Below are positions 1-64,000 of a stretch of 64,000 nt of DNA, piece by piece (position 1 is the stretch's first letter; each line of letters begins with the position of its first letter). Under the pieces are notes generated by a model, which did not search any database, was not told the DNA's origin, and was given only the letters and a program-made list of their open reading frames with translations. The stretch lies in assembly GCA_003994795.1 (NCBI GenBank), contig AP018269.1:1194725-1258724 (forward strand). Reading direction: 5' to 3'. The stretch is from Cylindrospermum sp. NIES-4074. Its GTDB lineage: Bacteria > Cyanobacteriota > Cyanobacteriia > Cyanobacteriales > Nostocaceae. The position numbers and the translations under genes are program-made.

Positions 1-2
1 TT

Positions 3-941
3 CCCAAACCGCCCAAAAATTGGGTAATTCTGGGTGGTGTACCTCAAAGTATTGAAATTGCCCAAACTTTAGCGCGGCTGGGTTGTAGGGTCACGCTGAT
101 AGTTCAGCACCCACATATTCTTTCCCCTCTTGACCCAGAAATAGCGCAGTTGCTGCAAGCACAATTAGAAGTTGATGGTGTGCGTGTGATTACACAAACA
201 ACAGTAACTCAGGTGCGGCGAATAGAGGATAAAAAGTGGATTCAGGCTGGAGATAAAGCCATTGAAACTGATGAAATTTTAGTCGCAATTGGACAGCAGC
301 CGAATCTGGAATCTCTCAATTTGGCAGCAGTAGGAGTGAAATGGCATCGGCATCGTTTAGTAGTAAATGAGAAACTGCAAACCACTAACAACCGCATTTA
401 TGCTTGTGGTGATGTAATTGGTGGCTATGATGTTGCTAATTTCGCTAATTATGAAGCCAAAATCGCCTTGAAAAATGCCCTCTTTTTCCCCTGGTTTCCA
501 GTTAATTATCAGTGCATTCCTTGGGTAGTATTTTCTCAACCGATGGTGGCTCAAGTTGGCTTGACTGAAGCCCAAGCTAAAAGCCGATTTAGCCGAGATG
601 AAGTTTTAGTTTTACGACAGTATTTTAAAATATTAACAGCAGCCCAAATCCGGGGCGAAATTACAGGTATTTGTAAATTAATGGTGCTAGAAAATGGGGA
701 AATTTTGGGAGCTTCTATAATGGGGTCAGAAGCAGGAGAATTAATTAATCTGATTGCGTTGGCAATGTCCCAAAAAATTTCTGTTAAGGGTTTAGCAAAT
801 TTATCTCCAATTTATCCCAGCTTCTCAGAAATTATTGAACAAACTGTACGAGAATGGGAAAAGCGACGACTAAATAAAAATATAGCTTTGCAAGAGTTTC
901 TCCAAGACTTCTTCCATTTCCGCCGCAATTGGAATCGGTGA
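3..941 (+). CDS. FAD-dependent pyridine nucleotide-disulfide oxidoreductase (C-terminal part)
   Basis: The gene runs in from the left edge; the frame is open from base 3, so only about 312 C-terminal codons are visible. The visible part holds an NAD(P)-binding Rossmann segment (VILGGVPQSIEIAQTLARLG), a second FAD-contact motif (IYACGDVIGGYD) and the dimerisation domain (PWVVFSQPMVAQVGLTEAQA). These are features of the dihydrolipoamide dehydrogenase / mercuric reductase / glutathione reductase superfamily. The redox-active CxxxxC would lie in the missing N-terminus, so the substrate cannot be assigned. The usual C-terminal His-Pro-Thr of lipoamide dehydrogenases is replaced by a region reading LSPIYPSFSEIIE, which argues against a true E3 subunit. 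Confidence 0.85.
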   Translation, partial: PKPPKNWVILGGVPQSIEIAQTLARLGCRVTLIVQHPHILSPLDPEIAQLLQAQLEVDGVRVITQTTVTQVRRIEDKKWIQAGDKAIETDEILVAIGQQPNLESLNLAAVGVKWHRHRLVVNEKLQTTNNRIYACGDVIGGYDVANFANYEAKIALKNALFFPWFPVNYQCIPWVVFSQPMVAQVGLTEAQAKSRFSRDEVLVLRQYFKILTAAQIRGEITGICKLMVLENGEILGASIMGSEAGELINLIALAMSQKISVKGLANLSPIYPSFSEIIEQTVREWEKRRLNKNIALQEFLQDFFHFRRNWNR

Positions 942-1204
942 TACTGGCTGGCGATGAGGTATAGAACTCCTATCTGATTTTTGAAAAAAACGACTTACAC
1001 ATCCACTTGCCTTCTTTACCTTCTTTCCTGTTAAGAGTTCCCTATTCCCTACCTCTACGATTAAGTTCATGAATCAAATAGGATTGCTATAGATAAGCAT
1101 ATATTTATAAAATATCGTAGGATAGATGTTAAAAATATATATTATATGCTATGTGTAGCAACACATGAAAATATTACAATCAAATAATGAGGTAGATATT
1201 AGTA

Positions 1205-2089
1205 GTGGCTAAAAAACTTTATAAAAATACTTGGAGACAAGAAATAAATGATATTGTGCGTGGTGCTTGTGGAGGTTTTTTATTTGGTATTCCACTAATA
1301 TATACTATGGAAGTATGGTGGATTGGATCGCAAGCAAAACCAAGATTGATTGTAATAGCGATCGCCTTAATGTTTATTGTAGTTTTTTTACTCAATTACA
1401 CAGAGGGTTTTCGTAAACGCAGAAATAACTGGCGTGTTGATGAAGCAGCAATAGATACTGTAGAGGCAATGGCAATTGGATTTGTTTGTTCTGCATTTAT
1501 GTTGTGGTTATTGCAAGAAATTACGCCAGAAACCTCCTTGAAAGAATCCCTGGGTAAAGTTGTATTTGAAGGTCTACCATTTACGCTAGGTGTGGCATTA
1601 GCCAACCAGGTTCTTCAAGAAGGTAATCAAGATAATTCAAGAGCAACCACCCAGAAAGATAACGATATCAGCAAACATAAGCAAAATGGTTTGCACGCCA
1701 CATTTGCTGATTTAGGTGCAACTCTCATTGGTGCAATTGTGATTGCTTTTAATATTGCACCAACCGATGAAGTTCCTATGTTAGCAGCTGCCATTTCACC
1801 TCCTTGGTTATTAGCGCTAATGGCTGCATCTTTAGTGATTTCCTACGCTATTGTCTTTCAAGCTGGTTTTTCAGACCAACAAAAACGCAGACAGCAAAAG
1901 GGGATTTTTCAGCGTCCATTAAGTGAAACTACCATATCTTATTTAGTATCTTTGCTAGCAAGTGTAGTCATGCTGTTTTTTTTCCAAAAAGTAACTTTTG
2001 CAGACACATGGATGATGTGGTTAGAACATACTCTAGTATTGGGATTGCCTGCAACTATTGGCGGTGCGGCGGGTAGGTTAGCAATATGA
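1205..2089 (+). CDS. TIGR02587 family integral membrane protein
   Basis: A 294-residue polytopic membrane protein. About seven or eight hydrophobic segments are visible (residues roughly 20-40, 48-68, 88-106, 120-137, 170-190, 199-222, 240-258, 270-290), with a charged loop carrying RKRRNNW after segment 2. I recognise it as the TIGR02587 family, whose function is unknown. The start is GTG with a GAGG about a dozen bases upstream; the next in-frame ATG would remove the first membrane segment. The stop overlaps the start of the next gene by 4 bases (ATGA), so the two are almost certainly translationally coupled. Confidence 0.8.
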   Translation: MAKKLYKNTWRQEINDIVRGACGGFLFGIPLIYTMEVWWIGSQAKPRLIVIAIALMFIVVFLLNYTEGFRKRRNNWRVDEAAIDTVEAMAIGFVCSAFMLWLLQEITPETSLKESLGKVVFEGLPFTLGVALANQVLQEGNQDNSRATTQKDNDISKHKQNGLHATFADLGATLIGAIVIAFNIAPTDEVPMLAAAISPPWLLALMAASLVISYAIVFQAGFSDQQKRRQQKGIFQRPLSETTISYLVSLLASVVMLFFFQKVTFADTWMMWLEHTLVLGLPATIGGAAGRLAI

Positions 2090-2490
2090 TGGAAACAGAA
2101 ACAGAACCAGAATCAGAACGTTCTCTAGCTGAGTGGATAACATTCGGGATTGCTTTATCTATTCTCGCAGTCGTTATTAGCTTAGTAGGGTATATGTGGG
2201 TGAATGAAAAAAATCAACCTCCCATTTTGTCGGTGGATAAAAAACCAATAATTCGAGAAATTGATGGAAAATTTTATGTCCCATTTGAAATAGTTAATAC
2301 TGGTGGTGAAACTGCTGAATCAGTGCAAATTATTGCTGAGTTACAAATTGCTGATAAAGTTGTGGAAACAGGAGAGCAACAAATTGATTTTTTATCTGAT
2401 GGCGAAAAGGAAGAAGGAGCATTTATATTTAGCCAAAATCCGCGTCAGGGTGTATTAACTGTGCGGGTTGCTAGCTATAAGTTACCATAA
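2086..2490 (+). CDS. TIGR02588 family protein, single-pass membrane protein
   Basis: A 134-residue protein with a short acidic N-terminus, one transmembrane helix (around residues 18-38) and a soluble beta-rich C-terminal domain (LSVDKKPIIREIDGKFYVPF onward) that looks like an Ig-like fold on the far side of the membrane. It matches the TIGR02588 family as I know it, which pairs with TIGR02587. The 4-base ATGA overlap with the upstream gene supports one operon and a joint membrane complex. Biochemical function is unknown. Confidence 0.78.
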   Translation: MMETETEPESERSLAEWITFGIALSILAVVISLVGYMWVNEKNQPPILSVDKKPIIREIDGKFYVPFEIVNTGGETAESVQIIAELQIADKVVETGEQQIDFLSDGEKEEGAFIFSQNPRQGVLTVRVASYKLP

Positions 2491-3166
2491 TTCAATTGAA
2501 AAGCACAGATAAAACTTGAATAGAATTATGAGCGCAAAAACCAAGCCGCGTGGCTTAACTTTATATTGATAACGGCAGAAAAGCGATCGCTCTTTTTTGA
2601 TTGCAGACATAAAAGGCGATCGCTATGATATCATGTCCGGATAATTAGTTAGCATAAAACTTTTATTAGTAGGTTGGGCTTACCGTGTGAGAACCCAACA
2701 TTCATACAGGTTGTGTTGGGCTTCGTCCCTCAAACGCCAGTTGCTGTAAGTCGGCAGAGCCGACGACAGTCGCCTCAAGTCGGGAAACCCTTTCGGCAGT
2801 CGCTCATGGGGGAAACCCCCAAGACCGCGCTGCCTCACCACGGCGCTGTCTCCCCAACGCACTGGCTCCCCAACCTACATTTAATTATAACTATTTAACC
2901 GGACATAATATGATTACCGCACACTTAGTAAGTACGGTAAGTTTAATTACAAAATTAGAGGCGCTTACCCTGGGTATTGAGAAAGAAAACCCTCAAAGGT
3001 GAGCGTTTTTGAACAGATATACGTCATTCTGTCAAGCTCCTAAAAGCAGAGTTATTTTAATCAAAAACAATATATAGCAATCCTAAATGATTCGTGAAAA
3101 CTTCTCTTGATTCTTTCTGCAATTCCCCACACCTTGATGCTCTTGTGCCAACTACTACTGACAAAA
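2491..3166. other. Intergenic region, convergent ends
   Basis: It lies between the converging TIGR02588 and receiver-DUF3685 genes. It contains two HIP1 sites in inverted orientation (about 2582-2624), the MITE-like element at 2625-2914, and A+T-rich sequence up to 3166. I see no convincing gene. Confidence 0.5.
2625..2914. mobile_element. MITE-like inverted-repeat element
   Basis: The ends (2625-2651 and 2888-2914) are imperfect inverted repeats centred on TGTCCGG / CCGGACA, with about 22 of 27 positions matching. An inner 10-bp inverted repeat (GTAGGTTGGG at 2669-2678 and its complement at 2869-2878) and small hairpins (2694-2720, and GTCGGCAGAGCCGAC near 2751) fill the interior. No transposase is encoded; the short open frames inside are repeat translations. 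The nested structure fits a non-autonomous element. A target-site duplication is not obvious. Confidence 0.6.
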
Positions 3167-4918
3167 TCATTTAGTTCGTTCGCTATTTTTTCTCAGAGTT
3201 TTTTCTGTAAAGGAGACGCTGCCAATACCTTGGAGAATACCACGTCCAATTAACCCCAAACCCCGACCAATTACTTGGGTGAGAATAAAGACAATACCAC
3301 TACCTAAAAAAGCTAGTAGAGATTGTAGACGAGGTGCGATCGCATCTCGAAATTCTAAAAGCAATGTCACCACTAGGGGAATACCTGTAAGTTGGGCTAA
3401 TTCCTGAGAACGTGGTGCATAAATTGATATTTTGGCTATGCCGCGAGGTGCAAGCACAAATAGCTCATAGCGACTTTCAAAAATTGTCGTAGCTCCAGTT
3501 ACATAATTGTTTAGGCGATATTTCCACGACAAATTATTTCTAAACCGTTCGATTTCTCTTGTAGATATCAATTGGCGGTTATAGAAATTTTGTTTAATTA
3601 CTTCTACATCTGCTAAAGAGTTCAGTAGTGGCTGTACTACACCATTCGCTACCTGGATTAACAAATTTTCTAAAATAATAGCTGCTTGGGAATTGGCTTC
3701 TGTGCTACCTGCTGGATAACAAGTATTATCAACTTGTAAATCTGTTTGAAACAGCAAATAAGAAAACAAATCACATACTAGCGGAATTTTATAGAGAATG
3801 TCTGCTTGGACAACCTCAGCATTTTGCAATAATAATTTGACTATTTCTATAGACTGTTTACCTACTTGCACACGCGCAAACTTCCCAAAATAGTCTGTAA
3901 CTGCCGCTTGCCACAAATCAATTAATAATGTGTTGTTTAAATTAGATAGTTGCTCGATCTCAATTTTCCAAGTACGCAGTTCATCTAACTGTTGAGCTAA
4001 TTTTTGCAGAATCAAATAAAGTAATTCCCGTTTTTTCTCTTCGCGCAAAATATCAATTTCTAGGGGAATATCTGTGACATTTGGCAAAGGAAACTGAAGT
4101 TTGGTAATACAAGATGCGAATAATGCCGATTGTATAGCTCTGTGACTCACCAGAGGCGGCAAAGTTGAATCTAATTTGGCGATCGCACTATTCAAAGAGG
4201 GAATTGTCGTGGGTGGCTGTTCTTGTGGATTTTCCTGAGGCATAGTTAACAACCGATTGAGCAGCCAACGAGCCGCCAGCAGTTCTCGCCGCTGTCCAGC
4301 CAACACTGCCCGATCTAATAGTGGTAGTCCGGGGATTTGTAATTGTGCTGTCACAGCCGCTAGGTTAGCTTCAATGTGGTCAATCCCTGACAAACGCCAA
4401 TTATTTCCCAGTCTACTCAAGGGAAATGGCGATGGGCTACGCCTCGTCGGAGGCGATCGCTTTGGAACAGTTGATGAGAAATTTTCTGCTTCTACAAACC
4501 AATAAGAACCACCATTCGCCACTGTTTCTATGGCGGTGACTAACTCAGAAATAGGTGTGCCTTTGGGACAGTAGCCATTGACACCAGTTGCCTTTGCTGC
4601 TGACAGTAGCCCTGGTTCCCAAATAGAACTCAAAAGCAATATTGGCAAATTGGGATATAAGGTTTTGAGTTGGCGACAGAATTGCCAACCTAGCTGCTGA
4701 CTGTAGGTAGAGCGACCATTAGCTAATTCTAAAACTACCAAATCAATTCGGTTAGGCTCTTGTTGAGCAACTTCAACTAAAATCTGTAAGGCTGCGGTAT
4801 CAGTTTCTACATCGGCAACTACTTGTAAGTTAGGAATTGTTTCGAGTGCTACCCTTAGTCCTAGACGGAAGATAGGATCTGGGTCAATTAACAATAATTT
4901 CCAAAGGCGATCGCTCAT
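3167..4918 (-). CDS. Receiver-domain protein with DUF3685 (Ycf55-like) C-terminal region
   Basis: A 583-residue protein. Residues about 7-140 form a NarL-like response-regulator receiver fold with Asp12 and Asp14 and the conserved Lys119 (YCPKGTP). The position expected for the phosphorylated aspartate is Glu64 (VVLELANG), so it is probably a pseudo-receiver. No DNA-binding HTH follows. Residues about 190-560 match the DUF3685 region found in cyanobacteria and related to red-algal plastid Ycf55, with a hydrophobic stretch near the C-terminus (PRLQSLLAFLGSGIVFILTQ). The ATG start sits on a HIP1 site. It is divergent from the NACHT gene with a 140-bp shared upstream region. Function is unknown. 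Confidence 0.78.
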   Translation of the reverse strand: MSDRLWKLLLIDPDPIFRLGLRVALETIPNLQVVADVETDTAALQILVEVAQQEPNRIDLVVLELANGRSTYSQQLGWQFCRQLKTLYPNLPILLLSSIWEPGLLSAAKATGVNGYCPKGTPISELVTAIETVANGGSYWFVEAENFSSTVPKRSPPTRRSPSPFPLSRLGNNWRLSGIDHIEANLAAVTAQLQIPGLPLLDRAVLAGQRRELLAARWLLNRLLTMPQENPQEQPPTTIPSLNSAIAKLDSTLPPLVSHRAIQSALFASCITKLQFPLPNVTDIPLEIDILREEKKRELLYLILQKLAQQLDELRTWKIEIEQLSNLNNTLLIDLWQAAVTDYFGKFARVQVGKQSIEIVKLLLQNAEVVQADILYKIPLVCDLFSYLLFQTDLQVDNTCYPAGSTEANSQAAIILENLLIQVANGVVQPLLNSLADVEVIKQNFYNRQLISTREIERFRNNLSWKYRLNNYVTGATTIFESRYELFVLAPRGIAKISIYAPRSQELAQLTGIPLVVTLLLEFRDAIAPRLQSLLAFLGSGIVFILTQVIGRGLGLIGRGILQGIGSVSFTEKTLRKNSERTK

Positions 4919-5058
4919 ATTTGGCTCAAATACATATAAACTGTATTTCCAGTCAGAAAACAGCTTTAATTCTTACTTTAGTCTTCCCTATTGTTACCTG
5001 TTTTCCTAACTGATAAATGGATCATAATTCTCATATCACCTCTTTATAGCGTGATTAA

Positions 5059-8000
5059 ATGAATCTCAGCATTCGGTATTGGTTAGCAGAACGCTACATT
5101 AAAATCAATCAAATCAAAGAATTTTCAGCGGGGCAAATGGCAGGCATTGCCTACCGTATTGTGCAGGATATGGAAGTCAAAAGCCTTGTGCCTTTTGACA
5201 TTTGTACCCTGGTAGAGGTCTTAGAACTACCCTTAGGTACTGTTTGGGAAGAAATCACCACAATTGCTCTGTTAACTGAAAGTTTGTTGCGTAGCCTCAG
5301 CCAAAAAAAGCCCCTAAAACGGAATGAAGGCACATGGCTGGCGGTTCAAATTGCCTATCTCCAGGCTTTGCAACAAGTGCTAGTTCAGGAAGCACGTCTA
5401 CAAAGACCTTGGCTAGACCGGACAATAATTTTTACACAAGCACAATCAGTAACACAAGAAGCAGTCAAACTCACTCTTTATGATCCTCAACTGCAAGGGC
5501 TACTAAAAACTCTCAGCCCAGGAAAATTAACTGATACACAAGCTGAACAAGCACTGTCTTTAGTTGCAGACTCATTACTGGTGCAACAGATAAATAATGC
5601 TACTGTCGCTTGGTTAATCGCCAATGGAGCAGAGGAACCAGAAGCAAAACTAATCACACAGCGATTGGTAAACTCACTTCTAGGGTACTTACTGCTAGTC
5701 ATTGCTAACAATGCTGCTCCCTTAGCCCAACTGCAAAAATTTGTCTGTTTGGGGAATTCATTACCTCCCAGTCCCGTTAACCCAGAAACTGGAGTGTTAG
5801 GAATAGCCCCTAGCTCGGCAGTGGGTGAAAAAATAGACTTAGATCGGGAATATTATCGAGCCAGTTTGCTGCAAAGCTTCAGTACACCTTTATTGATAGA
5901 ATCCTTTGCTCTCAAGGATATTTATATTCCACTCACAGGTTTGCCAGTTGCCCAGAGTAGTGTTGAACCAGTGGATTTAATGGCATGGGCGCAACAACAG
6001 CTAGGTGATTTAAAAAATATTGCTGTCATTGAATCGGAATCTGGTTATGGTAAAAGCAGTTTTTGCCAAATTTGGGCGGCACAAGTTGCACAAGAACTTT
6101 ACCCTACTTGGATACCTGTACAAATTCGGCTGCGAGATATCAGATATGGCACAACTTTAGCCGAAACCCTAAATTCTGCTTTTCCTCTGAATTTGCACAC
6201 TCATCTGGCAACTTGGCTAGAACAAGATTATCCCCGATGTCTGTTGCTGTTGGATGGTTTGGATGAACTGCCCCATTCTGGTAAGAACACAAGAGCAAAA
6301 GCGGTGTTTATTCAGCAGTTGCTGAAATTTCAGGCTCAGGGACAACATAAGGTTGTATTGACGAGTCGCTCAACGACTTTAGCCGAAATCGCCCCAGAAC
6401 TGCTGACATCGAAGCGAATTGTCATCCAGCCGTTGGATGTGGATCAACTTAGACAATGGTTTCAGCGGTGGGCTATGGTGCAATCGTTACCCATTGCCCA
6501 AAACTTTTTTACATTCTTAAAACAGGCGGGGTTATTTGCCAACGCATCAAAGTTACCAGAACTCTCGGCTCTGGTTCGTCAACCCCTGATGCTGTATTTG
6601 TTGGGGGTTTTACACCGTGACGGATTACTAGATGATGAGGTGCTGCAATTAGCTGCTAGTACGGAACAAACAAACAACGCCTCATTATTATGGGAAATTC
6701 ACCATCGCCTCAGTCGCTGGATGTTGGGCTATCCCCAAGCAGGCGGGATCAAGATGATGCTAATGCGCTCAGGATGCGCTCATATTCACCGCACACCAGA
6801 AGCGATCGCTAATTTGCTGGCTGGACGACATCCCCAAGATTTATTGGCAGAGATGGAAACTGTAGCTCTCAAGATTTTACATAGCGATCGCCATCAAGTT
6901 AATTTGCCTCCAGAAGCGCGCACTCTACCACCTTTTTATTTTCACACTAGCGTCAACACTCAGGGACAACCAACAACCAATATAGAATTCTCTCATCCCA
7001 AATTGGGGGAATACCTCTGTGCTAAAGCTGTAGCATCTCAACTTCAAGCCATAACTCAACACCAAAAGGATGCTTATGGGACACTCACCTTCACCCTTGA
7101 GTCTCCTAGTAGTGTCGCCCAACATCTTTATAACTTATTCGGTTACGGCATCCTCAGCCCAGAAATTGAAGAACTCGCCCTTGAGGTATTGCGACGGGAT
7201 TACAAGTCTGAGTTTTCCTTTGCAGTATTGTTTACCCGACTCGAATCTTTTTGGCGTGATTACTGTCAAGGTTGTTGGTTAGATGAAGGGATAGCCCATA
7301 AAGCTGTAACTTATTTTCAAGCGCTGCAAAACCCGCTGAATGTTGAGCAGGTGAATGCAGCCGTAGGATTGAATGTATTTTTATTACTTTGTGCTACCCA
7401 CCAAGAAGCCAAAGTCCCTTTTTGGCCTTGCGGTAATCCAGCAAATTTGGCTCAATTCAATCCGACAGCCCTCATCGGGTTAATTGCTAGAACAGCAGTT
7501 TTGCACAAGAGTGCGTTTGTAGCGCGAACCCGCTCAAAATTTCTAGCTGGAATCAACCTATCAGCAGCTTCTTTATTGCAGGTAATGTTAACTGGGGCAA
7601 ATTTACAGGGGACAAATTTATCTGATGCCGAGTTAATCGGAGCGAACTTAGCAGACGCTAACCTAAAACGGGCAAACCTCACTGATGCAAACCTCACAAG
7701 CGCAAACCTCACAGGCGCAAATCTCACAGGCGCAAACCTCACAGGCGCAAATCTCACAGGCGCAAACCTCACAGGCGCAAATCTGATGGGTGTGAATCTC
7801 AATTCAGTTAATCTTACTAACGCCTGTTTATTTCATGCTATCTTGGCTGATGCTGACAAAGAATTTGCTGCCCTTAATGGTGCCCTGTTCACCCAAGAAG
7901 ATTTTCCTGCCATCACAACAAAGTCGTCACAGGAGTCTAAAGGTGATAATTCTGACGCCAATGACACTGAAGATGCTACGCAAATTTGGGCAAACGAAAT

Positions 8001-8106
8001 CTCTGAAGTTGGGCAAATTGAAAGCGCCGAAGGTATACCGATTTTGCCAGTAGATTTATATGACCATGACGATTATGCTAACAATGAAACGGTTATGGGC
8101 TATTAG
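5059..8106 (+). CDS. NACHT-family NTPase with C-terminal pentapeptide repeats
   Basis: A 1015-residue STAND-type NTPase. The N-terminal 300 residues are an all-helical region I do not recognise. The NACHT domain follows: P-loop around residues 325-334 (ESESGYGKSS, first glycine of the classic motif replaced), Walker B around 394-405 (CLLLLDGLDELP) and the downstream VVLTSRS sensor. A helical region runs to about 830, then about 17 pentapeptide repeats of A(N/D)LxG type (about 838-925), which form a right-handed quadrilateral beta-helix, and an acidic tail. STAND NTPases are signal-transducing switches, and bacterial NACHT proteins include anti-phage NLR-like proteins; a defence or stress-sensing role here is inference. 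The end is 14 bp from the convergent perR-like gene. Confidence 0.88.
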   Translation: MNLSIRYWLAERYIKINQIKEFSAGQMAGIAYRIVQDMEVKSLVPFDICTLVEVLELPLGTVWEEITTIALLTESLLRSLSQKKPLKRNEGTWLAVQIAYLQALQQVLVQEARLQRPWLDRTIIFTQAQSVTQEAVKLTLYDPQLQGLLKTLSPGKLTDTQAEQALSLVADSLLVQQINNATVAWLIANGAEEPEAKLITQRLVNSLLGYLLLVIANNAAPLAQLQKFVCLGNSLPPSPVNPETGVLGIAPSSAVGEKIDLDREYYRASLLQSFSTPLLIESFALKDIYIPLTGLPVAQSSVEPVDLMAWAQQQLGDLKNIAVIESESGYGKSSFCQIWAAQVAQELYPTWIPVQIRLRDIRYGTTLAETLNSAFPLNLHTHLATWLEQDYPRCLLLLDGLDELPHSGKNTRAKAVFIQQLLKFQAQGQHKVVLTSRSTTLAEIAPELLTSKRIVIQPLDVDQLRQWFQRWAMVQSLPIAQNFFTFLKQAGLFANASKLPELSALVRQPLMLYLLGVLHRDGLLDDEVLQLAASTEQTNNASLLWEIHHRLSRWMLGYPQAGGIKMMLMRSGCAHIHRTPEAIANLLAGRHPQDLLAEMETVALKILHSDRHQVNLPPEARTLPPFYFHTSVNTQGQPTTNIEFSHPKLGEYLCAKAVASQLQAITQHQKDAYGTLTFTLESPSSVAQHLYNLFGYGILSPEIEELALEVLRRDYKSEFSFAVLFTRLESFWRDYCQGCWLDEGIAHKAVTYFQALQNPLNVEQVNAAVGLNVFLLLCATHQEAKVPFWPCGNPANLAQFNPTALIGLIARTAVLHKSAFVARTRSKFLAGINLSAASLLQVMLTGANLQGTNLSDAELIGANLADANLKRANLTDANLTSANLTGANLTGANLTGANLTGANLTGANLMGVNLNSVNLTNACLFHAILADADKEFAALNGALFTQEDFPAITTKSSQESKGDNSDANDTEDATQIWANEISEVGQIESAEGIPILPVDLYDHDDYANNETVMGY
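7698..7790 (+). repeat. Near-identical 15-bp coding repeats in the pentapeptide domain
   Basis: About six consecutive 15-bp units (GCAAACCTCACAGGC alternating with GCAAATCTCACAGGC) encode ANLTG ANLTG. The alternating AAC/AAT codon gives a 30-bp superperiod, so the array has probably grown recently by duplication of two-unit blocks. Confidence 0.85.
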
Positions 8107-8120
8107 CCAATGACTAATGA

Positions 8121-8567
8121 CTAGCTTTCTTGGGAATTACGATAACCATAAAAGTTAATAGTGTACTCAGTAATGCGTACCCCTGTTTGTGCTTCAACTT
8201 GGCGGATAAAGTCTTCTGGCAGTTCCACGTGTACATCAAGGATTTGATTTGTATCGATACAGTTGACATGACTGTGGGAATCACTGATGTTGCCGTATAA
8301 ACGCCCGTCACAACGCTCGATACACTCAATGATCCCTTGACTAGATAAGGCTTCTAAATTCTGATAGACAGAGGTGTGACCAATATCTTTGCCTTGTTGG
8401 TTCAAGCGATCGTAAATCTCTCTGGCGGAAAGATGTTCATTTGCTTGCCATAGCAGTTCCAAAATAAAGTGGCGCTGTCGGCTGACACGCATACCCAACA
8501 TTTGGCACCGCTCGATAGCATCTTCTAGGGAACGAATTGGTTTTGTAGAAATCGCTTGCTTTTGCAT
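8121..8567 (-). CDS. perR: Fur-family transcriptional regulator, PerR/FurC-like
   Basis: A 148-residue Fur-superfamily repressor: winged helix in residues about 15-95 (MRVSRQRHFILELLW, SAREIYDRL, GHTSVYQNLEAL) and the metal-binding dimerisation domain with SHSHVNC and a later DVHVELPEDF. The sequence closely resembles what I recall of FurC, the PerR of Anabaena sp. PCC 7120, which senses peroxide by metal-catalysed histidine oxidation. It lacks the paired CxxC motifs that bind structural zinc in FurA and Zur; single cysteines occur in IIECIERCDG and VNCID. The symbol is by similarity. It is convergent with the NACHT gene. Its promoter should lie in 8568-8700. Confidence 0.82.
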   Translation of the reverse strand: MQKQAISTKPIRSLEDAIERCQMLGMRVSRQRHFILELLWQANEHLSAREIYDRLNQQGKDIGHTSVYQNLEALSSQGIIECIERCDGRLYGNISDSHSHVNCIDTNQILDVHVELPEDFIRQVEAQTGVRITEYTINFYGYRNSQES

Positions 8568-9223
8568 ATTTCAGTTTTGTTAACTGTTGGGGTGATTTTC
8601 CCAGTTGTATGTATATTTGGTTATTTTTATATGTAAGGATATACTTACTGTCCTCTCATCTGATACTTGTGTTGTGGCTGATGATTGCTGCGGAAATCAC
8701 AAGTCGGGGCAATAATTTTTTGCTTGTTGACAGTTGTGTTTTCACATCCCCATCTAAAACAAACTCATTACAACTTTAGCTTAAATTTGCTGCCAATGTC
8801 CACCTGAGGACAGGTGCTAGTTTACTCCAGTAGGTACACGCGAGGGAAATTTTCTGTACAGACTGTATTAAATCTTTCTCTAATACGGTTGTATTTATTA
8901 CTGTTCTGGAAGTGATAATTAGCTTAACAAAAATACTGCGCCAGCAACTGGCAACTCTAGTAAGTTTAATGTAAACGCTAGCAATAGGATAGAGATTTGT
9001 TAGTAAATACTAACAATATAGACATAAATAATCAACCTAAGCCCTCGTTATTGGCATGATAATAATCTTTATTTACATTCTGGCGCTGATACAATAACTA
9101 CAATTATTAGAACCCAATAATTAACCTCGGCAAATTGGGATACTATTAGCATTTTTGGAAGAGAATGCCCCAAGGTGTTAACATATCTGCTGTTGAACAA
9201 TAAAAAAAGTAGCTGCCCAATAA
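8568..9223. other. Long divergent intergenic region
   Basis: About 650 bp between the perR-like gene and the crr6 gene, which diverge. A+T-rich, no open frame with convincing coding character. Both promoters must be here. It contains the perfect inverted repeat at 8997-9016, reported separately. Confidence 0.5.
8997..9016. promoter_or_regulatory. Operator-like 9-2-9 perfect palindrome
   Basis: TTGTTAGTA, a two-base spacer, then TACTAACAA: a perfect 9-bp inverted repeat about one helical turn between half-site centres. It is too A+T-rich and lacks a T-run for a terminator. It lies about 200 bp upstream of the crr6 start, so a dimeric repressor site is plausible. The binding factor is unknown. 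Confidence 0.45.
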
Positions 9224-9712
9224 ATGACAATCACAATCGCCCTCAATAATGACTCCATTAATAATCTGGATCTGTCACCTGCATCAACTGTGATTGAACC
9301 ACTACTGCTAGAGGAAAGCATTGTCTCCCAAGAACAGCAACTGCACTTTGAGGTTAACTATGAACTGGAACCAGGAGATCCACGGGAACTATCAGAAATT
9401 CCAGAGGTAAGGCTGTGGTTTGTGCGACTGGATGCCAAATATCCCTGGTTGCCATTTTTGCTAGATTGGAAAACGGGAGAATTTGCCCGTTATGCGGCTA
9501 TGCTGGTGCCGCATCAGTTCAGTTCTAAAGAAGGTATACAATACAATCCTGAAGCCTTAGAAATCTTTTTGATGCACAAAATATTTGTTTTGAGTGATTG
9601 GCTCCAATACAAAAATATCCCTAGTCAATCGCGGCTGAAGTCTCTAGCGCAAATACTAGGTTATGAATTAGATGATGCTTTTTTTGAAATGATTGAAAAA
9701 GGGAATAGTTAA
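9224..9712 (+). CDS. crr6: CRR6-family NdhI maturation factor
   Basis: A 162-residue protein with the signature block of the chlororespiratory reduction 6 (DUF1817) family (IPEVRLWFVRLDAKYPWLPF, LDWKTGEFARYAAMLVPHQF). In cyanobacteria and chloroplasts CRR6 is needed to mature the NdhI subunit of the photosynthetic NDH-1 complex, which drives cyclic electron flow and CO2 uptake. It is soluble with no membrane segment. The ATG start follows an A-rich stretch without a strong Shine-Dalgarno sequence. It is a single gene with no operon partner visible. Confidence 0.88.
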   Translation: MTITIALNNDSINNLDLSPASTVIEPLLLEESIVSQEQQLHFEVNYELEPGDPRELSEIPEVRLWFVRLDAKYPWLPFLLDWKTGEFARYAAMLVPHQFSSKEGIQYNPEALEIFLMHKIFVLSDWLQYKNIPSQSRLKSLAQILGYELDDAFFEMIEKGNS

Positions 9713-9875
9713 TTACGGTTCCTGCACTCCCAATAAAAATTCATAAAACTAGGCAACTTCCTGAATTCATTTACGGGATCATTAGGTTGTAATTTTTAAT
9801 TTCCTCATTAAATCTTTGGTTGGGGGAACCCCGATAACGCAGCGGCTCCCCAACGCAGTGGCTGCTGTTGATTTT

Positions 9876-10817
9876 TCACCCACCCCAGATTTTTTCCAAA
9901 ACGGTTTTGGGTGGAATATCTGCTAATTTGCCCGTGGGGGATTTAATAGCCAGGAATTTATCGCTTTTTGGCAACAATTTTGCTGGATCTCTCACACCAA
10001 ATAGGGCAATGGTATAAGTTTGCACTGCCACACTCAGTTGCAGTAGGTCACTGTCGGTAGATAACATCAAACTCGCGCCGCCAATTATGGCAGCTAACTT
10101 GCCGATATCATCTGGGGAAGTCACCTTGATATCTGGAGAATACTCCAAGAGCGATCGCACAAACTTCTCATCATCAGTCCATTTAATCACCAGCACAGGC
10201 AGATCAGGCTGCTTTTGTTGGCAGTCTTGAATAATTTCCTGCCAATTGTCCACAGGGTAAGGTGTATCCACACCATTAGAGGTGTTATTAATCAAGATAT
10301 AGCCTGTTTCATGCACTCCTAAGCGTTTTTGTTCCCTTTGTGCCCACTCAATATCTGGTTTTGGCACATTTAACCCTAACTCTGGACAAGGAGAGTTAAT
10401 CCCGAAGGGTTGCAACAAGTCATGGTATGTCGCCCCTTGATACTGGGATGAATTGAAAGCTACAGGGTTGGTGAGGAAAACCGAGCCTTTGCCATTGTAA
10501 CCAATGCGGGAGGGAATTCCCGTCAACCACAGTAACAGACCCACCAACCAACTTTGTCCCACAGCAATGGCGGCATCATATTCGCGATCGCGAATCGTAC
10601 CCACCAAGTTACCCCAGTCTGCCAGACTGTTACGATCTTTGTAGTCAAAGGTTAATACCTCGTGAACTGACTTGCTCACTCGGTAGGCAGCCTTTGACCG
10701 GGGTTCCACGACGACATCTATCTGAGCATTGGGGTAATAACGCTTCAGGTCATCTAGAGTCGCAAAGAAGAGAATTTGTTCGCCAATTCCGCCAGGTACA
10801 AGGGCTACTACTCGCAT
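9876..10817 (-). CDS. Glycosyltransferase family 9 protein
   Basis: A 313-residue protein of the ADP-heptose:LPS heptosyltransferase family (GT9, GT-B fold). The N-terminal Rossmann domain starts with the typical VVALVPGGIGEQILFFATL. The second domain carries YILINNTSNGVDTPYP and the acceptor-binding IGGASLMLSTDSDLLQLSVA, close to the family D-x-G-xx-H region but with Ser-Asp-Leu in place of Gly-xx-His. The donor sugar cannot be predicted; cyanobacteria generally lack heptose LPS cores. It is divergent from ispD with about 70 bp between the starts. Confidence 0.8.
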   Translation of the reverse strand: MRVVALVPGGIGEQILFFATLDDLKRYYPNAQIDVVVEPRSKAAYRVSKSVHEVLTFDYKDRNSLADWGNLVGTIRDREYDAAIAVGQSWLVGLLLWLTGIPSRIGYNGKGSVFLTNPVAFNSSQYQGATYHDLLQPFGINSPCPELGLNVPKPDIEWAQREQKRLGVHETGYILINNTSNGVDTPYPVDNWQEIIQDCQQKQPDLPVLVIKWTDDEKFVRSLLEYSPDIKVTSPDDIGKLAAIIGGASLMLSTDSDLLQLSVAVQTYTIALFGVRDPAKLLPKSDKFLAIKSPTGKLADIPPKTVLEKIWGG

Positions 10818-10886
10818 ATTATTTATTGAGGCTTACTCGCTCCTTATTTTAGGGGAAAATATATATCCTAAAGATTGAGTAATTCT

Positions 10887-11567
10887 ATGTATTTATTAAT
10901 TCCATCTGCGGGTATAGGCAAAAGAATGGGCAGCGATCGCAATAAACTGTTGCTCAAAGTGCGATCGCAACCAATCATAGCTTGGACTTTGTTAGCTGCC
11001 GAAGCTGCAAGTGCTATCAGTTGGATCGGCATTATTTCCCAACCTACTGACTGGCCTGACTTGAAAGCAATTATCGCTGACCTCAAGCTTACTAAACCAG
11101 TTGAATTCATTCACGGCGGTGCCACCCGTCAAGAGTCAGTTTACAATGGCTTGCAAGCTCTGCCAGCAGGGGCACAACAGGTTTTAATACATGATGGTGC
11201 CCGCTGTTTAGCTACACCAGATTTACTGAACTCTTGTGCCCAAGCCATTCGCCATTGTCCCGGTTTAATAGCGGCTGTAGCCGTTAAAGACACGATTAAA
11301 GTGGTTGATGAAAATGGCATAATTCAAAGTACACCCGACCGCAAGCAACTGTGGGCGGCACAAACTCCCCAAGGCTTTGATGTCCAGTTGTTGAAACAAT
11401 GCCACGCCGAAGGTGTGCTCAAAGGTTGGGAAGTCACAGACGATGCCGCTTTGTTTGAAAAGTGCGGCATTGAAGTCCGTATAGTCCAAGGAGAGGAAAC
11501 GAATTTGAAAGTCACCACTCCTCAAGATTTAGCGATCGCCGAATTTATCCTTAGCAGCAGGGAGTGA
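10887..11567 (+). CDS. ispD: 2-C-methyl-D-erythritol 4-phosphate cytidylyltransferase
   Basis: It catalyses the CTP-dependent third step of the MEP pathway to isoprenoids, needed for carotenoids, the phytyl chain of chlorophyll and quinones. The CTP-binding loop (LIPSAGIGKRMGSDRNK) is at the extreme N-terminus; LIHDGARCLATPDLL, AVKDTIKVV, LWAAQTPQGF and EVTDDAALFE are family hallmarks. I choose ATG at 10887 (226 aa); an in-frame TTG at 10875 would add four residues before the conserved MYLLIPSAG. The stop codon lies inside the first unit of a heptamer repeat array. Confidence 0.95.
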   Translation: MYLLIPSAGIGKRMGSDRNKLLLKVRSQPIIAWTLLAAEAASAISWIGIISQPTDWPDLKAIIADLKLTKPVEFIHGGATRQESVYNGLQALPAGAQQVLIHDGARCLATPDLLNSCAQAIRHCPGLIAAVAVKDTIKVVDENGIIQSTPDRKQLWAAQTPQGFDVQLLKQCHAEGVLKGWEVTDDAALFEKCGIEVRIVQGEETNLKVTTPQDLAIAEFILSSRE

Positions 11568-11760
11568 GGAGTGCTGAGTGCTGAGTGCTGAGTGCTGAGT
11601 GCTGAGTGCTGAGTGCTGAGTGCTGAGTGCTGAGTGCTGAGTGCTGAGTAAGAAGTAAAGAGTAAGAAGTAAAGAGTAAGAAGTAAAGAGTAAGAAGTAA
11701 AGAGTAAGAAGTAAGAAGTAAGAAGTAAGAAGAAAGAAGTAAAGAGTAAGGAGTAAAAAG
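11564..11760 (+). repeat. STRR heptamer tandem array after ispD
   Basis: Eleven perfect copies of GTGCTGA (11571-11647), preceded by GTGAGGA, which contains the ispD stop codon. About 16 further heptamers follow, alternating GTAAGAA and GTAAAGA, to about 11760. Everything keeps the 7-bp register. It matches the short tandemly repeated repetitive sequences described in heterocystous cyanobacteria. Confidence 0.9.
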
Positions 11761-11906
11761 TGTAATTATTGTTTTGTTGACTCAGCAAAGTTTCTGCGCG
11801 AATAAGTCAGAATATGCCTTGACAAATTTAGAGTATTCTGGTGTATTGCCCCGCGCTTGTTAAGCATCCTTTGTCAGTCGTCAGTTGCTAATGACCTGTT
11901 TGACCA

Positions 11907-12443
11907 ATGACTATAGCTACAGCTACGAAGATAGAAGCGATTCTTTATTTAAAAGGTAAACCGTTGTCTCTTGGCGAAATTGCCGAGTATGCAGGGTGCG
12001 ATCGCGCCACAGCCCAAGAAGGCATAATTGAACTCATGGACAATTATGCCCGCCGAGATAGCGCCTTAGAAGTCGTAGAAACGCCAGAGGGTTACAGTTT
12101 ACAACTGCGGTCGGGTTTTCATGACTTAGTGCAAACCTTGATTCCAGTAGAATTGGGTTTAGGTGCATTGCGGACTTTAGCGGCGATCGCACTCAATAGT
12201 CCTATGCTTCAAAGCGACTTGATTAACCTACGGGGTTCTGGAGCATATCAACACGTTCCTGAACTAGTGGAACTGGGTTTTGTCCGCAAACGCCGCGACA
12301 ATGATTCTCGCTCCTACTCCCTACAAATAACCCCAAAATTTCATCAATATTTCCAAATCGAGCAACTACCCCAAGTATTTGCCATAGACCAAAAGGAACA
12401 ACAACTAGAACTAGAGCTAGAATTAACACCAGAATCTACATAA
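11907..12443 (+). CDS. scpB: SMC-Scp complex subunit ScpB
   Basis: A 178-residue ScpB (kleisin-associated winged-helix protein). Two tandem winged-helix domains are visible: residues about 6-75 (TKIEAILYLKGKPLSLGEIA) and about 80-155 (ELGLGALRTLAAIALNSPML, GSGAYQHVPELVELGFVRKR). ScpB dimers bind the kleisin ScpA and the SMC heads in the condensin complex that organises and segregates the chromosome. Its position downstream of ispD, separated by the repeat array and about 150 bp, does not suggest a shared transcript. The acidic C-terminal tail (QQLELELELT) is typical of cyanobacterial members. Confidence 0.9.
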   Translation: MTIATATKIEAILYLKGKPLSLGEIAEYAGCDRATAQEGIIELMDNYARRDSALEVVETPEGYSLQLRSGFHDLVQTLIPVELGLGALRTLAAIALNSPMLQSDLINLRGSGAYQHVPELVELGFVRKRRDNDSRSYSLQITPKFHQYFQIEQLPQVFAIDQKEQQLELELELTPEST

Positions 12444-12752
12444 ATCCAGGATTATTTAAGTAAATTTTCGGTTTAAAAAGCAATAAATTTACAAAAATTT
12501 CTGTTTATTTACGGTAAAAAGCGCCCTCAAATTTTTAACTAACTTCACCCATGCAATAATTACCCATGACAGCAACAAGCAAGAGCAATTGAAGCGCCTA
12601 ATGCCTTCAAAACAGGTGTTGGAGAAATTCTCTACTCTAGACGTGGTAAGAGGTTTAGCAGGTAGAACTGAGGGGTTATACCTTAGGAAAATGCACTTCC
12701 GTTGGACTATGGTTTAGAGTAGAATTAGCAACTAAGCTAAAAAAAACTGCAA
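12444..12752. other. Intergenic region
   Basis: About 310 bp between scpB and the DUF760 gene, A+T-rich in the first half. I see no gene, strong hairpin or recognisable regulatory motif. Confidence 0.4.
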
Positions 12753-13097
12753 ATGGTGTTTGATCCTGACTTTCTGAATGACAACTCTGAGGAACACCCT
12801 AATCAACTTCTGAGCGACCACTCTGGGGAAAACCCCAATCAGCTACTCAAATATTTACAGCACCAATCTCCTGAAGTTTTAGCCCGTGTCGCCCAGTCTG
12901 TCAGTCCCGAAATTAAGCAAATCATTTCCCAAAATGTCCAAGGGCTAGTGGGAATGCTCCCAGCAGAAAATTTCAATGTGCAGATAACCACAGACCGGGA
13001 TAACCTAGCGGGGCTGTTAGCGTCGGCGATGATGACGGGGTACTTCCTGCGGCAGATGGAACAAAGAATGCAGTTAGAAAATTTATCCGGTCAATAG
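12753..13097 (+). CDS. DUF760 family protein
   Basis: A 114-residue soluble protein. A hydrophilic N-terminus with an internal repetition (EEHPNQLLSDHSGENPNQLL) precedes the DUF760 core (LLKYLQHQSPEVLARVAQSV, then a hydrophobic segment AGLLASAMMTGYFLRQMEQRM). DUF760 is conserved across cyanobacteria and occurs in plastid-targeted plant proteins; its molecular role is not known to me. It sits alone on the plus strand and converges on the HtrA-type protease gene. Confidence 0.8.
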   Translation: MVFDPDFLNDNSEEHPNQLLSDHSGENPNQLLKYLQHQSPEVLARVAQSVSPEIKQIISQNVQGLVGMLPAENFNVQITTDRDNLAGLLASAMMTGYFLRQMEQRMQLENLSGQ

Positions 13098-13109
13098 TCA
13101 ACAAGTAGG

Positions 13110-13137
13110 GTGTCGAGTGTCGGGTGTCGGGTGTGGG
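13110..13137 (+). repeat. Short heptamer array after the DUF760 gene
   Basis: Four heptamers (GTGTCGA, GTGTCGG, GTGTCGG, GTGTGGG) begin 13 bp after the stop codon. They have the same 7-bp period as the larger arrays of this window but a different core. Confidence 0.75.
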
Positions 13138-13342
13138 GAATCCCATCCCATCCATAAATGGATTGGCTCTGGAATAAAGACACCTTGTTTTGTACTGCGT
13201 GTCTTTTAAAAAATTTTTTCTATCTGTCTCTAAGTCTAGACACAGTTGCTCTCTTCCCCCACAACGCCAGTCGCTACAACTCTGGAAACCAGAGCAACGC
13301 GCTGGCTCCCCCACACCCCGTCCTCGGTCAGTTGACCTTTGA

Positions 13343-14548
13343 CTACTTTTGGGGATAAGCCCCTGACTGCACTTTGAAGGTTTGAGTTTTACCATTGCGG
13401 TTGACTTCAATTTCCAGAATGTCTCCCACGGTGCTGGACTCTACGAATTTCTGGACTTGGGCTGCGGTTCTAACTGGTTTACGGTTAATTTTTTGAATTA
13501 CGTCTCCAGGAAGCAGTCCTCCTCGCTTTGCTGGCGAATTTTCTAGGACTCTGTTAACGACAACGCCAACATCTAGCTGAATTTTAAGCTGATTTTGCTG
13601 ATTAATCTGCTGTTTTTTAACAGGAGATAAATCTGCCATTTCGATTCCCAAGAAGGGATGCTCTACGTGCCCTTTGGTAAAGAGATCATCAGCCACACGG
13701 GCGGCGGTTTCAATGGGGATGGCAAAACCGAGTCCTTGAGCATCGGCGCGGATAGCAGTATTAACACCGATAACTTCACCTTGAGCATTTAATAAAGGCC
13801 CGCCAGAGTTACCAGGGTTAATTGCGGCATCGGTTTGGATAAAACTAACTCGCTTATCTGGAACCCCAACTTGGGCGCTAGTGCGGTCTGTAGCGCTGAT
13901 GATGCCAATGGTGACAGTATTATCTAAACCTAAAGGATTGCCGATCGCGATCGCCCATTGCCCTGGAATCAAGTTTTGTGAATTGCCTAACTTAACTACA
14001 GGTAAATCATCTGCCGCAATTTTTACCACTGCCACATCAGTAACAGCATCAATTCCTGTCACCTTCCCCTCAAAAGTCCGACCATCCTTAAGGGTGACTT
14101 GTACCGTATCTGCATCTGCAACCACATGAGCATTAGTCACTAACTTGCCATCTTCACTCAAAATAAATCCTGAACCTGTACCACGTTCAATCCGTTCTTG
14201 GGGAATTGGTTGCTCATCTTCCCCAAAAAATCGGCGCAAGAGGGGATTTTTCAAAGCGTCAGAAATCGGATTTGCCACTTTACGAGTAGCATTAATTCGC
14301 ACCACTGCCGGGCCAACTTTTTGCACAGCCGTAGCAATAAAATTTACATTATCGCCACCAGTAGACCCAATTGAGCCATTAACAGAATTAGGAACTACTG
14401 AGTCTGGAGGTAAAGCTGCTGTGACATTCCTTAACTCTCGAAACGATTTATTTGGCGGCACAAGATAACGACTACCAAACAAACCTGCACCGCCACCAAA
14501 TGCCACTAAACACAGATAAACGGCCAGTTGCTTCAAGGATAACTTCAT
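13343..14548 (-). CDS. hhoA: HtrA/HhoA-type trypsin-like serine protease with PDZ domain
   Basis: A 401-residue protease. An N-terminal hydrophobic segment (residues 8-30) is a signal anchor for export. The S1C protease domain has the complete triad: His141 (VTNAHVV), Asp171 (VTDVAVV) and Ser248 (NPGNSGGP). A single PDZ domain occupies about 300-395 (LENSPAKRGGLLPGDVIQKI). Cyanobacteria carry three paralogues (HtrA, HhoA, HhoB) that degrade or refold damaged proteins in the periplasm or thylakoid lumen; which one this is cannot be settled here, so the symbol is tentative. The stop lies close to the repeat-rich 3' flank of the DUF760 gene. Confidence 0.85.
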   Translation of the reverse strand: MKLSLKQLAVYLCLVAFGGGAGLFGSRYLVPPNKSFRELRNVTAALPPDSVVPNSVNGSIGSTGGDNVNFIATAVQKVGPAVVRINATRKVANPISDALKNPLLRRFFGEDEQPIPQERIERGTGSGFILSEDGKLVTNAHVVADADTVQVTLKDGRTFEGKVTGIDAVTDVAVVKIAADDLPVVKLGNSQNLIPGQWAIAIGNPLGLDNTVTIGIISATDRTSAQVGVPDKRVSFIQTDAAINPGNSGGPLLNAQGEVIGVNTAIRADAQGLGFAIPIETAARVADDLFTKGHVEHPFLGIEMADLSPVKKQQINQQNQLKIQLDVGVVVNRVLENSPAKRGGLLPGDVIQKINRKPVRTAAQVQKFVESSTVGDILEIEVNRNGKTQTFKVQSGAYPQK

Positions 14549-14830
14549 AATAATTAAGAATAATTAAGCTTAAGGAAAGCAATGGGGTTGCTAATTTCTA
14601 AGTGTAGTCAAGCAAAGAGCAAGTGGACAGATCAATTTGCTCTAGAAATAGCAGGATTTTGCTTGGCCAATTGGGGATCACTTAAAGAGATGAGGTGAGT
14701 GAGAGAGTAAGACATAGAAAGAAGAGGAATGTAGAAGAATTTAGTAATTTTTTTTTCCTCTGCCCCCTGCCCCTTGCTTCCTTGCCTGCCCATCTAAAAT
14801 CTAAAATTATCGCTCTGTTGATGTTTGTAC

Positions 14831-15706
14831 ATGACTCTTCCCTATCGTCTACTATTTTTCTGTAGCTTAGTTAGCACCTTGGTAGTATCCACACTGCCAA
14901 AACAAAATAGCGCCGATGCTGCTGCAACAGGTTGTCCAACCCCAGCACTATCCCGCATCCAACGCCATAAAGTTGCCCGTGGTGAAACTTTGAATAGCAT
15001 CGCCCAACGCTACAATCTGATTCCGGCAACGATTATCGGCATGAATCCAGCGTTAAATAACGGCACAGTTTCAGTTGGTAGCGAACTTCAGATTCCTCCC
15101 TACAATGGCATTGTGGTGGCAGTGCCTCGCGGTGAAACTTGGCGACAAGTGGCGGCAAAGTACAGAGTCCGCGCCGATGCGTTGTTTGAAGCTAATGGCT
15201 GCCAGAAAAACCCCAGAATAGTCTTTGTTCCGGGGGTAAATTGGTCGCCCAATCGTCCTGTTACTCAGTCTCCCATATCGACTAATTCTAGTATTAAAAT
15301 AACAGGGTATCCCTTAGCAACAGCAACAACTGTGGCTTTAGCTTATGGCTGGCAAATTAATCCGGCTACAGGCGAAGTATTTTTCCACAGTGGTGTAGAT
15401 TTGTTAGCAGATGTGGGTACTTCGGTAGAGGCGATCGCACCAGGAACCGTAGTTTTTGCCAAAGACCAAGGTACTTATGGCAAATTGGTCATAATTAACC
15501 ACAGTGGTGGATTCCAAAGCCGTTACGCCCAACTTGACACTATCAAAGTCGCGGTTGGTCAGCAAGTGCAAAAAGGTGCATTACTAGGAACCGTCGGTAC
15601 AACTGGACAGCCTACTTCCCCTCAACCCCATTTACACTTTGAAATGCGTTCTAGCTCATCTTTGGGTTGGGTAGCGGAAGATCCTCAAGGTTATCTCAAA
15701 CCATAA
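14831..15706 (+). CDS. LysM domain M23 family metallopeptidase
   Basis: A secreted cell-wall hydrolase of 291 residues. It has a signal peptide (LLFFCSLVSTLVVSTLP, cleavage near SADAAA), a LysM domain (HKVARGETLNSIAQRYNL), a second LysM-like repeat (VPRGETWRQVAAKYRVRADA) and a LytM/M23 domain at about 185-290. The zinc site HSGVD and the HLHFEM motif are present, so the peptidase should be active; M23 enzymes cut peptide cross-links of peptidoglycan. I choose ATG at 14831; an in-frame TTG six bases earlier is less likely. Confidence 0.9.
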   Translation: MTLPYRLLFFCSLVSTLVVSTLPKQNSADAAATGCPTPALSRIQRHKVARGETLNSIAQRYNLIPATIIGMNPALNNGTVSVGSELQIPPYNGIVVAVPRGETWRQVAAKYRVRADALFEANGCQKNPRIVFVPGVNWSPNRPVTQSPISTNSSIKITGYPLATATTVALAYGWQINPATGEVFFHSGVDLLADVGTSVEAIAPGTVVFAKDQGTYGKLVIINHSGGFQSRYAQLDTIKVAVGQQVQKGALLGTVGTTGQPTSPQPHLHFEMRSSSSLGWVAEDPQGYLKP

Positions 15707-15775
15707 ACAGGCCTGGCGATCGCCAATAAAGCTGCTTAATGCTGAAAATTATCCCAGTTTTAGTACAAGGATTTT

Positions 15776-16924
15776 ATGAGTCATACGGTAAATTCACAAG
15801 CAGAATTTTTTTTCCAACAGGGATTAGAGCATAACACAGCAGGAGAATATGACTTGGCGATCGCTAGCTTTGATCAAGCACTAGAAATTCAACCAGATTT
15901 ATGTACAGCATGGAATGAACGCGGCTGGAGTTTATTTCTTTTAAACACCGAGGAAGCAGCAATAGAAGCGCTGGCTAATTTTAACAAAGTCATAGAAATT
16001 CAGCCCGATAACTTCACTGCTTGGCATCGTCGCGGACAAGTTCAGTTAGAACGTCTAAATAATTTAGAAGAGTCTTTATTCAGCTTCAATAAAGCCTTAG
16101 AAATCAAACCTGAGGACTTTGATGCTTGGTGGGATTTGAGCTTTGCTCTATATCAATTAGAACGCTATGACGAAGCATTTGCTAGTTACAAGAAAACTCT
16201 AGAAATTGCGCCTAATGCTTATGGTGTAAGGGAAGAACTTAGCTATATGTTATTAGAGATGGGTCGCTATGATGACTCTCTCATTATTTATGAAAATCTC
16301 CTAAAAATCGACCCGAACAATTACATTAATTGGTATGAAAAAGGCGAAGTTCTGGAGAACTTGGAGCGCTATGATGAAGCACTTGCTAGTTACGATAAAG
16401 CCTTAGAACTCAAACCAGATGCAGCCGCAGCTTGGTCGTTACGGGGCGAAGTACTAGAGAAGTTAGGTAATTTTGAAGAGGCGCTGATCAGCCATGAAAC
16501 AGCCCTGAAGTGCCAAATTGACCGTGAATTTGCCTGGTATAATTGGGCTAAGGTGCTGGTTCGGTTTGGTCGTGTTGAAGATGCGATCGCCTCCTGTGAC
16601 AAGGCAACTACTGTGCTAGATAACACATTTGCCGCCTGGGAGAACCGTAGTATAATTTTGAGTGAATTAGGTCGCTATACAGATGCGATCGCTAGCTATA
16701 AAAAAGTTCTAGAAATTAAACCAGACAACGCCGATACTTTTTATAATATAGCTTGTTGTTATGCCCTACAAAGTGATATTCAACAAGCTATTGAAAGCTT
16801 GCAACAAGCTGTCTCTCTTAGTGATGAGACATTCCTAGAAGCAGCAAAAATTGATCCTGATTTTGACAAAATTCGCAACTCAGAGGAATTTCAGACTTTA
16901 ATACAGCAAAAAACATCACGTTAG
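15776..16924 (+). CDS. Tetratricopeptide repeat protein
   Basis: A 382-residue protein built of about nine to ten TPR units of 34-37 residues (recurring A-W-x-x-R/K-G, L-x-x-L-x-R/N-Y-x-E-A-x-A-S-Y-x-K-A-L-E-I-x-P). There is no signal peptide or catalytic domain, so it is probably a cytoplasmic protein-interaction scaffold. The last repeat ends in a divergent helix (IDPDFDKIRNSEEFQTLIQQ), the common terminal motif of this group. Its 3' end overlaps the convergent hydrolase gene by 9 bp. Confidence 0.88.
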   Translation: MSHTVNSQAEFFFQQGLEHNTAGEYDLAIASFDQALEIQPDLCTAWNERGWSLFLLNTEEAAIEALANFNKVIEIQPDNFTAWHRRGQVQLERLNNLEESLFSFNKALEIKPEDFDAWWDLSFALYQLERYDEAFASYKKTLEIAPNAYGVREELSYMLLEMGRYDDSLIIYENLLKIDPNNYINWYEKGEVLENLERYDEALASYDKALELKPDAAAAWSLRGEVLEKLGNFEEALISHETALKCQIDREFAWYNWAKVLVRFGRVEDAIASCDKATTVLDNTFAAWENRSIILSELGRYTDAIASYKKVLEIKPDNADTFYNIACCYALQSDIQQAIESLQQAVSLSDETFLEAAKIDPDFDKIRNSEEFQTLIQQKTSR

Positions 16925-17956
16925 CCAATTGGTGAGAATTTCAGTAGATTTGATAATGTGCATTCCCGCTTCAGCAAATCTAGCAAATGTAGCATTAGCT
17001 TGTTCTGTATAGTCAACCACACCAGGAACCACAACAGGGGAAGTGCAATCTTCTAGCAGATAGATTTTATTTGCAAGGTTGCTATCTATCTGTTGAATTT
17101 CTGTTAACAAATCGTCAATTGTCCAAGCAACACAATGACTTTTAGCTTGTCCACCAATAATCACAGCATCAAATTCTAGAAGTTGCTTAATTAACTTTGT
17201 ATTCTTTTGAGCAAGTGGCTGCTGATCAAAACTAATTAAGACCTCTGGACGTAAAATAGAATAGTTTTCTGTTAAAGGATTCTCACCTTTAAGCTCAAAT
17301 TGCGTCTGACTCTGACGCGCAATACTGTGAAAAAATATTGCTTCCTCAACTGATGAAACCAACGCATGACCAATACCGCCTAACATAGAATGATAAGGCC
17401 AAACAGTCAGCGGATATTTACCATCTTGACTAAGTTGTTTAACGTAATGGTAAGCGTGTTTTTCTAATAACTCATAATCACCATGAGTAATACTGTTAGC
17501 CACCGCTGGGTTAACTTTCCAGATACCTTGGTCGATGTCTGCGGGGGTGATATTGGTAGCTGCGGGGGTGGGATGTTCTCCAGCGGCGTTTACCCAGAAA
17601 ATGGGATGAAAAATTTGTGTCGCTGTGTGTGTATCTAAGGTAGGAACAATTGTTGTAATTACTCCCAAGTTACGATAAATAAATTCACACAATCTTTGAT
17701 TATCATCAACTGCACCAGTTCCCGATTTTCCCCCAACAAATAATTCAAATTCAGGGATGCAAAAGGTATTTTGGACATCAATTAATAATAAACAAATGCG
17801 GGTTTTATCTAAAGCTACTGGTGAGATGTTTTGTTGTTTTGCCCATATTTCAGCTTCAACGGCCCGTTGTTGGTAAGGTACGCGCCAAACTTCACCCACT
17901 TTTGCTGGGTTAAAGTGAGAGGGAATAGGGGGTTGGGTTGTTGTGTGGGTGTTCAT
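16916..17956 (-). CDS. Cysteine hydrolase, isochorismatase/nicotinamidase-like
   Basis: A 346-residue protein of the isochorismatase-like hydrolase superfamily, longer than the usual 180-220. The catalytic Asp lies in LLLIDVQNTFC and the catalytic Cys in GGQAKSHCVAWTIDDL; a lysine in LLEKHAYHYV could be the third member of the triad. Insertions between these blocks explain the length. It is nicotinamidase-like in its Asp/Cys motifs, but the substrate is not predictable. The gene is single, converging on and overlapping the TPR gene by 9 bp. Confidence 0.8.
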   Translation of the reverse strand: MNTHTTTQPPIPSHFNPAKVGEVWRVPYQQRAVEAEIWAKQQNISPVALDKTRICLLLIDVQNTFCIPEFELFVGGKSGTGAVDDNQRLCEFIYRNLGVITTIVPTLDTHTATQIFHPIFWVNAAGEHPTPAATNITPADIDQGIWKVNPAVANSITHGDYELLEKHAYHYVKQLSQDGKYPLTVWPYHSMLGGIGHALVSSVEEAIFFHSIARQSQTQFELKGENPLTENYSILRPEVLISFDQQPLAQKNTKLIKQLLEFDAVIIGGQAKSHCVAWTIDDLLTEIQQIDSNLANKIYLLEDCTSPVVVPGVVDYTEQANATFARFAEAGMHIIKSTEILTNWLT

Positions 17957-18535
17957 AAATCAATTTAAGCTTGGGAAGATATAGGTTCAAGAAAACGAAA
18001 ACTGTAGTTAGCAATGTTAAGAAAAATAAACCAATGGTTAGTAACTTTTATATTTTAATTTATACAGCCTGCTGTCACTTATTTAAGTATATTTAAATGC
18101 TCTTAAAGTGTTAAATCAAGTAATAACACAGTATGAATAACAACTTCTAATTTTAGAATATTCTACTAAGGCAACAGCACCCGCGTAGCGATGGCGTACC
18201 CGCCGGTGGCAATCGCCATATTTATTTGGCGCAAACCCAGGTACAGTAATGGTTATGGCTATAAATGAAGGTATGCCAATTGCTCAAAACAACGTATTTT
18301 CATAGCGTTGAGGTTAGTCTCCATTCCTTAGCATACAGTTTTCCCGTTTTGGCACGGTGATGCCTCATATATTAATTACTTAGATATATGACTGCAATAT
18401 ATACCTGGAAAATTTAAATTAGCCATGCTTGTAAAATATTTAATCAGATTGACTAAGTAACTCATCTTGAGCAATGTCTAACCAATATGAGGTTAAACTA
18501 ATTTTGAATAAAACTAAGTATTATTAAGTAAGTAT
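17957..18535. other. Divergent intergenic region with repeat copy
   Basis: About 580 bp upstream of both the cysteine hydrolase and the PEP-CTERM gene. It holds the left copy of the inverted repeat (18172-18260) and, near 18352, a short TTTTGGCACGGTGA that recurs at about 21055. The rest is A+T-rich with no gene seen. Confidence 0.5.
18172..18260. repeat. Left copy of an inverted dispersed repeat
   Basis: Bases 18214-18244 are the exact reverse complement of 20973-21002 over 30 bp. The segment 18172-18190 (GGCAACAGCACCCGCGTAG) matches the complement of 21006-21025 with one difference. The left copy carries an extra insert of about 24 bp between these blocks. Confidence 0.8.
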
Positions 18536-19948
18536 ATGTTAACCTTGTACTTGAAAGACTTTAACCCTCAAATACAAGCGATAACCGTGAAAACCACCAA
18601 AATCCTTATATTAGCAACGTCTTTTCTCTTTTTTCCTTTAGCTAGTGAGTCTTTTGCTCAGTCCGCTCCAACAACCCGCTTTCAAGGCAATATTTCAGGA
18701 ATTTTTACTAATCCAGACACTGGAATTGTTACTGGTGTAGGTACTAATAGTTTTACTTGGGGCACAGGAACACCAAGCGGCTTGACTTTTAACGGGAAAC
18801 CATTTGATGTCAATGTAGCAAGCGGTTATGTGTATGGGCCACGTGCTAGAAATGACCGTGAAGTTTTTTCATTAGGTACACTGGATTATTTCAATGGCAC
18901 AATTCCGTTGGGTACAGGTGCTAATAGTGTTCTGTTAAATGCTACAGCCCAAGTGACTGCTCCAGTGGGAACTACTCCTACAACTGTTCAAGCTCTACTT
19001 AACTTGATCAATAGTCCCAATTCAAACGATCCGATTTCCAGTGCCGACTCAGTTTTTCTCCCAAAAAATTTGCCACCAGTCGTGACAAAAACAGTAGGTG
19101 GCGCTCCAATAACTTTAGAAATACCTGGTTTTGGTAAAACTACAGGAAGTGGTTTTTCTACAATTGATCAATTTTTTACTTTAGAGGGACAAAATGCCCA
19201 AGCTGATCTTTTAGGTCGTTTTGTACCAGCTTGTGAGCCTATTCTCGATAAAGCAGTTTCTGTATCTATCACTGGTGCAACCATAAGCGCAACTTTTCAA
19301 CCTAAATTTAATTTGGGAATTTCTGATGCTGCTAAACTTTGCGGCTATGACCATTTTAATTGGTACCAAGTTATAGTAAATGACCCTAACCCTCCTGGTG
19401 GCTTAACCGTTCCTTATGTAGATCCACCAATAGGAGGTGGGCCTGCTTTTGGTGGTTACGCAGATAATTTACCTTTTTACTGGGATGAACAAGGCTCAAC
19501 TGGGACGAGTTATCATTTACAAGACAATTTAACAGCAAATACATTGAGTTATCAAGATACACCTTCTGAACCCTCATTGGGATCTGGAGAATTTCTAGGT
19601 TTTAATACTTTTTTAGCTGGTGTATTACCTGATAACTCCTGGGATACACTTTTTGGTTTTAGATGGAAAAGTGATTTTAATGGAACAGTCGGAGGAGTAA
19701 GTTCTAGGAGAACTATCGGTTCTCCATCTCCAAATGGTACTGGTGGTATCTTTGATCTCCAACTAGATTTAAATCCTGAAGATGTTTCAGAGGAAGTCAA
19801 AGCTTTGATGAAAGCAGATGGCTCTCGCAATGCAGATATAAGCATTAAACCTTCTGTCAAAGTACCTGAACCTTCAACTTTTTTGGGGAGTGTTTTAGTA
19901 TTAGGAGCTAGTTTTTTTCTAAAAAAAGTTAGAAAAAGAATAATTTGA
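18536..19948 (+). CDS. PEP-CTERM sorting domain protein with choice-of-anchor-like region
   Basis: A 470-residue secreted protein. An N-terminal hydrophobic stretch ending in SESFAQ is the signal peptide; the start at 18536 leaves a long polar n-region, so the in-frame GTG at 18587 is an alternative. Residues about 45-150 (NISGIFTNPDTGIVTGVGTN, SFTWGTGTPSGLTFNGKPF, VFSLGTLDYFNGTI) resemble the choice-of-anchor K domain. The C-terminus has VPEPSTFLGSVLVLGASFF followed by KKVRKR, a canonical PEP-CTERM tripartite signal, which is cleaved by exosortase for surface or exopolysaccharide sorting. No exosortase gene is in this window. A hairpin terminator follows. Confidence 0.85.
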   Translation: MLTLYLKDFNPQIQAITVKTTKILILATSFLFFPLASESFAQSAPTTRFQGNISGIFTNPDTGIVTGVGTNSFTWGTGTPSGLTFNGKPFDVNVASGYVYGPRARNDREVFSLGTLDYFNGTIPLGTGANSVLLNATAQVTAPVGTTPTTVQALLNLINSPNSNDPISSADSVFLPKNLPPVVTKTVGGAPITLEIPGFGKTTGSGFSTIDQFFTLEGQNAQADLLGRFVPACEPILDKAVSVSITGATISATFQPKFNLGISDAAKLCGYDHFNWYQVIVNDPNPPGGLTVPYVDPPIGGGPAFGGYADNLPFYWDEQGSTGTSYHLQDNLTANTLSYQDTPSEPSLGSGEFLGFNTFLAGVLPDNSWDTLFGFRWKSDFNGTVGGVSSRRTIGSPSPNGTGGIFDLQLDLNPEDVSEEVKALMKADGSRNADISIKPSVKVPEPSTFLGSVLVLGASFFLKKVRKRII

Positions 19949-19999
19949 TTTAATTAATGATCTTACATTGATTTAAATCATTTAACTAAGAAAATTTAT

Positions 20000-20030
20000 C
20001 TACTTAAATTTTAGTTTAAGTAGAATTTTT
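20000..20030. terminator. Bidirectional terminator between convergent genes
   Basis: A perfect 9-bp stem (CTACTTAAA / TTTAAGTAG, 20000-20008 and 20015-20023) with a 6-base loop is followed by a T-rich run on the plus strand and preceded by A-rich sequence serving the minus strand. It lies between the PEP-CTERM gene and the convergent secreted protein gene. Confidence 0.65.
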
Positions 20031-20797
20031 TATAGTTTTTGTAATTTATTTTTAGCTAAAACAAACCGCCAAGTTGCAGTTATATAACGATTTTGACTTT
20101 CAACATAGAGAGGATAATTTCCAATATCGTAAAATTGTGAATTATTAGAAAATTCACCTAATTGGAAAATCTTCAATTTTGAAAATTCAAGGTTTTCTTG
20201 ACAATTATTAATATCAAACAATTTACTATAACGGATACTACGCCGCGATGGGCTAGCTCCAGGATAATATTCATCACTTTCTGGATTACCACTAGCAAAG
20301 AGAACGGCTAAAAAATTATCATCTGGTGAAAATATAAATTTCTCAGGGACAACTGCAATACCACCATTTAATTCACAAGCTAAAGTCATTTTTGGATAAT
20401 TATATACTAAAAGCTTTTTTTGATTATAAGTAAAAAATTTTGTTTCGTTGCCAGAGAAACCATAAATTCTCTGGGGGGATTGATAGATTACTTGACCTGT
20501 CCTCACGTTCCAAAAAACTGTATGCTTTTTCTGTGATGCACCTATAATTTTTCCACGTTCTAGCAGAAATAAATCTCTAACTATTTCTTCTTTCATTTGA
20601 AAGGTACGTATTACTTTTCCAGTTGCTCTATTTTTAACAATAATTTGTCCAGTTGTATTTCCAATTATTTCGTAAATCTCAGATTGCATAATGGTTTGAG
20701 TTGAATTTTTTATAATTACTGTTTGTCCCATTACACTACTGTTAAGCAATAAGCTAATACTTATCAATACAAATAGTTTTGTTTTAAAATTTTTCAT
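20030..20797 (-). CDS. Secreted protein of unknown function, WD40/beta-propeller-like
   Basis: A 255-residue protein with a clear signal peptide (KLFVLISISLLLNSSVMGQ). The mature part is beta-rich with repeats like those of a small propeller (GQIIVKNRATGKVIRTFQM, HTVFWNVRTGQVIYQSPQRI, FIFSPDDNFLAVLF). No catalytic motif is visible and I do not recognise a named family. The low-GC composition resembles the neighbouring PEP-CTERM gene, with which it converges. Both lie between inverted repeat copies. Confidence 0.6.
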   Translation of the reverse strand: MKNFKTKLFVLISISLLLNSSVMGQTVIIKNSTQTIMQSEIYEIIGNTTGQIIVKNRATGKVIRTFQMKEEIVRDLFLLERGKIIGASQKKHTVFWNVRTGQVIYQSPQRIYGFSGNETKFFTYNQKKLLVYNYPKMTLACELNGGIAVVPEKFIFSPDDNFLAVLFASGNPESDEYYPGASPSRRSIRYSKLFDINNCQENLEFSKLKIFQLGEFSNNSQFYDIGNYPLYVESQNRYITATWRFVLAKNKLQKL

Positions 20798-20954
20798 TTA
20801 TTTTCAAGGAAAATATTATATAAATAACTCAAGTTGCCGATATTTTAATAATTATAAGACACCTTTAGAATTAAAGAAGTCTTTTCTAAATATAAAGTTA
20901 GGTTAATACATTTTGGCTCTACCGCTCCCTTTATGCTAAAGTACCCCCCTTTTG

Positions 20955-21025
20955 CAGCCACAACTATTATTTTACCTGGGTTTGCGCCAAATAAATATGG
21001 CGTTCACTACGCGGGTGCTGTTGCC
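20955..21025. repeat. Right copy of the inverted dispersed repeat
   Basis: This is the reverse complement of the copy at 18172-18260. It is followed by further palindromic units (CAACCATCC / GGATGGTTG at about 21026-21045, and GCACCGTGC / GGCACGGTG near 21050-21068). The pair encloses about 2.7 kb with two genes. Confidence 0.78.
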
Positions 21026-21227
21026 CAACCATCCTAGAAGGATGGTTGCACCGTGCTTTTGGCACGGTGAAGGCTTGCAACATACGCACCATCGCCTCCA
21101 GGGGGCGGGTACGCCATCGCTGCATCGGGAGGATATTGAAACCTCAAATCTAGGCAGAGCAAGGGGTTTTGGCTATGTTATTGCTGAAAATCTCATAAGG
21201 GGAGTGGTAGAACCTACATTTTTAATA

Positions 21228-21860
21228 AAATTTGACCTGCCAATTTATCCTTTTGTTATCTTTTCCTATGACTCTCCTAAAACTTTGGCTGTCAGTAATT
21301 ATCAAATTGACTTTCCAGATTTTGAAGTTTTAAAATTTAATTATCGAGTAGTGCAACTCAATCAATTAAACTGACGAGATTTCTTGAATCGTTCTAATCC
21401 GGTAGCTTCTGCTTTAATGTCCAAAATGGACATAGCTCTCCCAGATAGAGCAAAAGTTAAAGCAGAATGTTTAAGGTTGTTAGTCACTTTAAAATTAAAT
21501 CCTGCTAAAATGCAATTAATCTCAGGCTTTATTGATAGTTATCTAAAGCTTAACCAAGCAGAAGAACAGCGATTTCAAACGGAATTAGGTTCATTCATAC
21601 AAGAAGAACAGGAGGAAGTTATGCAAATTGTCACTAGTTGGATGAGACAAGGGATTGAGCAAGGGATTGAGCAAGGGATTCAACGAGAAAAAGATTTAGT
21701 CGTGCGTCTACTCAAGCGCAAATTAGGTGAAATTGATGCTGAACTAGAAGCTGAGGTTAGAAGATTGGAGGTTGAACGCCTTGAATTTTTAGGGGAAGCA
21801 TTATTCGATTTCTCGACAGTGGAGGATTTGCGACATTGGTTAGATAATCAGCATAGCTAA
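21228..21860 (+). pseudogene. Remnant of an Rpn/DUF4351-like putative nuclease gene
   Basis: Two open segments in one frame are separated by a single TGA at 21372-21374. The upstream segment contains LPIYPFVIFSYDSP, DFPDFEVLKFNY and VVQLNQLN; the downstream one reads RDFLNRSNPVASALMSKMDI, then QGIEQGIEQGIQREKDLVVR and a C-terminal helical domain. In the cyanobacterial family I recall (Rpn-like PD-(D/E)XK nuclease or transposase-related proteins), Asn-Trp-Arg-Asp-Phe-Leu-Asn is continuous here, so TGA most likely arose from TGG. The N-terminal nuclease half is missing and replaced by repeat DNA. The 159-codon downstream part could still be translated from ATG at 21384 or 21417. Confidence 0.7.
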
Positions 21861-22071
21861 CTTAAAATCTCTGTTAGAGATAGCTTGCATAATCCGGTCA
21901 AGAATGGTGGGTACATCTCGCGAGGCTGACAAGTCTAAGGATACACCCCAGTCAAACTTCTCCTTTTTTTCGCCAATTTATCACCCAAAACAGCCCCACC
22001 TGTGGCAATCTGAAATACAGAAGCTTGGACAATCTGATATTTTAGCTACAGCAAATTTACCTGTTGAGGTT

Positions 22072-23298
22072 ATGCAAACTCTGCCCACTATTACAACTGC
22101 AAATACCACTTCAAGTCAACCCGCCTTCGATACAACGATTAAACGGCGGAAAACCCGTCCCGTAAAGGTGGGAGATGTCATCATTGGGGGTGGCTACCCG
22201 GTGGTGGTGCAGTCGATGATTAATGAAGATACCCTAGATATCGATGGTTCCGTGGCAGGTATTCGTCGTCTGCACGAAATTGGCTGCGAAATTGTCCGCG
22301 TTACAGTACCCAGTCTAGGACACGCCAAAGCGTTGGCGGAAATTAAGCAAAAACTAATTAAAACTTATCGTGATGTCCCCATTGTTGCTGATGTGCACCA
22401 CAATGGGATGAAAATCGCCCTAGAAGTCGCCAAGCACATCGAGAAGGTGCGGATTAATCCAGGGTTGTATGTATTTGAAAAGCCAAACACCAGCAGAACC
22501 GAATACACCAAAGCTGAATTTGATGAAATTGGCGAAAAAATCCGCGAAACTCTCGCGCCTCTGGTGATTTCTCTGCGAGATCAAGGTAAATCGATGCGAA
22601 TTGGGGTAAATCACGGTTCTCTTGCAGAACGGATGTTATTTACCTACGGTGATACCCCAGAAGGAATGGTGGAATCGGCTATAGAATTTATTCGCATTTG
22701 TGAATCTTTGGATTTTCACAACTTGGTAATTTCCATGAAAGCTTCGCGGGTACCTGTGATGGTAGCTGCTTATCGCCTCATGGCCAAGCGCATGAATGAC
22801 TTGGGTATGGATTATCCTCTGCATTTAGGCGTCACAGAAGCGGGTGATGGGGAATATGGACGCATTAAATCCACAGCGGGAATTGCTACTTTGTTGGCTG
22901 ATGGCATTGGTGATACCATTCGCGTGTCGCTGACAGAAGCACCAGAAAAGGAAATCCCTGTCTGCTACAGCATTCTGCAAGCTTTAGGATTGCGGAAAAC
23001 AATGGTGGAGTATGTAGCTTGTCCTTCCTGCGGACGCACTTTGTTTAATTTAGAAGATGTGCTGCACCAAGTCCGGGAAGCTACCAAACACTTGACAGGA
23101 TTGGACATAGCTGTTATGGGTTGTATTGTCAACGGGCCGGGAGAAATGGCGGATGCTGACTATGGTTATGTAGGCAAAACTCCAGGTTACATTTCTTTAT
23201 ATCGCGGCAGGGAAGAAATTAAAAAAGTCCCGGAAATACAAGGGGTAGAGGAATTAATCAACCTGATTAAGGCAGATGGACGTTGGGTAGATCCTTAA
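22072..23298 (+). CDS. ispG: 4-hydroxy-3-methylbut-2-en-1-yl diphosphate synthase (ferredoxin)
   Basis: The penultimate enzyme of the MEP pathway. It reductively converts MEcPP to HMBPP with a [4Fe-4S] cluster, using ferredoxin in cyanobacteria. The 408 residues are the usual length without the plant insert. The TIM-barrel part begins [20 protein letters not shown]. The C-terminal cluster ligands are CPSCGR and [10 protein letters not shown] choose ATG at 22072, with GAGG seven bases upstream; the frame is open for another 56 codons to ATG 21904, but that extension is not conserved in the family as I know it. It is the second MEP gene in the window, unlinked to ispD. Confidence 0.95.
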
Positions 23299-23439
23299 AT
23301 TTAGGAACGGCGATCGCAAAGGTCGCCGGATAATATGACTTTTTGGTGAAATAAGAATAAATGCCCCGTCTCGACCGTAATACCCTGTGTTAGATTGGGC
23401 ATACTGATTATAAATCTTTCCTCTGGCTCAACTGTCATT

Positions 23440-24726
23440 ATGGTGATTACAAAGAGTAGGCTTGTTTTGGGTGCTACGGCAGTGACGCTCTCTACGATCG
23501 CTTTTACTAGCCTTGGCATTCACTCACGCGGTCAGGCTTTATTTAAAGCAAGTCCCAAGGAATTGGTAGATGAAGTTTGGCAAGTTGTGCAACGCCAGTA
23601 TGTAGACGGCACTTTTAATCAGGTAGATTGGCAGGCTGTTCGCAAGGAATATTTAAGCAAGTCCTACTCTAACCAACAGGAAGCTTATAAATCCATCCGG
23701 GAAATGCTCAAAAAGCTAGAAGATCCCTACACCCGATTTATGACCCCAGAGGAATTCAAGAGTATGCAAGTGGAAACCTCTGGAGAACTTATAGGGATAG
23801 GCATCACCCTCAGTCAAGACGAGAAAACGAAGAAACTGGTGGTGATTGCGCCAATTGAGGATACACCTGCTTTTAAGGCTGGGCTGTTATCTAAAGATAT
23901 TATCCTCCAAATTGACGGCAAAAGTACCAAGGGGATGGATACTAACCAAGCCGTATCTCTGATTCGGGGTGAAGCTGGCACGAAAGTCACTCTGCTAATT
24001 GAGCGGAACGGTCAACAAAAACAGTTTCAAATCCCACGGGCACGAATTGAAATCCACCCAGTTAAGTATTCCCAAAAACAAACCCCAATAGGCAACATTG
24101 GCTACATTCGCCTGAACCAGTTCAGTGCTAATGCTGGTAAGGAAATGCAAAGTGCCATCAAAGATTTAGAGTCCAAAAAGGTAACTGGCTATATCTTGGA
24201 TTTGCGCGGTAATCCTGGAGGGTTACTATTTTCCAGTGTGGAAATTGCCCGAATGTGGTTAGATAAGGGGACAATTGTTTCCACTATTGACCGCCGAGGT
24301 GAGCAAGAGCGGGAAGTAGCAAACGGACGCGCTCTGACGAATAAACCGTTGGTGGTGTTGGTCAACAAAGGTTCCGCTAGTGCTAGTGAAATCCTCTCAG
24401 GAGCGCTGCAAGATAACAAACGGGCGCTGTTGGTGGGGACTCAAACCTTTGGTAAGGGACTGGTGCAATCAGTGCGGCCTTTGGAAGATGGTTCAGGAAT
24501 GGCTGTAACGATCGCCAAATATCATACCCCTAATGGTAGAGATATTAATAAGCATGGTATTGACCCAGATGTAACAGTTAACTTGACTGACGCTCAACTC
24601 CAAGAATTATGGTTGCGTGAGCGTGACAAACTTGCCACTTCAGCAGATCCCCAATTTGCCAAAGCTGTGGAAGTTTTAGGTAAGCAAGCTGCTGTTAAAG
24701 ATGCTAGTACGCCAGCAAAGAATTAA
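23440..24726 (+). CDS. ctp: C-terminal processing peptidase (CtpA family, S41)
   Basis: A 428-residue S41 protease. A hydrophobic export signal (LVLGATAVTLSTIAFTSLGI) is followed by the N-terminal helical region, a PDZ domain at about 100-185 (GIGITLSQDEKTKKLVVIAP, DTPAFKAGLLSKDIILQIDG) and the protease core. The Ser/Lys dyad is in NKGSASASEIL and GTQTFGKGLVQS. Family members in cyanobacteria include CtpA, which trims the D1 protein of photosystem II in the lumen, and CtpB/CtpC of less clear role; the paralogue is not assigned. Start ATG 23440 is chosen over TTG 23395. Confidence 0.9.
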   Translation: MVITKSRLVLGATAVTLSTIAFTSLGIHSRGQALFKASPKELVDEVWQVVQRQYVDGTFNQVDWQAVRKEYLSKSYSNQQEAYKSIREMLKKLEDPYTRFMTPEEFKSMQVETSGELIGIGITLSQDEKTKKLVVIAPIEDTPAFKAGLLSKDIILQIDGKSTKGMDTNQAVSLIRGEAGTKVTLLIERNGQQKQFQIPRARIEIHPVKYSQKQTPIGNIGYIRLNQFSANAGKEMQSAIKDLESKKVTGYILDLRGNPGGLLFSSVEIARMWLDKGTIVSTIDRRGEQEREVANGRALTNKPLVVLVNKGSASASEILSGALQDNKRALLVGTQTFGKGLVQSVRPLEDGSGMAVTIAKYHTPNGRDINKHGIDPDVTVNLTDAQLQELWLRERDKLATSADPQFAKAVEVLGKQAAVKDASTPAKN

Positions 24727-24737
24727 AAACCGGGAAT

Positions 24738-24923
24738 CTATTGCGGTTGGCACTTTCCAGCCCTAATTAATCCTACACGACGGGCGATCGCATCTGCAAA
24801 TGAGGTAAACGGCCCCCACTGTTCAATAATATTTTGGCGATCGTTCTCAAGTTGTTCACTGGGGACGATTTCGCAGTTTTCAGTGCTGCGCTTGACAATA
24901 TACCAAGTTTGTGTATTAGTCAT
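24738..24923 (-). CDS. Small conserved cyanobacterial protein
   Basis: 61 residues from ATG at 24923 (MTNTQTWYIVKRSTENCEIV ... GPFTSFADAIARRVGLIRAG). The frame extends upstream to 24995, but that part looks non-coding. The pattern (W-Y-I-V-K-R, then G-P-F-x-S-x-x-x-A-I-A-R-R-V-G-L-I-R-A-G-K-C-x-P) is one I associate with short conserved cyanobacterial proteins, sometimes labelled as transposase-related in databases. No transposase motif is present. Function is unknown. It converges on the ctp gene with 11 bp between stops. Confidence 0.65.
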   Translation of the reverse strand: MTNTQTWYIVKRSTENCEIVPSEQLENDRQNIIEQWGPFTSFADAIARRVGLIRAGKCQPQ

Positions 24924-25101
24924 ATTTGAGATGGGGCTGTTAGCATGAATAGTAATCCTATTGCATAAATTTTTTTGGTTTCGCGCATACTGCAAGGCAG
25001 AACCCGCTTTCTTAGAAGCAGAAGCGCACTAGAGAAGGAAGAATGCAAAAATTAGCAATTTGGTCAGAAGTTTACTTTACCCCATTTTGAAGGGTTGACA
25101 T

Positions 25102-25887
25102 ATGCCTTCACCGTTCCCAGGGATGAATCCATATTTAGAACATCCTGAACTGTGGCCAGAAGTTCACAGTCGGTTAATTATTGCTATAGCTGATGCAATT
25201 TTCCCTTATTTACGACCTAAATATCGGGTAGCGGTGGAAAAGCGGGTTTATCAAATGACAGATGGTAATTCTGTTTTAGTTGGTATACCAGATGTAACCA
25301 TAGGACGATATTTAACAACTACACAAAAAGAACCGTCTAATATTGCTGTAGCTTCACCACCAGCTAAACCCCTGACGGTTAATATTCCTATACCTGAAGA
25401 AGTGCGGGAAAGTTACCTTGAGGTGCGGGAAGTGGGGACGGGGGAAGTAGTGACAGTAATTGAGGTTTTATCGCCAAAAAATAAGCGTTCTGGGGAAGGT
25501 AGAAAGGCTTATGAAAATAAACGTCTACAAGTATTAGGTAGTTCGACTCATTTAGTAGAAATTGATTTGTTACGCGGTGGTGAACCTATGCCAATTTTGG
25601 GTAATCAAATAATCTCAGATTATCGAATTTTAGTAAGCCGCAGTCAATTACGTCCCACAGCAGAATTATATCCTTTTAATTTACAAGAACAAATTCCCGC
25701 TTTTGCATTACCTCTACGCAAGGGTGATACAGAACCAATAGTAGATTTACAAGTTGTGATAAATGATTTATTTGACCGTGCTGGTTTTGATTTGGCTATA
25801 GATTATACTGCTGAACCAGTTCCGCCTATTGGTGAAGCTGATGTTGCTTGGGTGAATGAGTTATTAAAACAGCAAGGTTTACGGTAA
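25102..25887 (+). CDS. DUF4058 family protein
   Basis: A 261-residue protein with the DUF4058 signature from the first residues (MPSPFPGMNPYLEHPELWPE), then VTVIEVLSPKNKRSGEGRKAY, a motif containing E-V-L-S-P-K that resembles a PD-(D/E)XK nuclease core, and VEIDLLRGGEPMP. The family is abundant and multicopy in filamentous cyanobacteria; its role is unknown. The nuclease resemblance is inference from the E-x-K spacing. It is a single gene with no signal peptide. Confidence 0.82.
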   Translation: MPSPFPGMNPYLEHPELWPEVHSRLIIAIADAIFPYLRPKYRVAVEKRVYQMTDGNSVLVGIPDVTIGRYLTTTQKEPSNIAVASPPAKPLTVNIPIPEEVRESYLEVREVGTGEVVTVIEVLSPKNKRSGEGRKAYENKRLQVLGSSTHLVEIDLLRGGEPMPILGNQIISDYRILVSRSQLRPTAELYPFNLQEQIPAFALPLRKGDTEPIVDLQVVINDLFDRAGFDLAIDYTAEPVPPIGEADVAWVNELLKQQGLR

Positions 25888-26155
25888 GGTGTAGTTTCTG
25901 GTTCTACCGCTTACTTTAGGGAAAATTAATATTTAAATGCCATATTTAATCAACTAAATAATCGAAAATCGTTAAACTTACGCCAACAAGATCCAAGCCT
26001 TTTAATTAACTTAAATTTATTCTCAATACCTTTTCTGCGGAACGCTACGTGAACAACAGCGCCGCTAGTAGTTATACCATCAAAATAAACTACTATTTCG
26101 CCAAAACATCTCATTTCCCAAGCACCTGAGCGCCCATTTGACCATAAAAGGGGCG

Positions 26156-26458
26156 TTACAAAAGTGCTTGGTAAGCCTGAATTTGAGCGCGTAACTGAGC
26201 AATTTCTTGAGCCATATCTAAAACCATCGCTGCACCTACTAAATTTAGTCCCAAATCCTGACGCAGACGTTGAATTTGAGCAAGACGAATAATTTGCTGC
26301 TGATGCAGCATGACTCCAATGGGTTCAATCAATCCTAACTGCACGCACCTTTCTACTAAAGCTGTCGATGTCTCCGTCACTATTGCAGCATATTCAAAAG
26401 AAAAAAGCGGCTCTCCCTCTTGGGAAACCACGACTTGGGAAAGGCTAAACTCGGTCAT
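26156..26458 (-). CDS. cbpM: Chaperone modulator CbpM-like protein
   Basis: A 100-residue protein of the CbpM/MerR-like group: an N-terminal HTH-like part (LVERCVQLGLIEPIG), then IIRLAQIQRLRQDLGLNLVG and a leucine-rich C-terminal helix (LDMAQEIAQLRAQIQAYQ). CbpM binds the J-domain of CbpA and inhibits its activity. The start overlaps the stop of the upstream cbpA-like gene by 4 bases, which strongly supports the functional pairing. Confidence 0.82.
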   Translation of the reverse strand: MTEFSLSQVVVSQEGEPLFSFEYAAIVTETSTALVERCVQLGLIEPIGVMLHQQQIIRLAQIQRLRQDLGLNLVGAAMVLDMAQEIAQLRAQIQAYQALL

Positions 26459-27414
26459 AAACTCACCTCTAGCAATTGGGCGCGGGGGTCGAAGCTGCTA
26501 TGGGACTGGATTGTTTCGTAAGCTTCCCGTTCAATCTGGCTCAAATCCTTGGGAGGCACAATTTGCAACTTCACTATTAAGTCAGTTCTTCTACCTTGGG
26601 GTTTTCTCCAACCTTTGCCCCGCAGTCTCAAAGATTGCCCAGAACGCACTGCGGGCGGTATTTTTAAGGTGACACTACCATCAGGAGTAGGTACTGGAAT
26701 TTGAGCGCCTAATACTGCTTCATCGGGACGAATTGGCACATCACAAGCAATGTTATCGCCTTCAAATCGAAAGAAAGGATGTGGCAAAACGTCAATTGTG
26801 AGATATAAGTCTCCCCGTTGTTGAGAAAATGGACTAGGACGACCTTTGCCCGCAACCCGAATTCGACTCCCCCCTTTAGCTCCTGGTGGAATCCTGATGT
26901 TAATTATTTCACTATCCAGTTGCAGCTGTTTTTGTGTACCGTGAAAAGCTTCTGAGAAAGTGAGTGCGATCGCCGCTTCTGTATCTCTAGGTGTCTCAAA
27001 TCCGCTCGGTTGTCCTGCGGGTGTGCGGTAAGTGTAGGTTCTGCCTCCAGCCCTACCACTAGTACCAAAGCGTCCCAGCAAGTCATTGATAAATGAGTCA
27101 AAATCGGCGTATTGGTCAAAATCAAATCCCTCGGCTCCCACACTAGCGCCTCTGGGTGGAGGTACGCCTTGACTCGCTTGATGCCAATATTGCCCAAATT
27201 GGTCATACTTTTGCCGTTTCTCTGGGTCAGAAAGCACTTCCTGGGCTTCATTTACTTCTTTAAAGTGTGCCTCTGCTTGCTGATCTCCAGGATTTAAGTC
27301 AGGGTGATATTTGCGGGCCAGTTTGCGGTATGCCCGTTTAATTTCATCTGGTGTGGCATTTTTGTTTACCCCCAGAATGGTGTAGTAGTCTTTGAAGTCT
27401 GTTGCTGTAGGCAT
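26455..27414 (-). CDS. cbpA: DnaJ/CbpA-type Hsp40 co-chaperone
   Basis: A 319-residue class B J-protein. The J-domain at residues about 8-73 has the HPD motif (KYHPDLNPGD). A Gly-rich linker follows (SGRAGGRTYTYRTPAGQPSG), then two C-terminal substrate-binding domains (IRIPPGAKGGSRIRVAGKGR, VKLQIVPP). No CxxCxGxG zinc finger is present, as in CbpA. It stimulates DnaK ATPase. It is downstream of the erythromycin-esterase-like gene and a small hydrophilic protein on the same strand with gaps of 31-42 bp, so a four-gene operon is likely. Confidence 0.9.
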   Translation of the reverse strand: MPTATDFKDYYTILGVNKNATPDEIKRAYRKLARKYHPDLNPGDQQAEAHFKEVNEAQEVLSDPEKRQKYDQFGQYWHQASQGVPPPRGASVGAEGFDFDQYADFDSFINDLLGRFGTSGRAGGRTYTYRTPAGQPSGFETPRDTEAAIALTFSEAFHGTQKQLQLDSEIINIRIPPGAKGGSRIRVAGKGRPSPFSQQRGDLYLTIDVLPHPFFRFEGDNIACDVPIRPDEAVLGAQIPVPTPDGSVTLKIPPAVRSGQSLRLRGKGWRKPQGRRTDLIVKLQIVPPKDLSQIEREAYETIQSHSSFDPRAQLLEVSL

Positions 27415-27456
27415 ACCTGATCAAAATCCCTAACTCAAATTTGCATCTGGTGCATC

Positions 27457-27687
27457 TTATTCTTGGGTAATCGGGGGTGGGCTATAGTCTTTTTCTAGTT
27501 GGTTGGCGTCTGTGGAGCCATCAGCGTTACCAGAAAAATTTGTGGCGATCGCTTCCTCAACAGGCTCATCCCCGCGCATTTCCCCCACTTTCGCTTGAGC
27601 CTCTAGCATGGCATTACCCCCGCTATATTCTCCTTGTGCGTACTGCGTTTGTTGCGCTTCTTGTGCTGCCCTAGTTGGATCATTCAT
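27457..27687 (-). CDS. Small hydrophilic protein, probably disordered
   Basis: 76 residues from ATG at 27687, with GAGG about a dozen bases upstream; the open frame continues to 27753 but would overlap the upstream gene. Composition is rich in Ala, Gln, Gly, Glu and Asp with almost no large hydrophobic residues (AAQEAQQTQYAQGEYSGGNA). It resembles hydrophilin-type stress proteins in composition only. Its place between an esterase-like protein and a J-protein fits a stress operon. Confidence 0.6.
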   Translation of the reverse strand: MNDPTRAAQEAQQTQYAQGEYSGGNAMLEAQAKVGEMRGDEPVEEAIATNFSGNADGSTDANQLEKDYSPPPITQE

Positions 27688-27718
27688 AGCTTCAACCTCT
27701 AAATTCATCCAGCAGTAT

Positions 27719-29065
27719 TTACACCGCAAAGGGAAAAGTCTCTGGCGCTTCACCCATTTCCCAATGGGCTGTGCGGTCTAGGGGTTGCACTCCTTTGGTA
27801 TCATCAATGTGAATCACGGCATCAAATTGCTCAGGAAGACGAGCATAAAAGTAGTGACTGATGCGCTCAGTTTCCGGTTGATAAATGACGCCGATCGCTC
27901 TTTCTAATAGCGATTCCCCCAAACCCGCAATTTCTGGCTTCTCATCCTGTAGCAATAGCAAAAACTGCGGTAATGTTGTTTGATGAAATAGGGCTTCGTA
28001 ACTTCCAGGTAAAGCCGAGCGAACTTGCTTGAGTTCGGCTGTTGCTCCCCAGTTAGAAGCTGCGGTGACAGTACCAGTGTAGGTAGTAAAGCCAATTAAC
28101 ACGGCATCACGGCCATAGCGTTCCCGTACCAATTGACCAACATTCACCTCACCCATCAGCCCCATATCTGTTGCGCGTGCATCTCCTAAATGAGAGTTGT
28201 GTTCCCAAACCACGACTTTGGCTGGGTTCCCTGGTTGAGCTAAATGGGCAACAAGCTGATCTAGAGTTTCTGCCATGTGGCGATCGCGAATATTCCACGA
28301 AGATACCCGCCCTTGAAACATTGAGCGGTAGTAAGCCTCGGCATTCTTCACCAGTCGAGCGTTCTGTTCTACATAAAATAACTCATTTGCATCTGAGTAC
28401 CCGTTTTTTTGAGCATATTCAGCCGTGCGGCGTTGCAGTTCCCACAGTTGATTAATCACCTCTTGTTCACAAGATGGAGTCAGCCCAAAACTAGTTGCAT
28501 AAGCATAGTTCTGGGCATCCTCGCCAAAATGCTCAAAGCAAGAATAGCGATCGCGGGCGCAACGAGCCGCTTCAGGGTCAACTTGTTCCAGGTATTTCAG
28601 GACTACTTCTATAGAAGCATACATACTGTAGAGGTCAAGCCCATAAAAGCCAACTTTCGTAGCATTTTCGGGCAGCCCATCATTATGTTCCCGTAACCAA
28701 TTGACAAAGTTCAATACATCTGTATTGCGCCACATCCAATTTGGGAAACGGTGGAAATCTGCCAATGCTTCGGCAGGGGTGGGATCGTTACTCATATTTC
28801 GCACGTAGCGATTCACGCGGTAAGCGTCGGGCCAGTCAGCCTCAACGGCGACTGCTGTAAATCCTTTCTCGCAAATTAGCCGTTTGGTAATCTCAGCACG
28901 TTGCTCATAAAATTCATGTGTGCCGTGGGAAGCTTCCCCAATTAGGACAAAGCGGGCATTGCCAATTAAGTTCAATAATGGGTCGTAGTCTGCGGCTGCA
29001 CCTGTCAGTTGGAATGCAGACTCACGCACTCCATCAACTAGATTGATGATAGTTGCGTCTGGCAT
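27719..29065 (-). CDS. Erythromycin esterase-like protein
   Basis: A 448-residue member of the erythromycin esterase (EreA/EreB-like) superfamily. The catalytic-site motif is intact (LIGEASHGTHEFYEQRAEIT), as is a second conserved histidine region (VVWEHNSHLGDARATDMG). True macrolide esterases are a minority of the superfamily; most environmental homologues have unknown substrates, so resistance should not be assumed. It is first gene of the probable operon with the small hydrophilic protein, cbpA and cbpM. Confidence 0.85.
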   Translation of the reverse strand: MPDATIINLVDGVRESAFQLTGAAADYDPLLNLIGNARFVLIGEASHGTHEFYEQRAEITKRLICEKGFTAVAVEADWPDAYRVNRYVRNMSNDPTPAEALADFHRFPNWMWRNTDVLNFVNWLREHNDGLPENATKVGFYGLDLYSMYASIEVVLKYLEQVDPEAARCARDRYSCFEHFGEDAQNYAYATSFGLTPSCEQEVINQLWELQRRTAEYAQKNGYSDANELFYVEQNARLVKNAEAYYRSMFQGRVSSWNIRDRHMAETLDQLVAHLAQPGNPAKVVVWEHNSHLGDARATDMGLMGEVNVGQLVRERYGRDAVLIGFTTYTGTVTAASNWGATAELKQVRSALPGSYEALFHQTTLPQFLLLLQDEKPEIAGLGESLLERAIGVIYQPETERISHYFYARLPEQFDAVIHIDDTKGVQPLDRTAHWEMGEAPETFPFAV

Positions 29066-29325
29066 AGCAATTAGTTGTTGAGAATTGCGAGTTTCTTAAA
29101 CGTAAATAATTACCTGTAATCTGAAGAGATAGAAATTTGGTGGTAAGTTTCACCTGATGATACAAAACGAGTTAAGGGTTCAGCCTATAAACTCCTAAAT
29201 TCAGCTTAAATATCTTCAACTCCCTTTCCATCTGGCTAACGGCGCATGATGCTTAATGTAGCGATCTACCGATGGAGGGAGCGAAGTAATTAGTTCCATT
29301 GCTACTAGAACCCCTGATGCAGCTC

Positions 29326-31239
29326 ATGAAAATTTTGTTGGTAGAAGATGACATATTGCTCAGTACGGTACTAGCAGAGTTGCTGAGGGCAAATCATTAC
29401 GCTATTGACTTAGCAAACAACGGACAAACTGGGCTAGACCTAGCGATGTCGGCTGAGTATGACCTGATTTTGCTGGATTGGCTAATTCCTAAACGGGACG
29501 GTATTAGCTTGTGTCAGCAGCTGCGATCGCAAGGCTACCACAAACCAATTCTGTTGTTAACTGGGAAAAATACCAATGCAGATATTATTGCCGGGTTAGA
29601 TGCGGGAGCAGATGATTATGTCATCAAGCCTTATGACCCGGAAGCATTACTAGCAAGAATTCGGTCTTTGTTGCGACGCAGTGGGGCAAGTCCTACAGAA
29701 AGCGTCTCTACCACACACTATGCTCATGCATCATCCAAGTTAACTTGGGAAAATCTCAGTTTAGACCAAATCTCCGGCAAAGTAACTTATAACGAGCAGG
29801 TCATTCCCCTCACAGCCACAGAATACAATCTGCTGGAATTGTTTTTGCAAAACCCCAATCGCGTCTTTAGCCGGCGGGTAATTTTAGATCGGCTTTGGGG
29901 ATTTGATGATGCACCGATTGAAAATGCAGTGACAACTCATATCAAAGATTTACGCAAAAAACTGAAAGCAGGAGGATTCACCCAAGACTTCCTTGAGACG
30001 GTGTATGGTATGGGCTATCGTTTAAAGCCAGCCCCAGATCATCCTATTGCTGGTCATACGGCAACTTCAGCACAACAGGATACTCTCAAAAAACCACGCA
30101 CCAAAGATTTAGCCTCCGTTAATCGAGTATTAGCACGATTTCGCGATTCCTTTGGTCAGCAAGTTGCGGTACTAGAGCAAGCAAAAACTGCGCTCTTGGC
30201 AGGGAAGTTACACCAGGAGTTACAGCAGCAAGCATTGCATGAAGCTCACAAGCTAGCAGGCTCGATGGGAACATTTGGATATCCAGAAGGTTCTAGGCTG
30301 GCACGGGAATTAGAGTATTTGCTGATGCATAATCGCACCCTAGCAGATGATGAGATTACCAAGTTTTCTCAACTGGTAACGGCATTGCAACAGGAGTTAA
30401 CAAAGTCACCTGTCACCGTAACCGCCCAACCTGCCCCCCTGCGCCAGACTCATCGCGTGCTGGTGATTGATGATGATACTATACTCACCGAGCGGTTGCT
30501 GGCTCAAGCAGATGCTTGGGGAATGCGAATGAAAATTGCTCCCGATTTAGCAACTGCTCGTTCGCGCCTGGCCTTGGCAACTCCTGACGCAGTTGTACTG
30601 GATTTGAGCTTTTCTGGTACAGAAGAAGATGGATTAACACTGCTGCGAGAATTGGCAGCACAATTTTCCCCAGGAGAGGCTACCTCAACGCTAAATATTC
30701 CAGTAGTTGTATTAACCGGACGCGATCGCTTGACTGACCGATTGGCCGTTTCCCGGTTAGGGGCGAAACAATTCCTGCACAAACCTACTACAACCGAGCA
30801 GATTTTTCAAGCGATCGCTCGTGTCCTACCTCAAGGCAAAACTTCAGAAGCGAAAGTCTTAATCGTAGACGATGACCCTGTAATACTGGCTGGATTATCG
30901 GCATTACTAACTCCTTGGGGGCTGGAGGTGACAACTCTTCGAGAACCGCAGCAATTTTGGGAAGTGCTGATAGCAACATCGCCAAACTTAGTATTACTGG
31001 ATTTAGAAATGCCGATAGTGAATGGGTTAGATTTGTGTCAAGTGGTGCGGCAGGACGCTCAATGGGGTGATTTACCTGTTTTGGTAGTAACAGCCCATAC
31101 TGATGCAGAGTCCCTTCAGCAAGCCTTTGCCGCCGGAGCCGATGATTTCATCACCAAACCAATATTAGGGCCGGAACTTGTGACACGAGTACTTAGCCGA
31201 CTGGAAAGAACGCGACGGGTTAGGCTACCCCAGAGGTGA
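29326..31239 (+). CDS. Multidomain response regulator REC-wHTH-HPt-REC-REC
   Basis: A 637-residue protein from ATG 29326 (MKILLVEDD; ATG 29317 and TTG 29299 are in frame upstream). Domains: OmpR-type receiver 1-117 with phospho-acceptor Asp51 (LILLDWL); winged-helix DNA-binding domain about 135-230 (LTATEYNLLELFLQNPNRVF); HPt domain about 265-365 with the phospho-histidine motif HEAHKLAGSMGTFG; receiver 2 about 380-505 (AVVLDLSFSG); receiver 3 about 510-632 (LVLLDLEMPIVNG). All three acceptor Asp residues and the HPt His are present, so a whole phosphorelay may be in one chain. The stop overlaps a possible GTG start of the giant kinase. Confidence 0.9.
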   Translation: MKILLVEDDILLSTVLAELLRANHYAIDLANNGQTGLDLAMSAEYDLILLDWLIPKRDGISLCQQLRSQGYHKPILLLTGKNTNADIIAGLDAGADDYVIKPYDPEALLARIRSLLRRSGASPTESVSTTHYAHASSKLTWENLSLDQISGKVTYNEQVIPLTATEYNLLELFLQNPNRVFSRRVILDRLWGFDDAPIENAVTTHIKDLRKKLKAGGFTQDFLETVYGMGYRLKPAPDHPIAGHTATSAQQDTLKKPRTKDLASVNRVLARFRDSFGQQVAVLEQAKTALLAGKLHQELQQQALHEAHKLAGSMGTFGYPEGSRLARELEYLLMHNRTLADDEITKFSQLVTALQQELTKSPVTVTAQPAPLRQTHRVLVIDDDTILTERLLAQADAWGMRMKIAPDLATARSRLALATPDAVVLDLSFSGTEEDGLTLLRELAAQFSPGEATSTLNIPVVVLTGRDRLTDRLAVSRLGAKQFLHKPTTTEQIFQAIARVLPQGKTSEAKVLIVDDDPVILAGLSALLTPWGLEVTTLREPQQFWEVLIATSPNLVLLDLEMPIVNGLDLCQVVRQDAQWGDLPVLVVTAHTDAESLQQAFAAGADDFITKPILGPELVTRVLSRLERTRRVRLPQR

Positions 31240-31292
31240 TTGCGTCACCACCCAAAGCTGATTTAATACGGATTTACGGAGAAGAAAGAATC

Positions 31293-34200
31293 ATGAGACT
31301 GGATCAGCGATTATTAGCCTACAGTGTTGCAATTGGTTCAACGGCGATCGCCTTACTGCTAACTCTCTGGCTAGAACAGTTGCTATCTAGAACAATTGGT
31401 GCATTTTTCTACATCGCTATCATTGTAAGTTCGTGGTATGGTGGCTTTCGACCAGGGCTTGTTACAGTTGTCCTTTCGACACTGGCAATCAATTATTTAT
31501 TTATCCCTCCGCGATATCAATTTTCGATCGAGCAACCAGAGGAAGTATTACGGCTAAGTATTTTTCTACTGGTTGCCTTGACAATCAATCTGCTCACTAG
31601 TAATCTTCACCACAGCCAAAACAAAATTAAACAACTAAGCCAACAACTGGCTCAAGAAAATGCCGAGCAATTGCAGATGGCTTTGTCGGCGGCACAAATG
31701 GGGATGTGGGATTGGAATATGGTGACAGGAGAGATTAATTGGTCACCAGAACACGAACAATTATTTGGTTTGGCTCCTGGTAGCTTTGATGGTAGATATG
31801 AAACCTTTGATGCCTGCCTGCATCCCGATGATCGCCCAGCACTCAACCAAGCACTACAACAGGCGCTACAAACTCATAGCACCTACCAGCATGAGTTTCG
31901 CGTAATTTGGGCAGATGGTAGCATTCACTGGGTCGAAGCACGAGGAAAGACATTTTATAACCAAGCGGGTGAGCCTGTGAGGATGACGGGAACTATCATG
32001 TCCATTGACGATCGCAAACAAGCACAAGGACAGCTGGAACAGCAATTTGAGCAACAACGCTTAGTGATGGAGATGACCCAGCGCATCCGGCGATCGCTCA
32101 ATTTACAAGATATCTTGCAAACCACTGTTGATGAAGTGCGGCAGTTTCTGGGGTGCGATCGCGTGACCGTCTTCCAATTTTCTCCTGGCTGGGGTGGAAC
32201 GATCGTTGTCGAGTCTGTTGCATCTGAATGGATGCCGATTTTACCACTTGAGATTTACGACCCTTGTATTGGTGAAGAGAACGTTGAACCCTTTAAACAA
32301 GGCTTAATCACGGCAAAAGCTGATATTTATCATGCCGGAATTAGTCCCTGCCACGTTGAATTTCTGGCAAGTCTCCAAGTGAGGGCAAATCTGGTGGTTC
32401 CCGTTTTCTTAGGAGATGAATTATGGGGGTTATTGGCGGCTCATCACTGTGCTGCTCCTCGTGAGTGGCAATCCTCAGAAATTGAACTCCTGCGGCAGTT
32501 AGGAGCACAGGTGAGTATTGCTATCCAGCAAGCAGCTTTGTTTGAACAGGCACATACAGAACTGACAGAGCGCAAACAAGCTGAACTAGCGTTGCAGGAA
32601 AATGAACAAAAACTGCAATTGTTCATCAAATATTCCCCCGCCAGTATTGTCATGTTTGATTCCCAGATGCGTTACATTGCAGCAAGCCAGCGATGGATTG
32701 ATGAATTTCGTCTCACTTCCACAGAATCGGTAATTGGGCGATCGCACTACGAGCTTTTTCCCAATCTTCCAGAGCCGTTGAAGCAAAGCCATCAACGTGG
32801 TCTGGCAGGGTTCATTGAGAAATGTGATGAAGATTTGTTCGTTCATTCAAATGGTTTACAGCAATGGTTCCGGTGGGAAGTTCGCCCCTGGTATCGCATC
32901 AATGGTGACATTGGTGGCATCATTCTCTTTTCTGAAGATATTACAGAGCGCAAACAGGCGCAAATTGCTCTGCAACAAATGAATGCCGAACTTGAGCAAC
33001 GAGTAGCCCAGCGAACAGCACAACTAACCCAAGCAAATGATCACCTACTAGAAAAGATCATAGAGCAGCAACAAACCCAACTCATACTTATAGAGCAAGC
33101 GCAACTACTGGATCTAGCACACGATACCATTATTACCCGCGACTTGAACGGCATGATTTCCTTCTGGAATGAAGGAGCCGAGTATATGTACGGCTGGAAA
33201 AAAGCGGAAGCATTAGGACAAATCTCACATATTCTTTTAAAAACTCAATTTTCTCAACCATTAACAGAGATTGAGACAGAACTCTTAGAAAAAGGCTATT
33301 GGGAAGGAGAACTTACCCATTTCCAGCGGGATGCTCAACCCATCACTGTAGCTAGCCGTTGGGTTTTACAAAAAGATCATGCTGGTAAACCGATGAAGAT
33401 CCTAGAAATCAACAATGATATTACCGAGCGTAAACAAGCAGAAGCAACTTTACAGCAGTATGTCTATGAAATTGAGGATCTGTACAATAATGCACCCTGT
33501 GGTTATCACTCCCTGGATGCAGAGGGTAATATCATTCGGATTAATAATACAGAACTCAACTGGCTAGGGTATAGCCGTGATGACATTCTTCTCAAAAAGT
33601 TTTCAGATTTCTGCACCTTGAATAGTCAACAGGTGTTTCAGGATAACTTTCCTCAGTTTAAGCAACAGGGTTGGATTAATAATCTGGAGTTTGAAATTGT
33701 CAGCAAAGATGGCACAACCCGATGGATAAGCTTGAATTCCACAGCAATCAAAGATGAAGCAGGTAATTTTGTGACGAGCCGCTCAACGTTGTTTGATATT
33801 AGCGAGCGAAAAGTTGCCGAAGCTTTACTGCAAAAATATGAGCGCATCGTATCCAGTACCAAAGATGGTATTGCACTGCTGAATCGTAATTACATTTATC
33901 AAATCGTTAATCAAGCTTACCTGGACTGGTGTAACAAATCCTATGCCGAAGTTCTAGGATATTCCGTGAGGGATGTTGTGGGTGAAAATTTATTTGATAG
34001 TTTCATCCAGCCAAGGTTAGATAGATGTTTGGCTGGAGAAACAATTCAGTATGAAAGATGGTTTGAATACCCCAATTTAGTACCGCAATTTATGAGCGTT
34101 ACTTATACACCTTACTGTGAAGTAGACGAAAGCATTTCTGGCGTTATTGTTAGTCTGCGCGATTTGACTCGACTCCAACAGGCAGAACAAATTCTGGAAC

Positions 34201-35639
34201 TTCAGGCTGTCATTACCCGCAACATGGCGGAAGGCATTTGCTTAGTCAGAGCCGATAATGGAGTTATTGTCTATGCCAATCCTAAATTTGAGCAGATGTT
34301 TGGCTATGACTCTGGTGAACTCAATGGTCAGCACGTTTCTATTGTCAACTATGCCACTGAATCGGTAACTGCTGAAGATGTAAATCAAGCCATTCGGTCT
34401 GCCGTTTTACAAAACAGTGAAGCTACTTATGAAGTCCATAATGTCAAAAAAGATGGTACTCCATTTTGGTGTAGTGCCACGACTTCTGTATTCAAGCATA
34501 TTGACTACGGCGATGTTCTAGTTGCGGTTCACCAAGATATCACCGATCGCAAACGCATCGCTGAAGCTTTACGCCAAAGTGAAGAAAAGTTTCGCCAACT
34601 TGCGGAAAATATCCAGGCTGTTTTTTGGATGACAGATATTCAAAGTCACCACGTTCTATATGTGAGCAATGCCTACGAAACTATCTGGCAAAGGAGTTGT
34701 GAACGTCTTTACCAAAACTCTGCAAATTGGTTAGATGCAATTCACCCAGAAGATCGTCAGCGGATCGAAATTGCATTCATGGAACAGATCAGCACAGGGC
34801 ACTACGATGTTAAGTATCGCATTATCCGCCCCGATGGTTCAATCCGTTGGATTCGCGATCGCGCTTTCCCCATCAAAAATGAAGTCGGAGAGTTAGTGCG
34901 GGTTGCTGGAATTGCGGAAGATATCACTGAACTACAGCAGATTGAGTTGATGAAGAGTGAGTTTATTGGCATTGTCAGTCACGAACTCCGCACTCCTTTA
35001 ACAGCAATTCGAGCAGCTATGGGTCTACTACAAACTGGTATCTACGACAAAAAACCAGACAAGTTCAAGCGGATGATTGAAATTGCAGCCGTCGATAGCG
35101 ATCGCTTAGTGCGCTTAGTCAACGATATTCTGGATTTGGAACGCTTAGATTCGGGTCGCGCTGTCCTAGAAAAAACAACCTGTAATACGGCTGATTTGAT
35201 TGAGCAAGCAGTGGAGGGAGTGCAAGCGATCGCTAAACCGCAAAATATTACCTTTAATATCCACCCTACTAATGCTCAAGTTTGGGCTGCGGCTGATACC
35301 ATTATTCAAACTCTCACCAATCTGTTAGGGAATGCGATTAAATTCTCACCTGCCGATGCCGCTATTACTGTGAGTGTCCAACAGCAAACAGATCACGTAC
35401 TGTTCCAGATCACCGATCAAGGACGAGGTATCCCCGCAGAGAAGTTAGAAGCTATCTTTGGACGATTTCAGCAAGTAGATGCCTCTGATGCTCGTACCAA
35501 AGGCGGCACAGGCTTGGGATTGGCAATCTGCCGTAGTATTATTGATCAGCACGGTGGGCAAATCTGGGCTGAGAGTACTGTTGGTGTCGGCAGCACGTTT
35601 TTCTTCACTCTGCCACTGCCACCAGAGGAGATCAGATGA
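31293..35639 (+). CDS. Membrane-linked multi-PAS/GAF sensor histidine kinase, probable cyanobacteriochrome
   Basis: 1448 residues from ATG 31293, which has GGAG eight bases upstream; GTG 31236, overlapping the previous stop, is the alternative. Domains: KdpD-like DUF4118 transmembrane region 1-110; PAS about 127-250; GAF about 266-417; five or six further PAS domains about 436-1216; HisKA with phospho-His1230 (IVSHELRTPL); HATPase_c about 1330-1446 (DQGRGIP, GGTGLGLAICRSI). The GAF domain has Cys353-His (ISPCHVEFLASLQVRANLVV) and WGLLAAHHCAAPREWQ, the signature of bilin-binding cyanobacteriochromes, plus Cys325 in an Asp-Pro-Cys motif 28 residues upstream. The next gene, a receiver, overlaps by 4 bp. 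Confidence 0.9.
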   Translation: MRLDQRLLAYSVAIGSTAIALLLTLWLEQLLSRTIGAFFYIAIIVSSWYGGFRPGLVTVVLSTLAINYLFIPPRYQFSIEQPEEVLRLSIFLLVALTINLLTSNLHHSQNKIKQLSQQLAQENAEQLQMALSAAQMGMWDWNMVTGEINWSPEHEQLFGLAPGSFDGRYETFDACLHPDDRPALNQALQQALQTHSTYQHEFRVIWADGSIHWVEARGKTFYNQAGEPVRMTGTIMSIDDRKQAQGQLEQQFEQQRLVMEMTQRIRRSLNLQDILQTTVDEVRQFLGCDRVTVFQFSPGWGGTIVVESVASEWMPILPLEIYDPCIGEENVEPFKQGLITAKADIYHAGISPCHVEFLASLQVRANLVVPVFLGDELWGLLAAHHCAAPREWQSSEIELLRQLGAQVSIAIQQAALFEQAHTELTERKQAELALQENEQKLQLFIKYSPASIVMFDSQMRYIAASQRWIDEFRLTSTESVIGRSHYELFPNLPEPLKQSHQRGLAGFIEKCDEDLFVHSNGLQQWFRWEVRPWYRINGDIGGIILFSEDITERKQAQIALQQMNAELEQRVAQRTAQLTQANDHLLEKIIEQQQTQLILIEQAQLLDLAHDTIITRDLNGMISFWNEGAEYMYGWKKAEALGQISHILLKTQFSQPLTEIETELLEKGYWEGELTHFQRDAQPITVASRWVLQKDHAGKPMKILEINNDITERKQAEATLQQYVYEIEDLYNNAPCGYHSLDAEGNIIRINNTELNWLGYSRDDILLKKFSDFCTLNSQQVFQDNFPQFKQQGWINNLEFEIVSKDGTTRWISLNSTAIKDEAGNFVTSRSTLFDISERKVAEALLQKYERIVSSTKDGIALLNRNYIYQIVNQAYLDWCNKSYAEVLGYSVRDVVGENLFDSFIQPRLDRCLAGETIQYERWFEYPNLVPQFMSVTYTPYCEVDESISGVIVSLRDLTRLQQAEQILELQAVITRNMAEGICLVRADNGVIVYANPKFEQMFGYDSGELNGQHVSIVNYATESVTAEDVNQAIRSAVLQNSEATYEVHNVKKDGTPFWCSATTSVFKHIDYGDVLVAVHQDITDRKRIAEALRQSEEKFRQLAENIQAVFWMTDIQSHHVLYVSNAYETIWQRSCERLYQNSANWLDAIHPEDRQRIEIAFMEQISTGHYDVKYRIIRPDGSIRWIRDRAFPIKNEVGELVRVAGIAEDITELQQIELMKSEFIGIVSHELRTPLTAIRAAMGLLQTGIYDKKPDKFKRMIEIAAVDSDRLVRLVNDILDLERLDSGRAVLEKTTCNTADLIEQAVEGVQAIAKPQNITFNIHPTNAQVWAAADTIIQTLTNLLGNAIKFSPADAAITVSVQQQTDHVLFQITDQGRGIPAEKLEAIFGRFQQVDASDARTKGGTGLGLAICRSIIDQHGGQIWAESTVGVGSTFFFTLPLPPEEIR

Positions 35640-36019
35640 CTATCAAACAAGTGTTAATTGTGGATGATGAAGAACGAATCCGCGAACTGGTACAAGCTTG
35701 TCTGGAAGACTTGGGAGGATGGGAGACGCTGACGGCTGCATCAGGACAGGAAGGATTAAAAATCGCTCAGACAGAATCTAATATTGATGCCATTTTGCTT
35801 GATGTGTCTATGCCTGACATGGATGGCTTTGCTGTCTACGAGCAACTTCAGACAAATGTCTCAACCCAATCAATCCCAGTGATTCTATTAACAGCGAAAG
35901 TCCTACCAAGCGATCGCGCCCGTTTCGCCCAGATGGGAATTGCCGGCGTGATCACCAAACCCTTTGAACCAACCTCCATTTGCGAGGAAGTGGCTAACAT
36001 TCTTGGGTGGGACGAGTAA
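35636..36019 (+). CDS. CheY-like single-domain response regulator
   Basis: A 127-residue receiver domain without output domain: acidic pocket in VLIVDDEERI, phospho-acceptor Asp in AILLDVSMPDMDG, Thr in ILLTAK and Lys in VITKPFEP. The ATGA overlap with the giant kinase makes this its likely phosphorylation partner. It is followed by an A+T-rich region with tandem 11-bp repeats. Confidence 0.9.
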   Translation: MTIKQVLIVDDEERIRELVQACLEDLGGWETLTAASGQEGLKIAQTESNIDAILLDVSMPDMDGFAVYEQLQTNVSTQSIPVILLTAKVLPSDRARFAQMGIAGVITKPFEPTSICEEVANILGWDE

Positions 36020-36043
36020 ACGTTAAAATTTGTAAACAAATTT

Positions 36044-36065
36044 AGTTCTTTATTAGTTCTTTATT
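36044..36065. promoter_or_regulatory. Tandem 11-bp direct repeat, OmpR/PhoB-like site
   Basis: Two perfect copies of AGTTCTTTATT lie head to tail, 52 bp upstream of the LuxR-type gene. Direct repeats at 11-bp spacing are the classic footprint of OmpR/PhoB winged-helix dimers. A near-identical pair is at 40989-41010. Confidence 0.5.
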
Positions 36066-36117
36066 TTTACAATTTATATTTCTTGTTTATAGAGAAAAAT
36101 CTTTTACATCACAAGAA

Positions 36118-36492
36118 ATGTATATGAATACTTGTCAGGTTGAACGGTCTAAAACACCTATAACCTTTACTTTGTTGCCATTCCACAGTAGTACTTTGGG
36201 TGAAATTAAAAATAATAGGTTTGGCATTTCGGCTTGGTATCCACAAACCGTGGTGATTCGTGCTATTACTCCCCAACAGCAGAGGCAAATTGCAGACAAT
36301 CCTCTGAGTCAGCGAGAACTCTGTGTTTTGAAAATGATTGTCGATGGCAATAGTAATCTGGCTATTGCTCAAAAACTATGTATAAAAATGGGAACTGTCA
36401 AAACCCACGTTCGGAATATTTTATGCAAGCTCAATGTAAGCGACCGCGCTCAGGCTGCTGTGGTGGCACTACGTTCTGGCTTAGTGGATTAA
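36118..36492 (+). CDS. LuxR-type HTH transcriptional regulator
   Basis: A 124-residue protein with a C-terminal LuxR/GerE HTH (residues about 62-122: LSQRELCVLKMIVDGNSNLA, KMGTVKTHVRNILCKLNVSD). The short N-terminal part (about 55 residues) is not a receiver; it is too short for one and lacks the acidic residues. It is therefore an orphan HTH output protein that may work with the neighbouring stand-alone receivers. Two in-frame ATGs are available (36118 and 36124). Confidence 0.85.
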   Translation: MYMNTCQVERSKTPITFTLLPFHSSTLGEIKNNRFGISAWYPQTVVIRAITPQQQRQIADNPLSQRELCVLKMIVDGNSNLAIAQKLCIKMGTVKTHVRNILCKLNVSDRAQAAVVALRSGLVD

Positions 36493-36540
36493 TGTATCGC
36501 TGGAATATAAGGATTTTTAACTGTTCTGGGGTCTAATTCA

Positions 36541-36960
36541 ATGATTATTTTGAAGGAGGTAAACATAACCACAAAAACGATATTGCTCATCGACGATGAA
36601 GTTAGTGTGCGGGAAATTGTAGAACTCTGCCTACAAGATTTAGGTGGCTGGAATGTAGTCGTCGCCGATTCACCTTTAAATGGATTGCACAGGGCAGCAA
36701 TTGAGCATCCTGATGCGATCATACTGGATTTATCACTGCGTGGCATGAATCTTTTGAACTTTATGGACAAACTCAGAAATAATCCAGAAACTCAAGCAAT
36801 TCCGGTTGTACTGCTGAGTGCTAAGGCACGATGGCTAGATTCGCAAATTCTCCGACAATATCAGATTGCAGGTGTAATCCTCAAACCTTTTGATCCAGTT
36901 ACACTTGCTATTAAGATTGCTATACTGCTGGGTTGGGATTCAATGCCAATTCGTGATTAA
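36541..36960 (+). CDS. CheY-like single-domain response regulator
   Basis: A 139-residue receiver: ILLIDDEVSV, phospho-acceptor Asp in AIILDLSLRGMN, Lys in VILKPFDP. It is about 45% identical by eye to the receiver at 35636, so the two probably arose by duplication. A very strong Shine-Dalgarno-like AAGGAGGT lies inside the frame at 36553-36560, with no ATG, GTG or TTG at the right distance; the codon five bases on is ATA. The start at 36541 itself has no clear ribosome site. Confidence 0.85.
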   Translation: MIILKEVNITTKTILLIDDEVSVREIVELCLQDLGGWNVVVADSPLNGLHRAAIEHPDAIILDLSLRGMNLLNFMDKLRNNPETQAIPVVLLSAKARWLDSQILRQYQIAGVILKPFDPVTLAIKIAILLGWDSMPIRD

Positions 36961-37237
36961 GAAAGTCAAGTCGCGTTCGCTCCAATTAAAAATTAAAAAT
37001 TAAAGATAATTAGTGGTAGCTCTGAACCCACCACTTTCTTGTTGACCACTGATTTTTATAACTATAAAAATATTAAAATTTACCCTTGCTCAAATGATTT
37101 GAAATACTTGGTAATTGACAAAAGTAATAGGTTCTAATTTAATTAATACTTTAAGTATTTTTTAGCTTTTTCATAATTTTGGAGATATTTCTCACAAATT
37201 TTTGGGCTAAATAAATTAGTGTTACTTTTGTACTGCT

Positions 37238-40200
37238 ATGCTCCTCAACCGTCTATCTAATACTGAAATCGACTCCCAGCAAATTTTGTATCAAATTAGG
37301 CTGCTCATTGCGCGAATTCACCAGTCATTGGAATTGAGTGAAATTCTCAAGGTCATTGTCAGTGAAGTCAAAAAAACCTTAGAAAGCGATCGCGTCGTTA
37401 TCTATCGCTTTTTGGCAGATGGAGATGGAGTCATAGTTGAAGAATCTGTAAATCCCGAATGGAAAGCACTTCAGGGGCAATTAATTTATGATCCTTGCTT
37501 ATTCGCTAAATGGTTAGAGAAATATCAAGCCGGACAGGTTAGCGTTTTGGAAGACATAGATGCTAAACCACTTGACACCTGTTACAAAGAGCTATTAACC
37601 AGATTGCAGATTCGAGCTAATTTAGTTGTACCAATTTTGGTCAATACTCAAGATATTGATGGGATTTCTAGTTCCAAGCCTCGTCTGTGGGGCTTACTGA
37701 TTGCTCACCAGTGTAGTAGTCCGCGCCAGTGGAGTGCTTTAGAAATTGAGTTTCTTCAACTAGTAGCCACAGAACTAGGGATTGCCCTCCAGCAAGTCGA
37801 ACGGTATCAACAATGGGCTAAACATAACCATAAGCGATCGCCGCAATTTCATCAAAACCTCAAGAATATAGCAGTTCAGCCAAAGCAGAATTTTAGGGTT
37901 GCCGAAAGAATTTTATACAAGAAGCAGAAAGAGTCCATTACAACAGAAACAACGTCTCCAAAGAATATATCAGTTGCAGACTTGATGGCATTTGACCGAT
38001 TACAATCTCCCATTTGGATTTATGATATTCAGAACTTGCAGATGTGGTGGGTAAACAAGGCAGCGCTACATATTTGGAATGCTCAAAGTCGAGAAGAATT
38101 GCTTAATCGCAACTTCAGTGATGTTTCTGAGTCCACTCACATTCAACTGCAACACTACTTGCATGAATTTCAGCAAGGAAAAACAATCGCCGAAAACTGG
38201 ACATTTTATCCAGAAGGAAAACCTGTTTCTGTTCACTGTCTCTGTTCTGGAGTGCCAATTGAAGATGGGCGCATGGCGATGTTGGTGGAAGGAACAGCAG
38301 AAGTTGTTGAGCAGATTGATCAAGAAATACTTAGGGCAATTGAAGCACTGCGTCACACCACCTTGATCATCTCGCTTTACACGCTGGATGGTGTACCGTT
38401 AATGCAAAACCCGGCGGCCCTTCACTGTTATGGGGATACCCTGCACCCCAACTCGTCAACCGAGAATATTTTCCTGCGCCACTTTGTTGACAAAAGTGTG
38501 GGACAACAAGCTATGGAAGCGATTAAGTTAGGTGAGATGTTCAGCATTGAAACCGAGGTGTTGACAACTGAGGGGATTCGATGGCATGGGATGGATATAC
38601 GATGCACCCGCGATCCTGTAACGGGTAATTCTATTATTTTCGTCAATGAAAAAGACATAACCAAGCAGCAAACTGCTCTACAAGAACGCCAGCGTGCAGA
38701 AGAGGAATTGCGCTGGCAAGAAACTTTGCTGCGTTCTATGACTGATACTTCTTTGCTAGCATTTTATGTGGTTGACAATCGCACAGATGAAATCCTCTAT
38801 TTTAATCACCGCTTGTGTGAAATTTGGGGAATTGAACATCTAGAACCCCAGATGCAACTTGGTGCTTTAAAAAATAATGACATCATTCCTGACTGCATAC
38901 CTTCAATTGCTGATTTGCCTGCATTTATCCAATCCTGTAAACCTTTGCAGTCTGAAGAAAATCGTTGCACGATTGAGGATGAAATTGTATTTGTAGATGG
39001 GCGCACAATTCGCCGTTTTTCTAGCCAAATTCGAGATGGTCGCGATCGCTATTTTGGGCGACTATACATTTTTGAAGACATCAGCGATCGCAAGCAGTTA
39101 GAAAAATCACTTCGTCTCGCTGATTATTCCTTTGAACGTATTGGTCTTTCTGGAACTTGGATTGACAAAAATGCGCGGATCTTACGCGTGAATGATGCCA
39201 CTTGCAAAAATCTCGGTTACTCCCGTGCTGAGTTAGAGTCAATGCAAGTTTATGATTTTGATCCCGATTTTCCTAAGGAAGCATGGGCAGAAACTTGGCA
39301 AGCGCTCAAACAGCAAAAGCATCTGACCTTGATTTCACGACATCAAAGAAAAGATGGTCGGTGCTTCCCAGTGGAAATAACGATTAACTATGTGGAGTTT
39401 GATGGTGAAGAATATAATTTCGCCTTTTCAACAGATATAAGCGAACGTATCCAGGCAGAAACTGCGCTCAGAGAAAGTGAACAACGCTATCGTTCTGTAA
39501 TCACAGCAATGGCGGAAGGTATTGTCCTACAGCAAGCCGATGGGGAAATTACAGCCTGTAACGACAGTGCCGAAAGAATTTTAGGGCTAACTACTGACCA
39601 AATGATGGGACGAACTTCTATCGACCCGCGCTGGCAAGCTATTCACGAAGATGGTACTTCTTTTCCAGGGGAAACTCATCCTGCTATCGTCACCTTACGC
39701 ACCGGACAACCCCAATTTAATGTGATCATGGGAGTTGAAAAACCTGATAGTAGCCTGTCTTGGGTTTCCATTAATTCTCAACCACTGTTTAAACCAGATG
39801 AATCAAAACCTTATGCAGTGGTGGCATCGTTTACAGATATTACAGTCCGCAAACAGGCAGAACTCGCATTGCAACAGCAGACAGAACGGGAACGGATGAT
39901 TTTGGCGATCGCACAACATATCCGTCAGTCTTTGGATTTGGAGCAAATTTTGAACACAACTGTTGCTGAGGTACGACATTTTCTGCAAACCGATCGCGTC
40001 GTCATCTACCGCTTTAACCCAGATTGGAGTGGTGTTGTTGTCACGGAGTCTGTGGCATTCGGTTGGCAACCGATTTTGAATAGGGAAATTATAGATAACT
40101 ACTTTGTAGAAACGCAGGGACGGTCTTATCAACAGGGTATGGTTAAAGTCATTCCAGATATCTACACCCCTGGATTTAGTGATTGTTATGTCGAGTTATT

Positions 40201-40960
40201 GGCACAGTTGCAAGTCAGAGCCAAGCTAGTTGTACCAATTTTACAAGGCAATGCTCTTTGGGGTCTTTTGGTTGCTCATCATTGCAGTGCCCCGCGTGAG
40301 TGGCAACCTTGGGAAAGTCAACTGCTTCAGCAATTGGCTACACAGGTGGCGATCGCTATTCAGCAATCAGAGCTTCATCAACAATTGCAGCTAGCTAACC
40401 AGCAACTGCAAAATTTAGCTATGGTTGATCAATTAACTCAAATCGCCAATCGCCGATGTTTTGATAGCCAGCTTGATTGCACATGGGGACATCTTTTACG
40501 AGAACAAGGTTGTCTGTCACTACTTCTATGCGACATTGATTTTTTCAAACAATATAACGATACTTATGGTCATGCCGGAGGAGATGATTGTTTGCGCCTT
40601 GTTGCCCAAGCTTTCAAACAAACTATCAAACGTTCTACAGATGTAGCTGCTCGTTATGGCGGGGAAGAATTTGTCGTTATCTTACCGAATACTGATAGTG
40701 ATGGTGCTCTTCAGGTTGCCCAAGAAATTCATGAAGCTATCCAACAGCTAAATATTCCCCATGCTGCATCGGTTGTAAAGCAGCACGTCACCTTGAGTAT
40801 CGGAATTGCAACGGTAATTCCTACTTCTGATCTGCTTCCTTTGCAGCTGATTGAGGCAGCAGATCAGGCTCTTTATCAAGCTAAAGCACAGGGGCGTAAT
40901 CGTTCTTGTATAAATAGACTGTCTCAGGAAGTAGGCGATCGCGAATCAAGTGCTTGTTGA
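37238..40960 (+). CDS. GAF/PAS diguanylate cyclase with two probable cyanobacteriochrome GAF domains
   Basis: 1240 residues. Domains: GAF1 about 15-190; a chain of about five PAS domains 250-880; GAF2 about 890-1050; GGDEF about 1070-1230. The cyclase motif is GGEEF at 1141-1145, with the inhibitory-site RSTD at 1132-1135, so an active, product-inhibited diguanylate cyclase is expected. No EAL domain. GAF1 has Cys115-Tyr (DTCYKELLTRLQIRANLVVP) and an upstream Asp-Pro-Cys87, 28 residues apart. GAF2 has Cys983-Tyr (SDCYVELLAQLQVRAKLVVP) but Tyr955 at the upstream Cys position (DNYF). Both resemble bilin-binding cyanobacteriochrome domains. It should make c-di-GMP in response to light; this is inference from motifs. 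Confidence 0.9.
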   Translation: MLLNRLSNTEIDSQQILYQIRLLIARIHQSLELSEILKVIVSEVKKTLESDRVVIYRFLADGDGVIVEESVNPEWKALQGQLIYDPCLFAKWLEKYQAGQVSVLEDIDAKPLDTCYKELLTRLQIRANLVVPILVNTQDIDGISSSKPRLWGLLIAHQCSSPRQWSALEIEFLQLVATELGIALQQVERYQQWAKHNHKRSPQFHQNLKNIAVQPKQNFRVAERILYKKQKESITTETTSPKNISVADLMAFDRLQSPIWIYDIQNLQMWWVNKAALHIWNAQSREELLNRNFSDVSESTHIQLQHYLHEFQQGKTIAENWTFYPEGKPVSVHCLCSGVPIEDGRMAMLVEGTAEVVEQIDQEILRAIEALRHTTLIISLYTLDGVPLMQNPAALHCYGDTLHPNSSTENIFLRHFVDKSVGQQAMEAIKLGEMFSIETEVLTTEGIRWHGMDIRCTRDPVTGNSIIFVNEKDITKQQTALQERQRAEEELRWQETLLRSMTDTSLLAFYVVDNRTDEILYFNHRLCEIWGIEHLEPQMQLGALKNNDIIPDCIPSIADLPAFIQSCKPLQSEENRCTIEDEIVFVDGRTIRRFSSQIRDGRDRYFGRLYIFEDISDRKQLEKSLRLADYSFERIGLSGTWIDKNARILRVNDATCKNLGYSRAELESMQVYDFDPDFPKEAWAETWQALKQQKHLTLISRHQRKDGRCFPVEITINYVEFDGEEYNFAFSTDISERIQAETALRESEQRYRSVITAMAEGIVLQQADGEITACNDSAERILGLTTDQMMGRTSIDPRWQAIHEDGTSFPGETHPAIVTLRTGQPQFNVIMGVEKPDSSLSWVSINSQPLFKPDESKPYAVVASFTDITVRKQAELALQQQTERERMILAIAQHIRQSLDLEQILNTTVAEVRHFLQTDRVVIYRFNPDWSGVVVTESVAFGWQPILNREIIDNYFVETQGRSYQQGMVKVIPDIYTPGFSDCYVELLAQLQVRAKLVVPILQGNALWGLLVAHHCSAPREWQPWESQLLQQLATQVAIAIQQSELHQQLQLANQQLQNLAMVDQLTQIANRRCFDSQLDCTWGHLLREQGCLSLLLCDIDFFKQYNDTYGHAGGDDCLRLVAQAFKQTIKRSTDVAARYGGEEFVVILPNTDSDGALQVAQEIHEAIQQLNIPHAASVVKQHVTLSIGIATVIPTSDLLPLQLIEAADQALYQAKAQGRNRSCINRLSQEVGDRESSAC

Positions 40961-40988
40961 TGTTTTTTAAAATTTGTTAACTACTTTC

Positions 40989-41010
40989 ATTTCTTTATTA
41001 GTTTTTTATT
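40989..41010. promoter_or_regulatory. Second tandem 11-bp direct repeat
   Basis: ATTTCTTTATT then AGTTTTTTATT, 87 bp upstream of the zinc-ribbon gene. It matches the pair at 36044-36065 at 22-bp scale with few changes. It may bind the same regulator, possibly the OmpR-type protein at 29326. Confidence 0.42.
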
Positions 41011-41097
41011 TTCTGTTTATAAATTGAAGCTGTTGGTAGTGAAGCCAAGAGCAAACTACCTGTTTGTGTTTAACTTTTTTAATAAAACCACAATTTT

Positions 41098-41280
41098 ATG
41101 ACAACCTGTCCTTGCTGTTCCAACCAAATGCTGCGCCACATTCGCTTACAAGAAACCTACTGGTTCTGCCGCCACTGCTGGCAAGAAATGCCTAACCTGA
41201 GTTCAGAAAAAAACAGGATTCCTTTAAATTTGACTAGCAAAAGCATATCATCAGTTAGAGAGAAAATTTACGTATCTTAA
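41098..41280 (+). CDS. Small zinc-ribbon-like protein
   Basis: 60 residues with two Cys pairs (TTCPCCSNQML and WFCRHCWQEM), spaced like a rubredoxin-type zinc ribbon, followed by a polar tail. The role is unknown; a nucleic-acid or protein contact is typical for such ribbons. It directly follows the diguanylate cyclase on the same strand, 137 bp away, with its own upstream direct repeat. Confidence 0.65.
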   Translation: MTTCPCCSNQMLRHIRLQETYWFCRHCWQEMPNLSSEKNRIPLNLTSKSISSVREKIYVS

Positions 41281-41489
41281 AATATCAAAACTGCGGTAAC
41301 TAATAGCGTTAATCCCCTGATAAATAGCAACGACGAGACTACAGGAGCCATAATAGTTTTTCGAGATAGCCGGAGAACAGGAAAAACGCATCTAAATATT
41401 GGCGAGCCAGGATAAGAGTGGAATTCACCAAGACCCCCATCAGATATAACTTTTAAGAAACTAGATATTCACTTTTGCCATCATCATCA

Positions 41490-41732
41490 TTATGAGGGGG
41501 GAGTTAGAGACAGCCGACGATAAAACCAATGGATAGCCAAAAAAATAAAGCTCACGACTGTTAGCAGCATGACACCAAAAATTGTGCCGTAAGCGTGAGA
41601 ATGCCACCAAAACTGCTGTAGTTGTGATTCACCCAGTCGCACCAACTGCCGCAGATGACTAGGATTGACTTTTTGATGATTTTGAAGATTGATTGTTAAG
41701 GGTGCTGCTATATTCTGCCGTGCCATCGCCAT
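41490..41732 (-). CDS. Small single-pass membrane protein
   Basis: 80 residues with one transmembrane helix (GTIFGVMLLTVVSFIFLAIH) and a basic C-terminal tail (WFYRRLS). I do not recognise the family. Several Met starts are possible at the N-terminus (41732 and 41726). It is a single gene, convergent with the zinc-ribbon gene. Confidence 0.55.
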   Translation of the reverse strand: MAMARQNIAAPLTINLQNHQKVNPSHLRQLVRLGESQLQQFWWHSHAYGTIFGVMLLTVVSFIFLAIHWFYRRLSLTPPS

Positions 41733-41903
41733 TTCAGTTACTCCTCTATATTTTTAAACTACGGTAAGTCGATAAAGTTAATGTTGTATATAAGCAATAT
41801 CTCATAGTTTGATTGAATAAGCAAGCTTGAATGCAAATTGCTATTCCTATGTCACGCTGGTAGGTGAGGCGTCAGAACCTCCGGGTTACAAGTCAAATGG
41901 AAA

Positions 41904-42536
41904 ATGTCTGATCAAGTTTGGTTATCAAAGTTACAACAACAACGAGCGATCGCAGTTATCCGCGCCCCTAAAATAGAATTAGGGGCAAAAATGGCTGCTT
42001 CTGTAGCATCTGGGGGAATGCAGTTGATTGAAATTACTTGGAATAGCGATCGCCCTGGAGAGTTAATCAGTCAACTGCGTGCAGAATTACCCACCTGTAT
42101 GATTGGCACCGGGACGCTGTTTAATGTGCAGCAGTTAAAAGATGCGATCGCTTGTGGGGCGCAATTCCTCTTCACACCCCATGTTGACCCAGAAATGATT
42201 CAAGCAGCAGTAGCGCAAGATATCCCCATTATCCCTGGCGCACTCACACCCACAGAAATTATTACCGCCTATACTCTGGGTGCAAGTTGTGTAAAAGTGT
42301 TTCCCGTGCAAGCGGTGGGAGGGGCTAGTTATATTCAAAGTCTACAAGGGCCAATGGGTCACATTCCCTTAATCCCCAGCGGAGGCGTGATGCTAGAAAA
42401 TGCACAAGAATTTTTACAAGCTGGTGCGATCGCCGTGGGGTTGAGTGGACAGTTATTTCCCCAAAAATCAGTGCTGGAGGGAAACTGGGAGGGGATCGCT
42501 AAACTCGCAAAAGACCTGCTCCACAAGTTAAATTAA
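41904..42536 (+). CDS. eda: KDPG/KHG aldolase
   Basis: A 210-residue class I aldolase (2-dehydro-3-deoxyphosphogluconate / 4-hydroxy-2-oxoglutarate aldolase). The motifs are AVIRAPKIELG near the N-terminus, IEITWNSDRPGE, GTGTLFN and the Schiff-base lysine in SCVKVFPVQAVGG, then PSGGV. It splits KDPG to pyruvate and glyceraldehyde-3-phosphate, the last step of the Entner-Doudoroff route. The arginine of the usual VIR-x-x-x-x-E motif is kept, with Ala-Pro-Lys variation. No edd gene is nearby. Confidence 0.9.
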   Translation: MSDQVWLSKLQQQRAIAVIRAPKIELGAKMAASVASGGMQLIEITWNSDRPGELISQLRAELPTCMIGTGTLFNVQQLKDAIACGAQFLFTPHVDPEMIQAAVAQDIPIIPGALTPTEIITAYTLGASCVKVFPVQAVGGASYIQSLQGPMGHIPLIPSGGVMLENAQEFLQAGAIAVGLSGQLFPQKSVLEGNWEGIAKLAKDLLHKLN

Positions 42537-42564
42537 TTAGGCTAAAATCAGCGAAAACTCTTGC

Positions 42565-42656
42565 ATAAGCTGTCGTGCATTTAACTTACTCTTTTACCCT
42601 CTGGAGTCCTTGTTGCAAGGCTTTCCACCCCGAAAACTCAATAACCGACAGCTTAT
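42565..42656. repeat. Inverted-repeat element, 92 bp
   Basis: Perfect 11-bp ends ATAAGCTGTCG (42565-42575) and its complement (42646-42656) enclose about 70 bp containing a smaller hairpin (CCTTG-TTG-CAAGG, about 42608-42620). It lies between eda and the first L,D-transpeptidase gene. It has the form of a non-autonomous element or structured RNA. Confidence 0.6.
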
Positions 42657-42722
42657 TACGAGTATAAGTAGGGAGACAAATACCAACTTTCCCTAAACTC
42701 CATCGTTTAACTGTGTTTACCC

Positions 42723-43301
42723 ATGAAAAGCCAAATTTATCCTCACTGGATACAACGCTTAAAAATATTCCTCACTGGTGCAGCAGTCTCCTTGAGTTTT
42801 ATTACTTCTGCATCAGGTGAAGTTGCGGCAAATTCCCAAAACCAGAAAATTGAAGAAACTATTCAGACCCTACAAAAATCTGAGCAACGCTGGATTCACA
42901 TTAACCTAGCAACGCAAAAATTAATCGCTTGGGAAGGTGGCAAACCTGTGTATGCCATCTACATTTCCTCAGGTAAAGAATCCACCCCCACACGTCTTGG
43001 TACTTTTAAAATTCAATCCAAAATCAAATCTACTCGGATGCGGGGTAGAGGCTACGATGTTCCCAACGTCCCCTATGCGATGTTTTACCAAAACAACTAT
43101 GGGATTCATGGCGCTTATTGGCATAAGAAATTTGGGACTCCAGTCAGCCACGGCTGTGTAAATGTCGCTCCAAATCATGCCAAATGGCTATTCGACTGGG
43201 CATCGGTAGGGACTCCAGTAGTTATCCAAAAAGTAGCTAGGGCAACAGAATTGAAAAAACCAGCTATCAAGCAAGATTCACAAATGCAAAAATCACCATA
43301 A
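42723..43301 (+). CDS. L,D-transpeptidase
   Basis: A 192-residue exported protein: signal peptide (LKIFLTGAAVSLSFITSASG), a short linker, and the YkuD catalytic domain at about 60-170. The active-site block is complete (YGIHGAYWHKKF, TPVSHGCVNVAP) with His and the nucleophile Cys. It cross-links peptidoglycan by 3-3 bonds or attaches proteins to the wall. It is paralogous to the gene at 43822, about 60% identical by eye in the catalytic domain, with a basic C-terminal extension the other lacks. Confidence 0.9.
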   Translation: MKSQIYPHWIQRLKIFLTGAAVSLSFITSASGEVAANSQNQKIEETIQTLQKSEQRWIHINLATQKLIAWEGGKPVYAIYISSGKESTPTRLGTFKIQSKIKSTRMRGRGYDVPNVPYAMFYQNNYGIHGAYWHKKFGTPVSHGCVNVAPNHAKWLFDWASVGTPVVIQKVARATELKKPAIKQDSQMQKSP

Positions 43302-43821
43302 ATCAAGACAATTGTCAAATTTCTAGTGTGATTGTTCCTTGGCAATCTCCGGAATTGCATAACCAAACTAGAAATAAAAAATAGAGCGGGCATTTAGAAT
43401 CTCTGCCCCAAGAAATCCGCGTAAATCCTGACGAATCCTGCGTAAAATTACGACTGCAAATATTAATTCAAGTAAAGTTTGTATTTACTTAGAGTTAAAG
43501 GCGTTTAATAATTACTAATAACGCCCAAGCCAAGCCGTTGAAAATACTTGAAGTTGCTGGGTAACAATAGACAATGGTGAAGATTGTTAACCGTAAACAG
43601 TCAAAAACCTCTATTCCCATCCACGTCCAATACGGTTCGGATAAGATCCCCCCGCCTGCGGCGACCCCTTAAAAAGGGGGTAAAGGAGGAAAATTGCCCC
43701 CCTTTTTAAGGGGGGTTGGGGGGATCTTCGATAAATCAAATCGCTAACCGAACCGTATTGCATCCACACCAACGGCAAACCACAAGTTGAGTAGCATAAC
43801 TAGAAAGAAGGTGATTGCATC
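43302..43821. other. Intergenic region between transpeptidase paralogues
   Basis: 520 bp. It contains the MITE-like element at 43628-43760. The remainder is ordinary intergenic DNA with no gene seen. Confidence 0.45.
43628..43760. mobile_element. MITE-like element, 133 bp
   Basis: Perfect 13-bp terminal inverted repeats (CAATACGGTTCGG and its complement) enclose a second inverted repeat (AAGATCCCCCC / GGGGGGATCTT) and a third (CCCCTTAAAAAGGGGG region), so the element can fold into one long hairpin. It encodes nothing. The G/C-run core with TTAAAAAGGGG is common in cyanobacterial intergenic repeats as I recall. Confidence 0.7.
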
Positions 43822-44361
43822 ATGCCAACCTGGATACGCAGCGCTTTGATCCGTTGCACTGGAGCTTTATGTACAGGTGCGGCGCTGATGCTGGCAAATT
43901 CGCTCTCTTGGACGCCCCCAATTACCGCTGACCGCAACGCTGCTACAGCTAAAGCCGGGTCAGTAGAAAACTACAGCACCGCTGTATCTAAGAGCAGAAA
44001 AACCTCCCCATCTCGCAGGATTGAAATTGACCTGTCTGAGCAACGCTTACGTGCCTGGGAAGGTAATAAACTTGTTTATTCATTCCGCACTTCTACAGGC
44101 AAAGGCGCAACCCCCACACCCACGGGTCGGTATTCGATTAATTCCAAGTATCGCATCAATAGAATGCGCGGCAGAGGCTACGATATTCCCAATGTCCCTT
44201 ACGCCATGTATTTTCATAGAGGCTATGCCATTCATGGTGCTTTCTGGCATAACCGTTTTGGCACTCCAGTCAGTCACGGTTGCGTAAATTTACCAGTTAA
44301 ACAAGCGCGTAAGTTGTTTAATTGGGCAGACACGGGGACTTTAGTAGTGGTACGTCGATAA
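43822..44361 (+). CDS. L,D-transpeptidase
   Basis: 179 residues: signal peptide (GALCTGAALMLANSLS), a basic linker (SKSRKTSPSRRIEIDLSEQR) and the YkuD domain with YAIHGAFWHNRF and TPVSHGCVNLPV. The catalytic His and Cys are present. It is a tandem paralogue of the gene at 42723 and has the same orientation, separated by a MITE-like element, so a shared promoter is doubtful. Confidence 0.9.
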   Translation: MPTWIRSALIRCTGALCTGAALMLANSLSWTPPITADRNAATAKAGSVENYSTAVSKSRKTSPSRRIEIDLSEQRLRAWEGNKLVYSFRTSTGKGATPTPTGRYSINSKYRINRMRGRGYDIPNVPYAMYFHRGYAIHGAFWHNRFGTPVSHGCVNLPVKQARKLFNWADTGTLVVVRR

Positions 44362-44375
44362 CCCTGGCATAGCAA

Positions 44376-44661
44376 AGGAAATTATTTGTAGGGTGGGCAT
44401 TGTCCGAAAATCTGAGTAACAATAACGAAAATCTATGGCAATGCCCACCTTAACCATAGCAAAGTGCTGAGTGCTGAGTGCTGAGTGCTGAGTATAAATC
44501 TAGTGCAGGAAATTATTTGTAGGGTGGGCATTGTCCGAAAATCTGAGTGACAATAACGAAAATCTATGGCAATGCCCACCTTAACCATAGCAAAGTGCTG
44601 AGTGCTGAGTGCTGAGTGCTGAGTATAAATCTAGTGCAGGAAATTATTTGTAGGGTGGGCA
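44376..44661. repeat. 131-bp tandem duplication with hairpins and heptamers
   Basis: Unit starts are at 44376, 44507 and 44638 (AGGAAATTATTTGTAGGG at each), two full copies and a partial third of 24 bp. Each full unit holds an inverted repeat (GGTGGGCATTG / CAATGCCCACC) and four GTGCTGA heptamers (44464-44491, 44595-44622). The copies differ at one base or so, so the duplication is recent. Confidence 0.88.
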
Positions 44662-44715
44662 AATTATCATCATTAGGCAATTTCGTCAGGGATCATGGCT
44701 ATTTGCCCACCCTAC
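44650..44715. repeat. Hairpin between convergent genes
   Basis: A perfect 15-bp inverted repeat (GTAGGGTGGGCAAAT and its complement) with a 36-bp loop, at the end of the duplicated region. It may serve as a terminator or RNA processing site between the transpeptidase and hsp70 genes, but has no clear T-run. Confidence 0.55.
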
Positions 44716-44741
44716 AAGATTGGCGATCGCACTGACCTATA

Positions 44742-46340
44742 CTAGCTCAATTGGGCGACAAGTTGATTTTCTAACAGGGTATCATTGCTCAATAAGTCCT
44801 CAACGGTGATGCGTAAAAAGCGTTGTTCATCAACTTGAAAGAGGATTTTAATGCGATCGCTTCCCGGAAACCCTGGAGGCGTTAACTGGGCGATGGTTCG
44901 CGCCCCTGCTGTATCATTCAAGGGTTTGACGGTAGTCTCTCCATTATCTATCCGCCGGGTAATTAAGCGATCGCCATCAAAATAAACTTCAGTTCCGCTC
45001 GTATCTGCCCCCAATTCCCCCATAATTAACTCTATGCTGGGTTGATTTTCCAAGGAAGCACCTACAACTAATTCCACTGGTTGCGTCATTGGGTAAGCTT
45101 GTCCTGCTTTAATGATTGGGTGCCAGCTGTGACGACTGTGGCGACGATCCCAATAGCGCACACCATAGCTATGATAGAGAAAGTCCTTGATTTCTACACC
45201 TTGAGTTATTTGTAGCGCACCTTGAGCGATCGCTTCAAAAGGACGTTCACAACGAATCTTTTCCGGCTGGAAATACTGTTTCACCCATGTCTGCACTGCG
45301 GGTAATTGAGCAGAACCACCAACTAATAAAACAGCATCAATATCTGCAATCTCGATTCCTTGGCGTCGCGCTTGCTGCAACAAAGCTGTCATCGATTCAT
45401 CTAGTAACTCAAAAAAACCATGTTCTTTGAGAATATTTTCTAAAGCTTCCCGGTTTAATTCCAATTCATAACTTTCAAAAGTTTCATCATCAAAATAAAC
45501 TTCACTAGCTTTGTTTTGGCTAGATAGCTGAATTTTCACCCGTTCTGCTAATCGCGTGGTGATAGGACTAACGGTTAAACCTTGCGTTTTGGCGAAGTGA
45601 TCAACTAACCAATTATCAATATCAGTTCCGCCTAAATTTTGTCCAGCTTTTGCAAGTACACGGGCAGTTTTCACCTTTTGTTTGGAGTCTTCTGCTAAAG
45701 ATTTATTCCCCCACTTGAGGAGAAATCCCAAAGGTTTGGTAGTTCCTTGCACCCCTTGGTCTAAGCGCACTAAGGATAAATCCAAAGTACCACCACCAAA
45801 ATCAATTACCAAAATCATATCTTGGTCTGCCAAACCATAACCCAAAGCAGCTGCGGTGGGTTCATCCAGCATCCGCACCTGTTCAACTTTTAGGGATTGA
45901 CAAACTTTGCCCAACCAATGACGATAAGCTTCAAAACTGTCTACAGGTACTGTTAAAACGAGGGAATCTAGACCCCCTTCCAGAGGTGCTAATTCCTCAA
46001 TTACCTTGTTGAGAAACCATTCCCCGACTTGCTCAAAGGTGACAGTTTGCCCATCAAGTTCGGGTAAAAATCCTTGGATGTCTGCACCAATCCCCCGTTT
46101 AAAGCTGCGGAAAAATCTGGTTTCGCCTTTGAGGTCAAAACCGCGATCGCGCACTTGTTGCCCTACTAATACTTTACCTTGGGTTGCCTCTTCCACATAC
46201 ACTAAACTGGGAATCAGGGGCGGATTGAGACTTTGTTGAATTGACAAACCAGGTAAATTCAGGGTTTCTGGCTGTTGGGTGACAGGGTTCCAACGAGCGA
46301 TAACTGTGTTGCTAGTACCGAAATCGATTGCGATCGCCAT
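44742..46340 (-). CDS. Hsp70-family protein (DnaK-like, short)
   Basis: A 532-residue Hsp70-type protein. The ATPase domain is complete: phosphate-1 (AIDFGTSNTVIARW), DEPTAAALGYG, phosphate-2 (LVIDFGGGTLDLSLV) and adenosine motif (VLLVGGSAQLPAVQTWV). The C-terminal substrate-binding part is shortened and divergent compared with DnaK (about 630 residues), and the EEVD/lid region is absent. It belongs to the cyanobacterial non-canonical Hsp70s of unknown client. It is 3 bp downstream of uvsE, so they are one operon. Confidence 0.87.
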   Translation of the reverse strand: MAIAIDFGTSNTVIARWNPVTQQPETLNLPGLSIQQSLNPPLIPSLVYVEEATQGKVLVGQQVRDRGFDLKGETRFFRSFKRGIGADIQGFLPELDGQTVTFEQVGEWFLNKVIEELAPLEGGLDSLVLTVPVDSFEAYRHWLGKVCQSLKVEQVRMLDEPTAAALGYGLADQDMILVIDFGGGTLDLSLVRLDQGVQGTTKPLGFLLKWGNKSLAEDSKQKVKTARVLAKAGQNLGGTDIDNWLVDHFAKTQGLTVSPITTRLAERVKIQLSSQNKASEVYFDDETFESYELELNREALENILKEHGFFELLDESMTALLQQARRQGIEIADIDAVLLVGGSAQLPAVQTWVKQYFQPEKIRCERPFEAIAQGALQITQGVEIKDFLYHSYGVRYWDRRHSRHSWHPIIKAGQAYPMTQPVELVVGASLENQPSIELIMGELGADTSGTEVYFDGDRLITRRIDNGETTVKPLNDTAGARTIAQLTPPGFPGSDRIKILFQVDEQRFLRITVEDLLSNDTLLENQLVAQLS

Positions 46341-46343
46341 CTT

Positions 46344-47300
46344 TTATTTTTCATTATTCTCCATCAACCACCACGAGCGCAAATGTGCGATCGCTTCTTC
46401 TTTGTGTTTTGCTTCCACTTCTATCCAAGGTGCTTCGTGGAAGACATGAGGCATAGCAGTGATTAAGTTACTGTGCTTTCGGTCATTAAAAGCCGTTTCC
46501 CCGTTGGAAATATGCACTAATTGCCAATCGGGATTTTCCCAAGTTTCCCGCGCTGCGTAAAACATTGATGCTACACTGGGGCGATCGTAGCTGTCTAGGT
46601 TTTCATGACAAATATGGTGATGAGCATCAAACACCATCGGCACCCTAGCACGTTGACAAACTGCTAAAATTTCATCACCACTGTAGGCGTATTCATCATT
46701 TTCAAAAGTCAAGCGATTTTTGATTGTTGCTGGCAAATCTGAGATTACCCCCACCAGTCGGTCAGGGCGTTGAGATTTACCGCCATGAATATTCATAGCA
46801 GACCAAGGCGACTGAGGCAAGTTTAGCAAATCCAGTGTCCGGGCGTGTCGTTCGAGAATTTTAATACTCGTTTGCACCACTTCGGCAGAATCAGAACTTA
46901 ACACCACATATTGATCAGGATGTAAAACCATTCTGATGCCTAATGCTTGGGCACGTTGTCCAATTTTACCTAAATCAGCGCTCATTTCCTCTAATATAGT
47001 TGCGCCGATTTCGTCTTCCATATCACTCAGGGGAAATAAAGCTGAAGACAGCCGATAAAGCTGAATATTGTTCTCTTGACAAAAAGATAATGCCCCATCC
47101 AAACGCTGTAAATTGTGTTGATACAGTTCTCTCAGGGTGGTTTCACGTTGTGCAAGCGATAGTTTCAAGTAGCGTGTGCGCGTGATTGTCCGAAACCGTA
47201 CTTGTTGATTAACAGTGATGCAAACCAGCCCTAAGTGCGGCAGAGTGCTTTTTTGCCATTGCTGTGCATCAGATGAATTGGGGAACTGGATTGCAGTCAT
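46344..47300 (-). CDS. uvsE: UV damage endonuclease UvsE/UvdE
   Basis: A 318-residue UVDE-family TIM-barrel endonuclease, which nicks 5' of UV photoproducts to start alternative excision repair. Metal-binding residues lie in the conserved blocks LYRLSSALFPLSD, VLHPDQYVVLSSD, MNIHGGK, FENDEYAYS, VFDAHHHICH and HISNGETAF. It is first gene of an operon with hsp70, and the start codon follows a 400-bp intergenic region. UV repair is expected in a phototroph. Confidence 0.9.
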   Translation of the reverse strand: MTAIQFPNSSDAQQWQKSTLPHLGLVCITVNQQVRFRTITRTRYLKLSLAQRETTLRELYQHNLQRLDGALSFCQENNIQLYRLSSALFPLSDMEDEIGATILEEMSADLGKIGQRAQALGIRMVLHPDQYVVLSSDSAEVVQTSIKILERHARTLDLLNLPQSPWSAMNIHGGKSQRPDRLVGVISDLPATIKNRLTFENDEYAYSGDEILAVCQRARVPMVFDAHHHICHENLDSYDRPSVASMFYAARETWENPDWQLVHISNGETAFNDRKHSNLITAMPHVFHEAPWIEVEAKHKEEAIAHLRSWWLMENNEK

Positions 47301-47714
47301 TGACTTGATTTGGACATTGTGAAGACTCCCAATTTTAACAATTTCTGCCCTTAACTGATGAGTATCCCAAGGATGAAGTCTGATGATGGTGGAGTGTAGG
47401 GTGAGATATATTTTCTTGAAATATTCTTGTGTTATGGTGTATTATATAGTTTAGGTGAACTTTTATATATTTATTGGAAATTTTGGCAATAAAAGTGCAT
47501 TATTTTCCGGCTAAAAAGTTCAATAATCCGGCTATTGCCTTCCCCCAAAGGCGACAGAACCAAAGAAGGAAGATGAAAATCAAGAGATGTACCTTTTGGT
47601 AGTTTAGTCAAGTTTCTGAAATATTTATTAATATAAGTGTAAGTTCTGTGTCTGGAGTGAAAAAAGTTCTCAGTTCAGCAATCGCTAGATTCTTCACCAA
47701 TGGAGTAGAAGAGC
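47301..47714. other. Intergenic region upstream of uvsE
   Basis: About 410 bp, A+T-rich in the middle, divergent promoters for uvsE and for the small membrane protein at 47715. No gene or strong hairpin seen. Confidence 0.4.
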
Positions 47715-47933
47715 ATGAACAATCAGCAATCATCAGACTCTAAGGAATTCGTGGGAAATCTCAAGACAGGCATTTGGCTATTTGGTATCTCGTCTTGGCT
47801 ATTTGGGATTACCGATCGCAGTATTGCTTCTTTTGCAGATGGATATCTGTCTGCGTTGGACTTGACACAACTATTCACAGCTGCGACGTTCTTTGTCGCT
47901 TGGCTGTTTTTGAAACCGACATCTAGAGCATAA
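47715..47933 (+). CDS. Small membrane protein of unknown function
   Basis: 72 residues with two hydrophobic segments (TGIWLFGISSWLFGI and LFTAATFFVAWLFLK). A GGAG lies about ten bases before the ATG. I do not recognise a family; codon use is consistent with coding. A longer antisense frame covers it and was judged a shadow. Confidence 0.5.
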   Translation: MNNQQSSDSKEFVGNLKTGIWLFGISSWLFGITDRSIASFADGYLSALDLTQLFTAATFFVAWLFLKPTSRA

Positions 47934-48288
47934 TCCAGGCTGGGATTTTGGATTGAGCAGAGGCAACCAATAATCCAGATGATATGAGGAACAATAGTTT
48001 TGATGGCAACAGAGGTGCTATAAACAGCGCATCTGTGTTTTTTGCATCCTATAAAAACGGAGTAATTCTGAACAATTCCAGAATTGCTCCGATTTTTGCA
48101 TAATTGACTGTGGTAATAAGGCAATATTGTCAGGACTTACGCAAAATAATGAAGAAACGAACCGCAAAGAACGCAAAGGACACAAAGGAATAAGAGTTTC
48201 AGAGAGTTCTTGCGTAAGTCCTGATTGTGCCAGAAACTTTTGCGAGATAACATCGGTCAGGTCATTAAAATTCTCTCCATACCTGCCC
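47934..48288. other. Intergenic region with 95-bp MITE-like repeat
   Basis: It holds the small inverted-repeat element at 48130-48224. The upstream frame of the next gene extends into it, but only by reading through the repeat. Confidence 0.5.
48130..48224. mobile_element. MITE-like repeat, 95 bp
   Basis: Perfect 15-bp terminal inverted repeats (TCAGGACTTACGCAA and complement) enclose about 65 bp rich in AACCGCAAAGAACGCAAAGG. A TTG trinucleotide flanks both ends and could be a target duplication. It lies just upstream of the membrane protein gene. Confidence 0.7.
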
Positions 48289-49686
48289 ATGTCTGCTTCT
48301 GCTCAAGGCATTCCCGGATTGCCCGATTTAACTCATCCTCATGAGCTAGTACAATTTGGCACACAAGCCCTGAAAGGTTCACTGTTATTAGTATTTTTGG
48401 TGATAGCGTTAGGAATTGCGATCGCCTTAATTAGTTTTTCCCTGCGACGCAATCAGTCAGAACAACTGGTTTTTTTTGGTGAATGGGCAATACATTACTC
48501 CCAACTCTTGCGGGGATTACAGCATTTAGCCCTGATATTAATTCTCTTGATACCAGGCTTTTTTTTGTGTTCAACATTGAGCAATCGTTATCACTACTGG
48601 GAACAGGGAAAGGTAACTCAAGTAACTCAAACTGTTGCTGGTGATAAGCTAGAACAAATTGCACCCCAGGTGCGTTATGTAATTCAAGAGCCATACACAT
48701 ATAACACCCAAGTCAATGGCAAAATAGTTAAAGTCAACGATACGCAAAAAGTCAACCGCTTCTTAACCTTGGCTGGGTCACAAATTCAAGTCAAACTTGA
48801 CCAAAGCGTAGATGTTCAAGGACGTAGCGCCATTTATAGCGTAGATTACACCGCCGACTACAAAGTTGTTAACAAACTCACAGATATTAATAGTTTTTTC
48901 TTTGAAGCCCCACCACCCAACGGTTACTCCCTACTAGCTGGCTATAAAGTCGAACGCGACAAAACTAGATTACAACAAACCAATCCTGGTGATTATGGCT
49001 TTCCCTTCCGCTTAGAACCTGGGCAAGAAACCACCTTTCGCGTTACTTATCAAGCGCAGGGGGGGCCACGCTGGGTTTATAGCGCCGAGGGACAGTTGCT
49101 TTCTCAATTTCGTCTTGTCGCAACTGCCAATTTTAGCCCTGTAGATTTTGCTAGTGGTATTATCCCTAATGATATTAAAGTTGATGGCAGCAGCACCCAA
49201 TTTACTTGGAAATTTGAGGATAATGTTTCCGTCAAAAATCCCTTTGGTGTGTTTACCAACAGCCGACCCCTTGGTAAAACTGGCGTTCTGCCGCGTTTAT
49301 TATTGCTAGCCCCAGCATTATTTTTGTGGTGGATATTATTGTTATATCTATCATTGCCCATGAATTTAAAAAATGTGGCGATCGCAGGCGGTATTTTCTT
49401 TGCTTGTTTATTGACTTTAACCTATGCCGCTAGAGTAATAAATGCTCAACTGGCTTGGAGTCTGATTTCTCTCGTTTTATTAACCTTAACATGGGGCTTG
49501 GGCTATAACCGTCGTGCTTCCCTAGCTGCTATCATCTGTACAATTTCTGGGGCTGTGCTACCAGTTTTTGGATTATTAGTACCATTTAGCGGTCTTACCC
49601 TCAGCCTTGCAGGCTTACTTAGTGCTGTTTGGCTAGCGGTGCGTCACTGGTATGGCTGGTATGGTTTGCAATCAGAACAGCGTTAA
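48289..49686 (+). CDS. Polytopic membrane protein of unknown function
   Basis: 465 residues from ATG 48289 (MSASAQGIPGLP); the in-frame ATG-less extension back to 48127 runs through a MITE-like repeat and is rejected. There are two N-terminal transmembrane helices (about 28-50 and 77-98), a large extracytoplasmic beta-rich domain (about 100-345), then five C-terminal helices (about 350-450). I know no named family. It is followed by intergenic repeats. Confidence 0.75.
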   Translation: MSASAQGIPGLPDLTHPHELVQFGTQALKGSLLLVFLVIALGIAIALISFSLRRNQSEQLVFFGEWAIHYSQLLRGLQHLALILILLIPGFFLCSTLSNRYHYWEQGKVTQVTQTVAGDKLEQIAPQVRYVIQEPYTYNTQVNGKIVKVNDTQKVNRFLTLAGSQIQVKLDQSVDVQGRSAIYSVDYTADYKVVNKLTDINSFFFEAPPPNGYSLLAGYKVERDKTRLQQTNPGDYGFPFRLEPGQETTFRVTYQAQGGPRWVYSAEGQLLSQFRLVATANFSPVDFASGIIPNDIKVDGSSTQFTWKFEDNVSVKNPFGVFTNSRPLGKTGVLPRLLLLAPALFLWWILLLYLSLPMNLKNVAIAGGIFFACLLTLTYAARVINAQLAWSLISLVLLTLTWGLGYNRRASLAAIICTISGAVLPVFGLLVPFSGLTLSLAGLLSAVWLAVRHWYGWYGLQSEQR

Positions 49687-50166
49687 CTGATATCTTGCAC
49701 CATTTTTAATTAACCCAAAGGTGGGCAATGCCCGCGACGTAAGAATCGGGGTTTCATGGCAATAAAAGCATTGCCCACCCTACGCAATGTGTTTCTTGAA
49801 AGTTAATTGTCATCTGGCAATAGGGAAGCAGAGAGTATAGAAGCGCAACTTCAGGTCTACGGTATTTGCTCAACTATTAGTTCCCTTTAGTCACCTCCGG
49901 AAACAGAGGGCAGTTTTCCTCCTGTCTCCTTCCCTCTGCCTCCTGCCTTCTTTGATAATTTCAATAATCAAACTGGATGTCCTATAGCAACATCTCTTAT
50001 TACTGAATAATCTAAATTCTTTGTGTTTCTTTTATACGCTGATTCTGGCACTATCTATTCCTTTAGACAGATAACTGGTTCCCTACACTTCTGTGCTATG
50101 TTTGTGTGATTTAATTAGCAATTGTGATACAGCCACGCTTAAACATCTATGTATAAGTAACAGGTT
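49687..50166. other. Intergenic region
   Basis: About 480 bp. It carries the hairpin at 49720-49779 and a C/T-rich stretch (about 49915-49960). The rest is A+T-rich upstream sequence of the kinase gene. No gene seen. Confidence 0.45.
49720..49779. repeat. Hairpin repeat of the GGTGGGCA family
   Basis: A perfect 12-bp inverted repeat (GGTGGGCAATGC and complement) with a 36-bp loop, related in its ends to the hairpins inside the 131-bp duplication at 44376. Confidence 0.6.
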
Positions 50167-51612
50167 ATGCTTGAGACAAAAAAAACTAATATATCTGTTG
50201 AAAATCAGAACATTGAAAACATACTGAAATATGTCTTCGAGGCAACAGCAGGAACTACTGGTGAAGATTTTTTCACCGCTTTGGTAAGAAGTCTATCCTT
50301 GGCATTGAATGTTCCTTACGCAGTAGCAACAGAATTATCAGATGGCAAATTGTACTCATTGGCATTTTGGAATAACGGCAAGCTGGAGTCAATCAACTGC
50401 TACGATCCAGCGCCAACACCTTGTCAAGTTGCATTGGATCTGGGAAGCTACTTTTGTGAACAAAATATCCAGCATATATTCCCAAAGAGTAAAGCCTTAG
50501 TATCGTTGAATGCCGAGAGCTATTATGGTGTGGCTCTTAAAGATGCTGAAGGTAAATCGATTGGTGTCCTCTATGTCGTTGGTTGTAAACCGACGTTTGA
50601 CCCAACTGTTCTTGAGGGAATTATTCAGTTGTTTGCTATCCGGGCGTCGGCAGAGTTACAGCAAAAGCGATCGCGAGAATCCATTCAATATCTAAGTGAT
50701 GAGAATGCTCGCCTATATTCTCTTGAAAGAGAGAAATCCCGGCAATTAGAAGAGACGATTAAACATCTGCAACAAACTCAAATACAACTGGTGCAGCATG
50801 AAAAAATGTCTGCCCTTGGTAACTTAGTTGCTGGTATTGCCCATGAAATTAATAATCCCATCGGGTTTCTTTCTGGAAATCTTGAACCTTGTCAGGATTA
50901 CTTCGATGATTTGTTTGCACTGATCAACCTTTACCAACAAAAATTTCCTAATCCTGGGGCTGAGATTCAAGAGAAAATCAAGGCTATTGACCTGGAATAT
51001 GTGTCGCAAGATTTACCCAAACTGCTCAATTCCATGATGTTGGGTGTAGAGCGTATCCGTAGCATCAGCACTAGTCTGCGTATCTTTTCTAGAGGTGATA
51101 ACGAGAATAAAGTTCTCTTCAATGTCCATGAAGGTCTAGACAGCACCATTCTGATTCTCAGACACAGGCTAAAAGCTAAAAAAGGGTATCCTGATATTGA
51201 AGTCATCACAGACTATGGAGACATTCCCCTGATCGAATGCTTTCCTGGTCAATTAAACCAAGTATTTATGAACTTGTTGGCTAACGCGATTGATGCGTTA
51301 GAAGATTTGAATCAAGGACGTGGTTTTGAGGACATTACCACCAATCCCCATTGGATTAAGATTTGTACAACCCTATCGGATGATCAGCATATTAGGATTC
51401 AGATTGCTGATAATGGTGTGGGAATGACAGAAGAAATAAAACAGCCCATCTTTGACTATTTGTTTACCACTAAACCTGTCGGGCGGGGTACTGGGTTAGG
51501 ATTAGCGATCGCGCGTCAAATTGTCTTGGAGAAGCATGGCGGCAGGATTGAGGTGAATTCTGTGCCGGGACAAGGAACTGAGTTTGATATCATATTGCCT
51601 ATCAGGAGCTAG
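50167..51612 (+). CDS. GAF-domain sensor histidine kinase
   Basis: 481 residues. A GAF domain lies at about 20-175, without a bilin-type cysteine motif. A coiled coil (190-215) leads to the HisKA-like dimerisation segment with the phospho-His in VAGIAHEINNPIGFLSGNL, and an HATPase_c domain (about 360-480: ADNGVGMTEEI, GRGTGLGLAIARQIV). No transmembrane segment, so it is cytoplasmic. No response regulator is adjacent, so it is an orphan kinase; ligand unknown. Confidence 0.9.
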   Translation: MLETKKTNISVENQNIENILKYVFEATAGTTGEDFFTALVRSLSLALNVPYAVATELSDGKLYSLAFWNNGKLESINCYDPAPTPCQVALDLGSYFCEQNIQHIFPKSKALVSLNAESYYGVALKDAEGKSIGVLYVVGCKPTFDPTVLEGIIQLFAIRASAELQQKRSRESIQYLSDENARLYSLEREKSRQLEETIKHLQQTQIQLVQHEKMSALGNLVAGIAHEINNPIGFLSGNLEPCQDYFDDLFALINLYQQKFPNPGAEIQEKIKAIDLEYVSQDLPKLLNSMMLGVERIRSISTSLRIFSRGDNENKVLFNVHEGLDSTILILRHRLKAKKGYPDIEVITDYGDIPLIECFPGQLNQVFMNLLANAIDALEDLNQGRGFEDITTNPHWIKICTTLSDDQHIRIQIADNGVGMTEEIKQPIFDYLFTTKPVGRGTGLGLAIARQIVLEKHGGRIEVNSVPGQGTEFDIILPIRS

Positions 51613-51680
51613 TCATAACCGTCAGAAAGTTAGAGTCTGCTGTACAAACTTGACTGTCGTCACTGGGCTAAATTTTTTAG

Positions 51681-52160
51681 ATGCAAGATTATTATCAAGA
51701 TTTTTTAATTCGTGACTGGAAACAAGGCGATCGCATCCCGGCCTCCGCAGTCATTCAATCTGTATTATCAGAGTATGGTCTGGGTTGGGAACCTGAAGGT
51801 GCAGACCGAGATGTGCTGCAAGTAGAAGCCTGTTATTTAGCAACCGGCGGCGAATTTTGGGTAATTGAACACCAAAGTCAGGTTGTGGGTACTGCTGCAT
51901 ACTACCCTATACATCGGGGAGAAAAAGCTGTAGAAATCCGCAAAATGTACCTTTTACCAAGGGTTAGGGGTTTGGGATTAGGAAAATATTTGTTACAACA
52001 GCTAGAAAGTGCGATCGCCTCCCGTGGTTTTGGGCAAATTTGGATTGAAACCGCTAGCGTTTTAGCCGAAGCCGTCAAGCTATATGAAAACAACGGCTAT
52101 AACCCCGCCACCGGCGTAGAAACAGCAAGATGCGATCGCGTCTACGTTAAATTTCTCTGA
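51681..52160 (+). CDS. GNAT family N-acetyltransferase
   Basis: A 159-residue GCN5-related acetyltransferase. The acetyl-CoA pyrophosphate loop is in LPRVRGLGLGKYLLQQ (R-x-x-G-x-G), preceded by the beta strand VVGTAAYYPI and followed by IWIETASVLAEAVKLYENNG. The substrate (small molecule or protein amine) is not predictable. It is 68 bp downstream of the kinase gene on the same strand. Confidence 0.87.
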   Translation: MQDYYQDFLIRDWKQGDRIPASAVIQSVLSEYGLGWEPEGADRDVLQVEACYLATGGEFWVIEHQSQVVGTAAYYPIHRGEKAVEIRKMYLLPRVRGLGLGKYLLQQLESAIASRGFGQIWIETASVLAEAVKLYENNGYNPATGVETARCDRVYVKFL

Positions 52161-52283
52161 CTAATGACTCATAGACATCTGGAATGTAGAGACTTTGCAC
52201 GCAACGTCTCTACAAGGATTCTGCATAATGCTTATTTAAATTTCGGAGATGTCTAATGACCAATGACTAACGACTAATGACTA

Positions 52284-52949
52284 ATGACTATTTTCAAAAG
52301 CTTACTCAACCTGCTTCTTCAATCCAATTGCCCCCTCTGCCAAAGAAACACATCTAGTAATTTTTGTCAATACTGCACCAAACAACTGCAAAGCCGTCAC
52401 CTCAAAGATTCTAGCCATTTATGGCAGCAACCATCGCCAGTATTTAGTTGGGGGATTTATGGCGGTACTCTAAAAAGAGCGATCGCAGCGATGAAATATG
52501 AAAATCAACCTCAAATCGCCCATGCGTTGGGTCAGTGGCTAGGAGAAACATGGTTATTGAAATCACCCCAGAAGGATAAACAGCTTGTGGTTGTACCCAT
52601 ACCACTCCACAAGAGCAAGCAAAAGCAACGTGGTTATAACCAAGCCGCACTGATAGCAGAAGGTTTCTGCCAAACAACTGGGTTAAAATTACAAAGACAT
52701 GGTTTAGAACGGCCAAAAGAGACGCAAGCACAGTTTGGTTTATCGGCATCTGAGCGAGAAAAAAACTTAGTAGACGCTTTTGTCGTCGGACAAGAATTTC
52801 GCCGTCGTCCCCCAAATGCCCCAGTACTGTTAATGGATGACATTTATACTACTGGTGCCACTGCCAAGTCTGCTGTCTACACACTTCGTCAATGTGGCAT
52901 TGCAGTTATTGGTTTAGCCGCTGTGGCCACAACCGTAAAAGACAGATAA
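52284..52949 (+). CDS. comF: ComF family protein (phosphoribosyltransferase-like)
   Basis: 221 residues: an N-terminal zinc finger (CPLCQRNTSSNFCQYC) and a phosphoribosyltransferase domain with the PRPP motif VLLMDDIYTTGAT. ComF-like proteins are linked to DNA uptake and natural competence in bacteria, though many are of unknown role. The KSKQKQRGYNQA block is typical. It is a single gene. Confidence 0.9.
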   Translation: MTIFKSLLNLLLQSNCPLCQRNTSSNFCQYCTKQLQSRHLKDSSHLWQQPSPVFSWGIYGGTLKRAIAAMKYENQPQIAHALGQWLGETWLLKSPQKDKQLVVVPIPLHKSKQKQRGYNQAALIAEGFCQTTGLKLQRHGLERPKETQAQFGLSASEREKNLVDAFVVGQEFRRRPPNAPVLLMDDIYTTGATAKSAVYTLRQCGIAVIGLAAVATTVKDR

Positions 52950-53032
52950 ACCTAGAGTTCATGGGCAAGTTGAGCCTGAGAAATCTATAATTAACCAGAT
53001 TATCCTGTGTGTGGGAACACTGCCCGAATTTT

Positions 53033-53488
53033 ATGAAGAAAGCTTTTGCAGCGGGTTTGAGAAAAGTCATTATTGTACCTGTCATCTTGCTGACAATGGG
53101 CATAAGTGTCAGAGCAGCTTTTGCTCAAAATAAGTTGTATACACCCATTCCTGTGCCCAGTAGTACCGAACTTTCTGATACCCTCTCAGACCAAGATATT
53201 CCCACAGGTCAGGGTGGATTTGCCCGTGATTACGCAGTGAAGTTAAGTAAGGGTGATAATCTAGCGGTGGATTTATCCTCTGACAACTTTGACAGTATCA
53301 TCACACTACTAGCACCTGATGGTTCAATATTGGTAGAAAATGATGACGGCCCCGATGGCACCAGTAATTCCCTTTTGTTTACCCGCATCGCAGAAACAGG
53401 AACCTACATTATTCGCGTCCGGTCTTTTGGGGAAACTGGGGTGGGAACTTTTAAACTCAAGGTGACAAAGCTGCAACCAGTGAAGTGA
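53033..53488 (+). CDS. Secreted PPC-domain protein
   Basis: 151 residues from ATG 53033: a signal peptide (KVIIVPVILLTMGISVRAAF) and a pre-peptidase C-terminal (PPC) beta-sandwich (DYAVKLSKGDNLAVDLSS, LLAPDGSILVENDDG, AETGTYIIRVRSFGETGVGT). PPC domains usually sit at the end of secreted peptidases; here the domain is alone. An in-frame GTG at 53009 is a poorer start. The stop codon abuts a heptamer array. Confidence 0.82.
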   Translation: MKKAFAAGLRKVIIVPVILLTMGISVRAAFAQNKLYTPIPVPSSTELSDTLSDQDIPTGQGGFARDYAVKLSKGDNLAVDLSSDNFDSIITLLAPDGSILVENDDGPDGTSNSLLFTRIAETGTYIIRVRSFGETGVGTFKLKVTKLQPVK

Positions 53489-53639
53489 GTGCTGAGTGCT
53501 GAGTGCTGAGTGCTGAGTGCTGAGTGCTGAGTGCTGAGTGCTGAGTGCTGAGTGCTGAGTGCTGAGTGTGGAGTGGGGAGTGGGGAGTGTGGAGTGGGGA
53601 GTGTGGAGTGGGGAGTGGGGAGTGTGGGGAGTGTGGAGT
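53489..53639 (+). repeat. STRR heptamer array after the PPC-protein gene
   Basis: Eleven perfect GTGCTGA units (53489-53565) start at the base after the stop codon. About ten heptamers of GTGTGGA / GTGGGGA type follow. Copy number and order match the array after ispD. Confidence 0.9.
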
Positions 53640-53668
53640 TTTTTCATTTCTCTCATCTTCCCGATTTC

Positions 53669-54442
53669 TTAAATTATGGTCAGGACACAGAGAAATAAGG
53701 CTTCAGTCCACTCGACGACGGCGCCGTAGGTGTCTCCTGTGTGTCCACCTAATTTATGATTGAACCAGGCTGCGGTGAGAGAGGCAGTTGCACTTCCAGC
53801 GAAAACAAAAGCGATCGCCAAAATTAAGTGTTTGTGATCTAGCAGTAAAACTAAACCGCTCAAACTCAGCAACAACAATAATCCTGGTAGCAAATCTTTG
53901 TCAGAACGAATGGCTTGTTTGTGTATAGCGCCTTTACCGGTAGGTTTTAAATAAGGATAATAAGCGATCGCCACTTGTTGTCCCCAACGTCCCCACCCAC
54001 AAGCCGCCATCAGCAATAAAGCCCGATTTGCCGACAAGTCCGTCAAGGCAGCGGTTTTGAGGACGATGAGGGCAGCCGCTGCCATTGCGCCAAATGCACC
54101 AGTGGCGCTGTCTGCCATAACCGCCAATCGTCGTTCTGGATCACCCACAGCCAACCCATCAGCAGTATCCATCGCCCCATCTAAATGTAGCCCTCCCGTA
54201 ATCGCCATCCAAACACCTACTACCAAAGCGCTACGAGTTAGCACTGGCATCCCCAGATAATTCAGCGCCCCATCCAATAACCCTAAAATCCCCCCAATCA
54301 TCAGCCCCACGGTAGGGGCAAAACGCGCCACCCCTTGAAAATCTAATCCATTGATGTAGGGCAATGGAATAGCAGTATAAAATATAATGGCAGCCGTTAT
54401 CTGTAACAGTATCTCTTTCCACGACGGCAATTTTTTTGTCAT
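53669..54442 (-). CDS. cobS: Adenosylcobinamide-GDP ribazoletransferase
   Basis: A 257-residue cobalamin synthase, which joins the lower ligand ribazole to AdoCbi-GDP at the membrane. The family motifs are [15 protein letters not shown] and [19 protein letters not shown], with several membrane helices. It converges on the PPC-protein gene. No cobalamin riboswitch is visible upstream, but two TAAAGCTTTA palindromes are (54455-54527). Confidence 0.92.
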
Positions 54443-55076
54443 ACTTATTTTAAGTATTTAAAGCTTTAGCGAATCATATTCATAATTGCATTGCCAGAAG
54501 AAGTGGTAAAGTTTAAAGCTTTAAATAAGATTTACATATATCACATATTCACCAGGAAAATTTTGTTATGCTGGTCACAGTGTACAAAACATATTTAGTA
54601 CCAAAAACAACAAAGTATTTTCACTGAAAAAACCGCAACTTCATCAGGGAATTTTTTGTTTTGTATTCTTTAACTAATAACTGACTCTAGGTCATCGCTC
54701 CTACCTTTTTTTGCCGAAACTCCGATTCACTAAAGTTAGGAAAACAAGGTTAAGGTGGGATTTGATCAGGAAGCTTAGGGATATTTATTAGCTAAATTTA
54801 GCTTAACTCAAACAAATGTTTCGGATAATTGTTGGTATCATTAGGGTAAGAGTTAATCAAGATGGGTCACAAAGCCTACAAATTTAGCTCTAGCTAATAA
54901 AATACAACAAGAGTTTTTCACCAAATATTTTAGGTGTTTACAATTTGTACACGAAATTTTTTAAGAACTAAAATAAATCAGGTAGCTCACCAACAACTTG
55001 CTATCAGCATAAAAGCAACGGAAATCAGGGCTAAAAAAACCTAGTAATATCAGTAGTAGACTTAAACATTAGGGTA
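54443..55076. other. Intergenic region upstream of cobS
   Basis: About 630 bp, strongly A+T-rich. Apart from the paired palindromes at 54455-54527 I see no gene or known element. Confidence 0.4.
54455..54527. promoter_or_regulatory. Paired palindromes upstream of cobS
   Basis: TATTTAAAGCTTTA (54455-54468) and its exact complement (54514-54527), each containing the palindrome TAAAGCTTTA, start 13 bp before the cobS ATG. They could be a double operator or a hairpin in the leader. Binding protein unknown. Confidence 0.4.
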
Positions 55077-55412
55077 ATGGTCAAGAACTACAATATAGCT
55101 AAACAAACTAGTAATTTCAGTTGGGATAATTTTTTAAGCCTGACAAAATACAAGCAAGCTCGCTATGATTGTAAAATCAAAACTATAGATAGGATTTTGC
55201 TTAGTTATCAAAGGTATTTTCACTGCGGATACATTCGAGAAAATTTAACTTTAAATGTTCATGAGTGGGAATGCCTTGACAGTGCTACACATCTCAATAC
55301 AGCTACTAATATAATAGTGCTGTTTGCTAAATTTAAAATACCGATGGAAGGTCGGAAATCTACGCCCGAACAGCCAGTTGCAAGACTGGGTATCAACTGC
55401 GTTAGTAGTTGA
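55077..55412 (+). CDS. Doubtful hypothetical protein
   Basis: A 111-codon frame (MVKNYNIAKQTSNFSWDNFL...) with no recognisable domain. Its last 25 codons read through a repeat-like stretch (GRKSTPEQPVARLGINCVSS), so the frame may be fortuitous. AGGG just upstream of the ATG is the only support. Confidence 0.25.
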   Translation: MVKNYNIAKQTSNFSWDNFLSLTKYKQARYDCKIKTIDRILLSYQRYFHCGYIRENLTLNVHEWECLDSATHLNTATNIIVLFAKFKIPMEGRKSTPEQPVARLGINCVSS

Positions 55413-55576
55413 GGTCGGGAAACCCTGATGGTCGCAAATTACAGCGAAACTAAGGGTACTTCACTAGACGGTCGCCCTACAAAATTGATATTTTGGAAAT
55501 GTAGGGAGTTAACAAGCTGTGCAATTGACTGTTTAGCTGTGTTGTCACTCACCTTCCCTCAAACGCTATTTTCCCT

Positions 55577-56029
55577 ATGAGTCACCATCTACCCGACACC
55601 AGTATACCTGCTCCGTGTGTTGTCAACACGGGCATAATTGTGAATAAGCTCGACATGCGGCGATTGCTGACTGATTTAGGTCGAGTCCACTACATCTACA
55701 CCCTAGAAGACAAGTTACTGAGTGAGGGTGAAGGGGATGTGATGGAAGTGTTTGCTAATCCGCAAAGGTCTACCCTTGTCGCTAACAATGCACTGTATTT
55801 GAATGTTCATAGTTTTGATTACTTAGAACTAAAACAGTCACCGCAACAAGAAACTTACTTGGATCTGATGCAAGAAGGAATGTGTTTAAGGCTGATACCA
55901 CTTTCAACGCCTCTGCAAGAACGACGCGATCGCCACTTGAACGTCAGCGCCATAGAAGCGATGATGGAGCAAGTATTCTCAGCCAGATGGGATGCAGAAA
56001 TTGACGATGACTGTTCCGATTCCTTCTGA
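55577..56029 (+). CDS. Conserved hypothetical protein
   Basis: 150 residues, soluble, no signal peptide. A central alpha/beta part (RVHYIYTLEDKLLSEGEGDV, STLVANNALYLNVHSFDYLE) and an acidic C-terminus (AEIDDDCSDSF). I do not recognise a family, but the codon use and composition are those of a real gene. It lies upstream of tgt on the same strand, about 250 bp away. Confidence 0.65.
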   Translation: MSHHLPDTSIPAPCVVNTGIIVNKLDMRRLLTDLGRVHYIYTLEDKLLSEGEGDVMEVFANPQRSTLVANNALYLNVHSFDYLELKQSPQQETYLDLMQEGMCLRLIPLSTPLQERRDRHLNVSAIEAMMEQVFSARWDAEIDDDCSDSF

Positions 56030-56248
56030 CTCGCAAATGATATACCATCTTCAGAGATAGTGAGTTGCGGGGTTTAACCCCTATAAATCACCGTTGAGCA
56101 AACTCCCGGATACCAATTTTAAATTTGGGATTGGGAATAGTCATCTGGGAAACAATACAACCTATCCTAATTTGGTCTTAAAACTAATTTTGAGATTCCC
56201 CACCAAAAACTGTAGGTAAGGCGGGGAAAAAGATAATCTGGTCTATAA

Positions 56249-57418
<1,170 letters not shown>

Positions 57419-57420
57419 GA

Positions 57421-57521
57421 GTGTGGGGAGTGTGGGGAGTGTGGGGAGTGTGGGGAGGGGGGATAAGTACCAATTACCCATTACCAATTACCCATTACCA
57501 ATTACCCATTACCAATTACCA
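57421..57521 (+). repeat. Tandem repeats between tgt and psbK
   Basis: Four copies of the 9-mer GTGTGGGGA (57421-57456) begin two bases after the tgt stop. After a short G-run come about four copies of the 14-mer TTACCAATTACCCA (57467-57521). The psbK promoter must lie between this and 57583. Confidence 0.85.
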
Positions 57522-57583
57522 AACCATGTTAAGATACTTCTCAATTATGAAAGCTGTGTTGGATTAGGTGGATTTTAACGAAC

Positions 57584-57721
57584 ATGGAAGCAGCACTTTT
57601 ATTAGCCAAACTGCCCGAAGCTTATCAAATCTTCGACCCCTTGGTAGACGTTCTCCCAGTTATTCCCGTTTTCTTCTTGTTGCTAGCTTTTGTTTGGCAA
57701 GCAGCTGTGGGGTTCAGATAA
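57584..57721 (+). CDS. psbK: Photosystem II reaction centre protein K
   Basis: 45 residues ([20 protein letters not shown], then one transmembrane helix [20 protein letters not shown]). The N-terminal leader before KLPEAY is normally cleaved. PsbK is a small subunit near CP43 in photosystem II. Too short for standard ORF thresholds, but the sequence is unmistakable. It follows tgt on the same strand. Confidence 0.96.
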
Positions 57722-57894
57722 GTTAATTTATTCTCATTCCTTGGACAGGTGTTTTATCTGTCCTATTTTTTTGCTCACGTAGTTTTTACATTTTTTAATA
57801 TTTTGCAATAAAATAATATAATTAAGTAAAATATTTTATTGAGCCTAGTTAACACAAAGCACAAGCCACACTCACATTCAGGGAGAGACCAGTT

Positions 57895-58191
57895 ATGGGT
57901 AACATCAAATTCGTTAAAGAAAATAAAGAAGTAGTGGCGGCAGATGGTGCTAATCTCCGACTCAAAGCTTTAGAAAATGGCATTGACATATATACCTTCT
58001 TTAGCAAGATGACTAATTGCGGCGGCTATGGTCAGTGTGCCACTTGCGTTGTTGAGGTAGTCGAAGGACTAGAAAATCTTTCCCCCCGGACAGACGTAGA
58101 GAACCGGAAATTTAAGAAAAAGCCCGAAAATTACCGCCTCGCCTGTCAAACTTTAGTGAATGGCCCAGTCAGTGTAGTCACAAAACCTTAA
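57895..58191 (+). CDS. 2Fe-2S ferredoxin-like protein
   Basis: 98 residues with the adrenodoxin-like cluster motif [11 protein letters not shown] and a fourth Cys in RLACQTL. The fold is that of a [2Fe-2S] ferredoxin, but the sequence differs from PetF and heterocyst FdxH. Lying between psbK and psbM, it may serve a photosynthetic or assembly function; this is inference from context. A GGGAGAG precedes the ATG. Confidence 0.9.
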
Positions 58192-58308
58192 GTTTTTGGG
58201 TTTATCGGTGGTTAGCATCGGCGAAAGTAAAAAATTTGGGCTAACTGTGTCATCGATGATGCTATTCTAAAGTTGTTGACCGGAAATCTTTAGAGAGGCT
58301 TTCTTGCC

Positions 58309-58425
58309 ATGCAAGTTAATGACCTAGGGTTCGTAGCGAGCATTTTGTTCGTACTTGTTCCCGCTGTGTTTTTAATAATTCTTTACATCCAAACAGCTAG
58401 CCGCCAAGGTGGAAAAGATAGTTAA
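58309..58425 (+). CDS. psbM: Photosystem II reaction centre protein M
   Basis: 38 residues: [20 protein letters not shown] with one transmembrane helix and a polar tail (RQGGKDS). PsbM sits at the photosystem II dimer interface. An AGAGAGG lies about 11 bases before the ATG. A factor-independent terminator follows at 58447. Confidence 0.96.
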
Positions 58426-58446
58426 TAGTTTCTGTATACAATAAAG

Positions 58447-58475
58447 ACCCCTACATCAATGGTGCAGGGGTTTTT
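58447..58475 (+). terminator. Rho-independent terminator after psbM
   Basis: A G+C-rich stem ACCCCTACA / TGCAGGGGT (one mismatch) is followed by TTTTTGTTT. It ends the psbM transcript and separates it from the convergent stress-protein gene. Confidence 0.8.
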
Positions 58476-58507
58476 GTTTATCAACCGCTAATAACTCTAT
58501 TTTGACC

Positions 58508-59359
58508 TTAAGCAGCAGTCCGCGCCAATAACACTGGACAAGACGCATTGACTCGAACGTAGTCAGATAGAGAAGCACCGATGAGTCGGTCTATATCAAC
58601 GAAACTCTTAGCAATAGATGGACGACGATCTGGAGAACCTAGTAGTAATAAGTCTACATTGAATTCCTCTGCCAAGCGGCAAATTTGTTCGCCAGGTTTA
58701 CCAGTGCTGCGAATACAACGAGTAGGTACACCTTGTCTTTCGGCTGCTGCAACTGCATCTGCCAAAGCTGAATTTTTATCTGGCTTAATCTCAGTAGTTT
58801 CCGTTGCTTTGCCACCTAAATCTGGAACTACGTTAGCCAAAATTAACTGACCTTCCTGAACGCCTCGCAGTAAGAAGAGAGCCAAATTTAAACAGTTTTT
58901 TGCTGCTTCTGAATTGTCTATTGCCACCATCACGCGCTTAATTCTTTTGACATAAATGTCATCTTTAACCAGCAACATGGGGCGAGAAGATAATTGGAAA
59001 ACATACTGACTAACCGAGTTAGATAAAATCGATTGCAGCCGCTTCAGTCCCCGTGAACCCATAATAATCAAGTCAGCATCGATTTCGTCGGCTACTTGGC
59101 AAACTACATCTTTGGGGTCACCTTGCCGCAAAATAGAAGAAACCTGGCTAGGGTCTAAGTTCAAAGACTGAATAGCATTAGCCAGAATCTTACCACCTTC
59201 TTCCCACTTAGTTGTCATCGCCTCAGAGGTAGTTTGTCCAGGGACAACGTGCAAAACTGTAACTTTTGCAGATTGGATTGATGGCACTTCCTTCAACATT
59301 TTGAGCATTTCTTCTGCGTGTCCCAATCCAGAGACAGCCAGCAAAATTTTTTCTATCAT
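58508..59359 (-). CDS. Tandem universal stress protein
   Basis: 283 residues with two Usp domains (about 1-135 and 140-280). The first has the ATP-binding-type loop LIIMGSRGLKRLQSILSNSV; the second LLLLGSPDRRPSIAKSFVDI is degenerate at G-x-x-G-x-x-x-x-x-x-G-S. Tandem Usp proteins are common in cyanobacteria and respond to stress; the target is unknown. Confidence 0.88.
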   Translation of the reverse strand: MIEKILLAVSGLGHAEEMLKMLKEVPSIQSAKVTVLHVVPGQTTSEAMTTKWEEGGKILANAIQSLNLDPSQVSSILRQGDPKDVVCQVADEIDADLIIMGSRGLKRLQSILSNSVSQYVFQLSSRPMLLVKDDIYVKRIKRVMVAIDNSEAAKNCLNLALFLLRGVQEGQLILANVVPDLGGKATETTEIKPDKNSALADAVAAAERQGVPTRCIRSTGKPGEQICRLAEEFNVDLLLLGSPDRRPSIAKSFVDIDRLIGASLSDYVRVNASCPVLLARTAA

Positions 59360-60173
59360 CTTGCGTAATTGTTGTTAAGGTTTCTTGGGTTTGGGCTGCT
59401 AATACTTAGCTCTAGAATGGATGTTCTCCATTTTGCCTAACAACCTAGTCAGTAATTGGACACAACTAATTTTTATTCATTAGCAGTTTGTCATTAGCAC
59501 TGAAACTAATAACAGGGACAAAAGACTAATGAATATTTAAGTTTGTTTGCGCCTTGTTACTTAAAGCTTCAACTAGGCTTCTCTTAATTAAGCATACTAT
59601 CAATTTTGCCTGATCAACTTCACGAAAAATGATGTTAGTTATTATTTTTAATCTATGTTAATTAATTTTAATTAGAGTCTAGTTAAGTATTGCAAAGAAA
59701 CTGCCAAAAAATTTAGATAAATTATATCAGTTCTCTAACAGAGACAAAAAAAATTAAGGAAAATTATTATGTTAATATAGGTTATTCTGAATCAAGCCAA
59801 TTAAACGACGGATAAAGCTGGTAAGTAGATTTTAAATACCGTATTTTCACAGTTGACTATTGACTGCAAACTGTTAATTTTCAATGAAGCTTCGGCACTT
59901 TATCTTACTTATATGATGAGTAATATATAAAGTTTTGTAACTAAAAGAATTAATTTAAATGCGTTTGACTATTTATATTTGGGAGAAGCAAGGATGAAAA
60001 ATTAAAACCTGTTATGCCTACTGCTACCGTAATGAATACAGGCGAGGATTTAAACGTCGTCGGAAACAGTCTTCACTTTGTGACGCAAGGCGAACAATAT
60101 TGAATTGTTTAAAACTTTAGCTCTTTGAATGGGCAGACTATACCATAACTATCTGAATAGAAAAATTTAATTT
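59360..60173. other. Long A+T-rich intergenic region
   Basis: About 810 bp, divergent between the stress protein and CHAT genes. I see no gene of normal length. A 29-codon frame at 60014-60103 (MPTATVMNTGEDLNVVGNSL...) is noted as weak. The CHAT promoter should be near 60110-60170. Confidence 0.4.
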
Positions 60174-63100
60174 ATGCAACTGCGTTTAATTGCTGTAACT
60201 GTGCTGCTTGTGTTGGGTTCTCCATGCTACATTTTTTATCCTTCTCAAAAGGTTTTTGCACAAGCACCAACTCCAACATTTGAAGAAGCCATCACTGAGG
60301 GAGTTACGTTGAATAATCAGGGTGAATCTTTGGTTTATAAAGATTTAGTGGGTTTAGATGACTTGCAAGCAGGGTTAGAACTATTTCAGAAGGCGTTGAC
60401 TATTTTTAAAAAATACGGCGCTAAGGCAGGAGAGGGCAATAGTCTAGTAAATATTGGATATGTATATCTTCGTAAAGGGGAGTATCAAAAAGCGCTTGAT
60501 TTTTTTCAGCCAGCTTTAGCCATTCGCAGAACCACAAGCGATCGCACTCAGGAATGGATAGCTCTATCATATATCGCAGAAGCCTATGTGAATTTGGGTG
60601 ACTATACCAAGGCTTTGAATGCCTATCAACCAGCTTTAACTATTCTCAGAGAACTGAAAGCAGCTAATCCCAAAGACTCTAGTTACTCTACCAGTGAAAG
60701 CATTATGCTGGCTGATATTGGGGCGTTGCACTTTCGGTTAGGGCAGTATCAAAAGTCACTGGATTTTTATCAACAAAATTTGGTAATCTTGAAAGCGGGA
60801 GGCGATCGCATCGGCGGTGCCCAAACTTTGAATAATATTGGAGTAGTTTATGTTAACTTGGCTAACTATGCCCAGGCGTTAGATGCTTATCAACAGGCTT
60901 TAAATACTGTTCAAGATTTTTGCTATAAAGAAAAATTAACTTGCTTTTATGGTACAGAAGCAGCAATTTTAAATAACTTGGCAGGGGTTTATTTTAGCTT
61001 AGGTCAATCACAAAAAGCCTTACAATCAGCGGAAAAATCATCAACTATTTACAAAAAATTGCGTACTGCTGAGTACAAAGGGACAACCAAAAAAGAGATT
61101 GAATTACTTTACAGTGCTCTCGGTGAAAATTCCCAAGCTTTACAACAAGTTGCCAGTCGTGCTAATGTTGGTGATGCTTTTGGTAAAGACTCGTTTCAGT
61201 TCCAAGGCGAAGCGCTGAACTTTAATAATATTGGACAAATTTACTTTGGTTTGGGTAAATATGACCAAGCTTTAAACTTATATCAACAAGCTTTAGGCAT
61301 TTATAAAGATAACAAATATCAAGCGGGGGTGGCTGTAACTCTCAATCATATTGGACGTGTTTATAATAATTTAGGCAAATATGACCAAGCGATAGAGTTA
61401 AATCAGCAAGCGTTAGCTAATTATAGAGAAATAGGCGATCGCACTGGGGAAGGTGTAACAACTAGCAATCTGGGACAAATCTACCAGAAACAAAGTCAGT
61501 ACGACAAGGCTTTGGGACTTTATCAGCAAGCTTTAGCGATGCATCGAGAAGTTAGCGATCAAGTCAGTGAAGCTGCAACTCTGAAGTTTTTGGGAGATGT
61601 GCTATCTGCACAAAATCAGCCACAATTAGCGATCGCATTTTACAAACAATCAGTCAATCAAACGGAGACAATTCGCCAAAGTCTGCGCGCTGTACCTGCT
61701 GACATTCAACAATCTTACACCGAAACCGTTGCCGAAAGATATCGCCGACTAGCTGACTTATTACTCAAACAAAATCGTCCAGCAGAAGCGCAACAAGTTC
61801 TAGATTTGCTAAAAATCCAAGAAATGCATGATTTTATTGGTAATAGACGGGGAAAACCTGAGCAAGCACGAGTTAACGCCCCTGTCAAGAATTCTAGCGG
61901 GACTAGAGGTGGAACCCCGCAACCACAGACATTACAGCTGCAACCCCAAGAGCAACAGATATCCCAAAAGTATAACGCCATTCAAGATAAAGCGATCGCC
62001 TTTGGTGTAGAACTGACAAATCTGCGAAAAATCTCCCCAAAAACCCGCACATCTGCACAAGAAAAGCGCATTGCTGAATTGGTGAAACTTGAGCAGGAAA
62101 GCACTGCTGAATTTAATAAATTTATCAAAAGTCCCTCTGTTGTCGCGCTGGTGCAGCAATTATCTGCCACATCAGGACAGGAGAATTTGAGTTTACGCCA
62201 ATTAAACTCTTTAAGAACTAATTTACGCCAATTAAATCAAAAAGCAGTATTACTTTATCCGTTAGTTTTAGATGATAGATTAGAGTTAGTTGTAGTTACT
62301 GCTGATGCACCACCCATTCATCGTACAGTACCAGTTAAAAAAGAAGATTTAGATAAAGCGATTGTAGAATTTAGACAAGCATTAACTTCTCCTTTAAAAG
62401 ACAGTCAACCTTCAGCGAATAAATTATATAACTGGCTAATCAAGCCAATAGAGAATGACCTAAAGCAAGCAGATGCTAAAATAATTCTTTATGCACCAGA
62501 TGGCAAATTAAGATATATTCCTTTAGCAGCATTGTATGATGGTAAAGATTGGTTAGTTCAGCGTTTTGTTATCAATAATATCACTGCTGCAAGTTTAACA
62601 AAATTAGAAAATCAATCTCAAAAATCTCTACAAACATTAGCTGCGGCTTTTACTAAAGGTGATTACTCAGTCAAAGTAGGAGAACGTCAAGAAGAATTTA
62701 GCGGGTTAGAGTTTGCCAAAAGTGAAGTAGAAAACTTAGCTAAAACACTCCCCGAAACCAAGATTTTATTAGATAAAGATTTCACACCCAAAATCACAAT
62801 TCCCCAAATGAACGATTATAAAATTGTGCATTTGGCAACTCACGGAATGCTTGTTAGTGGCGATCCTGAAGATTCATTTATTATATTTGGCGATGGGGAA
62901 CGTGTGACATTGCGAGATATAGAAAATTGGTCTTTGCCAAATGTCGATTTAGTAGTGTTGAGTGCTTGTCAAACTGCTTTAGGGAACAAATTAGGTAACG
63001 GGCAAGAAATTCTTGGTTTAGGATATCAGATTCAACTAACAGGAGCAAAAGCATCTGTAGCATCATTATGGTCTGTTTCTGATGGCGGAACCCAAGCTTT

Positions 63101-63254
63101 AATGAATGTGTTTTATACAGCATTAAAAGCGGGAAACACCACAAAATCTGAAGCTTTACAAAAAGCGCAAATCACCTTATTAACAAACAATAATCCTCAA
63201 TTTAACCATCCTTATTATTGGGCATCATTCATCTTGATTGGTAATGGGTTATAG
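60174..63254 (+). CDS. Secreted TPR-CHAT caspase-like protein
   Basis: 1026 residues: an N-terminal signal sequence (LIAVTVLLVLGSPCYIFYPS, cleavage near VFAQ), nine or so TPR units (about 60-490, e.g. AGVAVTLNHIGRVYNNLGKY), a coiled/helical linker (about 500-700), and a C-terminal CHAT domain (about 740-1024). The caspase-fold dyad is present: His in VHLATHGML and Cys in VVLSACQTALG. CHAT proteins of cyanobacteria are often of unknown function; some bacterial ones are proteases activated in defence or cell death. The signal sequence makes this one extracytoplasmic. Confidence 0.9.
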   Translation: MQLRLIAVTVLLVLGSPCYIFYPSQKVFAQAPTPTFEEAITEGVTLNNQGESLVYKDLVGLDDLQAGLELFQKALTIFKKYGAKAGEGNSLVNIGYVYLRKGEYQKALDFFQPALAIRRTTSDRTQEWIALSYIAEAYVNLGDYTKALNAYQPALTILRELKAANPKDSSYSTSESIMLADIGALHFRLGQYQKSLDFYQQNLVILKAGGDRIGGAQTLNNIGVVYVNLANYAQALDAYQQALNTVQDFCYKEKLTCFYGTEAAILNNLAGVYFSLGQSQKALQSAEKSSTIYKKLRTAEYKGTTKKEIELLYSALGENSQALQQVASRANVGDAFGKDSFQFQGEALNFNNIGQIYFGLGKYDQALNLYQQALGIYKDNKYQAGVAVTLNHIGRVYNNLGKYDQAIELNQQALANYREIGDRTGEGVTTSNLGQIYQKQSQYDKALGLYQQALAMHREVSDQVSEAATLKFLGDVLSAQNQPQLAIAFYKQSVNQTETIRQSLRAVPADIQQSYTETVAERYRRLADLLLKQNRPAEAQQVLDLLKIQEMHDFIGNRRGKPEQARVNAPVKNSSGTRGGTPQPQTLQLQPQEQQISQKYNAIQDKAIAFGVELTNLRKISPKTRTSAQEKRIAELVKLEQESTAEFNKFIKSPSVVALVQQLSATSGQENLSLRQLNSLRTNLRQLNQKAVLLYPLVLDDRLELVVVTADAPPIHRTVPVKKEDLDKAIVEFRQALTSPLKDSQPSANKLYNWLIKPIENDLKQADAKIILYAPDGKLRYIPLAALYDGKDWLVQRFVINNITAASLTKLENQSQKSLQTLAAAFTKGDYSVKVGERQEEFSGLEFAKSEVENLAKTLPETKILLDKDFTPKITIPQMNDYKIVHLATHGMLVSGDPEDSFIIFGDGERVTLRDIENWSLPNVDLVVLSACQTALGNKLGNGQEILGLGYQIQLTGAKASVASLWSVSDGGTQALMNVFYTALKAGNTTKSEALQKAQITLLTNNNPQFNHPYYWASFILIGNGL

Positions 63255-63269
63255 AGGAATGGGCTATTA

Positions 63270-63971
63270 TCAAGAACGCCCCAACCGCTGATTTATCTGA
63301 GCACGTACAGTTTCAGTATCATCAGGAATATTTTCGATGACAAAATCGAGGATTTGGTCTATTTCAGGTTCCTTGGCAAGCCAATCATCATAATTTTCAG
63401 GTGTAAAAAAAGCATATTCATCATAACCTGATTCTCCCTGAAAACGCATTTGCAGCATAGTATTGTGCAGCCAGAAACCTTGTTTTTCCTCCAAACTCAT
63501 TTGGGCATATTCTTCTTCCCACCAGTTTGAATTACGTTGTTTCTCTGCTTGTCTTTCTAAATATTTATCTAGCAGATTTGGTGATGGTTCAGGAGCAAAA
63601 GGGGTGCTTTCACCAGTAGACTTTACTTTGCCATTTGCTATTTCAATTAATGTTTCATGCAGAGTTTCTTGCCCGGTTGGTAAATCAACTGTGCGTCTAC
63701 TGGTTAACTGTAAACCATGTTCTTCATCAACAATAGTTCTTTCCCATCCCTCTATAGATGAAAGTCTAGCTTGTGGTGAAATAATCAATCCTGTGTTTGG
63801 GTCAATGAGAGTGTAATAGGAATTAGTATCTGTGGGATAGTCGGTACTTATTTCCATAACGACTAGATACCCAGTTTCATAATCTAAAAATTGCTTAATA
63901 ATTTTCCGATCAGGTGTAGGGATAATCTCAAAATTTGATTCTGAAGCAGACCGTCTATATTGAATTTCCAT
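63270..63971 (-). CDS. Conserved hypothetical protein
   Basis: 233 residues, soluble, acidic, with no recognised domain. The N-terminal part (SESNFEIIPTPDRKIIKQFL) is beta-rich and the C-terminal part helical (WWEEEYAQMSLEEKQGFWLH, IDQILDFVIENIPDDTETVR). It converges on the CHAT gene with 15 bp between the stops. No signal peptide. Confidence 0.65.
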   Translation of the reverse strand: MEIQYRRSASESNFEIIPTPDRKIIKQFLDYETGYLVVMEISTDYPTDTNSYYTLIDPNTGLIISPQARLSSIEGWERTIVDEEHGLQLTSRRTVDLPTGQETLHETLIEIANGKVKSTGESTPFAPEPSPNLLDKYLERQAEKQRNSNWWEEEYAQMSLEEKQGFWLHNTMLQMRFQGESGYDEYAFFTPENYDDWLAKEPEIDQILDFVIENIPDDTETVRAQINQRLGRS

Positions 63972-64000
63972 CTTCTTTTACCAATAGTTACTTATTGAAT

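What the first reader, a model, noticed from the sequence alone, without database searches (positions are those of the whole stretch)
37238..40960. Diguanylate cyclase carrying two probable bilin-binding GAF domains of different type
Seen: GAF1 has Asp-Pro-Cys87-Leu and Cys115-Tyr, 28 residues apart. GAF2 has Cys983-Tyr but Tyr955 (DNYF) where the second cysteine would be. Both show the LQVRA/LQIRA-N/K-LVVPI and WGLL-A-H-x-C-S-x-P-R-x-W blocks of cyanobacteriochromes. The output is GGEEF with an intact RSTD inhibitory site. Inference: one chain may integrate two colours, one two-Cys and one single-Cys sensor, into c-di-GMP production. Two different photosensors framing five PAS domains on one cyclase is unusual to me.
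Basis: partly seen in the sequence, partly recalled or inferred. Interest (0 to 1): 0.7.

Follow-up and report, generated by a model that had tools for sequence, protein, structure and literature searches.

The report
Two-colour light-sensing c-di-GMP enzyme
This cyanobacterial gene encodes one long enzyme that probably uses two different light-sensing pigments to control a bacterial signalling molecule; the layout is shared with related cyanobacteria, and what colours it sees has to be measured.

Summary
ORF 37238-40960 (+) encodes 1240 aa: GAF1 (Asp-Pro-Cys87-Leu, Cys115-Tyr), a PAS region, GAF2 (Asp-Asn-Tyr955-Phe, Cys983-Tyr), GGEEF with RSTD. Both GAFs match solved cyanobacteriochromes. 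The genome has PcyA as its only detected bilin reductase, so phycocyanobilin is the likely pigment. A light-regulated diguanylate cyclase is a good inference; light control is untested. The layout is not unique: 24 ORFs (window included) carry both GAF types, 20 with all three bilin cysteines. GAF2 needs a corrected reading: Tyr955 is normal for its clade (35 of 37 rows); the odd residue is Tyr984 beside the canonical Cys (His in 31 of 37). GAF2 is sister to the NpR3784/PPHK group but lacks that group's Val and beta1-notch Phe. It carries a clade-wide Lys (36 of 37) aligned with a Lys of RcaE (recalled as part of its protochromic triad), so its colour cannot be read off a known class. GAF1's clade contains none of seven references. 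Next door is a histidine kinase with its own two-Cys GAF; this order recurs in 6 of 10 ortholog regions. Cph2 is a precedent for two photosensors on one c-di-GMP enzyme. New variant of a known kind; moderate interest.

The parts
37238..40960 (+). Whole gene: GAF1-PAS region-GAF2-GGDEF protein, 1240 aa
37283..37798 (+). GAF1 (aa 16-187), two-Cys (DXCF-like) cyanobacteriochrome GAF; its clade holds none of the seven references
37496..37498 (+). Cys87, second Cys, in Asp-Pro-Cys-Leu; position 88 is Phe in 24 of 27 rows of the clade
37580..37582 (+). Cys115, canonical bilin-binding Cys, 28 residues after Cys87; followed by Tyr (Tyr in 24 of 27 rows)
37973..38677 (+). Probable PAS 1 (sub-threshold Pfam) and segment 2 (no Pfam match), aa 246-480
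38705..39103 (+). PAS 3 (aa 490-622)
39113..39457 (+). PAS 4 (aa 626-740); matched in only 3 of 30 related ORFs (L023, L050, L059)
39470..39865 (+). PAS 5 (aa 745-876), matched in 30 of 30 related ORFs
39878..40366 (+). GAF2 (aa 881-1043), single-Cys cyanobacteriochrome GAF, sister to the NpR3784/PPHK group
40100..40102 (+). Tyr955 of Asp-x-Tyr-Phe, clade norm (35 of 37)
40184..40189 (+). Cys983 (canonical) and Tyr984 (His in 31 of 37; same column as engineered H87Y of miRFP670nano)
40223..40225 (+). Lys996, 36 of 37 in the clade; same column as the RcaE Lys 13 residues after its canonical Cys
40406..40915 (+). GGDEF domain (aa 1057-1226)
40631..40672 (+). RSTD inhibitory site (aa 1132-1135) and GGEEF active-site motif (aa 1141-1145)
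29299..31239 (+). Response regulator with three REC matches, Trans_reg_C and Hpt, upstream of the kinase
31236..35639 (+). Neighbouring histidine kinase: DUF4118, PAS domains, GAF with Asp-Pro-Cys344-Ile and Cys372-His, HisKA, HATPase_c
35636..36019 (+). Stand-alone REC, overlapping the end of the kinase gene
36118..36492 (+). GerE/LuxR-type protein without a REC match
36541..36960 (+). Stand-alone REC, directly upstream of the cyclase

Best explanation
A bichromatic cyanobacteriochrome diguanylate cyclase. GAF1 and GAF2 each attach phycocyanobilin, through Cys115 and Cys983. GAF1, with a second Cys (Cys87), probably isomerises it to phycoviolobilin and senses blue/violet against a longer band. 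GAF2, single-Cys, stays on phycocyanobilin and senses a pair of bands in the red-to-green range; the exact colours are not predictable from sequence. GAF2 sits at a nearly fixed distance from GGDEF and acts on it directly through the connecting helix; GAF1 acts from a distance through a variable PAS chain, as a second input. Product binding at RSTD gives feedback. Shown: domains, residues, their conservation, the PCB pathway genes. Inferred: bilin binding, colours, sign of the response, and that the two inputs combine at one output.
For: GAF matches to solved cyanobacteriochromes. Of 24 ORFs with both GAFs, both GAF1 Cys are kept in 22, the GAF2 Cys in 21, all three in 20. Bilin Asp kept: Asp953 in 34 of 37 GAF2 rows, Asp85 in 22 of 27 GAF1 rows. 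One Fe_bilin_red match in the genome, named PcyA by NCBIfam (371.9 bits, cut-off 206), and two haem oxygenase matches. 33 of 36 ORF rows listed have GGEEF (the other three are two separate GAF1 ORFs and L058); RxxD is there in 30 of the 33. From the start of the GAF2 profile match to GGEEF there are 254 residues in 24 of 32 ORFs and 253-255 in 30 of 32, while PAS 1-4 are absent or different in many relatives. Precedents: the two-Cys sensor of Cph2 activates its adjacent GGDEF in blue light, and SesA has blue-light-induced cyclase activity (PMC5812497, passages; PMC8846402, passages).
Against: No spectroscopy or enzyme data. The window departs from its own clades at two pocket positions: Leu88 (Phe in 24 of 27) and Tyr984 (His in 31 of 37). 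Bilin Cys are missing in 7 of 37 GAF2 rows and in 2 of 27 GAF1 rows, and GAF1 is a separate ORF in L012 and L046, so light sensing is dispensable in parts of the family. GAF1 is the least conserved domain: 56-73% identity to the window in 21 of the 23 dual-GAF relatives or L032 listed, against 73-86% for PAS 5 in 22 of the same 23. RxxD is lost in L023, L025, L036. The structure model failed.
Confidence: 0.6

Rival explanations
1. Only one GAF is a working photosensor in this strain. GAF2 (with Tyr984) or GAF1 (with Leu88) binds bilin but hardly photoconverts, or no longer binds; the protein is a one-colour sensor with a spare or structural GAF.
For: Tyr984 equals H87Y, one of the changes that helped turn NpR3784 into the fluorescent miRFP670nano, and His1014 equals its N117H, said there to prevent rotation of ring D (PMC6336887, passages; mapping). 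Repeated loss of bilin Cys in relatives.
Against: His1014 is normal in the clade (36 of 37), so it cannot itself mark loss of switching; Cys-Tyr is found in 23 of 27 GAF1 rows and 22 of 103 other GAF rows. All three Cys are intact in the window.
Confidence: 0.22
2. Light is not the main input. The PAS domains or the neighbouring kinase and RECs set cyclase activity, and the GAFs are relics.
For: PAS 5 is closer to the window than either GAF in most of the 30 ORFs compared; a two-component cluster lies next to the gene in 6 of 10 ortholog regions; PPHK, GAF2's best PDB match, is named a phosphorylation-responsive photosensitive kinase (PMC11480761, passages).
Against: All three bilin Cys kept in 20 of 24 dual ORFs; the neighbouring kinase has a two-Cys GAF of its own.
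Confidence: 0.15
3. The GAFs bind something other than bilin.
For: GAF domains in general bind many ligands (general knowledge).
Against: Canonical Cys, bilin Asp and the WGLL-A-H block, and best PDB matches to cyanobacteriochromes.
Confidence: 0.03

Closest known systems
Cph2 of Synechocystis PCC 6803 (PMC5812497, passages)
   Same: Two separate bilin sensors, one of them a two-Cys cyanobacteriochrome, in one chain with GGDEF output
   Different: [quoted passage not shown] Here the single-Cys GAF is next to GGDEF, the two-Cys GAF is N-terminal, PAS domains lie between, no EAL
SesA (Tlr0924)
   Same: Blue/green cyanobacteriochrome fused to a GGDEF that makes c-di-GMP
   Different: Only one cyanobacteriochrome GAF
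PPHK (6OAP) and the NpR3784 lineage
   Same: Closest solved relatives of GAF2; Asp-x-Tyr-Phe without second Cys; one supported clade (99/95)
   Different: GAF2 clade has Ile951 for Val, no Phe at 922, Lys996 where PPHK has Asn, and in this strain Tyr984 for His
TePixJ and other DXCF cyanobacteriochromes
   Same: GAF1 has Asp-Pro-Cys and the canonical Cys in the same alignment columns
   Different: GAF1 falls in its own clade (100/95), Cys-Tyr instead of Cys-His, and Leu88 instead of Phe in this strain
RcaE (protochromic green/red)
   Same: Lys 13 residues after the canonical Cys, as in 36 of 37 GAF2 rows
   Different: GAF2 keeps the bilin Asp (Gln in RcaE) and lacks the Glu and Leu that I recall as the rest of the triad

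Membership tests
Cyanobacteriochrome (GAF1) | Canonical Cys in a GAF matching solved cyanobacteriochromes | tested here: met
   Cys115; 6oap E 7.6e-32, TePixJ 1.5e-25
DXCF subfamily (GAF1) | Asp-x-Cys-Phe motif | tested here: inconclusive
   Asp-Pro-Cys present, Phe replaced by Leu88 in this strain; Phe in 24 of 27 rows of the clade
DXCF subfamily (GAF1) | PCB-to-PVB isomerisation and second-Cys adduct | not testable with these tools
   needs spectra
Cyanobacteriochrome (GAF2) | Canonical Cys in a GAF matching solved cyanobacteriochromes | tested here: met
   Cys983; 6oap E 1.7e-63
XRG red/green (GAF2) | WXDXXL motif (PMC11284453, part 1) | tested here: not met
   Ile951-x-Asp953-x-x-Phe956; AnPixJ, NpR6012g4 and Slr1393 fall elsewhere in the tree
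NpR3784 lineage (GAF2) | Groups with NpR3784/PPHK | tested here: met
   40-row clade of 37 GAF2 rows + PPHK + miRFP670nano + L056, 99/95
NpR3784 lineage (GAF2) | Conserved Val at the Trp position (PMC11284453, passages) | tested here: not met
   Ile951; Ile 35, Phe 2 of 37
NpR3784 lineage (GAF2) | beta1-notch Phe (PMC5240096, passages) | tested here: not met
   Val922; no Phe in 37 rows. That column 922 is the beta1 notch is my inference from nano F25C and Phe in PPHK
Biliverdin-accepting type (GAF2) | BV4 residues, AnPixJg2 H293Y, F308T, H318Y, I336V (PMC8156171, passages) | tested here: not met
   Tyr955 and Val998 agree, Lys970 and Phe980 do not
Protochromic green/red (GAF2) | Glu-Leu-Lys triad (recalled) | tested here: not met
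   Asn954, Tyr984, Lys996: Lys only
Diguanylate cyclase | GG[DE]EF with RxxD | tested here: met
   GGEEF 1141, RSTD 1132; Pfam 3.9e-54
Diguanylate cyclase | c-di-GMP synthesis | not testable with these tools
   enzyme assay needed

The most novel reading that the evidence does not exclude
GAF2 heads a so far unmeasured lineage of cyanobacteriochromes. It keeps the bilin Asp, has a clade-wide Lys at the RcaE protochromic position, and lacks both the XRG Trp and the NpR3784 beta1-notch Phe. It may therefore switch by bilin protonation or show a red-shifted photoproduct rather than the ordinary red/green cycle. In this strain the His-to-Tyr change makes it a natural counterpart of an engineered fluorescent protein, with weak switching. 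Coupled to GAF1 it would make the cyclase a ratio sensor of two bands. The same GAF1-PAS-GAF2 block also stands ahead of a histidine-kinase motif (L171), as a portable two-colour module.
Probability: 0.25. Interest if true: 0.6.

Novelty: new variant of a known kind. Interest (0 to 1): 0.42.

Why it matters
If both pigments work, a single cyclase compares two colour bands inside one polypeptide, a natural case for asking how two photosensors are added up at one output. The family supplies ready controls: relatives that lost one sensor's Cys, that lack PAS units, or that have a kinase motif in place of GGDEF. The GAF2 clade tests whether a Lys at the protochromic position changes the photocycle when the bilin Asp is kept, and whether a natural His-to-Tyr change does what the engineered one did in miRFP670nano.

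Tried and rejected
Biliverdin binding by GAF2: considered because Tyr955 coincides with BV4 H293Y; rejected as a filing, since only 2 of 4 BV4 positions agree. My first recollection of the BV4 set (note) was wrong and was replaced by the paper's set.

Photosensing decay in the window's own subclade: the GAF1 tree put the window with L019, L020, L023, L031 (98/91), in which pocket residues are lost; but the PAS5+GGDEF tree puts it with L037 (90/86), and losses concentrate in another clade (L019, L020, L021, L022, L023, L026, L036; 97/96). I do not claim it for the window, nor exclude it.

Structure prediction of aa 1-1200 with 12 orthologs: mean pLDDT 41.9, pTM 0.29; discarded, no fold search made. 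PHROGs on the first PAS segment: nothing.

Rows dropped: nine loci repeat loci (identical ORFs). In one search, L012 and L046 (GAF1 in a separate ORF) and L032 (no GAF2 row passed the length filter) are not among the 24 dual ORFs. In one search, L033, L034, L039 fell out (no PAS5 match) and L058 was not given: 34 rows. One search used a GAF2 clade of 30 rows because of midpoint rooting, so L022, L028, L029, L030 are not in its table; the 37-row clade drawn was used. The scan used patterns including DNYFVETQ, is biased to such GAF2s, and kept the best 80 of 414 confirmed stretches. One search fetched ten of the matches listed.
Full report
What is there. Domain order: GAF1 16-187, PAS-type segments 246-876, GAF2 881-1043, GGDEF 1057-1226. 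Three PAS segments pass Pfam cut-offs, one is just below, one has no match, so 'five PAS' is only partly confirmed.

Are the GAFs bilin sensors? By sequence, very likely. GAF1's best solved matches are PPHK (7.6e-32), an RcaE-like chain (8k9o, 2.5e-29) and miRFP670nano (1.4e-26); GAF2's are PPHK (1.7e-63) and miRFP670nano (3.6e-49). The genome holds two haem oxygenase matches and one bilin reductase match, which NCBIfam names phycocyanobilin:ferredoxin oxidoreductase (371.9 bits, cut-off 206). So phycocyanobilin is the expected pigment. Binding itself is not shown.

Relatives. 26 of 192 genomes of the family, the own genome included, have a match to the whole protein at E <= 1e-150; the two other genomes listed as same genus have none. 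GAF1 alone has matches at E <= 1e-40 in 56 of 388 genomes of the class. A scan of named genomes with GAF2 gave 79 loci, nine of them repeats. Among the ORFs (window included) carry both a GAF1-clade and a GAF2-clade domain: Nostoc and relatives, Phormidium, Planktothrix, a Leptolyngbya and others. Both GAF1 cysteines are kept in 22 of the 24, the GAF2 cysteine in 21, all three in 20. 23 of the 24 have GGEEF. The exception, L058 (1527 aa), is probably the same gene as L171 (1527 aa, contig of the same length), in which a histidine-kinase motif was found. Of ten further GAF1 matches read with more of their ORF, three carry GAF2-type domains by BLAST (L162 with GGEEF, L165 and L171 without), two have GAF1, PAS 5 type and GGEEF but no GAF2 (L163, L168), and five showed only the GAF1-type match among the five segments compared. 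So the pairing is an established, patchily distributed architecture, not an oddity of this genome.

Modularity. From the start of the GAF2 profile match to GGEEF there are 254 residues in 24 of 32 ORFs and 253-255 in 30 of 32; L031 (248) and L059 (269) differ. PAS 5 and GGDEF are matched in 30 of 30 related ORFs compared, while PAS 1-4 are missing or different in many; PAS 4 of the window is matched in 3 of 30. In the alignment of 13 proteins the consensus at PAS 4 is another PAS-looking sequence (my reading). This fits GAF2 as the direct controller of the cyclase through the connecting helix and GAF1 as a remote second input; both are inference.

GAF1. In a tree of 167 GAF domains plus seven references, GAF1 forms a clade of 27 rows (100/95) that holds none of the seven. 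TePixJ and Slr1393g3 sit on long branches there and the bootstrap had not fully settled (correlation 0.977), so deep placements are rough. Commonest residues in the clade are DPCF and Cys-Tyr; the window has DPCL, and Leu occurs at that place in 3 of 27. Both Cys are kept in 25 of 27 rows. A blue-absorbing dark state with PVB is the ordinary expectation for a two-Cys DXCF domain (PMC11284453, part 1 of 6 read), not a measurement.

GAF2. Its 37-row clade (100/100) joins PPHK, miRFP670nano (engineered from NpR3784) and L056 at 99/95, apart from the AnPixJ-NpR6012g4-Slr1393 group. Yet it lacks two features given for the NpR3784 lineage: Val at the Trp position (PMC11284453, passages; here Ile in 35 of 37) and the beta1-notch Phe (PMC5240096, passages; here no Phe in 37 rows, with the column identified by my inference). 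It has Lys996 in 36 of 37 rows, against Asn in 24 of 27 GAF1 rows and Lys in 2 of 27 GAF1 and 3 of 103 other rows, two of which look RcaE-like. The same column holds the Lys of RcaE. That this Lys belongs to the protochromic triad is recalled; PMC9415938 (passages) mentions the triad and the Leu next to Cys without residue numbers. I therefore do not file GAF2 as NpR3784-type or XRG.

The odd residue. In the clade it is Tyr in 35 of 37 rows. What stands out is Tyr984, next to the canonical Cys: His in 31 of 37, Tyr in 3, and Cys-Tyr together only in the window and L028. The same change, H87Y, is called critical in the evolution of the fluorescent miRFP670nano (PMC6336887, passages). This makes weaker photoconversion of GAF2 in this strain a concrete rival, but Cys-Tyr is found in 23 of 27 GAF1 rows and 22 of 103 other GAF rows.

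Neighbourhood. Upstream lie a multi-domain response regulator, a histidine kinase with a GAF of its own (Cys344 and Cys372, again 28 apart), a REC, a LuxR-type protein and a second REC. The order response regulator, kinase, REC, REC, cyclase is found in 6 of 10 ortholog regions fetched (L122, L124, L126, L127, L129, L130); four (L123, L125, L128, L131) lack it. The LuxR-type gene passes the same threshold in 2 of the 10. A kinase GAF at 60% identity or more was found in 10 of 18 loci examined, nine distinct since L043 and L126 are the same place, and all keep both Cys. A link between the kinase pathway and the cyclase is suggested by this order only.

Known comparison. Cph2 is described as a four-colour sensor with two photosensory modules fused to GGDEF and EAL, and SesA as one cyanobacteriochrome GAF with GGDEF (PMC5812497, passages; PMC8846402, passages). 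Searches of the held library listed no paper that I recognised from title or abstract start as describing this architecture; most of the listed papers were not opened, so this is weak evidence of absence. The primary papers on NpR3784, PPHK, Cph2 and RcaE were not read.

Verdict. Confirmed observation; interpretation right in direction, with corrections. A new variant of a known kind, useful mainly because it sets up clear tests and because GAF2's clade does not fit the classes against which it was checked.

Noticed in passing
31236-35639: Histidine kinase with a two-Cys cyanobacteriochrome-type GAF (DPC344I, C372-H) in a recurring cluster with response regulators and the cyclase.
   Followed up: partly
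39113-39457: PAS 4 is matched in only 3 of 30 related ORFs (L023, L050, L059), as if swapped.
   Followed up: partly
L012 from 1444 and L046 from 3304: GAF1 stands in a separate short ORF (232 and 211 aa) before the rest of the cyclase.
   Followed up: no
L022, GAF2 region: GAF2 has a gap at the canonical Cys, in a clade where GAF1 or bilin Cys are lost repeatedly.
   Followed up: partly
L162-L171: GAF1-type domains head ORFs with different downstream domains; L163 and L168 have GAF1, PAS 5 type and GGEEF without GAF2.
   Followed up: partly
own genome, a match row: A reported open frame of 24957 residues is an artefact of a run of N, not a giant gene.
   Followed up: yes
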